From: Magnetococcales bacterium
GTDB lineage: Bacteria > Pseudomonadota > Magnetococcia > Magnetococcales > JADFZT01
Direction: 5' to 3'
Assembly: GCA_015232395.1 (NCBI GenBank)
Contig: JADFZT010000033.1
Location: 1 to 48,111 of the forward strand
Length of the DNA stretch: 48,111 nucleotides
Translations under genes and position numbers: made by a program
The notes under the pieces: generated by a model
The model's input: the letters and a program-made list of their open reading frames with translations, nothing else
Told to the model about the DNA's origin: nothing
Database searches by the model: none
Part shown: one piece after another, positions 1 through 48,111 of the stretch
How positions within the stretch are numbered: position 1 is the first letter of the stretch
How the letters are laid out: each line of letters begins with the position of its first letter

Positions 1-100
<100 letters not shown>

Positions 101-217
101 AGAATGGATAGGCTCATCCAAAATGAGTTCCGCAGGATTTATGCCGCTTTGGAAGATGGTTTTCCGGGAGGGGTGAGTCAAGGAGGGGGGTTGAGGGAAA
201 ATACAATAGTTTACTGA

Positions 218-580
218 TCGTTACGAAGCGTCATAAAAAAGAGGTCGCAGCATTTAACAGGGTGGGGTGGGAGCAGTGCTTGACTGAGTAGTGGATAAAA
301 AGTGTGTCATATCACACAATGTTTTTTAAAAAGTGAGCTGAATGACTCATTGCAGCTTGGACGAGAGGAAAAGTAACCCCGATTTGGCTGGGAGTGGGGT
401 CTGTTGTTCCAGGAGGGTGTGGGGATTTTCACCTGTTTGGGTGAGGTGTGGAGTGTTTTTTGTGGACAGTAAACTGGACAGTAAACAAAGCATAAAACAC
501 AACACAAAACAAGCTCATCTGGCAGGCGTATGATCCGATTTAATGGTTCAATGATCAAAAAATCAATGAGTTAACAATTA
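218..580. other. Gene-free leader region upstream of the first membrane peptide
   Basis: No convincing coding sequence is seen here. The stretch is more AT-rich than the genes downstream. It holds a short palindrome, GTGTG-N6-CACAC at 302-317, of the size of a dimeric regulator site, and the 12-bp tandem repeat listed separately at 463-486. Its 3' end runs into the -24/-12 promoter at 581-596, so it may hold activator sites for that promoter. Confidence 0.5.
463..486. repeat. Tandem 12-bp repeat TGGACAGTAAAC, candidate activator site
   Basis: TGGACAGTAAAC occurs twice head to tail. The copies lie about 110-130 bp upstream of the -12 element at 592-596, which is the usual distance for an enhancer of a sigma-54 activator. 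The core ACAGTAAACT resembles ACAGTTAACT, found on the minus strand at 35320-35329, about 100 bp upstream of the second sigma-54 promoter. The enhancer role is an inference. Confidence 0.4.
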
Positions 581-596
581 TGGCCCGACCATTGCA
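581..596 (+). promoter_or_regulatory. Sigma-54 (-24/-12) promoter of the first membrane peptide
   Basis: TGGCCCG-ACCA-TTGCA matches the sigma-54 consensus TGGCACG-N4-TTGCW at all but one position. The invariant GG and GC are separated by exactly 10 bases. Transcription would start near 607, about 60 nt before the peptide start codon at 668. The other promoter of this kind, at 35223-35238, has almost the same layout. Confidence 0.65.
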
Positions 597-667
597 GTGT
601 GTTTTGGCAAGCAGCAAACAGAATGGACGAACCATTCAATAGCCAATCACAATCATGGAGACAGATC

Positions 668-793
668 ATGACCGAGTCCTACACTTTCAGCTCCCCCATC
701 CTCACTTCCCTGTTGGCCATTCTTTCAGCAGCCGCTGTTTTTTCCACCCCGAGCCTTATCTGGAGCACCCTGAATTTGGCTGGATTGATTTGA
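668..793 (+). CDS. 41-aa single-helix membrane peptide, family of three in this window
   Basis: The gene encodes 41 residues beginning MTESYTFSSPILTSLLAIL. A hydrophobic segment covers roughly residues 11-33 and is followed by TPSLIW and a short LNLAGLI tail. GGAGA lies 7 nt before the ATG. The same plan (TFSS, LTS, a hydrophobic core, F(A/S)TPSL(L/I)W, L(N/D)L) is found in the two 43-aa products at 34741-34872 and 35024-35155, 34 kb away. Conservation of protein sequence between distant loci, each with a good ribosome site, is the argument that this is a real gene. A sigma-54 promoter lies just upstream. The protein is probably an inner-membrane peptide, either a subunit or regulator of a larger complex or an envelope-stress peptide. 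The function is unknown and I recognise no named family. Confidence 0.75.
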   Translation: MTESYTFSSPILTSLLAILSAAAVFSTPSLIWSTLNLAGLI

Positions 794-1276
794 AGTGGTT
801 GACCGGCAGGCAAGCTCAATCCTGGATGGGCGTTTGGAATCAGGAATCCGTTGGACCATCCGAAAAAAAACCGGGCGCAACGATCTCGTCCCCTCTCCAA
901 CCAGAAACCTTCGGGTGACCGGTTTGGGAGCGGGATGGGGCAGCTTGGGTGGCGGGATGTGTTTATTCCAAGTCGGTTGAGGGAATGGATTTTTTTGGAT
1001 CTTCAGTCTGTTTGTTCCAGTTGCCCAGCCAGTGAAGGGGGCGTTTTTTTCAAGCCGGTTTTTTTCTCTGGCAGCAGGGTATGGCAGCGTCTTATGATTT
1101 AAAAATATAATAGACCATTCCGGGGGTTCAATGGGATTTTGCTGGGGATCCCGGGGAATCATTCAAAAACCCTGTTTTATCCTGTCGATTGTTTAAAATA
1201 TTGAGGTATCATCAACGCCGATGCTGTTTTGCAAGCCTGGGGGCAGTCAAACCGTGATCCACTGGGAGAGGCGTTG
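794..1276. other. Gene-free spacer between the membrane peptide and the hybrid kinase
   Basis: Open frames here have no family resemblance and overlap one another on both strands. The only structures seen are the terminator-like hairpin at 1023-1050 and an AT-rich stretch near 1095-1112 (taaaaatataatag) that could hold a promoter for the kinase operon. Confidence 0.45.
1023..1050 (+). terminator. Possible intrinsic terminator
   Basis: GCCC, a two-base bulge and CC pair with GG and GGGC across an AGTGAA loop, followed by G and seven T residues. The stem is short. It is the best candidate for ending the transcript of the 668-793 peptide. Confidence 0.35.
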
Positions 1277-4200
1277 TTGAAGCTTAAGGTGAAATCCCCA
1301 CTGCTCCTTCTGCTCTCTCTTTTGACGCTTCTGGCTGCCTACCCCCTGGAAGCCTCACCCCCTCCCGCCAAGCGTCATATCCTTCTGCTCAACTCCTACC
1401 ACGCCACCATGCCCTGGGTACGCAATGTGGTCCAGGCGGTGGAGGATGCCATCGAGCCCCGGCAAGGTCAGCTCAACCTCCATACCGAATATATGGATAC
1501 CAAGCAGGTTCCCTATGATGAAACATATCAGGGCCTGCTCTATGCGCTTCTGGAACAAAAATATCGACAGACACCCGTTGAATTGGTGATGGTTTCGGAC
1601 AATAACGCCTTTGAATTCATGCGGGCGTATGGAGAGCGGCTTTTTCCGGGTGTTCCGGTGGTTTTTTGTGGGGTGAACAATTTTCAGGCTGCCTGGATCG
1701 AGGAATTTCCCCATTTTACCGGTATTGCCGAGGTGTTTGACGCCAAAGCGACCCTTGCAGCCGCTTTGGAAATGCATCCCCACACCCAGCGGGTTTTTAT
1801 CATCAACGACCACCTGCCCACCGGTCAGGCCTGGGCGGCCTCCATTCGTCAGCAGTTGGCCGGGTTTGAAAAACGGGTGGAGCTGATTTTTTCCCGGGAG
1901 TGGCCCTTCACTGTTTTGGAAGAGCGGGTGGCGGGGCTGGACGCGGATACGCTGGTGCTCTTCGGGGTCTATTTTCGGGATGCCACAGGGCAATATTACG
2001 ACTTCTGGGAGAGTATGGGGCGGCTTTCCCGGGTGAGCCCGGTGCCTATTTATGGGCTGCTTGATCTCTATCTGGGGTATGGTCTCGCAGGGGGTAACCT
2101 CATCAGTGGTTATCATCAAGGGGAGGAAGCGGCCCGTTTTGCCTTGGCCATTCTGGATGGCCAGAGTCCCAATCAGTTGCCCGTCTCCTGGAGCGGAACC
2201 AACCGGTTTATGTTTGATTATAAGCAGATGCAACGCTTCGGCATCTCAGCCGCACAACTCCCCCCAGCCAGCACCATTGTCAATCAGCCCCCTTCCCTGT
2301 TGCGGGAGTATGCCCTCTTTTTCTGGTCAGCGGTGGGGGTGATCCTCCTGCTGACCGTGCTGGTCTTGCTGTTGGCCGCCAACGTCATTCGCCGAAAAAA
2401 GGCCGAAAGCGCCCTTCAGGAGTCCAAGGACCATCTGGAAGTTCGGGTGGAAGAGAGAACCCGGGCGCTTTTCGAGAGTGAACAGCGATTTCGGGGTTTG
2501 GTGGAAACCCTCAACGACTGGATTTGGGAGATCGACCGGGAGGGGTGCTACACCTATGTGAGCCCCAAAGTGGAGGCGTTGCTGGGTTATCCCCCTGAAG
2601 AGTTGATCGGCACCCGGCCCCAGGCTTTATGGGAGCCTTCCAGTATTCCTGGGATTGAGGCGTTGTTGCGGAGGCACTACCAGGAGCAGACCCCTTTTGC
2701 CGACCTGGAGGTGCCCACTCTGAAGAGAGACGGTACCCTGATTTTTGTTGAGGTGAATGGTCAGCCGATCATTGATTCGGAGGGGGAATTTTTCGGCTTT
2801 CGCGGCGTGGTGCGGGATATCACCTCTCGGCGGGCGGCGGAAGAGGCGTTGCGGGATAGCGAGGAGCGATTTCATCAATTCATGTTACATACCCCTCTGG
2901 TTGCCTTTATCAAGGATGACCGGGGGCGGATGGTTTATGCCAATGCCGCCTGGGAAAAATTGACCGGCAGACAAAGGTCTGGCTGGGAAGGTCGGACCAG
3001 CTACGACTTTTATCCCGGGGAGATCGCCGATTCTTTGGCTGCGGATGATCGGGAAGTTCTCTTGAGTGGCCAGCATCGGGTGTTTCAGGAAAGCGTGCCC
3101 CGTGGGGATAAAATCAGCCATTGGCTTTCCCACAAGTTTGGTTTTCGAAATTCCCGGGGAGAACATTTTTTGGGGGGGGTGGCCTTTGATATTACCGAGC
3201 GCACCCGTATGGAAGCGGAGTTGCGGGAAAATGAGGCCACCTTCCGGGCGATTTTCGATCAGGGGGGGATGGGCATCGCCATGGGGGATCTCAACGGACG
3301 GCTCCTCCAGGTCAATGCCGCTTTTGCCCGAATATTGGGCTATACACCACAAGAGTTGGATGGTTATTGCTGGCAGCATATTTCCCACCCCGACGGCCTG
3401 AAGGATAATATCCGATTTTATCAGGAAGTGTTGGCGGGAGAGCGCGCTTCCTTCGAACTGGAAAAACGTTATTTCCGCAAGGGAGGTGGGACCGTTTGGG
3501 CGCACCTGACCGTCACGCCGGTGCTCTCCACCAACGGCCAGGTCGCCTTTGTCATCGGTATGATACAGGATATCACCCAGCGCAAACGCATGGAGACGGA
3601 TCTGGAGCAGGCCAAATCCCGGGCGGAGTCGGCCAATCGGGCCAAGAGTGAATTTTTGGCCGCCATGAGCCACGACCTGCGCACCCCTCTCAACGCCATC
3701 ATCGGTCTGGGGGATGTGCTCAGGGAGTCCCATCTGGACAAAGTACAGCGCAGCTATTTGGATATCGTCATCAATGCCGGGGATACCTTGCTGGTCTTGA
3801 TCAACGATATTTTGGATCTATCCAAAATTGAAGCGGGTCAGATGCAGCTCGAAGAGCAGCCCTTTGATCTGGGAGCGTTGCTTGAAGAGGTGGTGTCGGT
3901 GCTTCGAGTGAATGCTGATTCCAAGGAGATTGCCCTTCACTGTCAGTCGGAAGGAGAGAAGCCCATTTGGGTGAAAGGGGATTCCCAGCGGCTTCGGCAG
4001 ATTCTATACAATCTGTTGGGTAACGCGATCAAGTTTACCCAAAAGGGGAGTGTGGAGCTGAAGGCCGTGCCTCTGGATAGCCAAAAAATGCATTTTGAGG
4101 TGAGGGATACCGGAATCGGTATTGCACCAGAGCGCCTGGAAAAGGTTTTCGAGCCTTTTCAACAAGCGGAGGGGAGCCGAACCACCTCCCGTTTTGGGGG

Positions 4201-4822
4201 GACGGGGCTGGGGCTTTCCATCTGTCGCAAGCTGGTCACTCTGATGGGGGGGGAGATCGGGGTGCAAAGTGTGGTGGATGAGGGGAGTGTTTTTTCTTTT
4301 ACAGTTGAGCTGCCATCGGTGTTGATGGAGGCCGGGGATGGGTTTGATCCAGGGAGAGAGAGGGGTTCGAGTCAGGCTCAGGGGGTGGCCCTGGACAGGG
4401 GGCTTGAGATTCTCGCAGTGGATGATGCGATGGATAATTTGCTGCTTCTCAAGGCCTATCTGAAGAAAACCCCCCATACCTTGACCCTGGCTAATAACGG
4501 TCAGGAAGCGGTGGAGCGTTTTCAAGCCGGTCGGTTTGATGTGGTGCTGATGGATATTCAGATGCCGGTCATGGATGGTTATGCCGCTACCCGGGCGATA
4601 CGGGCGTGGGAGCGGGAAACAGGCTGCCTGCCCACTCGGATTATTGCGCTGACCGCCCACGTCATGAAAGAGGTCGCCCAAAAGGTGGCAGCGGCGGGGT
4701 GTGATGGCCACCTGGCCAAACCGATTCGCAAGGAGACTCTTCTCAAAGCTTTGGCCCAACCCCTGAGCGGGGTCCGTGAGGGTCATCTGGTGGGGCATGA
4801 AAGCCAGGGGAGCGGTGGATGA
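1277..4822 (+). CDS. Hybrid sensor histidine kinase with periplasmic-binding-like sensor, three PAS domains and receiver
   Basis: A predicted inner-membrane phosphorelay kinase. Order from the TTG at 1277: signal sequence (about 1-27), a periplasmic ABC-substrate-binding-like sensor (about 30-330, starting RHILLLNSYH), a membrane helix (about 343-370), three PAS domains (about 402-520, 529-645, 653-770), HisKA with phospho-accepting His799 (MSHDLRTPL), HATPase with N box NLLGNAIKFT, DTGIGI and GGTGLGLSI, and a C-terminal receiver with Asp1093 (VVLMDIQMP). TTG 1277 is preferred because GGGAGAGG lies just before it and a clean signal peptide follows; the frame is open upstream to a TTG at 1229. 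The gene overlaps the next kinase by 4 bp (ATGA), so the two are translationally coupled. The ligand is not predictable. No response regulator or Hpt gene is adjacent. Confidence 0.88.
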   Translation: MKLKVKSPLLLLLSLLTLLAAYPLEASPPPAKRHILLLNSYHATMPWVRNVVQAVEDAIEPRQGQLNLHTEYMDTKQVPYDETYQGLLYALLEQKYRQTPVELVMVSDNNAFEFMRAYGERLFPGVPVVFCGVNNFQAAWIEEFPHFTGIAEVFDAKATLAAALEMHPHTQRVFIINDHLPTGQAWAASIRQQLAGFEKRVELIFSREWPFTVLEERVAGLDADTLVLFGVYFRDATGQYYDFWESMGRLSRVSPVPIYGLLDLYLGYGLAGGNLISGYHQGEEAARFALAILDGQSPNQLPVSWSGTNRFMFDYKQMQRFGISAAQLPPASTIVNQPPSLLREYALFFWSAVGVILLLTVLVLLLAANVIRRKKAESALQESKDHLEVRVEERTRALFESEQRFRGLVETLNDWIWEIDREGCYTYVSPKVEALLGYPPEELIGTRPQALWEPSSIPGIEALLRRHYQEQTPFADLEVPTLKRDGTLIFVEVNGQPIIDSEGEFFGFRGVVRDITSRRAAEEALRDSEERFHQFMLHTPLVAFIKDDRGRMVYANAAWEKLTGRQRSGWEGRTSYDFYPGEIADSLAADDREVLLSGQHRVFQESVPRGDKISHWLSHKFGFRNSRGEHFLGGVAFDITERTRMEAELRENEATFRAIFDQGGMGIAMGDLNGRLLQVNAAFARILGYTPQELDGYCWQHISHPDGLKDNIRFYQEVLAGERASFELEKRYFRKGGGTVWAHLTVTPVLSTNGQVAFVIGMIQDITQRKRMETDLEQAKSRAESANRAKSEFLAAMSHDLRTPLNAIIGLGDVLRESHLDKVQRSYLDIVINAGDTLLVLINDILDLSKIEAGQMQLEEQPFDLGALLEEVVSVLRVNADSKEIALHCQSEGEKPIWVKGDSQRLRQILYNLLGNAIKFTQKGSVELKAVPLDSQKMHFEVRDTGIGIAPERLEKVFEPFQQAEGSRTTSRFGGTGLGLSICRKLVTLMGGEIGVQSVVDEGSVFSFTVELPSVLMEAGDGFDPGRERGSSQAQGVALDRGLEILAVDDAMDNLLLLKAYLKKTPHTLTLANNGQEAVERFQAGRFDVVLMDIQMPVMDGYAATRAIRAWERETGCLPTRIIALTAHVMKEVAQKVAAAGCDGHLAKPIRKETLLKALAQPLSGVREGHLVGHESQGSGG

Positions 4823-7668
4823 TTGCCCGTCGGGTGCGCTCGGAAAGTGATGCCCACAACCTCAATATTTTTAAGATGGTGCTGGCCTGCTTTTTGGCAG
4901 GTTTTCCCAGTCTGCTCTTTTCCCTGCCCCCCACCCACAGTACGGTCATCCATCCAGCCTCCGGGGTGGCTTTGGCGGGGCTTCTGCTCTGGGGGTGGCG
5001 GTTGTGGCCAGGGGTGTTTTTAGGGATCTTTTTTCTGGGATTGTGGGCCTTTCTGGAAGAAGGGGGGCCGTTTACCATTCACGGTTATGCCTTGGCCGTG
5101 GGCATGGCTGTGGCGGGCACTCTCCAGGCGGTGCTGGGCTATCTTCTGGCAAGACGCCTTTTTCGAATCTCCCTGCGTCTCGACGATGCCATGGGTGTGG
5201 CCCGCCTGTTTCTTATTGTGGGGCCGGGCGCCTGTCTGCTGGGCGCTTCGGTGGTGGTGTGGGTGCTCTGGACTTTGGAGTTTGTCCAGACCGTCGATCT
5301 GCGTTTTACCTGGTGGACCTGGTGGGTGGGGGAGAGCCTCGGCATTTTTTTTGTTTTGCCATTGATGCTGATCGCTTTTGGAACGCCCCGCTCTCTCTGG
5401 CGGGGAAGGGGCGTTGCCGTTGGGTGGCCATTGGTGATCGCAGCAGTTGTGCTGACTCAAATGTTTGCCTATTCGAGCCGCTATGAAGCGGATCGTTTGA
5501 GAAATGCCTTTCGAGAGGAGGCGCGGGTGTTGGCCCACACCCTGGAGAGTCAGTTTGATCGCTACCTGGAAGTGATCTGGTCTCTGGAAGGTTATTTTGC
5601 CGGCTCTCAACATGTCTCCCGGGAGGAGTTCAAGGCCTTTGTTCGGGGCGTGTTGCCCCGCCATCCAGGGATTCAGGCCATCTCCTGGAATCCACGCATT
5701 TTGAACCAGGAGCGTGCGGAGTTCGAAGCCCGGGTACGGTGGGATTTTTTGGAGAATTTTGAGATTACTGAAAAATCCCCTGAGGGGCTGTTGGTTCCGG
5801 CGGGTGTCCGGGATGAATATATCGTTGTCAACTATATCGAACCTCTGGAAACCAATCGCAGTGCCGTTGGTTTTGACGTGGCCTCCACGCCGGAGCGCAA
5901 GGTGGCTCTCGATATGGCCCGGGACAGTGGCCAACCTGTTGCCACGGCCCCCATCAATCTGGTTCAAAATATCCGCAAGTCTTTGGGAGTGCTTGTTTTT
6001 TTGCCAATTTATCGGTGGCCCCTGGAGGTTGAATCCGTAGCAGATCGGCGCAATAATCTGCTTGGGTTTGGGGTGGGGGTGTTTCGCCTGGGAGATGTGA
6101 TTCGCCACGCTTTTGGCAAGGATTATCTGAAACATCTGGAGCATGTGGTCGGGCGGGTCTACGATGTCACACCGGGTTTGGCTGAGGAAAAGCAGCTCAT
6201 AACCATCTTTTTGCGCAAGGATGGTGCGGTCTTCGAGTTTCCCGATGAGATCATCCCTCTGGTGGATCCCAAGGGGTTCCGTTGGAACCAAACCTATGAC
6301 ATGCGGGGGCGGGTGTGGCGTTTCACCTTCGACACCACTTATCGCTACCGGTCGGAATTCAGGGATTGGGGGGAGTGGATGCTGCCTTTGGGGGGGCTGC
6401 TTTTTTCCGGGCTTCTGGCGGCGTCGCTTTTGGTGATCACCGGGCGCACCCATCGCAACCACGAATTGGCCCGCCAGCTGGAAGGGCGCAAGGCGGCGTT
6501 GGAGCGATCCAATATCGAGTTGGAACAGGAGATCCATCAGAGGCAGGAGGCGGAAGACAGGCTCAGGCAGAGTGAGGAGCGCTTTCGAGGGGCCTTCGAG
6601 GGGGCAGCCCACGGCATGGCTCTGGTCTCTCCCAGTGGTCACTTGCTGCTGGTCAATCAGGCCCTCTGCCGCATGACCGGTTATGGTGAAGCGGAACTGC
6701 TGAAAATGGATTTTCAAAGCTTCACCCACCCGGAGGATTTGCCGGAGGATCTGGACTCCCAGGCGCGTATCCAGCAAGGGGAGATCGACAAGTATGAGCG
6801 GGATAAACGCTGTTTTAACAAGGAGGGACAAGCCTTTTTGGCGCACCTGGCCGTATCGGTGATTCGGGGGAGTGATGGGGCACCTCTCTACAGCGTTTTT
6901 CAGATGCGGGATATCACCCAGGAGCGGGAGTTGGAGGCCCGGATCCAATCCGCTGAGCGGCTGGCTTCGGTAGGGCGACTGGCGGCGGGGCTTGCCCATG
7001 AGGTGAACAATCCCCTGGCGAGTGCCTCCATCAACCTCCAGGGACTGAAAATGGAACTGGAAGAGGTCTTGGCTTCCAGCAGTGATGCGCGTCACCAGAT
7101 GGCAATCATTGAACGCAGTTTGGATCGCTCCTCCCAGATTGCCAAGGAGGTGCTGGCCTTTTCCAGCCAAGGTGACCAAGGGTTTTCCCCGCTGGATCTC
7201 AACGATGTTTTGGAATCCGCCCTACAGTTGGTGGAGCATCGGCTGGAAGGGATCGTCTTGCACCGGGATTTGGCGGATCTGCCGGATGTGGCAGGGCTTT
7301 ACGGTAAATTGGAGCAGGTGTGCATCAATCTATTGAACAATGCTCTGGATGCCTGTCCCGAGGAGGGTGGGGTGCTCCATCTGACCTCTTTTTTGGAAGA
7401 GGGGTGTGGGGTGCTCACCATTCGGGATAATGGCTGTGGTATTCCGGAAAAAATCATGGGCCGGGTGATGGTGCCTTTTTTTACCACCAAGCGGGTGGGG
7501 GATGGCACGGGCTTGGGGTTGGCAGTCTGCTATGGGATTGTGACCCAACACCGGGGAGAGCTGGAACTGGTCAATCATCCGGAAGGGGGGGTGACCGCTA
7601 CCGTGCGGATCCCTCTGCCGGAAAAAGGGGGTGGCAAAAGGGTCTATCCGATCCTGCCCCTTGGTTGA
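4819..7668 (+). CDS. MASE1-CHASE-PAS sensor histidine kinase
   Basis: A 949-aa membrane histidine kinase. The N-terminal part (about 14-220) is a multi-helix MASE1-type membrane sensor. It is followed by a CHASE-type extracytoplasmic domain (about 230-505), a membrane helix (about 518-542), a short coiled coil, a PAS domain (about 583-702, with the typical GYGEAELL turn) and HisKA with the phospho-acceptor His727 in LAHEVNNPLAS. The HATPase domain carries NLLNNALDA, DNGCGIP and GTGLGLAVCYG. The short H box and the HEVNNP motif place it near the NtrB/PAS-PAC kinase class. The gene starts inside the stop codon of the hybrid kinase, so the two probably act together. It has no receiver domain and no neighbouring regulator, so the output partner is unknown. 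Confidence 0.88.
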   Translation: MIARRVRSESDAHNLNIFKMVLACFLAGFPSLLFSLPPTHSTVIHPASGVALAGLLLWGWRLWPGVFLGIFFLGLWAFLEEGGPFTIHGYALAVGMAVAGTLQAVLGYLLARRLFRISLRLDDAMGVARLFLIVGPGACLLGASVVVWVLWTLEFVQTVDLRFTWWTWWVGESLGIFFVLPLMLIAFGTPRSLWRGRGVAVGWPLVIAAVVLTQMFAYSSRYEADRLRNAFREEARVLAHTLESQFDRYLEVIWSLEGYFAGSQHVSREEFKAFVRGVLPRHPGIQAISWNPRILNQERAEFEARVRWDFLENFEITEKSPEGLLVPAGVRDEYIVVNYIEPLETNRSAVGFDVASTPERKVALDMARDSGQPVATAPINLVQNIRKSLGVLVFLPIYRWPLEVESVADRRNNLLGFGVGVFRLGDVIRHAFGKDYLKHLEHVVGRVYDVTPGLAEEKQLITIFLRKDGAVFEFPDEIIPLVDPKGFRWNQTYDMRGRVWRFTFDTTYRYRSEFRDWGEWMLPLGGLLFSGLLAASLLVITGRTHRNHELARQLEGRKAALERSNIELEQEIHQRQEAEDRLRQSEERFRGAFEGAAHGMALVSPSGHLLLVNQALCRMTGYGEAELLKMDFQSFTHPEDLPEDLDSQARIQQGEIDKYERDKRCFNKEGQAFLAHLAVSVIRGSDGAPLYSVFQMRDITQERELEARIQSAERLASVGRLAAGLAHEVNNPLASASINLQGLKMELEEVLASSSDARHQMAIIERSLDRSSQIAKEVLAFSSQGDQGFSPLDLNDVLESALQLVEHRLEGIVLHRDLADLPDVAGLYGKLEQVCINLLNNALDACPEEGGVLHLTSFLEEGCGVLTIRDNGCGIPEKIMGRVMVPFFTTKRVGDGTGLGLAVCYGIVTQHRGELELVNHPEGGVTATVRIPLPEKGGGKRVYPILPLG

Positions 7669-7766
7669 GTGGTTTGGGCTGGTCGGGGGGGATGGAACTG
7701 AGGTGGGGATTGGATGCAATGGGGGGGTGACTGTCTGGGGGTGGGAAGAGATAAGGGGAGGGGGCT

Positions 7767-8330
7767 TTGGCTGACGCTGTTTTTATCCACGAAACCGCTG
7801 TGGTTGATTCCGGGGTGGAGATTGGGGAGGGGAGCCGAGTCTGGCATTTTTCCCATCTTTTGTCAGGAACCCGGATTGGGGCGGGGTGCACCATCGGTCA
7901 AAATGTCGCAATCGGTCCCAACGTGCGCCTGGGTGACGGCTGTAAGATTCAAAACAATGTGTCGATCTATGAGGGGGTGGAGCTGGAGGCGGAGGTGTTT
8001 TGTGGTCCGAGTATGGTTTTTACCAATGTTGTCACCCCCCGGGCCTTTATCTCCAGAAAACACGCGTTTCGTCCGACACACGTAGGGCGGGGGTGTACCA
8101 TCGGTGCCAACGCCACCATTCTTTGCGGGGTGCGATTGGGGCGCTACAGCTTTGTGGGGGCGGGGAGTGTGGTGACCCGGGATCTGCCCGATCATGCCTT
8201 GATGGTGGGCAATCCCGGGCGGCAGGCGGGTTGGGTGTGTCGATGTGGCCTGGTGCTGGATTCTGATTTGGCCTGTTCGGAGTGTGGCAAGGGATATCAG
8301 GTAGGGGATAGGGGTTTGATCGAAGCTTGA
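7767..8330 (+). CDS. Left-handed beta-helix N-acetyltransferase, WbpD/WlbB-like
   Basis: The 187-aa product consists mostly of hexapeptide repeats (IGEGSRVWHFSHL, IGAGCTIGQNVAIG, LGDGCKIQNNVSIYEG), which form a trimeric left-handed beta helix and bind acetyl-CoA. The family acetylates 3-amino sugars on UDP-sugars for O-antigen or other surface glycans. The stretch VFTNVVTPRAF followed by HVGRGCTIGANATI is typical of the WbpD/WlbB group. The C-terminus carries two CxC/CxxC pairs (CRCG and CSEC) that look like a small zinc ribbon, also seen in relatives. The start is TTG, supported by the purine-rich GGGGAGGGGG just before it. No other sugar-nucleotide gene is nearby, so the exact substrate is unproven. 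Confidence 0.85.
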   Translation: MADAVFIHETAVVDSGVEIGEGSRVWHFSHLLSGTRIGAGCTIGQNVAIGPNVRLGDGCKIQNNVSIYEGVELEAEVFCGPSMVFTNVVTPRAFISRKHAFRPTHVGRGCTIGANATILCGVRLGRYSFVGAGSVVTRDLPDHALMVGNPGRQAGWVCRCGLVLDSDLACSECGKGYQVGDRGLIEA

Positions 8331-8408
8331 ATTGCGGTTTGACCAGAGTGTGTTTCCGTTATTTCACTCCTTCCCTGTACCGGTTGAATCGTGCAATCGG
8401 GCGGGTTC

Positions 8409-8417
8409 TGCTATATA
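8409..8417 (+). promoter_or_regulatory. Extended -10 promoter for rnpB
   Basis: TGC-TATATA is an extended -10 element placed so that transcription would start about 20 nt before the P1 helix of RNase P RNA. No good -35 hexamer is seen at 17 bp, which is common for extended -10 promoters. Confidence 0.45.
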
Positions 8418-8445
8418 AGGTTTTCAGTTTAAGAGGTTTTACCAA

Positions 8446-8874
<429 letters not shown>

Positions 8875-9020
8875 CCCCACTTTCTCCCCTCTTCCCCACT
8901 TTCTCCCCTCTTCCCCACTTTCTCCCCTCTTCCCCACTTTCTCCCCTCTTCCCCACTTTCTCCCCCATTTTTGGTATTCCCCACTTTTCCCTCTCTTCCC
9001 CACTTTCTCCCCCATTTTTG
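8875..9020. repeat. Pyrimidine-rich 19-bp tandem repeat array
   Basis: The unit CCCCACTTTCTCCCCTCTT starts at 8875, 8894, 8913 and 8932. A fifth unit at 8951 has a longer tail (CCATTTTTGGTATT). A variant unit starts at 8979 and a final one at 8998 again has the CCATTTTTGG tail. The first base abuts the 3' end of rnpB. Read on the minus strand the array is a chain of GTGGGGA and GAGGGGA words about 8-11 bp apart. A related copy lies at 36838-36854. No terminator with a T run follows rnpB otherwise. Confidence 0.9.
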
Positions 9021-9389
9021 GCTGTCGACAGTTGGCAGTAGCGCAGATATTCATGGAATATATTGTGTATGTGTTTGTATTTTAAGTTTTTTATGAAGGT
9101 TGTGTCGTGCAATGTTTTCCATTGATCCTGCCACTTCAAAGCGCTGTTTGCTCTTTCAGCCACTTTTGGTGATGGGGGGGTGGGGAGGTGATGAGTGGAA
9201 GTGGGCTAAAAATCTCCCCACATCATCCCACTTGACGGATATGGTTGCTTTGGAAACCGATTTCACCCAGTAAATTCAAGGTAATATCAGCTGTCAGCCG
9301 CTCTAGGTTTTTCTCTTTTCAGACCCTTCAAAGCTAAATGGAAGGGTGAAATCAGGGGCTTGGCTATGGGGTGTGTGGCGTGTTTGTTC

Positions 9390-9418
9390 TTGTATATAAG
9401 TTATTGTTTTTGTATAAT
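9390..9418 (+). promoter_or_regulatory. Candidate sigma-70 promoter of the mraZ operon
   Basis: TTGTAT, 17 bp, then a perfect TATAAT at 9413-9418. Transcription would start near 9425, about 70 bp before the MraZ boxes and 150 bp before mraZ. Confidence 0.6.
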
Positions 9419-9496
9419 TTTTCACAGAATCCCATTTTTTTTGGCAATCCTGTTTTTAAATCTTGCAGGCCCTATGAGTGGCACCTATACTCAGTT

Positions 9497-9532
9497 GTGG
9501 GATGAAGTGGGGAGTTGTGGGGAGTAAGGGTG
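9497..9532 (+). promoter_or_regulatory. MraZ-binding repeats (operator)
   Basis: GTGGG begins at 9497, 9507 and 9517, with a degenerate AGGGTG at 9527: an exact 10-bp period. This matches the known arrangement of TGGGN repeats separated by 5 bases that MraZ binds in front of its own operon in E. coli. It lies between the promoter and the mraZ start, so MraZ probably represses the whole cluster from here. Confidence 0.8.
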
Positions 9533-9572
9533 CAGTGAGGGAAGCTTCCAACCTGGGGCGCGGCGAAGAAAA

Positions 9573-10010
9573 GTGTTTCTCGGACAGCACAGCCATAACC
9601 TGGACGACAAGTACCGGATCAGTCTGCCGGTGCCGTTTCGTAAGGTGGTGCGCGATCTGGGCGGTGACCGGGTAATTCTCACCAGGGGGATCGAAACCTG
9701 TCTCCTGGGGTTTACAGTATCGGCTTGGCAGGATGTCATCGATAAAATCAGCCGGGAGCCCATGATGGATCGGGAAGTAGAGGCCTTTGAACGGATTTTT
9801 GCCGGTCACGCCTGTGAACTCACCATCGATAGACAGGGTCGGATTCTCATACCCCCGGTTTTGCGGGCTTATGCGGGGATCGAAAAGGATGCCGTTTTTG
9901 CCGGCCGCATTAAAAAATTTGAAGTCTGGAAGCCGGACAGTTGGCAACAGGCAGTGCACAACAGCACCGAAACCCTGGTTGCTGGCAAAAGGCTCAGTTC
10001 CATCATCTGA
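9573..10010 (+). CDS. mraZ: Transcriptional regulator MraZ
   Basis: The 145-aa product is MraZ, the AbrB-fold, ring-forming DNA-binding protein that controls the division and cell wall cluster. Two SpoVT/AbrB-type repeats are visible: LDDKYRISLPVPFRKVV near residue 10 and TIDRQGRILIPPVLRAYAGI near residue 84. The length is usual for the family. The start is GTG, giving the standard MFLGQHSHNLD beginning, with a GAAGAAAA purine stretch upstream. It is the first gene of the cluster, and rsmH begins just after its stop. The 10-bp-spaced GTGGG boxes directly upstream indicate autoregulation. Confidence 0.95.
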   Translation: MFLGQHSHNLDDKYRISLPVPFRKVVRDLGGDRVILTRGIETCLLGFTVSAWQDVIDKISREPMMDREVEAFERIFAGHACELTIDRQGRILIPPVLRAYAGIEKDAVFAGRIKKFEVWKPDSWQQAVHNSTETLVAGKRLSSII

Positions 10011-10014
10011 GCCG

Positions 10015-11100
10015 GTGGGGACTCCTATCCATACGGAATTGGGGAGTGCCCATCAAAGTGTTCTTTCACATGAAGCAGTAACGGGGCTGGCCCCCGGTCC
10101 GGAGGGTATCTATCTGGATGCCACTTTCGGTGCCGGGGGGCACAGCCAACGGATTCTCGAAGCCACTTCACCAGGGGGGCGGGTGGTGGCATTGGATCGG
10201 GATCCGGAAGCCATCCGAGGCGGAGCCCGGGTGGTGGCGCACCATCCGGATCGATTCACATTGATCCAGAGCCCTTTCAGTCGCCTCTCCCGGGTGCTTG
10301 GGGAGCTCCAAATAGAGGAGATCAACGGCGTTCTGTTTGATCTGGGGGTCTCCTCCATGCAGCTGGATTCCCCTGAACGGGGGTTCTCCTTTCAGAGCGA
10401 CGGACCCCTTGATATGCGGATGAGCGCGGACCCACAGATGGAGCAGGTGTCCGAGGTGATGGAAAATTCATCCGGAGAAGGTCGCAAAGGTCAGGGAAAG
10501 TCGCAGTCAGTCGGCAAGGGGCAGCCCTCAGCTGCTGATCTGGTCAATACCCTCAAGGCCGATGAATTGGCCGACATTATTTTTCGTTTTGGCGATGAGC
10601 GTCACTCCCGACGCATTGCCCGGGCCATCGTCACCGACCGCCAGGAAAAGCCCTTCACCCGGACCCGGGAGCTGGCGGGGCTGCTGGAGCGGATTTTGCC
10701 CCGAAGCAAGGATCGCATTCATCCGGCCACCCGCACCTTTCAGGCCTTGCGTATTGCGGTCAATCAGGAGCTGGCGGAGCTGGAAACAGGGCTGGCAGCC
10801 GCCATGGAGGCCGTGGCCGTGGGGGGGCGGATCGTGGTGATCAGCTTTCACTCCCTGGAGGATCGGCTGGTCAAACAGACCTTTCGCAAAGCCTCTTCCC
10901 CCATTGAGCCTTTGATTCCGGGGCAGCATCGGGCCGGGCGCTGGATTCCGGCCAAAGCCATCCCACCAAAATTTCGCCTGCTGACCCGCAAGCCGGTGAT
11001 GCCAACCTCTGAAGAGATCGCCCAAAACCCCCGCTCCCGGAGCGCTCGGATGCGCATTCTTGAGCGTCTGCCCAAAGAGACGGCAGGGGAGAGCCCATGA
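10015..11100 (+). CDS. rsmH: 16S rRNA (cytosine1402-N4)-methyltransferase RsmH
   Basis: RsmH (MraW) methylates N4 of C1402 in the 16S rRNA P site using S-adenosylmethionine. The start region SAHQSVLSHEAV, the SAM-binding DATFGAGGHS, GVLFDLGVSSMQLD and the C-terminal RIVVISFHSLEDRLVK are all present. GTG at 10015, 5 bp after the mraZ stop, gives a normal-length protein; the frame is open far upstream inside mraZ, but that part has no family similarity. An insertion of about 27 residues, rich in Gly, Lys, Ser and Gln (about residues 140-168, after DMRMSADP), separates two motifs that are normally adjacent. It overlaps ftsL by 4 bp. Confidence 0.93.
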   Translation: MGTPIHTELGSAHQSVLSHEAVTGLAPGPEGIYLDATFGAGGHSQRILEATSPGGRVVALDRDPEAIRGGARVVAHHPDRFTLIQSPFSRLSRVLGELQIEEINGVLFDLGVSSMQLDSPERGFSFQSDGPLDMRMSADPQMEQVSEVMENSSGEGRKGQGKSQSVGKGQPSAADLVNTLKADELADIIFRFGDERHSRRIARAIVTDRQEKPFTRTRELAGLLERILPRSKDRIHPATRTFQALRIAVNQELAELETGLAAAMEAVAVGGRIVVISFHSLEDRLVKQTFRKASSPIEPLIPGQHRAGRWIPAKAIPPKFRLLTRKPVMPTSEEIAQNPRSRSARMRILERLPKETAGESP

Positions 11101-11366
11101 AGCCCGATTGGCTTTTGCCCGCCTTGTTGGCACTTTTGTTGGTCATCACCTCAGCGGTCACCGTGACTTCACGGATGTGGATGTTGGAGGTACATCGGGA
11201 TCTGCGTAGAGAAGAGAAAAAATTTGCCCATTTGCAGGACAAGGAGCAGGAGTTGCGGGTAGAGCTGGTCTCCCGAACGGATATGAACACCATCGAGCGG
11301 CGGGCACGCAAGGAGCTGGGCATGCGCCCACCCCGGCCCGATCAGTGGTTGGTGGTGAAGCCATGA
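11097..11366 (+). CDS. ftsL: Cell division protein FtsL
   Basis: An 89-aa bitopic division protein. It has a short cytoplasmic start, one membrane helix (about residues 5-25) and a periplasmic coiled coil (about 33-65, rich in Glu, Lys and Leu). FtsL forms a complex with FtsQ and FtsB and activates FtsWI at the septum. The sequence itself is poorly conserved; the call rests on size, topology, the IERRARKELGMRPP end typical of FtsL/FtsB-like proteins, and position between rsmH and ftsI. It overlaps both neighbours by 4 bp (ATGA). Confidence 0.88.
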   Translation: MKPDWLLPALLALLLVITSAVTVTSRMWMLEVHRDLRREEKKFAHLQDKEQELRVELVSRTDMNTIERRARKELGMRPPRPDQWLVVKP

Positions 11367-13456
11367 CCTCTCAGCGTCGCACTCCGGGCGGAAAAAAAAG
11401 TACCGCCAGCAGTCGTAAGCCTGCCCGTTCGACCAAGCAGCAGCCCAAGGCCCGAGGCCAATCCCAGCGCTCCACCTATCAGGGGGGGCGATCCTCCGCC
11501 AAAGGATCGACACGCAAGCCCACCACTTCCCGCAAATTGGGCACGGTGGCCAAGCCTGGCAAGGGGTATGAACTGCCCCGGGGGCGTCTTGAATTTATCA
11601 CCGGCCTGTTCGTGCTGGCCTTTGTGATTTTGGCTGTTCGGGCGGTGGATCTTACGGTGCTTCAGGGCTCCATGCTGCACGACAAGGCTTCGACCCAGCA
11701 CCGCAAGAAGGTGATTCTGCCCGCTTTTCGGGGGCAATTTTTGGATCGTAACGGTCGCACCCTCGCGGTCAGCCTGCCGGTCAAAACCCTCTCGGTTGAT
11801 CGAGACATGGTGGAAGACCCCTACGACCTGGCCGATCAATTGGCGCCCCTGATCGGCGTCTCCAAAAAACGACTCGGCAAGCGCCTGGCCAGAGCGCGAC
11901 CCGGCACTTTTCCCCTGTTAAAGCGCAAGGTGAGTCCCGAAACCGCCCGGCGTATCCAGGAGCTGGACCATCCAGCGCTGTTTTTCATCCCCGCAGCCCA
12001 GCGTTTTTACACCATGGGTGAGATTACTTCCCATGTGTTGGGGTTCGTCAATATCGACGGCAAGGGGGTGGAGGGGTTGGAACGGGTTTTTGACGGTGAT
12101 CTCCAGGGTACCCAGGGGTTGCAGGTGATTACCCGGGACCGTTTGGGGCGTCCCATGCCCGGTGGCCGCACCATTACGCCGGCCAAGCCCGGAACCGATA
12201 TTGTTCTCTCCATCGACACCACCATTCAGTATATCGCCTATCGTGCGCTGCTGAAGGCAGTACGCAAAAGCCAGGCCAAGGGTGGGATGGTGGTGATTCT
12301 CGATCCCACCGACGGCAACATCCTGGCTCTGGTCAATCAACCCGGGTTCAATCCCAACAATCTTTCCGCCTCTACCGCCAAGGATCGACGCAACCGGGCC
12401 GTGACCGACGCCTTTGAACCGGGCTCCACTTTTAAAATTTTTACCGTGGCCGCCGCCCTCGACATGGGCAAGGTCACCCCCGACAAGATCATCGATGTGG
12501 AAAATGGGCGGTTTCGGGTTGGAGATCGCATCATTCGTGATTTTCACCGGGAAAAACGCTGGCTGACGGTGGGGCAGGTGCTGCAAAAAAGCTCCAATGT
12601 GGGCGCTGCCAAAATCGGCCTCATGGTGGGCAACCAGGAGCTGGAAGACTATATCTTTAAATTTGGCTTTGGTCGGGAAACCGGTGTGGAGCTGGGTGCC
12701 GAGGCCAGGGGGCGTATTCCGGACATCCGCCACTATTGGCAGGTGGGGCTGGCCAACCGTTCCTACGGTTATGGCATTACCGCCACCCCCTTGCAGTTGG
12801 TGCGGGCGGCCACCGCAGCGGTTAACGGTGGGCTGTTGCACGCCCCGCGACTGGTGGTGGGCAAGGTGGATGGCGAAGAGATCATCCCCACCCCCTTTGC
12901 CCCTTCGGAGCGGGTGATCAGCGCCAAAACCTCCCGACAGCTGCGTAAAATTCTCACCACAGTGGTGGGGACGGAAGGAACGGCCCCCCAAGCTGCGGTA
13001 GAGGGATATTCGGTCGCAGGCAAAACCGGTACCGCCCGCAAAGCCTCTTCCAAGGGCGGGTATGCCGAGGGGCTCTATTTTTCGTCATTTTTGGGATTCG
13101 TCCCCAACGAAAAGCCCCGTATCGTCATCTTTATCGGCATCGATGAGCCGGAAGGTAAGTATTATGGTGGCCAGGTCGCCGCACCGGTCTTCAGGGAGAT
13201 CGCCCAAGAGGTGATGCCGCTGCTGGCGGTGATGCCGGAAAAAACCAAAAAACCCATGCTTCCCCCGGAGTTTCCCAAGGGAGGCCGTCAAAAAGAGACC
13301 GGTAGTGAGGAGGCCGGGCCCCTCTATCAAGCCACCCTCGGAGAGGCTTTGGAAAAGCTTTACGCCCAGGGAGAGGTGCCTCTGGTCAAAGGGTCCGGAT
13401 TGGTCGTTCGCCAGGAGCGGACCGAAGATAACCAACTCCGATTGGTGCTGAAATGA
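11363..13456 (+). CDS. ftsI: Septal peptidoglycan transpeptidase FtsI (PBP3)
   Basis: A class B penicillin-binding protein that cross-links septal peptidoglycan. From the ATG at 11363 the first 70 or so residues are a basic, Ser/Arg/Lys-rich cytoplasmic tail, longer than in E. coli, followed by one membrane helix (about 76-98). The dimerisation domain starts RGQFLDRNGRTLAVS. The transpeptidase domain has the SxxK motif with Ser355 (PGSTFKIFT), SSN (KSSNVGAAK) and KTGT (VAGKTGTARK). The last 45 residues look like a partial PASTA-type tail. The start overlaps the ftsL stop, and the end overlaps murE by 4 bp. It works as a pair with FtsW, encoded later in the cluster. Confidence 0.95.
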   Translation: MTSQRRTPGGKKSTASSRKPARSTKQQPKARGQSQRSTYQGGRSSAKGSTRKPTTSRKLGTVAKPGKGYELPRGRLEFITGLFVLAFVILAVRAVDLTVLQGSMLHDKASTQHRKKVILPAFRGQFLDRNGRTLAVSLPVKTLSVDRDMVEDPYDLADQLAPLIGVSKKRLGKRLARARPGTFPLLKRKVSPETARRIQELDHPALFFIPAAQRFYTMGEITSHVLGFVNIDGKGVEGLERVFDGDLQGTQGLQVITRDRLGRPMPGGRTITPAKPGTDIVLSIDTTIQYIAYRALLKAVRKSQAKGGMVVILDPTDGNILALVNQPGFNPNNLSASTAKDRRNRAVTDAFEPGSTFKIFTVAAALDMGKVTPDKIIDVENGRFRVGDRIIRDFHREKRWLTVGQVLQKSSNVGAAKIGLMVGNQELEDYIFKFGFGRETGVELGAEARGRIPDIRHYWQVGLANRSYGYGITATPLQLVRAATAAVNGGLLHAPRLVVGKVDGEEIIPTPFAPSERVISAKTSRQLRKILTTVVGTEGTAPQAAVEGYSVAGKTGTARKASSKGGYAEGLYFSSFLGFVPNEKPRIVIFIGIDEPEGKYYGGQVAAPVFREIAQEVMPLLAVMPEKTKKPMLPPEFPKGGRQKETGSEEAGPLYQATLGEALEKLYAQGEVPLVKGSGLVVRQERTEDNQLRLVLK

Positions 13457-15030
13457 TGCATGGCACCCACCAGGCCACACTGATTCCTTTGGATCCGGAG
13501 GATCTGCCCACAGATATCAGCACCCTGGCAGCGCACTGCCCTGGAATGACCTTGCTGGGCCCCAACCGGGAAATTCAGGGTCTGACGGCTGACTCCAGAA
13601 AAGTACGTGAGGGCTATCTTTTCGCCGCTTTGCCTGGCTGTCAGGTGGATGGCAATCGATTTATTCCCCAGGCGTTGGCCCAGGGAGCGGTGGCTGTTCT
13701 CCACGATGGTCGGGGTCGGCTTCCCTTGGGGACGCGTTGCCAAACCGTCGCCCAGCTGGTTCACCCGGAGCCGCGTCAGGCGCTGGCTCTCCTGGCAGCA
13801 GATTATTACGGCCATCCAGCCAAACATCTGAAATTGATGGCGGTAACCGGCACCAACGGTAAAACTTCGGTGGCCGCCATGATCGAAGCGATTCTCACCG
13901 AGGCCGGGGAGCGGGTGGGGGTGATGGGGACCACCGGTGTGCGTTATCCCGGATATGTGGGGCGTTCACCGCTGACAACCCCCGAGCCGGTTTTTCTCCA
14001 GGCCCGATTGCAGGAGATGGCGGAAAATCAATGCACCACAGCGGTCCTGGAGGTCTCCTCCCACGCTTTGACCCAGCATCGCATTGCCGGCATGCCGATC
14101 CATACCGCGATCTATACCAACCTTTCCCGGGATCATCTGGACTACCATCGGGATGAAGGGGACTATTTTCAGGCCAAGGCCCGGCTCTTTACCGATTTTG
14201 CGCCGGAAGTGGCCATCATCAATCTGGATGACGCCAGAGGTGTGGCGTTGGTGGAAAAATGTCTCCCCGGCACCCGGGTGGTGGGATACAGCGCTGAAGG
14301 TCGAAGGGCAGGCAACAGCACACCGGTTTTTGCCGCCCGTGGGATGAAGCTCTCCTGGCAAGGGGTGCGGTTTGATCTGGATACCCCGGGGGGGGGTGTT
14401 CCGGTCACGATGGGGACGGTGGGGCGGTTTAATGTCGCCAATGCCTTGGCAGCGGCTGCGGCCTGCTGGGAAAGGGGTGTTTCGGCGGAGGTGATCGCCC
14501 GGGGCTTGGCCCGATTTCAACCCGTGCGGGGGCGGATGGAAACCATCGCCCAAGGCCAGCCTTTTGGTGTGGTGGTGGATTATGCCCACACCCCCGAAGC
14601 GTTGGAGCGGCTGCTGGCAACGACCCGAGAGGTGATTGGTGAGGGTCGGATCTATCCGGTGTTTGGCTGCGGCGGTGAGCGGGATGTGGGTAAGAGAGCC
14701 TTGATGGGTGGGATTGCGGCGCGTTTTGGGGAGGTTGCCTTTATCACCGACGACAACCCCCGCTCCGAGGATCCAGCCGCCATTCGTGAGGCGATCCTTA
14801 TTGGATGTGCCAAGGCAGGAGGTAACGCCCGGGAAGTGGCGGATCGCGAGAGCGCCATTGGGATGGCGTTGTCCCAGGCCAGTGCAGGGGATGCGGTGGT
14901 GATAGCCGGGAAGGGGCACGAAACAGTTCAGATCACGGCCTCCGGAGCGCACCCCTTTGATGATGTTGCTGTGGCCTGCGAGCATCTGCAAAAGCTGGGT
15001 TTTACCCTGAAACCGGAGGGGCAGAGATGA
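13453..15030 (+). CDS. murE: UDP-MurNAc-tripeptide ligase MurE (meso-DAP adding)
   Basis: The cytoplasmic Mur ligase that adds the third amino acid to UDP-MurNAc-L-Ala-D-Glu. The ATP-binding loop GTNGKTS is at residues 133-139. VLEVSSHAL and NLSRDHLDYH follow, and the C-terminal domain holds DDNPR at 434-437, the motif that selects meso-diaminopimelate. The wall is therefore predicted to be of the Gram-negative DAP type. Length is a little over the usual 490-500 residues because of a 20-residue N-terminal extension. Either ATG at 13453 or 13456 could serve; both overlap or abut the ftsI stop. It overlaps murF by 4 bp. Confidence 0.95.
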   Translation: MMHGTHQATLIPLDPEDLPTDISTLAAHCPGMTLLGPNREIQGLTADSRKVREGYLFAALPGCQVDGNRFIPQALAQGAVAVLHDGRGRLPLGTRCQTVAQLVHPEPRQALALLAADYYGHPAKHLKLMAVTGTNGKTSVAAMIEAILTEAGERVGVMGTTGVRYPGYVGRSPLTTPEPVFLQARLQEMAENQCTTAVLEVSSHALTQHRIAGMPIHTAIYTNLSRDHLDYHRDEGDYFQAKARLFTDFAPEVAIINLDDARGVALVEKCLPGTRVVGYSAEGRRAGNSTPVFAARGMKLSWQGVRFDLDTPGGGVPVTMGTVGRFNVANALAAAAACWERGVSAEVIARGLARFQPVRGRMETIAQGQPFGVVVDYAHTPEALERLLATTREVIGEGRIYPVFGCGGERDVGKRALMGGIAARFGEVAFITDDNPRSEDPAAIREAILIGCAKAGGNAREVADRESAIGMALSQASAGDAVVIAGKGHETVQITASGAHPFDDVAVACEHLQKLGFTLKPEGQR

Positions 15031-16457
15031 TCCCCTCCAACGATGTGATCAGCAAAGTTTCATCAACGGGAATGACGCTGAATTTTATCAGTTCGACCCT
15101 GGGAGCAGCCTGGCAGCTTCCCGAGGGCGTGGACTCCCAACAAACCATTGCGGGTGTCTCCATCGACAGCCGCACTCTGGAACCCGGTGCGCTATTTGCC
15201 GCGATCACCGGTCCCCGATTCGATGGCCATGACTATATCGACAAGGCCTTGGAAAAGGGGTGTGCCGCCTTGCTGGTCAACCGTGAGATCAACCCCGCCC
15301 CGCCGGTTCCGGTGTTGTCGGTTCCGGATACACTCACGGCTCTGACCCGGTTGGCGGCAGCATGGCGAAAGCGGGTCAACCCCAAAGTGATCGCCATCAC
15401 GGGATCCTCTGGCAAGACCACGGTCAAGGAGATGACCACCGGCTGCCTGAAAAATCAATTCCGGGTTCACGCCACCCGGGGCAACTTTAACAACCATATC
15501 GGCCTGCCCCTGACGATTCTGGCCATGCCGGAAAAATGTCAGGTGCTGGTGGTGGAGATGGGGATGAGTGCCGGGGGTGAAATTGCCCACCTGGCAGCCA
15601 TCGCCAAGCCGGATATCGGTGTGATCACCAATATTCAAGCCGCTCACCTGGCGCAATTCAATCATCTGGGTGAGATTGCCGCCGCCAAAGGCGAACTAAT
15701 GGAAGCCCTCCCCCCCGTCGGGGTGGGCATCTTGCCCAGGGATGGGCTATTTACCCCACTGCTCAGGAAATTGGCTTCCCCGGCAGAGGTGATCACTTTT
15801 GGGGGAAGCCGCGCCCAGGGGGCGAGGGATCTGGAGTATGGGTCATTCCGATATACTCCCAACGGAATCCATTTCCGGATCCCCGACTCCGGGGATGAGA
15901 GGAATGTTGAAATCAAGCACACCGGTGAGCACACCGCGTTGAATGCCCTGGCAGCCCTGGCAGCCGCTCGGGAAGTTGGGGCTGAGGTGGGAGATATCGT
16001 CGCTGGATTGGCGGATTTTCAACCACCGGCAGGCCGAGGCAATCTGCAAACCACCTCTCAAGGCGTCACCTTGATTGATGACACCTACAACGCCAATCCC
16101 GGATCGGTTGCGGCGGCTCTTGAGAGCCTGGGGAAAATGGACGGGGCTGGGCGTCGGGTGGCGATATTGGGGGATATGCTGGAGTTGGGCTCTGAAGAGC
16201 GTGCGCTTCACGCCGGGCTGATTGAGGCGGTGATTGGCGGGCGGGTGGATCTGCTGTTGAGCGCAGGCCCTTTGATGAAAGCCCTGCATGAGGCTGTGGC
16301 TGGGGAGATGCGCCTGGAAAGTCAACATCGGGATAAAGCCGAAGGGTGGCTGGGGGAGGTGGCTCCCTTGTTGAAGCCTGGTGATGTGGTGTTGGTCAAA
16401 GGCTCCCGGGGGATGGCTATGGAACGGATTGTTCAGGATTTATTGGGACAGGATTGA
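15027..16457 (+). CDS. murF: UDP-MurNAc-tripeptide:D-Ala-D-Ala ligase MurF
   Basis: The cytoplasmic ligase that adds D-Ala-D-Ala to complete the UDP-MurNAc-pentapeptide. Present are the N-terminal SIDSRTLEPGALFAAI, the ATP loop GSSGKTTVKE, HATRGNFNNHIGLP, the central VVEMGMSAGGEI and the C-terminal DDTYNANPGS motifs. At 476 residues it is of normal length. The ATG overlaps the murE stop. The stop codon lies inside the first unit of a 22-23 bp repeat series that fills the gap before mraY. Confidence 0.95.
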   Translation: MIPSNDVISKVSSTGMTLNFISSTLGAAWQLPEGVDSQQTIAGVSIDSRTLEPGALFAAITGPRFDGHDYIDKALEKGCAALLVNREINPAPPVPVLSVPDTLTALTRLAAAWRKRVNPKVIAITGSSGKTTVKEMTTGCLKNQFRVHATRGNFNNHIGLPLTILAMPEKCQVLVVEMGMSAGGEIAHLAAIAKPDIGVITNIQAAHLAQFNHLGEIAAAKGELMEALPPVGVGILPRDGLFTPLLRKLASPAEVITFGGSRAQGARDLEYGSFRYTPNGIHFRIPDSGDERNVEIKHTGEHTALNALAALAAAREVGAEVGDIVAGLADFQPPAGRGNLQTTSQGVTLIDDTYNANPGSVAAALESLGKMDGAGRRVAILGDMLELGSEERALHAGLIEAVIGGRVDLLLSAGPLMKALHEAVAGEMRLESQHRDKAEGWLGEVAPLLKPGDVVLVKGSRGMAMERIVQDLLGQD

Positions 16458-16568
16458 AAGAAGGGCCGGGGCAGGTTTGAGGAAAGACCGGAGCAGGTTT
16501 AATCATCGGGTGGGGCAGGTTAAACGGAACCGGTGGTTCAAAGGGGACGGGTAATGGGACAGGTCACA
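16445..16568. repeat. 22-bp-period direct repeats starting on the murF stop codon
   Basis: Units resembling GGGGCAGGTTTGA occur at 16445 (GGGACAGGATTGA, whose TGA is the murF stop), 16468, 16490 (GGAGCAGGTTTAA) and 16512 (GGGGCAGGTTAAA). A further one is at 16556 (GGGACAGGTCACA), two periods on. Spacing is 23, 22, 22 and 44 bp. Because 22 and 23 are not multiples of three, the TGA/TAA triplets fall in different reading frames. Confidence 0.75.
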
Positions 16569-16593
16569 GGGATTCAACCAATCGGAAGTACTT

Positions 16594-17676
16594 ATGCTAT
16601 ATAATATTCTGTATCCCCTTTCTGATCATTGGTCGGCGCTTAACCTGTTTAAATATATCACTTTCCGTACGATTGGTGCGATTTTGACCGCCCTGATTCT
16701 CTCCTTTGTGGTGGGGCCGTTGGTGATCCGCACCCTGCAAAAGATGCAAAAAAAAGGGCAGCCCATCCGGGATGACGGCCCGGAACGCCATCTTCTGGAA
16801 AAGGCCGGTACCCCCACCATGGGGGGCACCCTGATTATCCTGGCCATTGCGGTGCCTACCCTGCTGTGGGCCGACCTGACCAATCGTTTCATCTGGGTGG
16901 TTTTGTTGACCACCCTGGGATTTGGAGCCATCGGTTTTTGGGACGACTCCCTGAAGCTTTTGAAAAACAATCCCAAGGGGGTGCCCGGGCGGGTGCGGAT
17001 ATTCCTCCAAAGCGCCATCGCTTTAGGGGCCGCAGGGGTGTTGATGGGGATGGATGGTGGGTTTGGCCAACTGTCGTTTCCGTTTGTGAAGGATTATTTT
17101 TACGATTTAGGCTGGCTCTTTTTTCCTTTCGCCATTTTGGTCATTGCGGGCAGTGCCAACGCCATCAATCTGACCGACGGTCTGGATGGCTTGGCCATTG
17201 GTCCTACGCTGCTGACCGCCATGAGTTTTTTGCTGATCGCCTATGTCACCGGTCACGTTCACTTTGCCGGATATCTGGGTATTCCCTATGTCTCCGGGGC
17301 AGGGGAGTTGTCGGTTTTTTGCGGGGCGATGGTGGGGGCGGCTTTGGGGTTTTTATGGTTCAACACCTATCCGGCCCAGGTGTTTATGGGGGATGTAGGT
17401 TCGTTGGCCCTGGGAGCGGCTCTGGGCAGTGTCGCCATGGTGACCCGTCATGAGATCGTTCTTTCCATTATCGGCGGGGTGTTTGTGATGGAAACCCTGT
17501 CGGTGATTGTCCAGGTGGCCTCGTTCAAGCTGATCGGCAAGCGGGTGTTTCGCATGGCTCCGATCCACCATCACTTTGAGCTGAAGGGGTGGGCGGAGCC
17601 GAAAATCATCGTCCGGTTTTGGATCATTTCGGTGATCCTTTCCCTGGTCGGGCTCGCCACCTTGAAGATTCGTTGA
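16594..17676 (+). CDS. mraY: Phospho-N-acetylmuramoyl-pentapeptide transferase MraY
   Basis: The multi-pass inner-membrane enzyme that transfers phospho-MurNAc-pentapeptide to undecaprenyl phosphate, forming lipid I. It has about ten membrane helices over 360 residues. The signatures are GTPTMGG ([11 protein letters not shown]), the aspartate-rich [23 protein letters not shown], and the catalytic-site [12 protein letters not shown] near the C-terminus. GGAAG sits 6 bp before the ATG. It is separated from murF by a repeat-filled gap, one of the few non-overlapping junctions in the cluster. Confidence 0.96.
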
Positions 17677-17716
17677 TCATGACTGTTTGCACTCACACAC
17701 GTCAGAGGTGTCACCC

Positions 17717-19093
17717 ATGAGCCGACTCCACCATGGATCAGGCTCCGGTCCGGTGGCCGTGGCTGGCTTGGGTCTGACGGGAGCTGCTTCGGTGCGGTTT
17801 TTGGCAGCCCTGGGGGTGCGGGTGCTGGCCTGTGATGAACATCCCCATCCTGCAGCCGCCAAGGGTTTGGGTCAGCTGCCGGGAGTGACTCTGAACTTGG
17901 GTCAGCTGCCAGCCGCTGCCATGGCCGATTGTGAAAGCGTGCTGTTGAGCCCGGGGATTCCCCGTCGTCATCCCGCCCTGGCGGAGGCCCTCTCCCGGGG
18001 GGTGCCGGTGATTAACGACATCGAATGGCTCTACACCTGGGTTAACGAACAGGTAGGGGAACGTCCCTTTATCGGCATTACCGGAACCAACGGTAAATCC
18101 ACCGTGACCACCCTGGTGGGACAGATGTTGAACGAGGCCGGGAAAAATTTTCAGGTAGGGGGCAACCTGGGAGAGGCGGCCCTCTCCCTGTGGGATCTCA
18201 AGGCCAAGGGGTATGTGCTGGAGCTTTCTTCGTTTCAGCTGGAGTCCATCGACCAGTTTCGAGCCCAGGTGGGGGTGTTGCTCAATCTGACGCCGGACCA
18301 TATGGATCGTTATGACAATCTGGCTGCCTATCTGGAGGCTAAAAAACGGATTTTTGAAAACCGGCAGGCTGGGGATTGGGGGGTTGTGAGTGGCGATGAT
18401 CCGGTGCTGCTGGGGCCACTGCTCAGGGAGTTGGAAAATGGTCCTGGAAGGTTGATGCCCTTTTCGATTCAACGGCCCATGCCGGGGGGAATCTCTGCCT
18501 TGGGGGAGCATCTCATCGATTTTCGCAACGGCAGGCCGGCCCCGCTCATGGATCTGACCCGCCTGCGTATGGTGGGGCGGCACAACAAGGCCAATGCGGC
18601 GGCAGCGACAGCGGTGGCTTTGACCCAAGGTGTCGCGCCCGAGGTGATCTCCCAGGTGTTGGAAACCTTTCCCGGGCTTCCCCACCGTATGGAATGGATC
18701 CGGACCCTGGACGGGGTGCCCTGGTACAACGACTCCAAGGGGACCAACGCCGGAGCCGTGGCCCAATCCCTGAGTTCTCTGACGGGGCGGGTGATTCTCA
18801 TCGCCGGGGGGCGGGACAAAAAAGGCGATTTTGCCATGCTGGCCCCCCTGGTGCGCCAACATGCCGAGGCGGTCATCCTGATGGGTGAGGCTGCTGGAGC
18901 CATGGAAAAGGCCTTTGCGGGGCTGGCTCGAATCGAAAAAGTCGGGGGGATGGCCGAGGCGGTGGAGATGGCCCGGGATCTGGCTGAGCCGGGGTGTGCG
19001 GTGTTGCTCTCTCCGGCTTGTGCCTCGTTTGACCAGTTTGACAGTTTTGAGCATCGGGGGGATGTTTTTCGGGAGGCGGTCCATGCACTCTAA
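17717..19093 (+). CDS. murD: UDP-MurNAc-L-alanine:D-glutamate ligase MurD
   Basis: The cytoplasmic Mur ligase that adds D-Glu to UDP-MurNAc-L-Ala. The N-terminal Rossmann-like VAVAGLGLTGAASVRFL binds the UDP moiety. The ATP loop is GTNGKSTVTTLVG, followed by LELSSFQLE, NLTPDHMDRY, HNKANAAAA and the C-terminal NDSKGTNAGA and SPACASFDQF motifs. The ATG at 17717, with AGAGG 8 bp upstream, is preferred over a TTG at 17687. It overlaps ftsW by 11 bp. Confidence 0.95.
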   Translation: MSRLHHGSGSGPVAVAGLGLTGAASVRFLAALGVRVLACDEHPHPAAAKGLGQLPGVTLNLGQLPAAAMADCESVLLSPGIPRRHPALAEALSRGVPVINDIEWLYTWVNEQVGERPFIGITGTNGKSTVTTLVGQMLNEAGKNFQVGGNLGEAALSLWDLKAKGYVLELSSFQLESIDQFRAQVGVLLNLTPDHMDRYDNLAAYLEAKKRIFENRQAGDWGVVSGDDPVLLGPLLRELENGPGRLMPFSIQRPMPGGISALGEHLIDFRNGRPAPLMDLTRLRMVGRHNKANAAAATAVALTQGVAPEVISQVLETFPGLPHRMEWIRTLDGVPWYNDSKGTNAGAVAQSLSSLTGRVILIAGGRDKKGDFAMLAPLVRQHAEAVILMGEAAGAMEKAFAGLARIEKVGGMAEAVEMARDLAEPGCAVLLSPACASFDQFDSFEHRGDVFREAVHAL

Positions 19094-20225
19094 AAAGGGG
19101 CGGGGGAAAAAAGACGAGAGCCAGGCGCCGGGCATCGACATGTGGTTGGCGGGGACCGCTTTTGCCCTTTTGATCATCGGCTTGGTGATGGTCTATTCCG
19201 CCTCTTCACCGGTGGCCCAGAAAAATTTTGGCAATCCGACCCACTATGCTCTGCGCAATGGGGTGTTTGCCCTCTTGGGAATGGTCGTGCTGGCGGTGGC
19301 GAGTCGCCTGCCGATGCACCTCATTCGCACTTTGGGCCGTTACGGATTCGCGATTACCCTGTTTCTTTTGCTTCTGGTGTTGGTGCCGGGGCTGGGGATG
19401 GAAGGTGGTGGGGCCAGGCGGTGGCTGAATCTGGGATTTTTTACCATGCAGCCTTCAGAGCCCTTCAAGGTGATGCTGGTGCTCTACATGGCCCATCAGT
19501 TGAGTGATGATCTGGGGCGGGTTCACCGAATTCGCCAGGGGTTGTTTCCCATTATGCTGGTCTATGGCCTGTCGGTGACGCTGCTTCTGGCGGAGCCGGA
19601 CTTTGGCAGCGTGTTGATCAGCGGCATGGTGCTCTTTGGTATGATCTTCATCGCCGGGATACCCTTTGCCTGGATTACCGGGCTGATTTTGGTCGCCATT
19701 CCTCTGGCCGCCGCCGGGATCATGATGGCCCCTTATCGGTTTCGTCGGGTGACGTCGTTTTTGGATCCATGGGACGATCCTTCCAACAGCGACTTTCAGC
19801 TGGTCCAGTCCCTGCTCTCCTTTGGTAACGGTGGACTGCACGGCACCGGCCTGGGGCAGGGACAGCAGAAGCAGTTTTATCTGCCGGAGTCCCATACCGA
19901 CTTTATCTTTGCGGTGATTGGTGAAGAGTTGGGGCTTTTTTGGGTATTGACGATCATTCTGCTGTTTGCGGTGCTTATCTGGCGCGCCTTCAATATTGCC
20001 CGCAAGGCCACCGACCCCTTCGTGCGGTTGGGAGCGGGGGGGCTCACCATGCTGATCGGCTCCCAGGCCTTGGCCAATATGGGGGTGGTGATGGGGCTGC
20101 TGCCACCCAAGGGATTGACTTTACCCTTGGTGAGCTATGGGGGTAGCTCCCTGATTATCACCATGGGTGCGGTTGGGCTCCTGCTGGCCTTTTCCCGGAC
20201 AGTGGCGGAGGAAGAAAAATGGTAA
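19083..20225 (+). CDS. ftsW: Lipid II polymerase / division protein FtsW
   Basis: A SEDS-family glycosyltransferase that polymerises septal peptidoglycan together with FtsI. It has about ten membrane helices over 380 residues. Family signatures are MVYSASS near the start, GGGARRWLNLGFFTMQPSE, the loop HTDFIFAVIGEELG and the C-terminal PLVSYGGSS. The ATG at 19083 inside the end of murD gives a normal cytoplasmic tail (MHSKKGRGKKDES); the frame continues upstream within murD but that part is not FtsW-like. The gene precedes murG by 22 bp. Confidence 0.95.
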   Translation: MHSKKGRGKKDESQAPGIDMWLAGTAFALLIIGLVMVYSASSPVAQKNFGNPTHYALRNGVFALLGMVVLAVASRLPMHLIRTLGRYGFAITLFLLLLVLVPGLGMEGGGARRWLNLGFFTMQPSEPFKVMLVLYMAHQLSDDLGRVHRIRQGLFPIMLVYGLSVTLLLAEPDFGSVLISGMVLFGMIFIAGIPFAWITGLILVAIPLAAAGIMMAPYRFRRVTSFLDPWDDPSNSDFQLVQSLLSFGNGGLHGTGLGQGQQKQFYLPESHTDFIFAVIGEELGLFWVLTIILLFAVLIWRAFNIARKATDPFVRLGAGGLTMLIGSQALANMGVVMGLLPPKGLTLPLVSYGGSSLIITMGAVGLLLAFSRTVAEEEKW

Positions 20226-20247
20226 AGCTGATCAGGGAGTCAGACGC

Positions 20248-21402
20248 GTGACCACGGAATCCGGGGAGTTGGCCTTGAAAGGGAAGGGGCCGCGGCTGTT
20301 GATTGCCGGGGGTGGCACTGGCGGCCATCTTTTTCCTGCACTGGCCGTGGCCGAGGCGTGGGAGGCGGATGGCGGCGAGGTGCTTTTTGTGGGCACCCGG
20401 GAGGGGCTTGAATATCGCCTTTTGCCGCGATTGAACAAACATCTGGAAACCCTCAAAGTGGGGCGAATCAAGGGGGCGGGGCTTAAGGGGCGTCTGCTGA
20501 CTTTGCTGGGGTTGCCGTTGGCCTTGTGGAGCGCGATCACCATTGTGCGGCGGTTTAAACCGGTAGCGGTGTTGGGGATGGGTGGTTTTGCTTCTGCACC
20601 AGCGGTGGCAGCGGCGTGGCTTTTGAGAATCCCCACCGCACTGCACGAGCAAAATGCCTGGCCGGGACTTACCAACCGTTGGTTGGGGCGATTTGTAAAG
20701 CGGGTTTTTATCAGTTTTCCCGATGCGGCTTTGGCCTTCATAGGGTGTGATACCCAGGTTTCCGGCAACCCGGTACGGGCTCAGTTTCGCCAATCCCGGG
20801 AGGAGGGGCGCTCACTGACGGCAGAGGGAGGGGATGACGCCTTCAAGCTGTTGGTGTTTGGAGGGAGTCAGGGGGCGTCGATCTTTGGCCAGGTGGTGCC
20901 GGAGGCGTTGGCCGCCCTGAAAAAAACGGGGGAGATTCCCTTAAAAATAAAGCACCAGGCCCGCAAAGAGGATGTAGAGGCGCTCAAAGGGTTTTATCAA
21001 CGGGAGGAAATTGAGGCGGAGGTGTTGCCTTTTATCGAAGATATGGCGGGCAGCTATCGGCAGGCGGATCTGGTGATCTGTCGAGCTGGTGCCACCACCA
21101 TTGCCGAACTGGCAGCCATGGGTCAGGCCGCATTGCTGATTCCCTATCCTTGGGCGGCTGACGATCATCAGACTGCCAACGCCTTGGCTTTGGCTTCCCC
21201 GGGGGGTGCCTGGGTCTGCCCCCAGGATGATTTTAGCCCTGGATGGTTGCGGGATTTTTTGCTGGAACGCCATAACGATCCCAAAGGGCTTGAGCTAACT
21301 GGGGCGATGGCGCGCAAACTCGATAATCCCCATGCGGCCCGGGAGATCGTTCAAGAACTTCGAGGGCTTGCCGGGGAAAGTTTTGTCACGCCGGTGGCAT
21401 GA
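20248..21402 (+). CDS. murG: UDP-GlcNAc:lipid I GlcNAc transferase MurG
   Basis: The peripheral membrane GT-B glycosyltransferase that makes lipid II from lipid I. The N-terminal lipid-binding loop AGGGTGGHLFPALAVAE, the HEQNAWPGLTNR motif and the C-terminal nucleotide-sugar site (VFGGSQGA, CRAGATTIAELA, PYPWAADDHQTANA) are present. The start is GTG at 20248 with AGGGAG 8 bp before it; the frame is open back into ftsW but the normal protein begins here. The stop codon TGA lies at the front of a 22-bp repeat. Confidence 0.95.
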   Translation: MTTESGELALKGKGPRLLIAGGGTGGHLFPALAVAEAWEADGGEVLFVGTREGLEYRLLPRLNKHLETLKVGRIKGAGLKGRLLTLLGLPLALWSAITIVRRFKPVAVLGMGGFASAPAVAAAWLLRIPTALHEQNAWPGLTNRWLGRFVKRVFISFPDAALAFIGCDTQVSGNPVRAQFRQSREEGRSLTAEGGDDAFKLLVFGGSQGASIFGQVVPEALAALKKTGEIPLKIKHQARKEDVEALKGFYQREEIEAEVLPFIEDMAGSYRQADLVICRAGATTIAELAAMGQAALLIPYPWAADDHQTANALALASPGGAWVCPQDDFSPGWLRDFLLERHNDPKGLELTGAMARKLDNPHAAREIVQELRGLAGESFVTPVA

Positions 21403-21442
21403 GTTGGCGGATCGGGTGGTATGAGCTGACGGATTTGCCGGG
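21399..21442. repeat. 22-bp imperfect direct repeat starting on the murG stop codon
   Basis: ATGAGTTGGCGGATCGGGT at 21399 and ATGAGCTGACGGATTTGCCG at 21421 are related copies 22 bp apart. The murG TGA (21400-21402) lies in the first copy. A weaker third piece, TTGGATCGGGTGTGTTGG, begins near 21459. The remainder of the 222-bp murG-murC gap shows nothing clear. Confidence 0.55.
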
Positions 21443-21624
21443 TTGGGATTGGGCTTGTTGGATCGGGTGTGTTGGACCTGTCGGAGAGCTGCTTTGGATT
21501 GGGCGAGGCTCAATCGAAGGTGTGGCAGAGTAGACGGGATTTTTCAGCGGTGTGGTGCCGTGGAGTTCCATGAAAAGCCGGTTGGGAAAGAGTATGATGA
21601 AACTTTCCTGACTATTGAGGGGAT

Positions 21625-23034
21625 ATGTATAAAAAAATTCAAAAGCTGCACTTCGTCGGTATCGGCGGCATCGGCATGAGCGGTATCGCCGAGGTGCTCC
21701 TCAATATGGGCTATCTCATTTCCGGCTCGGACTTGGGGCTCAACGCCACCATCGAACGGCTCAAGGTGCTGGGGGCTGAGATCCATCAGGGTCACGATCC
21801 GGAGCGGGTCGAGGGGGTGGATGCCGTGGTCTACTCCGCCGCTATCGCCCGGGACAACCCCGAAATTCAGGCGGCTCGCCGCTTGCGCATTCCGGTGGTG
21901 CCCAGAGCGGAAATGTTGGCGGAGCTGATGCGGCTCAAATATTCCATCGCCATTGCGGGCACCCACGGTAAAACCACCACCACCTCCATCATTGCCACCC
22001 TTTTGGAGCAGGCCCGGATGGATCCGACGGTGGTCAACGGCGGCATTGTCAAAGCCTTGGGCTCCAATGCCCGGCTGGGACGGGGAGATTTTTTGGTCAC
22101 CGAGGCGGATGAGAGCGACGGTTCTTTTTTGAAGCTTTCGCCCACCATTGCCGTCATCACCAACATCGATCCGGAGCACATGGAGCACTACGGCAACTTT
22201 GCGGCGGTGCGCCGGGCGTTTCGGGGGTTTGCGGAAAAAGTCCCTTTTTACGGCGCAGCCGTCCTCTGCCGGGATCATCCGGAAGTGGCAGCTCTGGGGC
22301 GTCTTCTCGGGGATAAACGGGTCATCACCTATGGCCTGCAACCGGGAGCGGACTACCAGGCGGTGGATGTGCGCCAGGATGGCCTGCGGGTCTGCTTCAA
22401 TGTGCTCCATACCGATCCGGGGGGAGAGGAGATTCGGGATTTGGGCGAGGTTTCCATCACGCTGCCCGGTCACCACAACGTCGCCAACACCCTGGCCGCC
22501 ATCGCGGTCGCCCGGGAGTTGGAAATCGCTTGGGAGGAGATCGGCACGGCCCTTTCCGGCTTTGAGGGGGTGCAGCGCCGCTTTGATCTGCTGTTGGATA
22601 CCCGGGAGCGGGTGGTGATCGATGACTATGCCCATCATCCCACCGAAATTCGGGCGACCCTGGCCGCTACCCGTGGCGGTTTTGGTCGGGAGAGACGCCT
22701 GGTGGCGGTCTTTCAGCCCCACCGCTATAGCCGGGTGAGTGATCTGCTGGATGATTTTTGCGCCTCTTTCGGGGAGGCGGATCTGGTGTTGGTAGACAAG
22801 ATCTATCCGGCGGGAGAGCAGCCCACCGCTGAACTGATGGGTAGTCGGGGACAGGCCAGGCTGGTGGAAGGCATTCAAGAGCAGAGCCGCACCCAGGCCA
22901 TGGCTCTGCCCAACGGTCCCAAGTGGCAGCAAAAATTGGACGCATTGGCCGAGCCTGGAGATGTGATGGCTTTTCTCGGTGCTGGAGACATTACCCATCG
23001 GGCCAGAGCCTTTGGTGCGGCGTCGAAGTCGTGA
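21625..23034 (+). CDS. murC: UDP-MurNAc:L-alanine ligase MurC
   Basis: The cytoplasmic ligase that adds the first amino acid to UDP-MurNAc. The N-terminal GIGGIGMSGIAEVL, the ATP loop GTHGKTTTTS (from residue 112), EADESDGSFL, NIDPEHMEHY, GHHNVANTLAAIA and DDYAHHPTEI are all as in the family. AGGGGAT directly precedes the ATG. It is followed by murB after a 70-bp gap. Confidence 0.96.
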   Translation: MYKKIQKLHFVGIGGIGMSGIAEVLLNMGYLISGSDLGLNATIERLKVLGAEIHQGHDPERVEGVDAVVYSAAIARDNPEIQAARRLRIPVVPRAEMLAELMRLKYSIAIAGTHGKTTTTSIIATLLEQARMDPTVVNGGIVKALGSNARLGRGDFLVTEADESDGSFLKLSPTIAVITNIDPEHMEHYGNFAAVRRAFRGFAEKVPFYGAAVLCRDHPEVAALGRLLGDKRVITYGLQPGADYQAVDVRQDGLRVCFNVLHTDPGGEEIRDLGEVSITLPGHHNVANTLAAIAVARELEIAWEEIGTALSGFEGVQRRFDLLLDTRERVVIDDYAHHPTEIRATLAATRGGFGRERRLVAVFQPHRYSRVSDLLDDFCASFGEADLVLVDKIYPAGEQPTAELMGSRGQARLVEGIQEQSRTQAMALPNGPKWQQKLDALAEPGDVMAFLGAGDITHRARAFGAASKS

Positions 23035-23104
23035 GGATGAGGTTTGGGAGGAGTGGGGCCGTGGGGTGGTCAGATCACTGGGGGGGAGGGGCTGCTGAAA
23101 GATC

Positions 23105-24055
23105 ATGAGTGGTTCATTTCCCATCAGCGGGCTTTTGGGGCGGGTGGAGGAGCAGGTTCCCCTCGCTTCGCGCACCACCTGGCGCATTGGTGGGCCTGCC
23201 CGGTGGTTGATTTTTCCGGCAGGGGTGGCGGATCTGGCCCGGCTTTTGGCTGGGTGGCCCCGGGAAGTGCCTCTTTTGGTTTTGGGCGGCGGCTCCAATC
23301 TCTTGTTGGATGATCGGGGCTTTGGCGGCGGGGTGGTCGCACTCACCCAGGGGTTATGTAAAATTCAGGTGGTGGCAGAGGCTGAATCCACAGTCACCTT
23401 GGAGGCTCAAGCTGGGCTTTCCACCCGCGCATTGGCCCATTATGCCCGACGCCAGGGGTTGGCGGGGGTCGAATTTTTGGGCGGCATTCCAGGCACTCTT
23501 GGCGGGGCTTTGCGAATGAATGCCGGGGCTTATGGACAACAGATGCGGGATGTCCTGGTGGAGGCCTTGCTGCTGACTGCCCAGGGAGAGCGGATAGCCA
23601 TGACCTCGGAAGAGCTGGCGTTGGGGTATCGGCAGAGCCGGATTCCGGAGGGGGCCATTTTTGTTTCCGCCCGCTTGCGTCTCACTCGGGATCATCCCGG
23701 GGAGATATTGCAGCGGATGCGCCGGATCAACCAGTTGCGCACAAAGAGTCAGCCTTTGGAACATCCCTCGGCGGGAAGCACCTTTAAAAACCCGCCACAA
23801 GGAGCCAAAACGTGGCAGTTGATTGATGCCGCCGGGATGCGGGGTGTGGCGATTGGTGGGGCGCAAGTATCAGAAAAGCATAGTAATTTTTTAATCAATC
23901 GACACAAGGCCACCTCCCGGGAGATGGTTGGACTGATCGAACAGGTCCAGGAGCGGGTGGCCAAGACCAGCGGGGTCACGCTTCAGCTGGAGGTGGGTGT
24001 GCTGGATGATCGGGGGCGACTGATTTCAGGTGATCGGCCTCTGGTGGCCGCCTGA
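23105..24055 (+). CDS. murB: UDP-N-acetylenolpyruvoylglucosamine reductase MurB
   Basis: The FAD- and NADPH-dependent enzyme that reduces enolpyruvyl-UDP-GlcNAc to UDP-MurNAc. The FAD site is LVLGGGSNLLL and GIPGTLGGALRMNAGAYG. The proton-donating serine lies in PSAGSTFKNP, a form typical of the shorter type II enzymes, and 316 residues fits that class. A conserved GAQVSEKHSNFLIN and a C-terminal glutamate region follow. The ribosome site is weak (GAAAGA). It sits between murC and ddl as in many proteobacteria. Confidence 0.95.
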   Translation: MSGSFPISGLLGRVEEQVPLASRTTWRIGGPARWLIFPAGVADLARLLAGWPREVPLLVLGGGSNLLLDDRGFGGGVVALTQGLCKIQVVAEAESTVTLEAQAGLSTRALAHYARRQGLAGVEFLGGIPGTLGGALRMNAGAYGQQMRDVLVEALLLTAQGERIAMTSEELALGYRQSRIPEGAIFVSARLRLTRDHPGEILQRMRRINQLRTKSQPLEHPSAGSTFKNPPQGAKTWQLIDAAGMRGVAIGGAQVSEKHSNFLINRHKATSREMVGLIEQVQERVAKTSGVTLQLEVGVLDDRGRLISGDRPLVAA

Positions 24056-24147
24056 GGAGAAGAATAAAAAAAACAGGTGGGTGACAGGGATACCAAACAA
24101 CCCGGTTGGCTGGTAGCGGACCGGGTTTGAGTAAAGGGGAGCGGGAT

Positions 24148-25125
24148 ATGAGCTCGACATACGGCAAAATCGGCCTTCTGATGGGAGGGCCTTCAGCAGA
24201 ACGGCAGGTCAGTCTGAAAAGTGGCCGGGCGATGGCTGGGGCCTTGAAGCGTCGTGGTCATGAAGTTGTCGAGATGGATGTCACCTCGGGCCGGGGGCTG
24301 TGTGAGGAGTTGATCCGTTCCGGAATCGAGCGGGCGGTGTTGGCACTCCATGGTCCGTTTGGGGAAGATGGGGGGATTCAGGGGCTGTTGGAGTGGCTGC
24401 GGGTGCCCTATACCGGCTCCGGTATCGCCTCTTCGGCGCTGTGCATGAATAAAGCCCTGAGCAAGCGGGTATTTCGGGATGGCGGGCTCAATACCCCCGA
24501 TTGGTGGGAGCTGAATGGCCCGGCCAACGGCGACCGGGATCCAGCCATGATCGAAAAGCTGGATCGTGGGGATGTTTTTTTCGTCAAACCCCTCTGCTCC
24601 GGCTCCAGTGTGGGGATTGCCCGGATTACCAGTCGTGGCGAGTTGGAAAGGGGGCTGCGTGAGGCTGCCCTGGATCCGGACGGTGTACCTATGGAAGCGG
24701 CGCCGATTCTGGTGGAGCGGGAAATTCGGGGGGTGGAAGTGACTCTGACGATTCTTGATGGCGAGCCCCTGCCCCTGATCGAAATCCGCCCGGAGCATGG
24801 CTTTTACGACTATGTCAATAAATATACCAGCGGCAAAACCCAATATCTCACCCCCCCTCCCAGCCTTTCGCCGGAAGCGGTGAAGCGGGCTGAAAAGGCG
24901 GGTCTGCGGGCGGGGGAGCTGTTGGGATGTCGGGGGTTTTTTCGGGTGGATATGATTCTCGACTCCAGTGATGTTCCCTGGATTTTGGAGGTCAACACCA
25001 TTCCGGGGATGACCGAGTTGAGCTTGGGGCCCCAGGCTGCGAAGGCGGCGGGGATCTCTTTCGAAGAGTTGGTGGAGCGTATTTTGGAGGGGGCCTCTCT
25101 GGAGTTATGTGGCGCAACCTCTTAA
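24148..25125 (+). CDS. ddl: D-alanine-D-alanine ligase
   Basis: An ATP-grasp enzyme that joins two D-Ala for use by MurF. Signatures are LMGGPSAERQVSLKSG at the start, ALHGPFGEDGGIQG, PYTGSGIASSALCMNK, KPLCSGSSVGI and EVNTIPGMTELS near the end. The ATG at 24148 has GGGGAG 6 bp upstream and fits the family; an earlier ATG at 24106 would add 14 unrelated residues. Its end overlaps the start of ftsQ by 19 bp. Confidence 0.95.
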   Translation: MSSTYGKIGLLMGGPSAERQVSLKSGRAMAGALKRRGHEVVEMDVTSGRGLCEELIRSGIERAVLALHGPFGEDGGIQGLLEWLRVPYTGSGIASSALCMNKALSKRVFRDGGLNTPDWWELNGPANGDRDPAMIEKLDRGDVFFVKPLCSGSSVGIARITSRGELERGLREAALDPDGVPMEAAPILVEREIRGVEVTLTILDGEPLPLIEIRPEHGFYDYVNKYTSGKTQYLTPPPSLSPEAVKRAEKAGLRAGELLGCRGFFRVDMILDSSDVPWILEVNTIPGMTELSLGPQAAKAAGISFEELVERILEGASLELCGATS

Positions 25126-25799
25126 AAAAATCGATCCTCCTGGCGCTGGTCGGCATCTGCCTGCTCATCGGCTATGAGGCGCGCAAACCGGGGCGGCTGC
25201 CTTTTCAGGAGTTGCGTCTTTTGGGGGCGGACAACAGCCCCATTGAGCAAGTGGTCACCACCATGGAGATCCGCAAGGGCACCAACATGCTGCGGATCGA
25301 GCCTCAGACGGTCAGAGAGCGTCTCATTGAGCTGCCTTGGGTGCGGGATGCCCGGGTAAGCCGGCAGTTTCCGGATATTTTGGAGGTGGAACTGCTTGAA
25401 AAAGTAGCGGTAGCCACTTCTCGTGAGGGAGAGAAGTTGTTTTTGGTCGACGAATATGGCCTATTCATCAAGCCCCTGGAATCCCACGAGCGACCGATAC
25501 TGCCGGTAGTGACCACCCTGGTGGATGAAAAAAAGCGTTCTGAACGGATTGTGGAGCTGATGAATCTGTTGGGAGAACACGAATGGTTGAAGGTTCGACT
25601 TTCAGAAGCGGTGGGGCTTCCGGGGCATCGATGGGCGCTCTATACCCGTCAGGGAATCAAGCTACTTTTGTCACAAATGCCCCAACAGGAACTTCACCTG
25701 TTGAGGCTGCTGCAGAAACGCTTCAAAATACTGGATAGACAGGTCCGACAAGTGGACCTGCGCATCGCGGGTGTGGCGGTGGTGCGACCCTTGAGCTAA
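25107..25799 (+). CDS. ftsQ: Cell division protein FtsQ
   Basis: A bitopic inner-membrane division protein with a short cytoplasmic start, one helix (about residues 8-22), a POTRA domain (about 35-105, including LPWVRDARVSRQFPDILEVEL) and the FtsQ/DivIB beta domain (VDEYGLFIKPL onwards). It recruits FtsL and FtsB to the septum. Overlap with ddl and position before ftsA are the standard arrangement. At 230 residues it is on the short side for the family. Confidence 0.93.
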   Translation: MWRNLLKKSILLALVGICLLIGYEARKPGRLPFQELRLLGADNSPIEQVVTTMEIRKGTNMLRIEPQTVRERLIELPWVRDARVSRQFPDILEVELLEKVAVATSREGEKLFLVDEYGLFIKPLESHERPILPVVTTLVDEKKRSERIVELMNLLGEHEWLKVRLSEAVGLPGHRWALYTRQGIKLLLSQMPQQELHLLRLLQKRFKILDRQVRQVDLRIAGVAVVRPLS

Positions 25800-25866
25800 A
25801 AGGTGCCGCCAAGATCACGCCTGACGCGAGATTTTTCGCTCATTTAGCAAACAGCTTGGATCAGAC

Positions 25867-27105
25867 ATGGCCAAACAGGACCAAAACCTGATTGTAGGAC
25901 TCGACATCGGAACCACCAAGATCTGCTGCATCGTTGCAGATCTGCAACCGGACGGACGCCTGGATGTAATCGGTGTGGGCACCCACCCTTCCCGGGGCTT
26001 GCGCAAGGGGGTGGTGATCGATATCGACTCCACCGTCGAAAGCATGCGCATGGCGGTGGAAGAGGCGGAGATGATGGCCGGGGTGGAGATCAACATGGTC
26101 TACGCCGGTATCGCCGGCGCCCACATCAAGAGTGGCAACTCCACCGGCGTGGTGGCCACCAAGGAGGGGGAAGTGGCTGCCGGGGACATCCAGCGGGTTT
26201 TGGATGCTGCCCGGGCACACCCCATCTCCATGGATCGGGAGATTCTCCACGTCATTGCCCAGGAGTACACCCTGGACGGCCAGGAGGGCATCAAGGAGCC
26301 CCTGGGGATGTCGGGGGTTCGTCTGGAGGCCCGGGTGCACATCGTCACCGGTGCCGTGGCCTCGGCGCAAAATATCATCAAATGCATCAACCGCTGTGGC
26401 CTGGATGCCGGAGATATCATCCTGGAGCAGCTGGCTTCGGCGGAGTCGGTTTTGTCGGCGGATGAACGGGAATTGGGGGTGTGTCTGCTGGATATTGGCG
26501 GCGGCACCACTGATATCGCCATCTTTGCCGACGGCCACATCAAACACACGGCAGTGCTCGCCATCGGTGGCGACCACATCACCAACGATATTGCCGTGGG
26601 GCTGCGCACGCCCACTCGGGAGGCGGAACAGCTGAAGCGCAAATATGGCTGTGCACTCTCCTCCATCGTCGATCCCGACGAAACCATCGAGGTGCCCAGC
26701 ATTGGAGATCGCAAGGCCCGCTCATTGGCCCGCCATATTCTGGCGGAAATCATCGAACCAAGGGTGGAAGAGCTTTACACCTTGATCAACCGGGAGATCG
26801 CCCGCTCCGGCTTTGAAGAGCAAATTGCCGCAGGCATCGTTCTCACTGGTGGATCATCTATCACCGAAGGTATGGCAGAATTGGCCGAGGAAGTTTTCAA
26901 CAAGCCGGTCAGGCGTGGTCCCCCCCAGGGTGTGGGTGGACTCACCGACGTGGTTTCCTCGCCGATTTTTGCCACAGCCGTCGGCCTGGTTCAGTTTGCC
27001 AGCCGTTTTGACAGGGAAACACCGCATCGTTTCACACCAGAGGAGGACAACGTTTTCAAAAAAGTGATGCAAAGGATGCGGGAGTGGTTAGGGGAATTTT
27101 TTTAA
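25867..27105 (+). CDS. ftsA: Cell division protein FtsA
   Basis: An actin-like ATPase that anchors FtsZ filaments to the membrane. It has the phosphate-1 motif VGLDIGTTKICCIVA, the inserted 1C domain (about residues 85-165), phosphate-2 LLDIGGGTTDIAIF and the adenosine motif VLTGGSS. The last 16 residues (FKKVMQRMREWLGEFF) form an amphipathic membrane-targeting helix. The ribosome site is weak. Its TAA stop begins a 23-bp tandem repeat. Confidence 0.96.
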   Translation: MAKQDQNLIVGLDIGTTKICCIVADLQPDGRLDVIGVGTHPSRGLRKGVVIDIDSTVESMRMAVEEAEMMAGVEINMVYAGIAGAHIKSGNSTGVVATKEGEVAAGDIQRVLDAARAHPISMDREILHVIAQEYTLDGQEGIKEPLGMSGVRLEARVHIVTGAVASAQNIIKCINRCGLDAGDIILEQLASAESVLSADERELGVCLLDIGGGTTDIAIFADGHIKHTAVLAIGGDHITNDIAVGLRTPTREAEQLKRKYGCALSSIVDPDETIEVPSIGDRKARSLARHILAEIIEPRVEELYTLINREIARSGFEEQIAAGIVLTGGSSITEGMAELAEEVFNKPVRRGPPQGVGGLTDVVSSPIFATAVGLVQFASRFDRETPHRFTPEEDNVFKKVMQRMREWLGEFF

Positions 27106-27148
27106 TGTCTCATCCGTGGGATCATTAATGTCTCATCCGTGGGGTCAT
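27103..27148. repeat. Tandem 23-bp duplication starting on the ftsA stop codon
   Basis: Two adjacent 23-bp copies, 27103-27125 and 27126-27148, begin TAATGTCTCATCCGTGGG and differ at a single base (A or G after that core). The first TAA is the ftsA stop. The duplication nearly fills the ftsA-ftsZ gap and moves the ftsZ ribosome site away from ftsA. Confidence 0.92.
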
Positions 27149-27169
27149 TGGTAAGGGGAAGGGTTAGGT

Positions 27170-28387
27170 ATGTCTACACTAGAGTTTGACAATTCAGACG
27201 AAAACAGCGCCCGCATCAAGGTTGTCGGCGTGGGCGGCGGCGGCGGAAACGCCATCAACAACATGATTCAATCCCAGCTTGAGGGTGTGGAATTCATCGT
27301 AGCCAATACCGATTCTCAGGCATTGGCGCGGAGTCTCGCCCCCACGCGGATTCAGATTGGACAAGGTGTCACCCGGGGTCTGGGAGCGGGTGCCAAGCCT
27401 GAAGTGGGTGGTCGGGCTGCCGAAGAGAGTCAGGAACAGATTGCTGAGGCCATCAAAGACTCCGACATGGTCTTCATCACCGCCGGTATGGGGGGGGGGA
27501 CCGGGACCGGTGCGGCTCCGGTAATTGCCAAAGTTGCCCGTGAGTTGGAAATTCTCACCGTGGCGGTGGTGACCAAACCCTTCAGCTTCGAAGGCAAAAA
27601 GCGCCTGCGTTTTGCCGAAGAGGGGCTGGATGAGCTGCGCAATCATGTCGATACCGTCATCACCATTCCCAACCAAAAACTGCTTTCGGTGGTGGGTAAA
27701 AATACCACCATCCTGGAAGCCTTCCGTAAAGCGGATGATGTGTTGCATCAAGCGGTGCGCGGCATTACCGATCTGATCACGGTACCCGGTCTGATCAACG
27801 TTGACTTTGCCGACGTGCGCACGGTGATGGACGAGATGGGGCAAGCGATGATGGGTGCTGCCGAGGCCGTTGGGGATACCCGGGCTCTTGATGCTGCCAC
27901 CAACGCCATTTCCAGCCCGCTGCTGGATGATGTCTCCATTCATGGCGCCCGGGGCGTGCTGATCAATATCACCGGCGGCTACAATCTGGCCCTGCAAGAG
28001 GTGGACGAAGCGGCGACTGTGGTACGGGATATGGCCCACGACGACGCCATTATCGTTTTCGGTGCCGTGCTGGACGAGAGCATGGAAGATTCCGTGCGGG
28101 TGACCGTGGTGGCTACGGGTATCGGTGCGGCGGACAAGGTCGCCTTCCCCGGCAAGGAGAAGGTTGCAGCCCCCACCAGTCCCATTGTCCGGCCCCGCCG
28201 GCAAGCTCCAGCGGCCTCCAACGACGCCCCCGCCATGGAAGAAGAGGAGCATGTAGCTCCCGCGACCAATGCGGCCCGTTTTAAAAAGCGTGCCCGCAAC
28301 ATGGAAAATTTTAACCGGAGCCTCGATCAGGTCAACGAAGAGGAATCCTTTGACGTGCCCACTTTCCTGCGGCGTCAAATGGACTGA
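27170..28387 (+). CDS. ftsZ: Cell division protein FtsZ
   Basis: The tubulin-like GTPase that forms the Z ring. The N-terminal [13 protein letters not shown], the tubulin signature GGGTGTG at residues 108-114, and the catalytic T7 loop in [13 protein letters not shown] are present. A variable linker (about 320-390) leads to a C-terminal conserved peptide, [11 protein letters not shown], which binds FtsA. A GGGGAAGGG stretch lies a little upstream of the ATG. A strong GC hairpin follows the gene. Confidence 0.97.
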
Positions 28388-28409
28388 TTGCTTTTGCGTA
28401 CCCTTACCA

Positions 28410-28439
28410 TTCCGGAGGGCCTCCCCTGGCCCTCCGGAA
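28410..28439 (+). terminator. Strong hairpin downstream of ftsZ
   Basis: A perfect 12-bp stem, TTCCGGAGGGCC with GGCCCTCCGGAA, closes a TCCCCT loop 23 bp after the ftsZ stop. No T run follows directly (CCCCTCTCTTG), so it may act as a weak or bidirectional terminator or as an mRNA 3'-end stabiliser. Confidence 0.55.
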
Positions 28440-28832
28440 CCCCTCTCTTGTGGATTCTAAATAGCAATCTTTCTTTTTTCCTTTAATAATTTTCAAAAAT
28501 GCCTTAGATTTCCCACGATGACGGGTAAATAACGTTATCTTGCCCGGCTTTTTTGTGTGGTTTGTCGGGGTTTGTCGTTGTTTTTGTTCTGTTTTTTCTT
28601 GTTTTTCGCCGTTTTTCGAATGTTGGTGGTCAATCTCATCTGTTGTATCTGTTTTTACCGACCGTTTTTTTCTGCCAGCGTGGTATGAATATTGCACAAC
28701 TTGGGGGTAAATGGTTCTTTTTATGGCTCGGGACATTTTTTTGGGAACAAAAGAGTCAATGATCAGACCAACTACCAGCCAATTGATTGACAGCCCAAGG
28801 GCCGGACGACGTAAATCGACCGGAAAATGCAC
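28440..28832. other. AT-rich gene-free spacer upstream of lpxC
   Basis: About 390 bp with no convincing gene. The composition is clearly lower in GC than its surroundings, with T-rich runs (TTTTTGTTCTGTTTTTTCTTG) around 28575-28600. TTGACA at 28787-28792 with a poor GTAAAT about 18 bp on is the best promoter candidate for lpxC, but it would leave almost no leader. Confidence 0.4.
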
Positions 28833-29762
28833 ATGTTTTTCCAGCGTACCTTAAAAAACACCATTCGTTGCACAGGTATCGGCCTTCATGGTGGCGAGAA
28901 GACCTATCTCTCCTTGCGCCCGGCTCCTGAGAATACCGGGATCGTTTTTCATCGCACCGATCTGGGGGGAGCCCTGATCCCGGCCAAGGTGGAAAATGTC
29001 GTGGATACCCGGCTCTGCTCCACCATTGCCAACGAAAATGGTGATCGCGTTTCGACGATCGAGCATCTGCTGGCCTCCTTTGCCGGATTGGGTGTGGACA
29101 ACGCCTATGTGGACCTGGACGGCCCGGAAGTGCCCATCATGGATGGCTCGGCTGCCCCATTTGTTTTTTTGATTCAATGTGCTGGCATCGTCGATCAAAA
29201 AGTGCCGCGCCGCTGGATTCGCATTAAAAAGTCGGTCTCTGTGGGTCATGAAGATAAATGGGCCTTTTTTGAGCCCAGTGACGGGTTTCGGGTGAGCTTT
29301 TTAATCGATTTTGATCATCCGGTTCTGGCCCAGCAGGGGGTGGAGCTGGATATGAACGAAACCACCTTCATCAAAGATGTCTGCCGCGCCCGGACCTTCG
29401 GCTTTCTCAAGGAGGTCGAAACCCTGCAATCCAACGGTCTTGCCCGTGGGGGCTCTCTGGATAACGCCATTGTGATTGGTGATTTCCGGATTTTGAACGA
29501 AGGGGGTTTGCGGTACGAGAACGAATTTGTCCGCCACAAGATTATCGATGCCATTGGTGATCTCTATCTTTTGGGGCATCCCATCATCGGTCACTTCAAG
29601 GGGGTGCGTTCCGGCCACGCCCTGAACAACCAGCTTCTGCGGCAGTTGATGGCCCAGCGGGATGCCTGGGAGTTTGTTGAAGGAGAGGTCGAAGACGCAG
29701 CTACCGAGGAGGCTCCCGGCAGTCATGGCGCAGCCCAACCCATCGCCGCTCTTTCCACCTAG
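28833..29762 (+). CDS. lpxC: UDP-3-O-acyl-N-acetylglucosamine deacetylase LpxC
   Basis: The zinc amidase that commits UDP-3-O-acyl-GlcNAc to lipid A synthesis; it proves an outer membrane with lipopolysaccharide. [18 protein letters not shown] is the usual start. The zinc ligands lie in [14 protein letters not shown] and [14 protein letters not shown], and the catalytic His is in the SGHALNNQL segment. ATG 28833 has GGAAA 6 bp upstream; an ATG at 28827 is also possible. The last 20-25 residues (Glu/Ala-rich) are poorly conserved and overlap the next gene. Position after ftsZ is the classical end of the cluster. Confidence 0.95.
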
Positions 29763-30405
29763 GGCACGGCTTATTCTGTCCGCTATACGCGCTTTTTTAT
29801 CAGCCCATCGGGATCCGCCCGGGTCTCGGTGGGTTGATTTCAGTTTTCCCCTTCTGACCGCTCTTTTCCTGCTTTTGTCTGTTACCGCCTGCACCCCGTT
29901 TTCCGGGGACTCTTCCCGCTATACGCTGCAAAAAACCCAGATTGTGGTTCAAGGAGACCGTTTGTATGCCCAGGCCTCTCTGGATCCGGCCTTTTTGGTG
30001 GATGCCTCAGCCTTGCTCAAGCGAGGTGAGCCGCTGCTGGCGACCTATGAGTTTCATTTTTACCAGCGACATGATTGGCTACCGGATAGAAAGGTCGTCG
30101 ACATTACGATCAAGCGTCGCCTGCGACCCCATCTCATTACCGAGCACTTTGAGATGCGTGATTCCCAAAGTGGCGTATATCACTATACCAGTGACCCGGA
30201 AGAGGCGTTGCATTTTTTGGGGAAACCCCGTTTTATCGCTCTGACTCAGGTTTCAGAGCTGAAATCGGGGGGGCGCTATCTTCTGGAAACCCGTATTTTG
30301 GTCACCCACGAGGGGGTGTCGGGGCTGCTTCGATTGTTGGATCGGTGGCTGGCTCTCTGGCGACCCATCGATCAAACCTTGCAGATTGACTATACCCATC
30401 CATGA
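29725..30405 (+). CDS. DUF4390-like envelope protein, putative lipoprotein
   Basis: A conserved protein of unknown function of the DUF4390 type, often encoded just before ntrY. After an N-terminal stretch, a hydrophobic segment [14 protein letters not shown] ends in a lipobox-like cysteine, suggesting export and lipidation. The rest is a beta-rich domain with [15 protein letters not shown] and a C-terminal [16 protein letters not shown] segment. The start is uncertain: ATG 29725 lies inside lpxC and leaves about 35 residues before the signal segment, which is long for a lipoprotein, but no better in-frame start was found. The frame itself is open up to 29662. Family assignment is from pattern and position. 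Confidence 0.7.
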
Positions 30406-30408
30406 GCG

Positions 30409-30436
30409 GACCGGGCCAATATCCCTTGGGCCGGTC
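30409..30436 (+). other. Hairpin between the DUF4390 gene and ntrY
   Basis: GACCGGGCC and GGGCCGGTC pair with one mismatch across a 10-base loop, 3 bp after the upstream stop codon. No T run follows, so processing or attenuation is more likely than termination. Confidence 0.4.
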
Positions 30437-30556
30437 AGGGATGTGATTAAACCTATCCACGTTGGTCCAGGGATCGTCAGTACCTGACGGGAGGGATCTC
30501 TTTCCCTTGGGTCGTAAGTGTGAGTCCATGTTTTCCTCCATGACGGCGCTCTTTCC

Positions 30557-32794
30557 ATGAAGCTTTCCAAAACTTCCAAACGATGGCTGCTCTTTTTTCT
30601 GCTGGTAGCGGTCGTGGTCATCACCTTTATCACCGCCCGGGTGCTTCACGGCGTTTCCGGCGTGGGTGGCGGGGATTACAGCGTTATCTTTTTGCTGCTG
30701 ATCTACGTCAATCTGCTGTTGGTGCTGGTGTTTGCATTTTTGGTGATTCGCCACCTTTCCCGGCTGTGGCTTGATCGCCGACGGGGTTTGACAGGTTCGA
30801 AGCTGCGCACCCGGATGGTGTTGCTGTTTGTGGGTTTGTCGTTGCTACCGACCCTGATCGTGGCGATTTTATCGGTTAATTTTTTGAATCGGGGGGTGGA
30901 CTCCTGGTTTTCCGATCAGATTGCCCAGGCTCTGGACGACTCCATGGAAGTGGCCAGGGCCTACTATCGGGAAAATCAGCGCACGGTGCGTCATGACGCT
31001 GAGGCGATTGTGCGCAATCGGCGTGTGACGGCCGCACTCACCCTGGAAGGGGTACAGGCGGCGACGGAAGTTTTGGAGGTGGAGCGCAAGGCCAGGGGGT
31101 TGGATGAGATTGTCGTTATCAGCAAGGATGGCACCCGCATGGCACGGGCCGGGGAGTTGCCCTTCGACCCCATTCCGGATTTAAGCAGTTTGGCGGAAGG
31201 CTCCACCAAGGCGCTTTTGATCACCAGTGATACGGGAGACCGGGTGCGGGCCTTTGTGCGTTTGGGGAGTGATATCTATCTTTCCACCGGGCGCTGGATC
31301 GATCATCAGATTTTGGGGCAGATGGAGGCCATTGAGTCGGCCTATGTGGATTATCATCAGCTGCGCTCTGCCCATGGGTTGTTGAAGGTAAACCACACCG
31401 TTATTTTGGCCTTGGTGACGTTGTTGTTGCTGCTGGCGGCTTTTTGGTCGGGTTTTCGGATTGCCGATGGCATCACCGACCCCATAGCGGAGTTGGTGAT
31501 TGGGACGCATAAGGTGGCGGTGGGGGATCTGTCGGTGTCGTTGTCGGTGACCGGCGAGGATGAGCTGGCCACCCTCATGGCGGCTTTTAATGCCATGACC
31601 CAAAAGCTGAAGGAAAATCGAACGGAGCTGGAGGCGACCAACGCTCTTTTGGAGGAGCGGCGGCGTTTTATGGCGGCGATTGTGCGTCACATCTCTTCCG
31701 GGGTGATCAGCGTCAATCGCAGTGATGAAATCACGCTGATCAATCCGGCGGCGGGAGAGTTTTTGGGGATGGATACCATGGGGGCGATTGGCCGCAACTA
31801 TCAGCAGGCCATTCCCGAGCCCGTGCTCAAGCCTTTGGCAGCTCTTCTGAAACACCGTTCCCGGGTCACATCGGTCTCCATGGAAGGGTACAACTATCCG
31901 GAGATCAAGGGGGGTGGGATGGATCTGGCTACCCAGATTCAGATTCAGGGGCCGGAAAAACCCCTCACTCTTTTGCTGCGGGTGACTTTGCTGGAGGATG
32001 TTTTGGGGGACAACCGGGGCTTTATCGCCACCTTCGACGATGTGACCCAGGTGTTGGCCGGGCAGCGTACCCAGGCCTGGAGCGATGTGGCCCGGCGTAT
32101 TGCCCACGAAATCAAAAATCCCCTGACCCCCATTCAGCTATGGGCCCAGCGTTTGCGGCGAAAATATCTCCGCCAGGAGCCGCCTTTACCTCTGGAGTGG
32201 AAGGTGTTGGATGAGGGGACCAACACCATCATTCAGCAGGTGGAGGAGTTGCGGGTGTTGGTGAATGAATTTTCCACCTTTGCCCGTCTGCCGCGACCGG
32301 ACCTGAAAAAGAATGACCTCAAGGGGACCATCCGCAAGGTGATGAGTCTGTATGATTCGGGTCTGAAAAAGGTCAATCTGACGACCCATTTTGATGAAAA
32401 AATGCCGCGCTTTCCCTATGATCAGGGGCAGATCAAACAGGTGCTATCCAATCTGGTGGCCAATGGCTTGGCCGCTATTCGGGAGAAGGATGGTAAGCGT
32501 AGCCTTGCCATATCCACGGCGGTCTCCGAGAATGGCCGCTGGGCGGTTGTGGAGTTGTCCGACAGCGGGGTTGGGATTCCGCCCGCCGACCGGGATCGGG
32601 TGTTCGAGCCCTATTTTACCACCAAGAAAAAGGGGACGGGTTTGGGGCTTGCCATCGTCAAGAAGATTATCGAGGACCATGGGGGAACCATTCGCATTCG
32701 GACCTCTCATTGGCAGGGGGTGCTGGTTGAGATTCGACTCCCTTTGAGTGGTCCCATCACCCCTGCAACCACGGACGTTCAGGAAATCTCATGA
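30557..32794 (+). CDS. ntrY: Sensor histidine kinase NtrY
   Basis: A 745-aa membrane kinase of the NtrY class, which pairs with NtrX in nitrogen, redox or envelope control. Two N-terminal membrane helices (about 9-30 and 43-65), a third near 83-105, an extracytoplasmic domain (about 105-275), another helix (about 278-300), HAMP (about 300-355) and PAS (about 372-490) precede HisKA with His517 in RRIAHEIKNPLTPIQL. HATPase has NLVANGLAAI, DSGVGIP and GTGLGLAIVKK. The HEIKNPLTPIQL form is diagnostic for NtrY. It overlaps ntrX by 4 bp. The ribosome site is weak. Confidence 0.93.
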   Translation: MKLSKTSKRWLLFFLLVAVVVITFITARVLHGVSGVGGGDYSVIFLLLIYVNLLLVLVFAFLVIRHLSRLWLDRRRGLTGSKLRTRMVLLFVGLSLLPTLIVAILSVNFLNRGVDSWFSDQIAQALDDSMEVARAYYRENQRTVRHDAEAIVRNRRVTAALTLEGVQAATEVLEVERKARGLDEIVVISKDGTRMARAGELPFDPIPDLSSLAEGSTKALLITSDTGDRVRAFVRLGSDIYLSTGRWIDHQILGQMEAIESAYVDYHQLRSAHGLLKVNHTVILALVTLLLLLAAFWSGFRIADGITDPIAELVIGTHKVAVGDLSVSLSVTGEDELATLMAAFNAMTQKLKENRTELEATNALLEERRRFMAAIVRHISSGVISVNRSDEITLINPAAGEFLGMDTMGAIGRNYQQAIPEPVLKPLAALLKHRSRVTSVSMEGYNYPEIKGGGMDLATQIQIQGPEKPLTLLLRVTLLEDVLGDNRGFIATFDDVTQVLAGQRTQAWSDVARRIAHEIKNPLTPIQLWAQRLRRKYLRQEPPLPLEWKVLDEGTNTIIQQVEELRVLVNEFSTFARLPRPDLKKNDLKGTIRKVMSLYDSGLKKVNLTTHFDEKMPRFPYDQGQIKQVLSNLVANGLAAIREKDGKRSLAISTAVSENGRWAVVELSDSGVGIPPADRDRVFEPYFTTKKKGTGLGLAIVKKIIEDHGGTIRIRTSHWQGVLVEIRLPLSGPITPATTDVQEIS

Positions 32795-34164
32795 CCCATA
32801 CCGTGCTCATTGTTGATGATGAAGAATCGATCCGGACCAGTCTCCGGGGGATTTTGGAGGATGAGGAATATGGGGTGGCTGAGGCCCCTTCCGGGGAAGC
32901 TGCTCTGGAGATTTTGTCGAGCCAGGATATTTCCGCTGTGCTTTTGGATATCTGGATGGATGGTATCGACGGGATTGAAACCTTGCGACGGATTAAGTCC
33001 AGCAAGGAGAGCACCATCCGCAACCGGGAGTTGCCGGTGGTGATGATGTCGGGTCACGGCACCATCGAAACCGCTGTTTCCGCCACCAAGATCGGCGCTT
33101 ACGACTATCTGGAAAAGCCTCTGTCCCTGGATCGGGTATTGTTGCTGTTGGAGCGGGGGATTCGGGAGTGGAGTTTGGTGCAGGAAAACCGGGAGTTGAA
33201 GGCTCGGGTTCGGGAGACGCCTCCCATGGTGGGGGCGAGTCCGGTGATGAATGCTTTGGGGGAGCAGCTTCGTCGGGTGGCGCCTACGGATGGTTGGGTG
33301 TTGATTTCCGGAGAAAATGGAACGGGCAAGGAGGTGGCGGCGCGGCAGATTCATCAGCTATCCAGTCGCACGGATGGCCCCTTCGTTGCGGTCAACTCTG
33401 CGGCCATTCCTGAAGAGTTGATTGAGGTGGAGTTGTTTGGTCAGGAGGGTGGGGGTGGGTCGGATTCGGAAGCGCCTCAGGCGGGGCGTTTTGAGCGCAG
33501 TCATCGGGGGACTCTGTTTCTGGATGCGATTGGTGACATGTCGCTGAAAACCCAGGCGAAGATTTTGCGGGCTTTGCAGGAGCAGCGTTTTGAGCGGGTA
33601 GGGGGGCGCACGCCGATTCAGGTGGATGTTCGGGTGATTGCGGCGGCCAACCGTAATTTGGAGGAGGAGATTGAGGCGGGCAACTTTCGCAAGGATCTCT
33701 ATTATCGTTTGAATGTCATTCCGTTGCGTATTCCGCCGTTGCGGGAGCGTTTGGAGGATATTCCGTTATTGGTGGACTTTTTCACCAAGCTTCATCATGC
33801 GGCATTGCCCAAGCGTCGGGGTTTTTCCAAGGGTGCATTGAATCAGCTGATGGATTATCACTGGCCGGGGAATGTGCGGGAGTTGAAAAATTTGGTGGAG
33901 CGGCTTTTGATCATGACCCCTGGATTGGTGATTGAAGAGGAGGATCTTCCACCTTTCGTGACCAAAAAGGCTCCAGGTTCGGCGACTGCTTGGGATAATT
34001 TATTGGATACTCAAAATTTGCGAGAGGCGCGGGTGGCTTTTGAGCGGGCTTATTTGAAGTCTCATTTGGGTCGGAATCAGGGCAATATTTCTCGTACGGC
34101 GGAAGCGATTGGCATGGAGCGTTCGGCGTTGCATCGCAAGTTGAAGCAGTTGGGGTTGGGTTAA
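32791..34164 (+). CDS. ntrX: Response regulator NtrX, degenerate AAA+ domain
   Basis: NtrC-family regulator with a receiver (Asp53 in VLLDIWMDGIDG), a central AAA+ domain and a Fis-type C-terminal helix-turn-helix (GNISRTAEAIGMERSALHRKL). Walker A is intact (GENGTGKE). The GAFTGA loop that contacts sigma-54 is missing: LFGQE is followed by GGGGSDSEAPQAG. In addition the Walker B glutamate is replaced, reading LFLDAIGDM (Asp245, Ala246) where DE is normal. Alpha-proteobacterial NtrX proteins also lack GAFTGA and act without sigma-54. This protein is therefore expected to bind DNA as a phosphorylation switch rather than to activate sigma-54 promoters. The stop overlaps the end of the convergent DUF2892 gene. 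Confidence 0.92.
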   Translation: MTHTVLIVDDEESIRTSLRGILEDEEYGVAEAPSGEAALEILSSQDISAVLLDIWMDGIDGIETLRRIKSSKESTIRNRELPVVMMSGHGTIETAVSATKIGAYDYLEKPLSLDRVLLLLERGIREWSLVQENRELKARVRETPPMVGASPVMNALGEQLRRVAPTDGWVLISGENGTGKEVAARQIHQLSSRTDGPFVAVNSAAIPEELIEVELFGQEGGGGSDSEAPQAGRFERSHRGTLFLDAIGDMSLKTQAKILRALQEQRFERVGGRTPIQVDVRVIAAANRNLEEEIEAGNFRKDLYYRLNVIPLRIPPLRERLEDIPLLVDFFTKLHHAALPKRRGFSKGALNQLMDYHWPGNVRELKNLVERLLIMTPGLVIEEEDLPPFVTKKAPGSATAWDNLLDTQNLREARVAFERAYLKSHLGRNQGNISRTAEAIGMERSALHRKLKQLGLG

Positions 34165-34349
34165 AAAGGTTTGCAACTGTTCAGGCCCAGCAGGATGTAG
34201 AAGGGGCAAAAGCGGAAGAGCCCGGTGACGAGGGGGATGATTCCGGCCCAGCCCCAGGGGATTTTTGGTCCCACAAAGACCATGGCAATGAGTCCCAGCC
34301 CCACGACAATCCGCATCATCCGATCCATCCCGCCGACATTTGCTTTCAT
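34161..34349 (-). CDS. DUF2892 family inner-membrane protein
   Basis: A 62-aa membrane protein with two hydrophobic segments (about residues 12-28 and 33-57). The pattern N-V-G-x-x-D-R-x-x-R at the start and TGLFRFCPFYILLGLNSC near the end is that of DUF2892 / YgaP-type membrane domains, which are linked to sulfur or rhodanese chemistry in other bacteria. The ATG at 34349 has GGAGAGAAC just upstream; longer starts lack support. Its stop codon overlaps the ntrX stop by 4 bp in convergent orientation, leaving no room for a terminator between them. Confidence 0.8.
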   Translation of the reverse strand: MKANVGGMDRMMRIVVGLGLIAMVFVGPKIPWGWAGIIPLVTGLFRFCPFYILLGLNSCKPF

Positions 34350-34740
34350 GGTGTTCTCTCCTGTTTGTTTGTGTTGGTTCCAGTTGATTTTTATCAATTG
34401 ATGTCCAGTGTTGCATTTCGCTTGGTGGCGAAAATAAAGTTCAGGTTTTCAGGTAGAGTCGTCCAAATTAAAATGGCACGTCACTCTTGATTGATGCGGT
34501 TCGCGTTGCTCACCACATCCTACACGTGAGTCCCTTGGCAAGGGCCTATCAGGGGAAAGTGTGTGTCCCTCTGAATTGGAATGACCATATTTCCTGTTAC
34601 CCCCGCTTTGTTACATCCACCCTGTTACACCCGCTGGTATCTGTCTTAGCTCTTCTCCAGAGGCAGGAAGGCTCTATCATGCTGAAAATTTGAAGAATTT
34701 TCCGCTGTCCTGATCCTGTCTGGCAGGGGGTGGGTGTTGA
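34350..34740. other. Gene-free spacer
   Basis: No supported gene. It contains the upstream region of the DUF2892 gene (minus strand), a TGGCACG at 34474-34480 that lacks a matching -12 GC, and a small palindrome CCCTTGGCAAGGG near 34532-34544. An AT-rich inverted repeat GAAAATT/AATTTTC at about 34684-34702 lies just beyond the end of the minus-strand peptide gene. Confidence 0.4.
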
Positions 34741-34872
34741 TCACACCACGTTGATCAGGTCAAGGGTGGCCCAGAGCAGGGAAGGGGTGGCGAAGATGGT
34801 GACCACCGCCAGGATGGAAAGGGTTGAGGTCAGGGCGATGGAAGAGAAGGTGATATTGTCGGACTGGTTCAT
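34741..34872 (-). CDS. 43-aa single-helix membrane peptide (second of tandem pair)
   Basis: Encodes a 43-aa peptide beginning MNQSDNITFSSIALTSTLSI, with a hydrophobic core (about residues 13-29), then FATPSLLW and a short TLDLINVV tail. It is nearly identical in plan to the product of 35024-35155 (same MNQSDN start, TFSSI, LTS, FATPSLLW) and related to that of 668-793. GGAG lies 8-10 nt before the ATG. It is the downstream member of a same-strand pair, with 151 bp between the two and no clear terminator. It is therefore probably transcribed from the sigma-54 promoter at 35223-35238. Longer frames on either strand across this locus are not supported. Function unknown; membrane location inferred. 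Confidence 0.82.
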   Translation of the reverse strand: MNQSDNITFSSIALTSTLSILAVVTIFATPSLLWATLDLINVV

Positions 34873-35023
34873 GGCATTTCTCCTGAATGTGGTCATCAAA
34901 TACCCGTCTTGGGTTTGATTTGATCTGTTTATGAAGTCTATTAGGGGATGGCTGTCTGCTTTCCGGACTGCTTGGATGCATTGAGCCTTCGACCCTTTGG
35001 CGCGGTGGTATTGAACGTGGGGT

Positions 35024-35155
35024 TTAAACTGCGGCCACCAGGTTCAGTGCGGTCCAGAGCAGGGACGGGGTGGCAAAAACGGTCACCGCCGCCACAATGG
35101 ACACAACCGAGGTCAGAACGATCGAAGAGAAGGTGCTGTTGTCGGATTGGTTCAT
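35024..35155 (-). CDS. 43-aa single-helix membrane peptide (first of tandem pair)
   Basis: Encodes a 43-aa peptide beginning MNQSDNSTFSSIVLTSVVSI, with an uninterrupted hydrophobic segment (about residues 12-29), FATPSLLW, and the tail TALNLVAAV. AAGGAGA lies 7 nt before the ATG. It is the closest paralogue of 34741-34872; many third-codon positions differ while the protein is kept, indicating selection on the peptide. A sigma-54 promoter lies 68-83 bp upstream, and a sigma-54 activator gene is divergent on the other side of that promoter. This is the best-supported member of the family. Possible roles are a small subunit of a membrane complex or a stress peptide. No catalytic residues are present. 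Confidence 0.85.
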   Translation of the reverse strand: MNQSDNSTFSSIVLTSVVSIVAAVTVFATPSLLWTALNLVAAV

Positions 35156-35222
35156 GGCGTTTCTCCTTGGTTTGGCTGTTCATTTTTCTTAAGCGTTTGT
35201 TTCACTTCTTGTCAGTGTATAT

Positions 35223-35238
35223 AGCAGGGTGCGTGCCA
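35223..35238 (-). promoter_or_regulatory. Sigma-54 (-24/-12) promoter of the tandem membrane peptides
   Basis: On the minus strand TGGCACG-CACC-CTGCT matches the consensus at all seven -24 bases and four of five -12 bases. GG and GC are exactly 10 bases apart. Transcription would begin near 35212, about 57 nt before the ATG at 35155, close to the 61 nt at the first peptide locus. Confidence 0.75.
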
Positions 35239-35275
35239 TGTTTGTAAGTAAATGAAAGCATTGGAAAAAATTAAA

Positions 35276-35289
35276 ATTTGCTTGCAAAT
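35276..35289. promoter_or_regulatory. Candidate operator, inverted repeat ATTTGC-TT-GCAAAT
   Basis: A perfect 6-bp-arm palindrome about 40-50 bp upstream of the -24 element, overlapping the -35 of the putative activator promoter. It could bind the activator or another dimeric regulator such as IHF-assisted factors. No counterpart was seen at the 668-793 locus. Confidence 0.3.
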
Positions 35290-35310
35290 GCCTGTGGAAT
35301 AACGTAAACA
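35282..35310 (+). promoter_or_regulatory. Candidate sigma-70 promoter of the activator gene
   Basis: TTGCAA, 17 bp, TAAACA. The start would be near 35317, about 40 nt before the ATG at 35357. Confidence 0.4.
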
Positions 35311-35312
35311 AG

Positions 35313-35329
35313 ACAGTGAAGTTAACTGT
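35313..35329. promoter_or_regulatory. Candidate activator-binding site (ACAGT-N7-ACTGT)
   Basis: An inverted repeat ACAGTGAAGTTAACTGT. On the minus strand it contains ACAGTTAACT, similar to ACAGTAAACT at 466-475 near the first peptide promoter. It is about 90-100 bp upstream of the -12 element of the tandem-peptide promoter and at the presumed start site of the activator gene. Enhancer and autoregulation roles are inferred. Confidence 0.35.
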
Positions 35330-35356
35330 TAATAGTGGACAATGTGGGGAGCGCCC

Positions 35357-36811
35357 ATGAATACCCTGAACCCCATGAACGCCCTGCGACCTTTTTTGGA
35401 TGGATTGGAGGAGGGGGTGCTGTTTTTGGATCGCAAGCGCCGGGTGGTGGCGATCAATCAGGCGGCGTCCAAAATGATCGGACAAGCCCATGAAAGGGTG
35501 GTGGGGCAGCTCTGTCCCAGCCTGTTTACAGGGACGGATTGTGCCAAGGCCTGTGCAGCCCGCAACGACTGCGCGCTCATCCCCACCCGGGAGCACAATA
35601 CCCGCACCTTGGATCTCACCCTGGACCGGGATAACGGCTCAGTGATTTTTTTGCGTATGTGGGCCGTCCTGCTGCCGGATGTGGCGGACATGACCCTCTA
35701 TGCCGTGATTTTGCGGGATTGCACCCGGGAAATGATGCTGGAGGAGGAGGCCCGGGAGCGGATGCGCCTGGGGGGGATGGTGGGCCATGGACCCGCCATG
35801 CGGGAGCTGTTTCAGAATATTTTGCGGGCAGCGATGAGTCATGCCACCGTCTTGATCCAGGGCGAGAGCGGTACCGGTAAGGAGTTGGTGGCCCGGGCCT
35901 TACATGACAACTCCCCCAGGAGTGAAGGCCCCTACATCCGGGTTCACTGCGCTTCCTTCCCGGAAAATTTGCTGGAAAGCGAACTGTTCGGTTATGCCAA
36001 AGGGGCTTTTACCGGGGCGGAGAGCCCACGTATCGGTCGTTTCGAAGCTGCTGACGGGGGAACGATTCTGCTGGATGAAATCGGTGAAATTTCCACGGTG
36101 ACCCAGGTCAAACTCCTGCGGGTACTTCAGGAGCGGGAGGTGGAGCGGTTGGGGGAAAACAAGGTGCGCAAGGTGGATGTCCGGGTGATCGCCGCCACCA
36201 ATCGGGATCTGGGAGCGATGGTGAGGGAGGGGACATTTCGGGAAGATCTTTACTACCGGCTGAAGGTGCTCCCCATCACCACCCCACCGCTGAGAGAGCG
36301 GCCTGAAGATATTTCCCTGCTGGTGCAGGCCCTGCTGGGAGAGATGATGGAACGCTATCAGCGGGAGGAGGTTCGGCTGACCACCGAGGCGATTACCTTG
36401 CTGGAGTGTCACAGCTGGCCGGGCAATGTGCGGGAGTTGAGTAACGCCTTGGAATATGCCCTGGTGCAGACCCCCGGCAATACCATCCATCCCCATCAGT
36501 TTCCCCCGGAGCTTTTGGCCCAGGCTCCCCCCTTGCAGCCCTTCGATTCACCCCTTCAAGCGCTCGCCCCACCCGCTTACGCCCCGCAAGCTTCTTCTTT
36601 CCAACCCCAAGCCACCCACCCTTTGGCATCCTCCCCTGAACGCAAGACCGTTGGCTACTATCGCGGGGGAGATGCCGCGTCGGAAAAAAAACGCATCCTC
36701 CAGGTGCTTGCCCAGACCCGGGGCAATAAGGTGGAAGCGGCCAAGCAGTTGGGGATGTCCCGGACGACCCTGTGGAAGCGAATCAAAGCTTACGGTTTGG
36801 ATAAGGGATAG
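35357..36811 (+). CDS. PAS-type sigma-54-dependent transcriptional activator
   Basis: A 484-aa enhancer-binding protein with all features needed for sigma-54 activation. An N-terminal PAS domain (about residues 10-125) holds four cysteines, Cys53, 62, 66 and 72 (C-x8-C-x3-C-x5-C), suited to a metal, Fe-S or redox sensor. The AAA+ domain has Walker A GESGTGKE (169-176), GAFTGA (216-221), Walker B GGTILLDEIGE and FREDLYYRLKV. A Pro-rich linker precedes the Fis-type helix-turn-helix (NKVEAAKQLGMSRTTLWKRI). It has no receiver domain, so it senses its signal directly. ATG 35357 is preferred (GGGGAG 6 bp upstream) over ATG 35342. It is divergent from the tandem membrane peptides and shares their control region, so it is probably their activator. 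Confidence 0.92.
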   Translation: MNTLNPMNALRPFLDGLEEGVLFLDRKRRVVAINQAASKMIGQAHERVVGQLCPSLFTGTDCAKACAARNDCALIPTREHNTRTLDLTLDRDNGSVIFLRMWAVLLPDVADMTLYAVILRDCTREMMLEEEARERMRLGGMVGHGPAMRELFQNILRAAMSHATVLIQGESGTGKELVARALHDNSPRSEGPYIRVHCASFPENLLESELFGYAKGAFTGAESPRIGRFEAADGGTILLDEIGEISTVTQVKLLRVLQEREVERLGENKVRKVDVRVIAATNRDLGAMVREGTFREDLYYRLKVLPITTPPLRERPEDISLLVQALLGEMMERYQREEVRLTTEAITLLECHSWPGNVRELSNALEYALVQTPGNTIHPHQFPPELLAQAPPLQPFDSPLQALAPPAYAPQASSFQPQATHPLASSPERKTVGYYRGGDAASEKKRILQVLAQTRGNKVEAAKQLGMSRTTLWKRIKAYGLDKG

Positions 36812-36837
36812 TGTCTGGAGAGAGGAGGAGGGGAGAG

Positions 36838-36854
36838 AAGGGGAGAAAGTGGGG
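36838..36854. repeat. Dispersed copy of the 19-bp G/C-rich repeat
   Basis: AAGGGGAGAAAGTGGGG is, apart from a two-base deletion, the reverse complement of the 19-bp unit arrayed at 8875-9020. It lies in a purine-rich tract just after the activator stop codon. Confidence 0.6.
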
Positions 36855-36877
36855 CAGTGGGTCTGCCGGGAAGAAAA

Positions 36878-37198
36878 TCAGGTCATTCCCCGATATTTTT
36901 TAAAGCGGAGATTGCCCTGACTGCCAAAGATGGAGTCTTCCCCGGAGGCGTGGGAGGATTTTTTTTCTGAAGGAGGGGGGAGTTCCAGCCAGTGGGTGGG
37001 ATAGATCGGCTTGGCTGACTCCAGGGGCAAGTGCAGGGGAAAACCCACCGGTTGATCCCGGCGATTGATCCAGCCGCCCCATATGTCAGAGCCGTTGGTA
37101 AAAAAGCAGATTTTCCGCTTGGGGGGGGGTAAATCATCAAAGCTTTTCCAGGGGAGCTTCCTGAGAGCTGAGGCGATTTCCCGAATATTGCTGGTCAT
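36878..37198 (-). CDS. Small hypothetical protein, DUF551-like
   Basis: A 106-aa protein beginning MTSNIREIASALRKLPWKSF. The middle reads LPPPKRKICFFTNGSDIWGG, then, after about 25 residues, YPTHWLELPPPSEKK. The order of a LP-start, a GW/WGG strand and a closing THW-x-x-LPPP resembles the DUF551 fold found in phage and accessory proteins, where the end is typically THWMPLPEPP. The C-terminal 25 residues are polar and probably disordered. The start at 37198 is chosen because the 24 codons upstream have no similarity. It converges with the activator gene. Function unknown. Confidence 0.5.
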   Translation of the reverse strand: MTSNIREIASALRKLPWKSFDDLPPPKRKICFFTNGSDIWGGWINRRDQPVGFPLHLPLESAKPIYPTHWLELPPPSEKKSSHASGEDSIFGSQGNLRFKKYRGMT

Positions 37199-37745
37199 GG
37201 TCCGCACCTGTTGTTGACCTTGAGAAGAATATCCAGAAGATATTATCGGTGAAAAACAGGTCACTTTCAATTGGCCACCATAAAAAGAGCCCCTATCTTC
37301 AGGAAAATATAAGTTTTATTTTTCAGTCCAACTCTATCCGGGAAGAGGTGCCTCGATTTGGTCTGGGCAAAAGGGAGGCTGGCAGAGGTTGTTTTTTTGG
37401 TGAGGGCGTGTTGCCTGAATTGTTTGAGAAAATGAAAATCACCCTTGATGGCCGTGCCATGACAGTTGCATCCCATGGGAGAGGCTTCGGTGGATTTTTC
37501 CGGCAGGCTGGTGTTGATTGGATGGGGTCCATGGAGTCCAGGGGGGATTTTGATTTTTCATTCCGCCTGAATGGTTTTTTGCTGGAACTGCCGTGACCCG
37601 GAAGGGGGTTGTTTGAAAAATGGGGGGTATTAATTAAAATTCGGATATCATTGTCAAACGGTTTAGGTGGAACTACCATGGCAGTGTTGTTCGGGAAGCC
37701 GCCACCGGAACCCGAAACTTCTTTCCTCTTTCCACGAAAAAACAG
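37199..37745. other. Gene-free spacer
   Basis: About 550 bp without a supported gene. A plus-strand frame at 37249-37596 exists but shows no recognisable motif or clear ribosome site. The region upstream of the response regulator is AT-rich (TATTAATTAAAATTC near 37626-37641) and may hold its promoter. Confidence 0.4.
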
Positions 37746-38408
37746 ATGCGAACCGTCCTGATTATTGATGATGATAACGATTTTCGCCTGAGCCTTGCCA
37801 AAATGCTGGCCAAGTCCGGCTTTGCTGTCCAAGATGCCGCCAACGGAGAGGCGGCTCTGGCCTTGGTGGCGAAGAACCACTTCGATATCATCCTGCTGGA
37901 TCTTTTAATGCCGGACCAGGATGGCCTGGAGCTGCTTGTGCGTCTGCGCAAGGTGGATCCGGTCAGCAAAATCATGATGGTCACCGCCTTTGCCACCGTC
38001 GAAAATGCCGTTACCGCCATCAAGAAAGGGGCCAGCGACTATATCGCCAAACCCTTTCGCATCGAAAATTTGGTCACGGCCCTCCACCGCATCATGGAAG
38101 AGGCCAAGTTTGAAGCCGAAATCAAAATTCGCGACCTGGATCACGCCCTCCAGGCGGTGGCCAACCCCATCCGTCGTGAGATCGTCCAGCTGCTGGGAGC
38201 CGGTACCCCCAAGCGTGTGACGGAAATGACCCGGGCCTTCAATCTTCGGGATCATACCAAGCTGATGTTTCATCTGAAATTTTTAAAAGATGCCGGGATC
38301 GTCCAGCAATCTTCCAACAAGGCCTATTTTCTCACCGACGCCGGTACCGAACTACTCAAAGGCCTGGGAGATCTGCGGGATCGCCTCCAGACCATGCCAG
38401 GGGGCTGA
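37746..38408 (+). CDS. Response regulator with ArsR-like winged-helix output
   Basis: A 220-aa regulator. Residues 1-120 are a standard receiver with the acidic pocket IDDDND, Asp52 (IILLDLLMPDQDG), the switch threonine in MVTAFATVE and lysine in YIAKPFR. After a linker, residues about 130-215 (HALQAVANPIRREIVQLL, TEMTRAFNLRDHTKLMFHL, YFLTDAGTELLKGL) resemble an ArsR/HTH_20 winged helix, usually found in metal or stress repressors without a receiver. This receiver-ArsR combination is unusual. No kinase gene is adjacent, so it is an orphan; the kinases at 1.3-7.7 kb are candidates only by elimination. No strong ribosome site is visible. Confidence 0.85.
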   Translation: MRTVLIIDDDNDFRLSLAKMLAKSGFAVQDAANGEAALALVAKNHFDIILLDLLMPDQDGLELLVRLRKVDPVSKIMMVTAFATVENAVTAIKKGASDYIAKPFRIENLVTALHRIMEEAKFEAEIKIRDLDHALQAVANPIRREIVQLLGAGTPKRVTEMTRAFNLRDHTKLMFHLKFLKDAGIVQQSSNKAYFLTDAGTELLKGLGDLRDRLQTMPGG

Positions 38409-38694
38409 GATAGAAGATCCTCCTGTTAACCGGATATCCTGACTGAAAAGTTTTCGGTTGTTATTGATAAGGAGGCCTTTGAGTGCCAAGCTCTTTTTAG
38501 AGTGAGTATGGTGAACAGGGGATCATTGGCCAACCTTTCCTCAGTCACTGGTAAGGGGGAGGGGCATCTCTCCTGTAGAAAACCCGTCACCGTTCGGATT
38601 TGAGAGAGATCCTGTTTTTTATCCCCTCTTCAGGCCTGCTATCTCCAGCCTGCTGTTTTTTGAACACCCCCCAATCGAATACTCCCCCTCCCGC
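38409..38694. other. Gene-free spacer before the MITE-like element
   Basis: No gene, clear promoter or terminator is seen in this stretch between the response regulator and the inverted-repeat element. Confidence 0.4.
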
Positions 38695-38699
38695 ATTAT

Positions 38700-38862
38700 C
38701 CTAAATCCGGCAGTTGGGCGTACGCACATGCCCCAGCCTCTTGATCCACCAAGCAAATCGGGAGAAAGTCTTGTGACCAATCAGGTGACGGCGATTTCTC
38801 CCAATTCACTATGCGAACCAATATCCTGCACCAGCCACACACGCCCAACTGCCGGATTTAGG
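38700..38862. mobile_element. 163-bp MITE-like element with 22-bp terminal inverted repeats
   Basis: Perfect 22-bp inverted repeats start CCTAAATCCGGCAGTTGGGC at 38700-38721 and are mirrored at 38841-38862. They are flanked by a direct repeat ATTAT at 38695-38699 and 38863-38867, which looks like a target-site duplication. The inside has no coding capacity but contains a shorter inverted pair, GGGAGAAA / TTTCTCCC. It is thus a non-autonomous element mobilised by some transposase elsewhere. Ends beginning CC with a 4-5 bp duplication would fit an IS1380-type source, but that is only a guess. It sits 14 bp from the stop of the HPP gene and may also act as a transcript-ending hairpin. Confidence 0.8.
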
Positions 38863-38876
38863 ATTATCCAGCCCGA

Positions 38877-39419
38877 TCAAAACCAAAATTCCGGATAACG
38901 ACGGCTTTTGGGAATGTTATTGATCAGAAGCGCCACCACCAGCATGATCAAAGCCCCCAGACCCGCCGGAATAAGGACGTAGAGAAAGCCCAGATCATGG
39001 ATTTTAGGGCTGCCAATCACCGCGATCAGTGCCGTGGCTCCCCCCGGAGGGTGGAGGGTTTTGGTCAGATGCATCGCAGCAATGGCGGTGGCTACGGCAA
39101 AGGCTGCGGCAAACCACAGCCACTCCCCAAAAAGCATATGGCTTGAGACCCCGATGAATGCGGAAATCAAGTGTCCCCCCATCAGATTGCGCGGCTGGGC
39201 CAGAGGCGCCCGTATCGCCCCATAGATCAATACCGCTGACGCACCGAAAGAGCCGATCACCATCACCAGATCGCTCTGGGAGAGAAATTGGTAGTGAATC
39301 AGCGCCACCGCCGAGATGCCCAGAAAGGCACCGATCCACGACCAGGCGGTCTCCTCCAGAGAGACCCGGGGCGGGCTTTGGGTGACTCCGCGCATTTTGT
39401 TGAAATAGGCTTTCAGCAT
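38877..39419 (-). CDS. HPP family integral membrane protein
   Basis: A 180-aa inner-membrane protein with four to five hydrophobic helices. The family name motif is present as KTLHPPGGATALIAVIG (about residues 120-136), preceded by GSFGASAVLIYGA and PRNLMGGHLISAFIGV, all typical of HPP proteins. Some members take part in nitrite transport; for this one the substrate is not known. AAGAGG lies close before the ATG. It is transcribed toward the MITE-like element and diverges from yggS. Confidence 0.88.
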   Translation of the reverse strand: MLKAYFNKMRGVTQSPPRVSLEETAWSWIGAFLGISAVALIHYQFLSQSDLVMVIGSFGASAVLIYGAIRAPLAQPRNLMGGHLISAFIGVSSHMLFGEWLWFAAAFAVATAIAAMHLTKTLHPPGGATALIAVIGSPKIHDLGFLYVLIPAGLGALIMLVVALLINNIPKSRRYPEFWF

Positions 39420-39758
39420 CCTCTTGTTCCTTCCCGCATCATCGAAATGGCAGTGTTTCCAGGAGGCCTTGTGGCTCTGGTATGGACTGTTTTGATTTCG
39501 ACTCTGCTCTTGTTTATTGAATATCCCATTGAATCCGACCTCAGGGTTGTTCTCAAGGGGTGGCGCACCAACAGCATGGATTTGACGTTTATCCCGGAAA
39601 ACAGACGCTTTTTGCCTTTTTCAGCCTGGACCGGGATTTTTCGATCCTCCATACTGAATGGTTAAGAATGATAGGGTCTTCCATTGTCGGGGGATTCCTG
39701 GCATGGAGGGGGCCGGAAGCCAACCGGATCAATCAAAATCGACAATAAAATCAATTCT
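39420..39758. other. Divergent spacer between the HPP gene and yggS
   Basis: About 340 bp between divergent genes. A plus-strand frame from ATG 39449 to 39665 would give a 72-aa product with one hydrophobic segment (VALVWTVLISTLLLFIEYP), but it has no ribosome site or known relatives that I recognise and is not called. No clear promoter hexamers were found. Confidence 0.4.
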
Positions 39759-40457
39759 TTGTCACGTTCCCAGGAGATCGCCAACCACCTCGAAACCATA
39801 CGGGGGCGGATGGTCGCTGCCTGTGAGCGCTCAGGACGCAATCCCCGTGAGGTGCAATTGGTAGCGGTTTCCAAGGTGCGTCCGGCACGGGATGTGAATG
39901 CAGTCGTGGAAGCCGGGCAACTGCTCTTTGGGGAAAATCGGGTGCAGGAGGCCCGGGAAAAGATTCCCCAGGTGGCGGGCTCTGGCCTAAAGTGGCACCT
40001 GATTGGGCCTTTGCAGCGCAACAAAGTCAAATATGCCGTGGCCCTTTTTGACCTGATTCAGAGTGTTGACTCCCTGGAGCTGGCTCGGGAAATCCATCAA
40101 AAAACCCAGCGGCCCATGCCGGTGCTGATACAGGTCAATATCGGTCGAGAGCCACAAAAACACGGGCTTTTGCCGGAAGAGGTGGAAGGGCTCGCCCGGG
40201 AGATGGCACAACTTTCAGGTCTCCAGGTACGAGGGCTCATGGCCATTCCCCCCTACGCGCCGGACCCAGAGGCGGTGCGGCCCTATTTTCAGGCGATCAC
40301 TCAGCTTGCCGACCATCTGGCGGGTTTGGGAATTCCTGAAATATCCATGGCGGAGCGCTCCATGGGGATGAGCCACGACTATGAAGTGGCCATCGAAGAA
40401 GGAGCCACCCTGGTCCGGGTGGGAAGCGCCCTGTTTGGACCAAGACCTCCTCGTTAG
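39759..40457 (+). CDS. yggS: PLP homeostasis protein YggS (PLPBP/COG0325)
   Basis: A pyridoxal-phosphate-binding TIM-barrel protein that keeps free PLP and amino/keto acid pools balanced; it has no known enzymatic turnover. The PLP lysine is in LVAVSKVRPA, and FGENRVQEA, WHLIGPLQRNK and the phosphate-binding RSMGMSHDYEVAIEEGATLVRVGSALFG region follow. The start is not certain: TTG 39759 gives the normal length and N-terminus but has a poor ribosome site; the frame is open to a TTG at 39684. In many proteobacteria yggS is next to proC and yggT; here those genes lie 5 kb further on, separated by three other genes. Confidence 0.9.
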   Translation: MSRSQEIANHLETIRGRMVAACERSGRNPREVQLVAVSKVRPARDVNAVVEAGQLLFGENRVQEAREKIPQVAGSGLKWHLIGPLQRNKVKYAVALFDLIQSVDSLELAREIHQKTQRPMPVLIQVNIGREPQKHGLLPEEVEGLAREMAQLSGLQVRGLMAIPPYAPDPEAVRPYFQAITQLADHLAGLGIPEISMAERSMGMSHDYEVAIEEGATLVRVGSALFGPRPPR

Positions 40458-40572
40458 CGGATTTTTTGAGAGAATATCGTGTGAGCGGTAAGCCAAAACA
40501 CGTTGAGAGCGATGGGGCCGGTAAACAGCCTGGGATCGTTGGCCGGATGGGCAGATTTTCGGGTGTTAACGC

Positions 40573-42261
40573 ATGGATGAATCACCAATGGCTATGACCG
40601 GCATCTCCCGTTGGTTGCTCTTTTTGGCACTGGTATTATCGCCGCTGGCCGTAGAGGCGGGACCGGCCCAGGAGCTGAAAGCGGGGGCCGCTGCCCTCAA
40701 GCGCCATCAAACCAATGAAGCGGTCACCATTTTTACCCGTTTGATCAATAAACGGGGTGCCACCCCTGCCCAGAAGGCGGCGGCTTATGGCGGACGCTGC
40801 CTGGCTCGGCAAAAGATCGGCCTCACCAAGAACGACCGCAAGGTGCTGCGCAAAGCGGTGATCGACTGCACCCAGGCCATTGAGCTGAAAGCGAGCCACT
40901 ATCAACCCCACCGGACCCGGGGTAATGCCCGTCTGGCCCTCGGGGAGATGAAAAGCGCCATTCGGGACTTTACCAGCGCCGTTCAGGTGGACCCCAACGA
41001 CTATCTTTCCTATCAGGGAAGAGGTATGGCCTATGCCCGCCAGGGAGAGGAGGCCAAGGCCCGCAAGGATTACGATACCGCCATCCGCCTGAAGCCTGAA
41101 AACCCCTGGAGCTATTTCAATCGGGGCAAGCTGCACTCCGAATATCGCCGCTATCAAAAAGCAGTCGATGATTTTAGCGAATTTATCCGCTTCAAGCCCG
41201 ACTATGAGCCGGTTTTTCTGGAACGGGGCAAGGCGCGCATGCTCCGGGGCCACTACCAGCAAGCCATCGCCGATTTTTATGAATCCCTGCGGCTGAAACC
41301 CGTCAACAACGCCATGGCCTACGGTTTTAGAGGTATGGCGCTCTTTCTCTTGAGTCGCTACCAGGAGGCGGAGGAGGATTTTCGTACGGTTCTGGCCTCC
41401 CACCCGGGGGATCTGGAAATTCGTCTGTGGCTTTTCATGTCCATGGAGCGGCGGGGCAAGTCAGGCAAAAGCGCCTTCACCAAAACCGCTCTGGATAACC
41501 CCTCCCAGGGGTGGCCGGATGTGCTGATCAGCCATCTGATGGGGCGGGTGGGGACCGATCAGGTGGTCAAAACCGCCAAGCGTACCCTGGACATTCGTCA
41601 GCGGCGACTGCGTGAGGTGCAAGCCAGTTTTTTCCTGGGGCAAAAAGCGATCATCGATGGCAGCCAACCCCAGGCGGAAAAATGGTTTAACAGAGGGGTC
41701 GCTACCAAAAAAACCGATGCCATCTATTTTTTCGCCTCCAAACAGGGGCTTAAATTTTTGGGTAGCGGCGAGCCCAAGCCTTCCCTGAAAAAGCCTCCGA
41801 CGCAATCCGATGCCGAGTTGGCCCAAGCCAGGCAGAGTCGAAAATCCGCTTCCAAGCCAGCCCCGGCAGCGACCAAAGAAACAACAGCAGCCACCGGGGA
41901 ATCCAGAGTTTCCAGCCACAAGAGCGTATCATCCACCAAGAGCACCAAGGCCGCCACCAGGCAGCCGACTGCTGCGGCTAAAAAGTCCAAATCGGCTGCC
42001 AAAAGCGCTACTCTCAAGGCTGGTTTTGCCTTTAAGGTGGCCTCCTTCCGGGAAGCGGATAACGCTCAAAATGCCATCCAGCAGGTCACCCGCCTGGGCT
42101 TTCCCGGTTTTATCGAAAAGGTCAAAGTGCGGGGACATCTCTACCAGCGTGTCTGGGTGGGCCCCTTTAAAAGGGAGCAGGATGCCTGGAAGGCCCGAGA
42201 GCGGATTCGCAGGCTTCCCGGACGCTATCCCGGTCGTGTTCTCTACCGCCAGGCTCCCTGA
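40573..42261 (+). CDS. Exported TPR repeat protein with C-terminal SPOR domain
   Basis: A 562-aa protein with a signal peptide (about residues 8-30, cut after VEAG), at least six tetratricopeptide repeats between about 35 and 300 (for example YLSYQGRGMAYARQGEEAKA), and a second helical part to about 400. A low-complexity Ser/Lys/Ala/Thr-rich linker (about 400-480) leads to a terminal SPOR domain (about 484-560: FKVASFREADNAQNAIQQV, YQRVWVGPFK). SPOR domains bind denuded septal glycan, so the protein probably works in the periplasm at the division site. Its neighbours give no further clue. ATG 40588 is an alternative start. Confidence 0.88.
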   Translation: MDESPMAMTGISRWLLFLALVLSPLAVEAGPAQELKAGAAALKRHQTNEAVTIFTRLINKRGATPAQKAAAYGGRCLARQKIGLTKNDRKVLRKAVIDCTQAIELKASHYQPHRTRGNARLALGEMKSAIRDFTSAVQVDPNDYLSYQGRGMAYARQGEEAKARKDYDTAIRLKPENPWSYFNRGKLHSEYRRYQKAVDDFSEFIRFKPDYEPVFLERGKARMLRGHYQQAIADFYESLRLKPVNNAMAYGFRGMALFLLSRYQEAEEDFRTVLASHPGDLEIRLWLFMSMERRGKSGKSAFTKTALDNPSQGWPDVLISHLMGRVGTDQVVKTAKRTLDIRQRRLREVQASFFLGQKAIIDGSQPQAEKWFNRGVATKKTDAIYFFASKQGLKFLGSGEPKPSLKKPPTQSDAELAQARQSRKSASKPAPAATKETTAATGESRVSSHKSVSSTKSTKAATRQPTAAAKKSKSAAKSATLKAGFAFKVASFREADNAQNAIQQVTRLGFPGFIEKVKVRGHLYQRVWVGPFKREQDAWKARERIRRLPGRYPGRVLYRQAP

Positions 42262-42266
42262 TCATT

Positions 42267-43535
42267 ATGACCAACCAGCCGGAAAAAGCCCCTTCCACCA
42301 ACCAACCTTCGGGTGGTGCGTGGCAGGTGTTTCAAGCCTTTTTGCAGCTGGGTTTGACCTCTTTTGGCGGGCCGGTTGCCCATATCGGCTATTTTCAGGA
42401 AGCCTTTGTGGTGCGGCGGCGTTGGCTCAGTGCCACCGCTTTTGCGGATCTGGTCGCCTTGAGCCAGTTTTTGCCGGGGCCTGCCAGCTCCCAGGTGGGG
42501 ATCGGTCTTGGTGCCGCCCGAGCCGGGGTGCCGGGGGCCATCGCTGCCTGGCTGGGGTTTACCCTCCCTTCCGCACTCCTGATGATCCTCTTTGGTTATG
42601 GGGTCTTTCTGCTGGACGCCAACCATCGCATTGACTGGCTCCATGGCTTGAAACTGGCCTCAGTGGCGGTGGTGGCCCAGGCGGTGTGGGCCATGGCCAA
42701 ATCCCTCTGTCCGGATCGAAACCGGGCGACCCTGGCGCTGGTTTCGGCCATGGTGGTTTTGGTGCTGCCCCCCATCTGGGGTCAGATGGCAGCGATTCTT
42801 GGTGGCGCGCTGATGGGGTGGTTTCTTTTGCGGCGTGTGTCCGCAGGGAGTGAAGGGAGCGATCAAACGGGAGCGCAGAGCGCTGAGGGAGAAGAGGGCT
42901 CTTCGGGGATTGCTCCGGTGGGGATACTGGCCCGGCCTCGGAATGGTGCGTGGTTGTTGGGGATTTTCTTTTTTTTATTGTTTGGTGCGCCGCTGATCAA
43001 TCAATGGCTGGATTGGGAGTGGCTGCATGTGGGAGAGGCCTTTTTTCGGTCGGGCTCGTTGATCTTTGGGGGCGGGCATGTGGTGCTGCCCCTGTTGCAG
43101 GCTGAATTGGCCCCCCACGGTTGGATCACGGGAGACCTTTTCCTGGCTGGTTATGGTGCTGCCCAGGCAGTGCCGGGTCCGCTGCTCACTTTTTCCGCTT
43201 ATCTGGGGGTGGTGCTCCAAGCGGGGCCCGGGGGGATGTTGGGGGGGCTGTTGGCGTTGATGGGGATCTTTTTGCCCTCCTTTTTACTGGTGCTGGGAAC
43301 CCTGCCCTTTTGGGAGGCGTTGCGGACCAAAAAGGGGGTGCGTTCGGTCTTTGACGGCATCAACAGTGCGGTGGTGGGGCTGCTGCTGGCAGCTCTTTAC
43401 GATCCGGTTTTTACCGGGGCGATTCTTTCAGGACTGGATCTGGCCATTGCCTTGGGGGCGTTCATCCTGCTCGTTCTCTGGAAACAACCCGTTTTGCTGG
43501 TGGTGGCACTCACCGGTTTTGTGGGTGCCTGGTAG
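42267..43535 (+). CDS. chrA: Chromate transporter ChrA family
   Basis: A full-length two-domain CHR transporter, 422 residues with about ten to twelve membrane helices. Each half carries the family pattern: FLQLGLTSFGGPVAHIGYF and LSQFLPGPASSQVGIGLG in the first, FFRSGSLIFGGGHVVLPLL and AVPGPLLTFSAYLG in the second. The family exports chromate in exchange for protons; many distant members have unknown anion substrates. A hydrophilic loop (about 192-220) joins the halves. It starts 5 bp after the TPR-SPOR gene and may be cotranscribed with it. Confidence 0.9.
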   Translation: MTNQPEKAPSTNQPSGGAWQVFQAFLQLGLTSFGGPVAHIGYFQEAFVVRRRWLSATAFADLVALSQFLPGPASSQVGIGLGAARAGVPGAIAAWLGFTLPSALLMILFGYGVFLLDANHRIDWLHGLKLASVAVVAQAVWAMAKSLCPDRNRATLALVSAMVVLVLPPIWGQMAAILGGALMGWFLLRRVSAGSEGSDQTGAQSAEGEEGSSGIAPVGILARPRNGAWLLGIFFFLLFGAPLINQWLDWEWLHVGEAFFRSGSLIFGGGHVVLPLLQAELAPHGWITGDLFLAGYGAAQAVPGPLLTFSAYLGVVLQAGPGGMLGGLLALMGIFLPSFLLVLGTLPFWEALRTKKGVRSVFDGINSAVVGLLLAALYDPVFTGAILSGLDLAIALGAFILLVLWKQPVLLVVALTGFVGAW

Positions 43536-43745
43536 ACTCTTTTTCTGTTTCCAGACAGGGCTTGATCAGATCAGGGCTCTCCTCTCTTTCTTTGTGGTCT
43601 CATGAGCCGGATATCAACCCTCCCGGCCCCGCTCGGCATGCCTGTCCGGGCGATACCCCATTCCCTCCGTATGGAACTTGACTGACTGTAGAGCTTGACC
43701 GAAAATTTTGTTGGCCTTTTGGTAACCTTCTGAAGAGGATGTCAG

Positions 43746-45443
43746 ATGAATCCCACCCCACGCCTTGCCCTGGCCCTACTCACCCTGCTGGTCGGCTTGT
43801 TAATCGCTCCCCCCCTTTGGGCCAAGGAAGAACCAACGCTCCTGGATGAGCCACCCATCCTCACTCAAGAGGAGCTGGAACAGGCTACCTCAGAAAAGTT
43901 GGCTGATATTCTCAAGGATCTGAACAGACGTAAGATGGATCTGGCAGAAAAATCCAAGGAACTCAAAAGTGCCACCATTGATGCGGACAAGAGCCGCCTG
44001 AAGGGGGAGATCGATAAGCTCAATCAATCCATCAAAGAGCAGGAGCACGCCTTTGAGATGATCGTTACCGGCGGGGTGGCTCTGGCCAAGGTGGAAGGGG
44101 CGGAGGAAAAAAAGTTTGATTGGCAGAAGGATCTCCTGGAAATCCTCCAGCCCATCATGAGCGAAATGCGGGAGCTGACGAAAGACAAGCGACGCCTCGA
44201 AAATTTAAAAAACCGGATTTTGTTTCATACCAACCAAATCAAGACCATCAACGAATCCATCGCCCATATCGACACCATCGACCCGGAAAATCTGGGGGAA
44301 GCGGCCCGGGAGCGTTATTTCCTGATCCAGAAGAAATGGCACGAAAACCTTCAGGAAAACCAGCATCTGATGGAGGTGGCCCAGCTACAGATGGATGGTT
44401 TGATCAAGGCGCAGGAGGCCCAGGTGCGTTCGGCTTCCGAAAGTTTGAAGCTGTTCATCCATGGCCGGGGGACCACCTTGGGGCTGGCGCTGCTGGCTTC
44501 TCTCTCCATCTTTTTACTGATGCGGGGGCTCTCCCGACTGCTGGGTAGACTCTTCAGCGGGCGCAAACGCAGCTATCTCCAGCGGCTTTTTTCCCTGATC
44601 TACCAGATCGCCACCGGGCTTTTTGCCATCGCCGCCATCTTTGCGGTATTTCACCATCGGAGTGATCGGGCTTTGCAGGCGATTACCATTTTGCTGCTGG
44701 TGGGGGTGTTGTGGGTGTTAAAAAACTCCATTCCCAAATATATCAGCGAATTGCGCCTGCTGTTGAATGTGGGGCTTGTTCGGGAGGGGGAGCGTATTCT
44801 CTATCAGGGGTTGCCTTGGCGGGTGGAAAATGTTCACTTTTTTGCCACCCTGGTCAATCCGGCGGTGACCGGTGGTGAGGTGCGGGTGCCCTTGGCGGTA
44901 TTGACCGATATGCACTCCCGTAAGCCCCACCCGGATGAACCGTGGTTTCCCTGTGGGTTGGGGGATGTGGTGGAGCTTTCCGATGGCACTTTTGGCCGGG
45001 TGGAGGTGGTCTCCCTGGAGGGGGTGGTGTTGCTGGGCAAAGGGGATACCCGGATCAGTTACAGTTTGGCTGATTTTTTGGCGACGACACCCAAAAATCT
45101 CTCTTCGGGTTTCAGGGTGTCGACCATTTTTGGCATTGGCTACGACCATCAACAGCGGGCTTGTGAAGAGTTGCCGGCGCTTTTTGAAAAAGAGATCGGT
45201 CTGCGCTTGCAAAAGAGTCCCTACGGCCCCCATCTCAAGCAGCTCCTCTGTCAGCTTAACGAGGCGGCGGCTTCTTCCATCAATTTTCGGATCAACGCCG
45301 ATTTTGATGGGGAGTTTGCCTGGCGTCGTGGCCGCATCTATCGGGCGATTCAGCGCTATTGTGTGGAAATCTGCAACGAACATCAGCTGGAGATCCCCTT
45401 CAACCAGCTGACGGTGCACTATGAGTCCAGTCAGGGGGATTGA
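43746..45443 (+). CDS. Divergent MscS-like mechanosensitive channel with periplasmic coiled coil
   Basis: A 565-aa membrane protein. A signal peptide (about 1-26) is followed by a long charged coiled-coil region (about 38-235), then two or three membrane helices (about 245-335). Next comes a soluble part resembling the MscS beta domain: RILYQGLPWRVENVHFFATL, VRVPLAVLTDM and a C-terminal alpha/beta domain (GFRVSTIFGIGYDHQQRA). The pore helix is more divergent than in classic MscS. This is like the large MscK/MscM-type channels, but smaller, and the function as an osmotic release valve is inferred. GAGG lies 7-10 nt before the ATG. Confidence 0.7.
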   Translation: MNPTPRLALALLTLLVGLLIAPPLWAKEEPTLLDEPPILTQEELEQATSEKLADILKDLNRRKMDLAEKSKELKSATIDADKSRLKGEIDKLNQSIKEQEHAFEMIVTGGVALAKVEGAEEKKFDWQKDLLEILQPIMSEMRELTKDKRRLENLKNRILFHTNQIKTINESIAHIDTIDPENLGEAARERYFLIQKKWHENLQENQHLMEVAQLQMDGLIKAQEAQVRSASESLKLFIHGRGTTLGLALLASLSIFLLMRGLSRLLGRLFSGRKRSYLQRLFSLIYQIATGLFAIAAIFAVFHHRSDRALQAITILLLVGVLWVLKNSIPKYISELRLLLNVGLVREGERILYQGLPWRVENVHFFATLVNPAVTGGEVRVPLAVLTDMHSRKPHPDEPWFPCGLGDVVELSDGTFGRVEVVSLEGVVLLGKGDTRISYSLADFLATTPKNLSSGFRVSTIFGIGYDHQQRACEELPALFEKEIGLRLQKSPYGPHLKQLLCQLNEAAASSINFRINADFDGEFAWRRGRIYRAIQRYCVEICNEHQLEIPFNQLTVHYESSQGD

Positions 45444-45546
45444 GCCTTGGCGCAATTCTTCTTCCAGGTGTGCAGGTGTGATTGAGTATATGGGGGGGAT
45501 GGGCTAATCTTTGGTGTTTTGGTTTTGACTTTTTTCAGGAGCATAC

Positions 45547-46383
45547 ATGCCCAGTACCACAACGATTGCCTTTCTCGGTGGCGGCAACATGGCCACCGCC
45601 TTGATCAAGGGTCTGCTCAACGCCGGGGTTCCCGAAAGCACCCTGCGGGTGGCGGAACCCAACCCCGAACGGCGGGAGCTGCTCGCCCGGGACTATTCGG
45701 TATCGGTCTTTGGTGACAGCAGCAGCGCCGTGGTTGGCGCAGAAGTAGTCGTGATTGCGGTCAAGCCGGGTGTGGTGCCAGGGGTGTTGGACGAAATCCG
45801 TACCGCCATGAGCCCCCAAACCTTGGTGATTTCCATCGCGGCGGGGGTTTCCATGGGGAGCCTGGTGGCTGGATTGCTCCACACCCAGCCCATCATTCGG
45901 GTGATGCCCAACACCCCGGCCTTGATAGGTGCGGGGGTTTCGGTCTTTTTTTCCGGGCCGGGGGTTTCAGCTGAAAAAGAGGCCCAGGCCCGGTGGCTGC
46001 TGGAAGCTGTCGGCGAGGTGGCCCGGATCGATGATGAAAAATTGATGGATGGGGTGACGGCTCTTTCGGGTTCGGGACCGGCTTATGTTTATCTATTGGC
46101 TGAGGCGCTTTCCGATGGGGGCGTAGCGTGCGGTTTGCCTCGGGATTTGGCGGATCGCTTGGCGGTGGGTACCCTGATGGGCTCAGCCAAGCTGATTGCT
46201 GAAACCGGACGCCATCCGGGTGAGCTGAAAAACCAGGTCACCTCCCCGGGGGGCACCACCATTGCCGGATTGGCCAAACTGGAGCAGGCCGGGGTGCGGG
46301 GGGCGATGATTGGGGCGGTGATGGCTGCCTGGGAGCGGTCCAGGGCGTTGAAGTTGGAAGCAGAGGAGAAGAAAAACCCATGA
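45547..46383 (+). CDS. proC: Pyrroline-5-carboxylate reductase ProC
   Basis: The cytosolic enzyme that makes L-proline from pyrroline-5-carboxylate with NAD(P)H. The Rossmann start IAFLGGGNMATALIKGLL, the central VIRVMPNTPALIGAGVSV and the C-terminal signature (VTSPGGTTIAGLAKLEQAGVRGA, about residues 230-252) are complete. 278 residues is normal. CAGGAGC precedes the ATG. It overlaps yggT by 4 bp, forming a proC-yggT-yggU operon. Confidence 0.96.
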   Translation: MPSTTTIAFLGGGNMATALIKGLLNAGVPESTLRVAEPNPERRELLARDYSVSVFGDSSSAVVGAEVVVIAVKPGVVPGVLDEIRTAMSPQTLVISIAAGVSMGSLVAGLLHTQPIIRVMPNTPALIGAGVSVFFSGPGVSAEKEAQARWLLEAVGEVARIDDEKLMDGVTALSGSGPAYVYLLAEALSDGGVACGLPRDLADRLAVGTLMGSAKLIAETGRHPGELKNQVTSPGGTTIAGLAKLEQAGVRGAMIGAVMAAWERSRALKLEAEEKKNP

Positions 46384-46988
46384 TTCTAGGCTCTGTGGGA
46401 ACCCTTATCAATTTTGTGCTATCGATCTACTACTGGTTGATTATCGCCCGGGTGCTGCTCTCCTGGGTCAATCCCGACCCCTATAATCCCATGGTGCAGT
46501 TTCTTCGCCAGGCGACGGATCCGGTATTGGTTCCCTTGCGGCGCATGGTGCCTTCGGTGGGAGGGCTTGATTTTTCACCGATTGTGGCGCTTTTCGGGGT
46601 GATGTTTTTGCAAAAGCTGTTTGGCGCTCTTTTCAGCCCCATGGGGGTGGCGGGTGGCAGCTTGGCGATGTTGGTTTCCGAGCTGTTTTCCGTGATGCAC
46701 CTGTTGGCGACACTCTACATGATGCTTTTGGTGGGTCGAGGCGGAGTGCACGTCCACTCCTGGCTTTCTTTTCGTCGGGGTCAGGCGAGTCGGATTAATT
46801 TTCAGGGGGGAGTGATCCGCTTTTTGTTTCAGGTGACTGAGCCTGTGGTGCGCCCTTTGCGTCGTTGGGTGCCCACCTATTCGGGGTTGGATGTCTCCCC
46901 TTTTGTGGCGGCTTTGGGGATGGTTTTTGTGATCTCCATCATCGAAAAGGTGATCGGTGCCATCATTATGGGCGGTGGCATGGGTTAG
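46380..46988 (+). CDS. yggT: YggT family membrane protein
   Basis: A 202-aa inner-membrane protein made of two similar halves, each with the YggT pattern: YYWLIIARVLLSWVNPDPYNP with DPVLVPLRRMVP in the first, and FQVTEPVVRPLRRWVPTYSGLD with FVAALGMVFVI in the second. Four or so helices are predicted. Family members are linked to osmotic stress tolerance and, in plastids, to membrane organisation; the exact role is not known. It overlaps proC and is followed after 4 bp by yggU, the usual order. Confidence 0.9.
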   Translation: MILGSVGTLINFVLSIYYWLIIARVLLSWVNPDPYNPMVQFLRQATDPVLVPLRRMVPSVGGLDFSPIVALFGVMFLQKLFGALFSPMGVAGGSLAMLVSELFSVMHLLATLYMMLLVGRGGVHVHSWLSFRRGQASRINFQGGVIRFLFQVTEPVVRPLRRWVPTYSGLDVSPFVAALGMVFVISIIEKVIGAIIMGGGMG

Positions 46989-46992
46989 CGGG

Positions 46993-47310
46993 ATGGGGGT
47001 GGTTGTTTGGCGCCAGGGGGGGCTGGAAATCCGGGTGAAGGTGGTTCCCAGAGCTTCCCGGGAAAAAATAGTGGGCTTGCATGGGGAAAGCCTCAAGATT
47101 GCTCTCACCGCTCCTCCGGTGGAGGGGGCTGCCAATCAAGCTCTCTGTCAATTTTTGGCGGGAGAGTTCAAGGTGGCCAAGGGGCGGGTGTCGATTCTCC
47201 GGGGGGAGCGTTCCCGGGAGAAGGTCGTGCGCATCGAAGCCCCTGATCCCAAGCGCTTGGCGGCCTTTTTGGATCAATGGCAACTTCCGAAGCTGAATCC
47301 CTCCAGCTGA
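46993..47310 (+). CDS. yggU: DUF167 family protein YggU
   Basis: A 105-aa cytosolic protein of the DUF167/YggU family. The pattern IRVKVVPRASREKIVG, LKIALTAPPVEGAANQAL and VSILRGERSREKVVRI is diagnostic. The function is unknown, although the family always travels with yggT. ATG 46993 gives the standard N-terminus; a longer frame from 46957 would overlap yggT. The ribosome site is weak, so coupling to yggT translation is likely. Confidence 0.9.
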   Translation: MGVVVWRQGGLEIRVKVVPRASREKIVGLHGESLKIALTAPPVEGAANQALCQFLAGEFKVAKGRVSILRGERSREKVVRIEAPDPKRLAAFLDQWQLPKLNPSS

Positions 47311-47358
47311 TCAGCGGAAAAAATCCTGAGCTTTGTTTTTCTAGGGACCAAACGCAAA

Positions 47359-47391
47359 CTCCCTGGACCGGACGGCCCAGGGAGGGGATTT
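47359..47391 (+). terminator. Intrinsic terminator after yggU
   Basis: CTCCCTGG at 47359-47366 pairs perfectly with CCAGGGAG at 47377-47384 across a 10-base loop, then GGGATTTT. It lies between the convergent yggU and trxA genes and could serve both strands. Confidence 0.6.
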
Positions 47392-47440
47392 TGCTCATTT
47401 GGTGACAGATCCAGCCCGGGGGGGGAATCTTCAGACCAGC

Positions 47441-47770
47441 TTAGCCGAGGCTCTCTTCCACCCAGGTGAAGAGCTTGGATTTGGGCATGGCACCGATTTT
47501 GGTGGCTTCGATCTGGCCGTTTTTAAACAGCATCAGGGTGGGGATCCCCCGAACGCCGTAGCGGCCTGGTGTGTTGGGGTTGTGGTCGATGTTGAGTTTG
47601 GCGACCAGCAGTTTACCTTTGTACTCCTCGGCCAGCTGTTCGAGGAAGGGGGCTACCTGCTTGCAGGGTCCACACCATTCGGCCCAAAAATCGATCAGGA
47701 CCGGCACTTCGGCTTGCAGGACGTCCGCATCGAACTGGGCGTCGGATGTTTGGATGATGTTTTCGCTCAT
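47441..47770 (-). CDS. trxA: Thioredoxin 1
   Basis: The 109-aa general disulfide reductase. The active site is WCGPCK with Cys33 and Cys36, preceded by VLIDFWAEW. The cis-proline segment is VRGIPTLMLFKNG. Length and sequence are those of the TrxA family, with no signal peptide, so the protein is cytosolic. AGGAGC lies upstream of the ATG on the minus strand. It is alone on this strand, converging with yggU. Confidence 0.97.
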   Translation of the reverse strand: MSENIIQTSDAQFDADVLQAEVPVLIDFWAEWCGPCKQVAPFLEQLAEEYKGKLLVAKLNIDHNPNTPGRYGVRGIPTLMLFKNGQIEATKIGAMPKSKLFTWVEESLG

Positions 47771-47949
47771 GGGGGGTGCTGCTCCTGGCTGATGGGGAGT
47801 ACTGCTCCTTGCTTAAACTTGCTCCTTGGGTGAAGGCCCGTGACGACTGCTCAACTTATGCGCCACGACTCCCGACAGCCTAAAATTAGCCCGGGAGTTT
47901 GTCAAGCTCCCCCAACGCACCCCGCAGCCTGTAATACCCAACGCACCCT
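47771..47949. other. Divergent control region of trxA and tRNA-Arg
   Basis: Contains the trxA leader on the minus strand and an inverted repeat GGGAG / CTCCC around 47894-47913. No further gene was seen. Confidence 0.4.
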
Positions 47950-47977
47950 TTGACACACGCCCGGGAATGGCTATAAT
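47950..47977 (+). promoter_or_regulatory. Sigma-70 promoter of the tRNA-Arg gene
   Basis: TTGACA, 16 bp, TATAAT: both hexamers are perfect consensus. Transcription would start near 47984, about 20 nt before the mature tRNA. Confidence 0.85.
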
Positions 47978-48002
47978 TACGGGCTCTCACCTGCACGATC
48001 AA

Positions 48003-48079
<77 letters not shown>

Positions 48080-48111
48080 GTTTTTCCTCTGCAGTTTCAA
48101 GACGTTGCTCC

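Follow-up and report, generated by a model that had tools for sequence, protein, structure and literature searches.

The window analysed here, 48,111 nucleotides of the Magnetococcales contig JADFZT010000033.1, encodes three related short peptides, one near its start and two as a tandem pair:

668 to 793, forward strand: peptide gene copy 1, 41 aa, with a GGAG ribosome site 7-10 bases 5' of the ATG
35024 to 35155, reverse strand: peptide gene copy 2, 43 aa, first gene of the tandem pair
34741 to 34872, reverse strand: peptide gene copy 3, 43 aa, second gene of the tandem pair

The translations (MTESYTFSSPILTSLLAILSAAAVFSTPSLIWSTLNLAGLI, MNQSDNSTFSSIVLTSVVSIVAAVTVFATPSLLWTALNLVAAV and MNQSDNITFSSIALTSTLSILAVVTIFATPSLLWATLDLINVV for copies 1, 2 and 3) align without gaps apart from a two-residue deletion in copy 1, and 17 columns of the alignment are invariant, including TFSS, LTS, F, TPSL, W and L-x-L. 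All three start codons are preceded at the correct spacing by GGAGA or AGGAGAAA. To the 5' side of copy 1 the contig opens with about 100 mostly-G bases (window 1-110), which by their appearance are an assembly or sequencing artefact.

Between copies 2 and 3, 33 of the 132 bases are different, with an excess of changes at third codon positions (9, 7 and 17 at the first, second and third positions, respectively) and a dN/dS of 0.26, and the DNA flanking them is much less similar than the ORFs themselves. Under an equal number of random base changes, amino-acid changes as few as those observed have a probability of P = 0.003. An independent orthologue pair from two other Magnetococcales genomes (here G022 and G030) gave a dN/dS of 0.18 (neutral P = 0.0008). 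When a profile of the three copies was run against the 4.94 Mb window genome, it retrieved just these copies, with E-values of 1e-21 to 1e-25, the next match standing at 0.15. Given the low dN/dS, the neutral P values and the profile matches, the resemblance between the copies reflects neither chance nor low complexity: the peptide genes are protein-coding and under purifying constraint.

AlphaFold2 predicts a single, almost uncharged helix of about 39 residues (positions 4-42; mean pLDDT 83.5) with a proline at position 30, and the maximum of the Kyte-Doolittle plot over 19 residues (1.9-2.2) is that of a peptide with one membrane-spanning hydrophobic helix. The window copies contain no Arg or Lys; they also have no His, no Cys and no Met within the helix that could hold a cofactor, and the peptide itself is therefore not a redox enzyme. 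Searches with the peptides gave no match in Pfam or among plasmid sequences, no significant match in the PDB, and nothing below an E-value of 0.01 in NCBIfam or PHROG, the best PHROG match (E 0.012) being regarded as chance. Likenesses to SecD/F (E 0.02) and to the light-harvesting (LH) beta chain (E 0.12) were put down to generic hydrophobicity and rejected. In the open-access literature we found no description of such a family. These results uphold much of an earlier, sequence-only reading of this DNA, which had proposed three related genes at these positions, preceded by good ribosome sites and encoding real, selected, membrane-type peptides of an apparently undescribed family.

Copies 1 and 2 each lie downstream of activator boxes and a sigma54 promoter, and the tandem pair diverges from a gene for a sigma54 activator:

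463 to 489, forward strand: tandem activator boxes GGACAGTAAACT GGACAGTAAACA before copy 1, with a 12-bp period, the second box lying 103 bp before the sigma54 element
581 to 596, forward strand: sigma54 -24/-12 element TGGCCCGACCATTGCA of copy 1
35223 to 35238, reverse strand: sigma54 -24/-12 element TGGCACGCACCCTGCT of copies 2 and 3
35300 to 35342, reverse strand: activator boxes TTGTCCACTATTAACAGTTAACTTCACTGTCTTGTTTACG before copy 2, with ACAGTTAAC at 35329, 91 bp before the sigma54 element
35342 to 36811, forward strand: divergent sigma54 activator, 489 aa, with PAS, AAA+ and Fis-type HTH domains; its start is possibly codon 12 (35375)

Copy 3 is probably co-transcribed with copy 2, because it has no sigma54 element of its own. 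The boxes upstream of copies 1 and 2 are of one type, tandem ACAGTWAAC (hereafter ACAGTTAAC-type), and comparable arrangements precede norC of the window genome and the peptide genes of G022, G030 and a further genome, G008; the distance from box to promoter is 91 bp for copy 2, norC and G030, 92 bp for G008 and G022, and 103 bp for copy 1. In pattern searches, from which all the genome-wide box counts come, a strict combination of boxes and sigma54 element was found at two sites in the 4.94 Mb window genome, both at peptide genes. A looser combination gave three sites, the third of which lies before norCBQD (C13:32932); over 48 genomes it gave seven, all of them targets of the activator, against one in the reversed control. 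The joint pattern did not occur at all in simulated 48-kb sequences. The NorB of this operon is a genuine cNOR subunit (its closest PDB match is 3o0r_B, E 8e-236), and its NorQ carries PF08406. The first gene past the norCBQD sigma54 promoter encodes a YgaP-like small membrane protein (PF11127, E 4e-23; L094 792-1004, contig C13 of the window genome, G000). In G008, the pattern was found at the peptide gene alone. Judging by the pattern, copy 1, the operon of copies 2 and 3, and norCBQD would be co-regulated. For the function of the peptides, the sigma54 promoters, the activator boxes and this putative control in common with norCBQD are the most telling features, and the sequence-only reading had missed them.

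The activator is orthologous in all the genomes with peptides (61-62% identity) and is without a membrane part. Its N-terminal region matches PAS_9, PAS and PAS_4, and no GAF domain was found; in NorR, the sensor is a GAF iron domain. Across 12 aligned orthologues the PAS domain displays four invariant cysteines in the arrangement CPxLF-x4-CAxxC-x5-C. Against the NCBIfam NorR equivalog the window protein scores 332.7 bits, below the cut-off of 476, and other activator families score higher. The peptide genes are the divergent first target of the activator in G008 and G022, as is the tandem pair in the window. In G030 the pieces are divided between two contigs, the peptides at the end of one and the activator at the end of the other; the latter retains the boxes and an outward-pointing sigma54 element.

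The homologues that the sequence-only reading had expected elsewhere were recovered by profile searches with no length cutoff. There are five further copies in three Magnetococcales genomes, namely one in G008 (completeness 99%) and a tandem pair each in G022 and G030 (the latter 65% complete), the second G030 copy being truncated by the contig end. With the window genome included, clear copies are found in 4 of the 48 Magnetococcales genomes searched, and none was detected in about 350 other genomes of the phylum (399 of the phylum sampled). Over about 1200 genomes, the profile identified just the four Magnetococcales genomes and one Chromatiales MAG, with no further clear member in 210 genomes from the order to which that MAG belongs and 369 from its class. 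The family is therefore narrowly distributed, contrary to the suggestion that its relatives may be widely missed. Weak matches among loci L008-L033, L166, L167, L171-L173, L176-L181 and L187-L190 lay mostly within larger ORFs or crossed stops; no sigma54/box promoter accompanied the ones inspected, and none of the weak matches was retained. The TPSL-W segment, which had been described as strictly kept, is so in the three window copies but not outside the window, where it reads SLPSLIW, SSPYLIW, ATPSVIY and TIPELIW; across the wider family solely the proline, one leucine and the start Met are invariant.

Since a pattern-based contig search with the peptide returned no relatives, the PAS domain of the activator was used as the query instead. 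This search gave 54 loci (L109-L162), including ones from Beta- and Gammaproteobacteria. Elsewhere in Magnetococcales, what lies opposite the activator is norCB (L077, L080, L083 and L084), qNOR (L079) or a gene for a small secreted protein (L078, L081 and L082). A frequent arrangement in Beta- and Gammaproteobacteria puts the activator opposite a gene for a small secreted protein, behind which come genes for a subunit-II-like protein and a haem-copper-type subunit I; this subunit I has no close PDB match, and we take its likeness to the class called sNOR as a candidate assignment. In Betaproteobacteria and some Magnetococcales, the same promoter position is taken by a second unnamed family of small secreted proteins (79-108 aa, with the motif ASFxRxxxH...DPLxxxVxxxLW), which provides the first ORF divergent to the activator at L109, L114, L115, L118, L119, L123, L140 and L162; the two members scanned had no Pfam match. 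Taken as a whole, these loci point to what is apparently a family of sigma54 activators with a four-Cys PAS domain, separate from NorR, as yet unnamed and often facing operons for NO reductases or haem-copper-type proteins.

One of these loci, in the Chromatiales MAG PL23a_bin.5 (L120), has the activator, the boxes and a sigma54 promoter, and then a 46-aa ORF that is preceded by a good ribosome site and whose C-terminal end is AVTIPELIWTGMFLITVF (also written ...TIPELIWTGMFLITVF). Scored with a Magnetococcales profile built without it, this ORF was the best of 43 small ORFs in the same promoter position (E 0.0028), and we regard it as a candidate remote relative, mainly by its position and a short motif. 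In the activator tree, PL23a_bin.5 is sister to all the Magnetococcales rows (98/93), on a long branch whose placement is unsure. These data hint that the link between activator and peptide may be old, and that norCB or qNOR may have taken the place of the peptide directly in some lines.

The peptide locus of G008, G022 and G030 has nirS and haem-d1 genes as neighbours (a NirJ equivalog, AhbA/B-type proteins and a cytochrome cd1 domain). A strong hairpin stands between the peptide gene and these genes (L034 8624-8662, L035 8203-8250 and L036 8439-8481) and possibly ends a short peptide transcript; the window copies have no comparable hairpin. The nir/haem-d1 cluster of the window genome is on a different contig, and a search of that genome for a nir operon under the same boxes found none. 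In G008 and G022, no protein of the COX1 family (PF00115) is NorB-like; therefore not every host can have the peptide as an obligatory subunit of cNOR, and we rejected cNOR as its universal partner. G022, G030 and G008 also encode a diverged COX1-like protein, with an ABC transporter after it (L099 1444-2814, L100 1408-2796).

The peptides are, then, a real, undescribed and narrowly distributed family of small membrane proteins, linked by anatomy to an NO-type sigma54 regulon. As to what they do, we lean towards viewing them as single-helix inner-membrane outputs of an NO (or closely related denitrification) regulon that is run by a NorR-like but distinct activator, and we consider this account somewhat probable. 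By homology, the cytosolic four-Cys PAS activator would sense NO or the accompanying redox change, probably through an Fe-S or metal site; the targets of the activator likewise suggest that its signal is NO or a related redox signal. To go by the anatomy, it would then act at the tandem ACAGTTAAC-type boxes, 91-103 bp before the -24/-12 promoter, and switch on the sigma54 transcription of copy 1, the operon of copies 2 and 3, and norCBQD. The predicted proline-containing helix might lie in the inner membrane beside the NO-producing or NO-consuming respiratory proteins. There the peptide would probably assist or modulate membrane enzymes of NO/denitrification, as a small accessory protein that may stabilise, tune or protect them under NO. 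It is conceivable, if doubtful, that these parts make up a distinct NO-sensing sigma54 system (four-Cys PAS, perhaps Fe-S) whose sole clear direct output in some lineages is a tiny membrane peptide through which cells without cNOR tolerate NO or control denitrification; if true, that system would work by a protein-membrane mechanism so far undescribed.

Other readings of the same loci have to be weighed against this account. Co-regulation with cNOR in the window genome might also be expected if the peptide were a subunit of one respiratory complex, packed on a haem-copper enzyme that is employed in the presence of NO, as CydX, CcoQ and ba3 subunit IIa are on theirs. Moreover, G008 and the window genome have ba3-like oxidases in common, and the ba3 class has a tiny single-helix subunit. 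However, the flanks fetched upstream of the ba3-like genes have no box/sigma54 pattern, cNOR is absent from G008 and G022 by PF00115, and a stoichiometric subunit is seldom encoded by several paralogues in one genome; such a role is possible, yet we think it rather improbable. Small single-helix regulon products also often modulate kinases, and large kinases adjoin both window loci: two sensor kinases follow copy 1 (window 1229-7668), one of 1197 aa that combines several PAS domains with a receiver and one of 949 aa with a MASE1-CHASE arrangement, and NtrY adjoins the tandem pair. The peptides could accordingly feed back on a membrane histidine kinase, such as the 1197-aa protein or NtrY, in the manner of MgrB or SafA. 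We find this unlikely, as the activator to which the peptides are linked has no membrane part and the kinases neighbouring the window copies are not beside the G008 and G022 homologues, which adjoin nir genes instead.

A toxin or growth-arrest peptide that is induced by NO stress and lowers the membrane potential would also be short, very hydrophobic, made from single-gene transcripts and present in several tandem or dispersed copies, traits that resemble those of Ibs/Ldr/Zor-type toxins. Yet the window copies lack Arg and Lys, no named toxin or RNA family matches them, an Rfam scan of the tandem pair gave no antisense RNA candidate, and every locus seen is tied to one sigma54 activator, which makes a type I toxin-like role decidedly unlikely. 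The short transcripts that the strong hairpins of G008, G022 and G030 make likely might finally be taken for sigma54-driven leaders or small regulatory RNAs in which an ORF occurs by chance. We hold this to be highly improbable: in two independent pairs the amino acids are better conserved than expected by chance, the ribosome sites are kept, there is no Rfam match, and the window copies are without a comparable hairpin.

On the favoured account, that of membrane outputs of an NO-type regulon, an anonymous family of small ORFs becomes a testable hypothesis with a regulator, boxes, a promoter and a physiological setting, namely NO reduction and denitrification, from which N2O arises. The peptides are probably part of NO handling in such magnetotactic-type bacteria. 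Further, an apparently undescribed family of NO-type sigma54 activators spans Magnetococcales, Beta- and Gammaproteobacteria, and its first target is often an unnamed small protein.

Several known systems invite comparison. The peptides are like the type I toxins (Ibs, Ldr, Zor and TisB) in size, hydrophobicity and tandem copies, and unlike them in lacking any sequence match and, in the window copies, basic residues, and in having one conserved stress-type promoter rather than a known antisense partner. With CydX, CcoQ and ba3 subunit IIa they share their size and single-helix build; however, there is no sequence match to these, no oxidase gene adjoins any copy, and there are several paralogues per genome. 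Unlike NorF and NorE of the norCBQDEF cluster, the window copies are on a different contig from norCBQD, and elsewhere the peptide genes are near nir genes or alone. Small membrane proteins have also been linked to the expression of NO reductase in another system (PMC13036017); the window peptides differ from it in being 41-43 aa long with one helix, in lying outside the nor operon, in occurring also in genomes without a cNOR NorB, and in showing no family match. The closest parallel in layout is with NorR, the NO-responsive sigma54 activator of norVW, norAB and hmp (PMC1274295): as in its regulon, a sigma54 activator is divergent to its target, and tandem upstream boxes and a sigma54 promoter precede an NO reductase operon (norCBQD here, norCB or qNOR elsewhere). 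The window activator is nonetheless set apart from NorR by a PAS domain with four invariant Cys in place of GAF and by its score below the NorR equivalog cut-off, and its regulon by ACAGTTAAC-type boxes rather than the GT-N7-AC of NorR and by targets that include the peptides.
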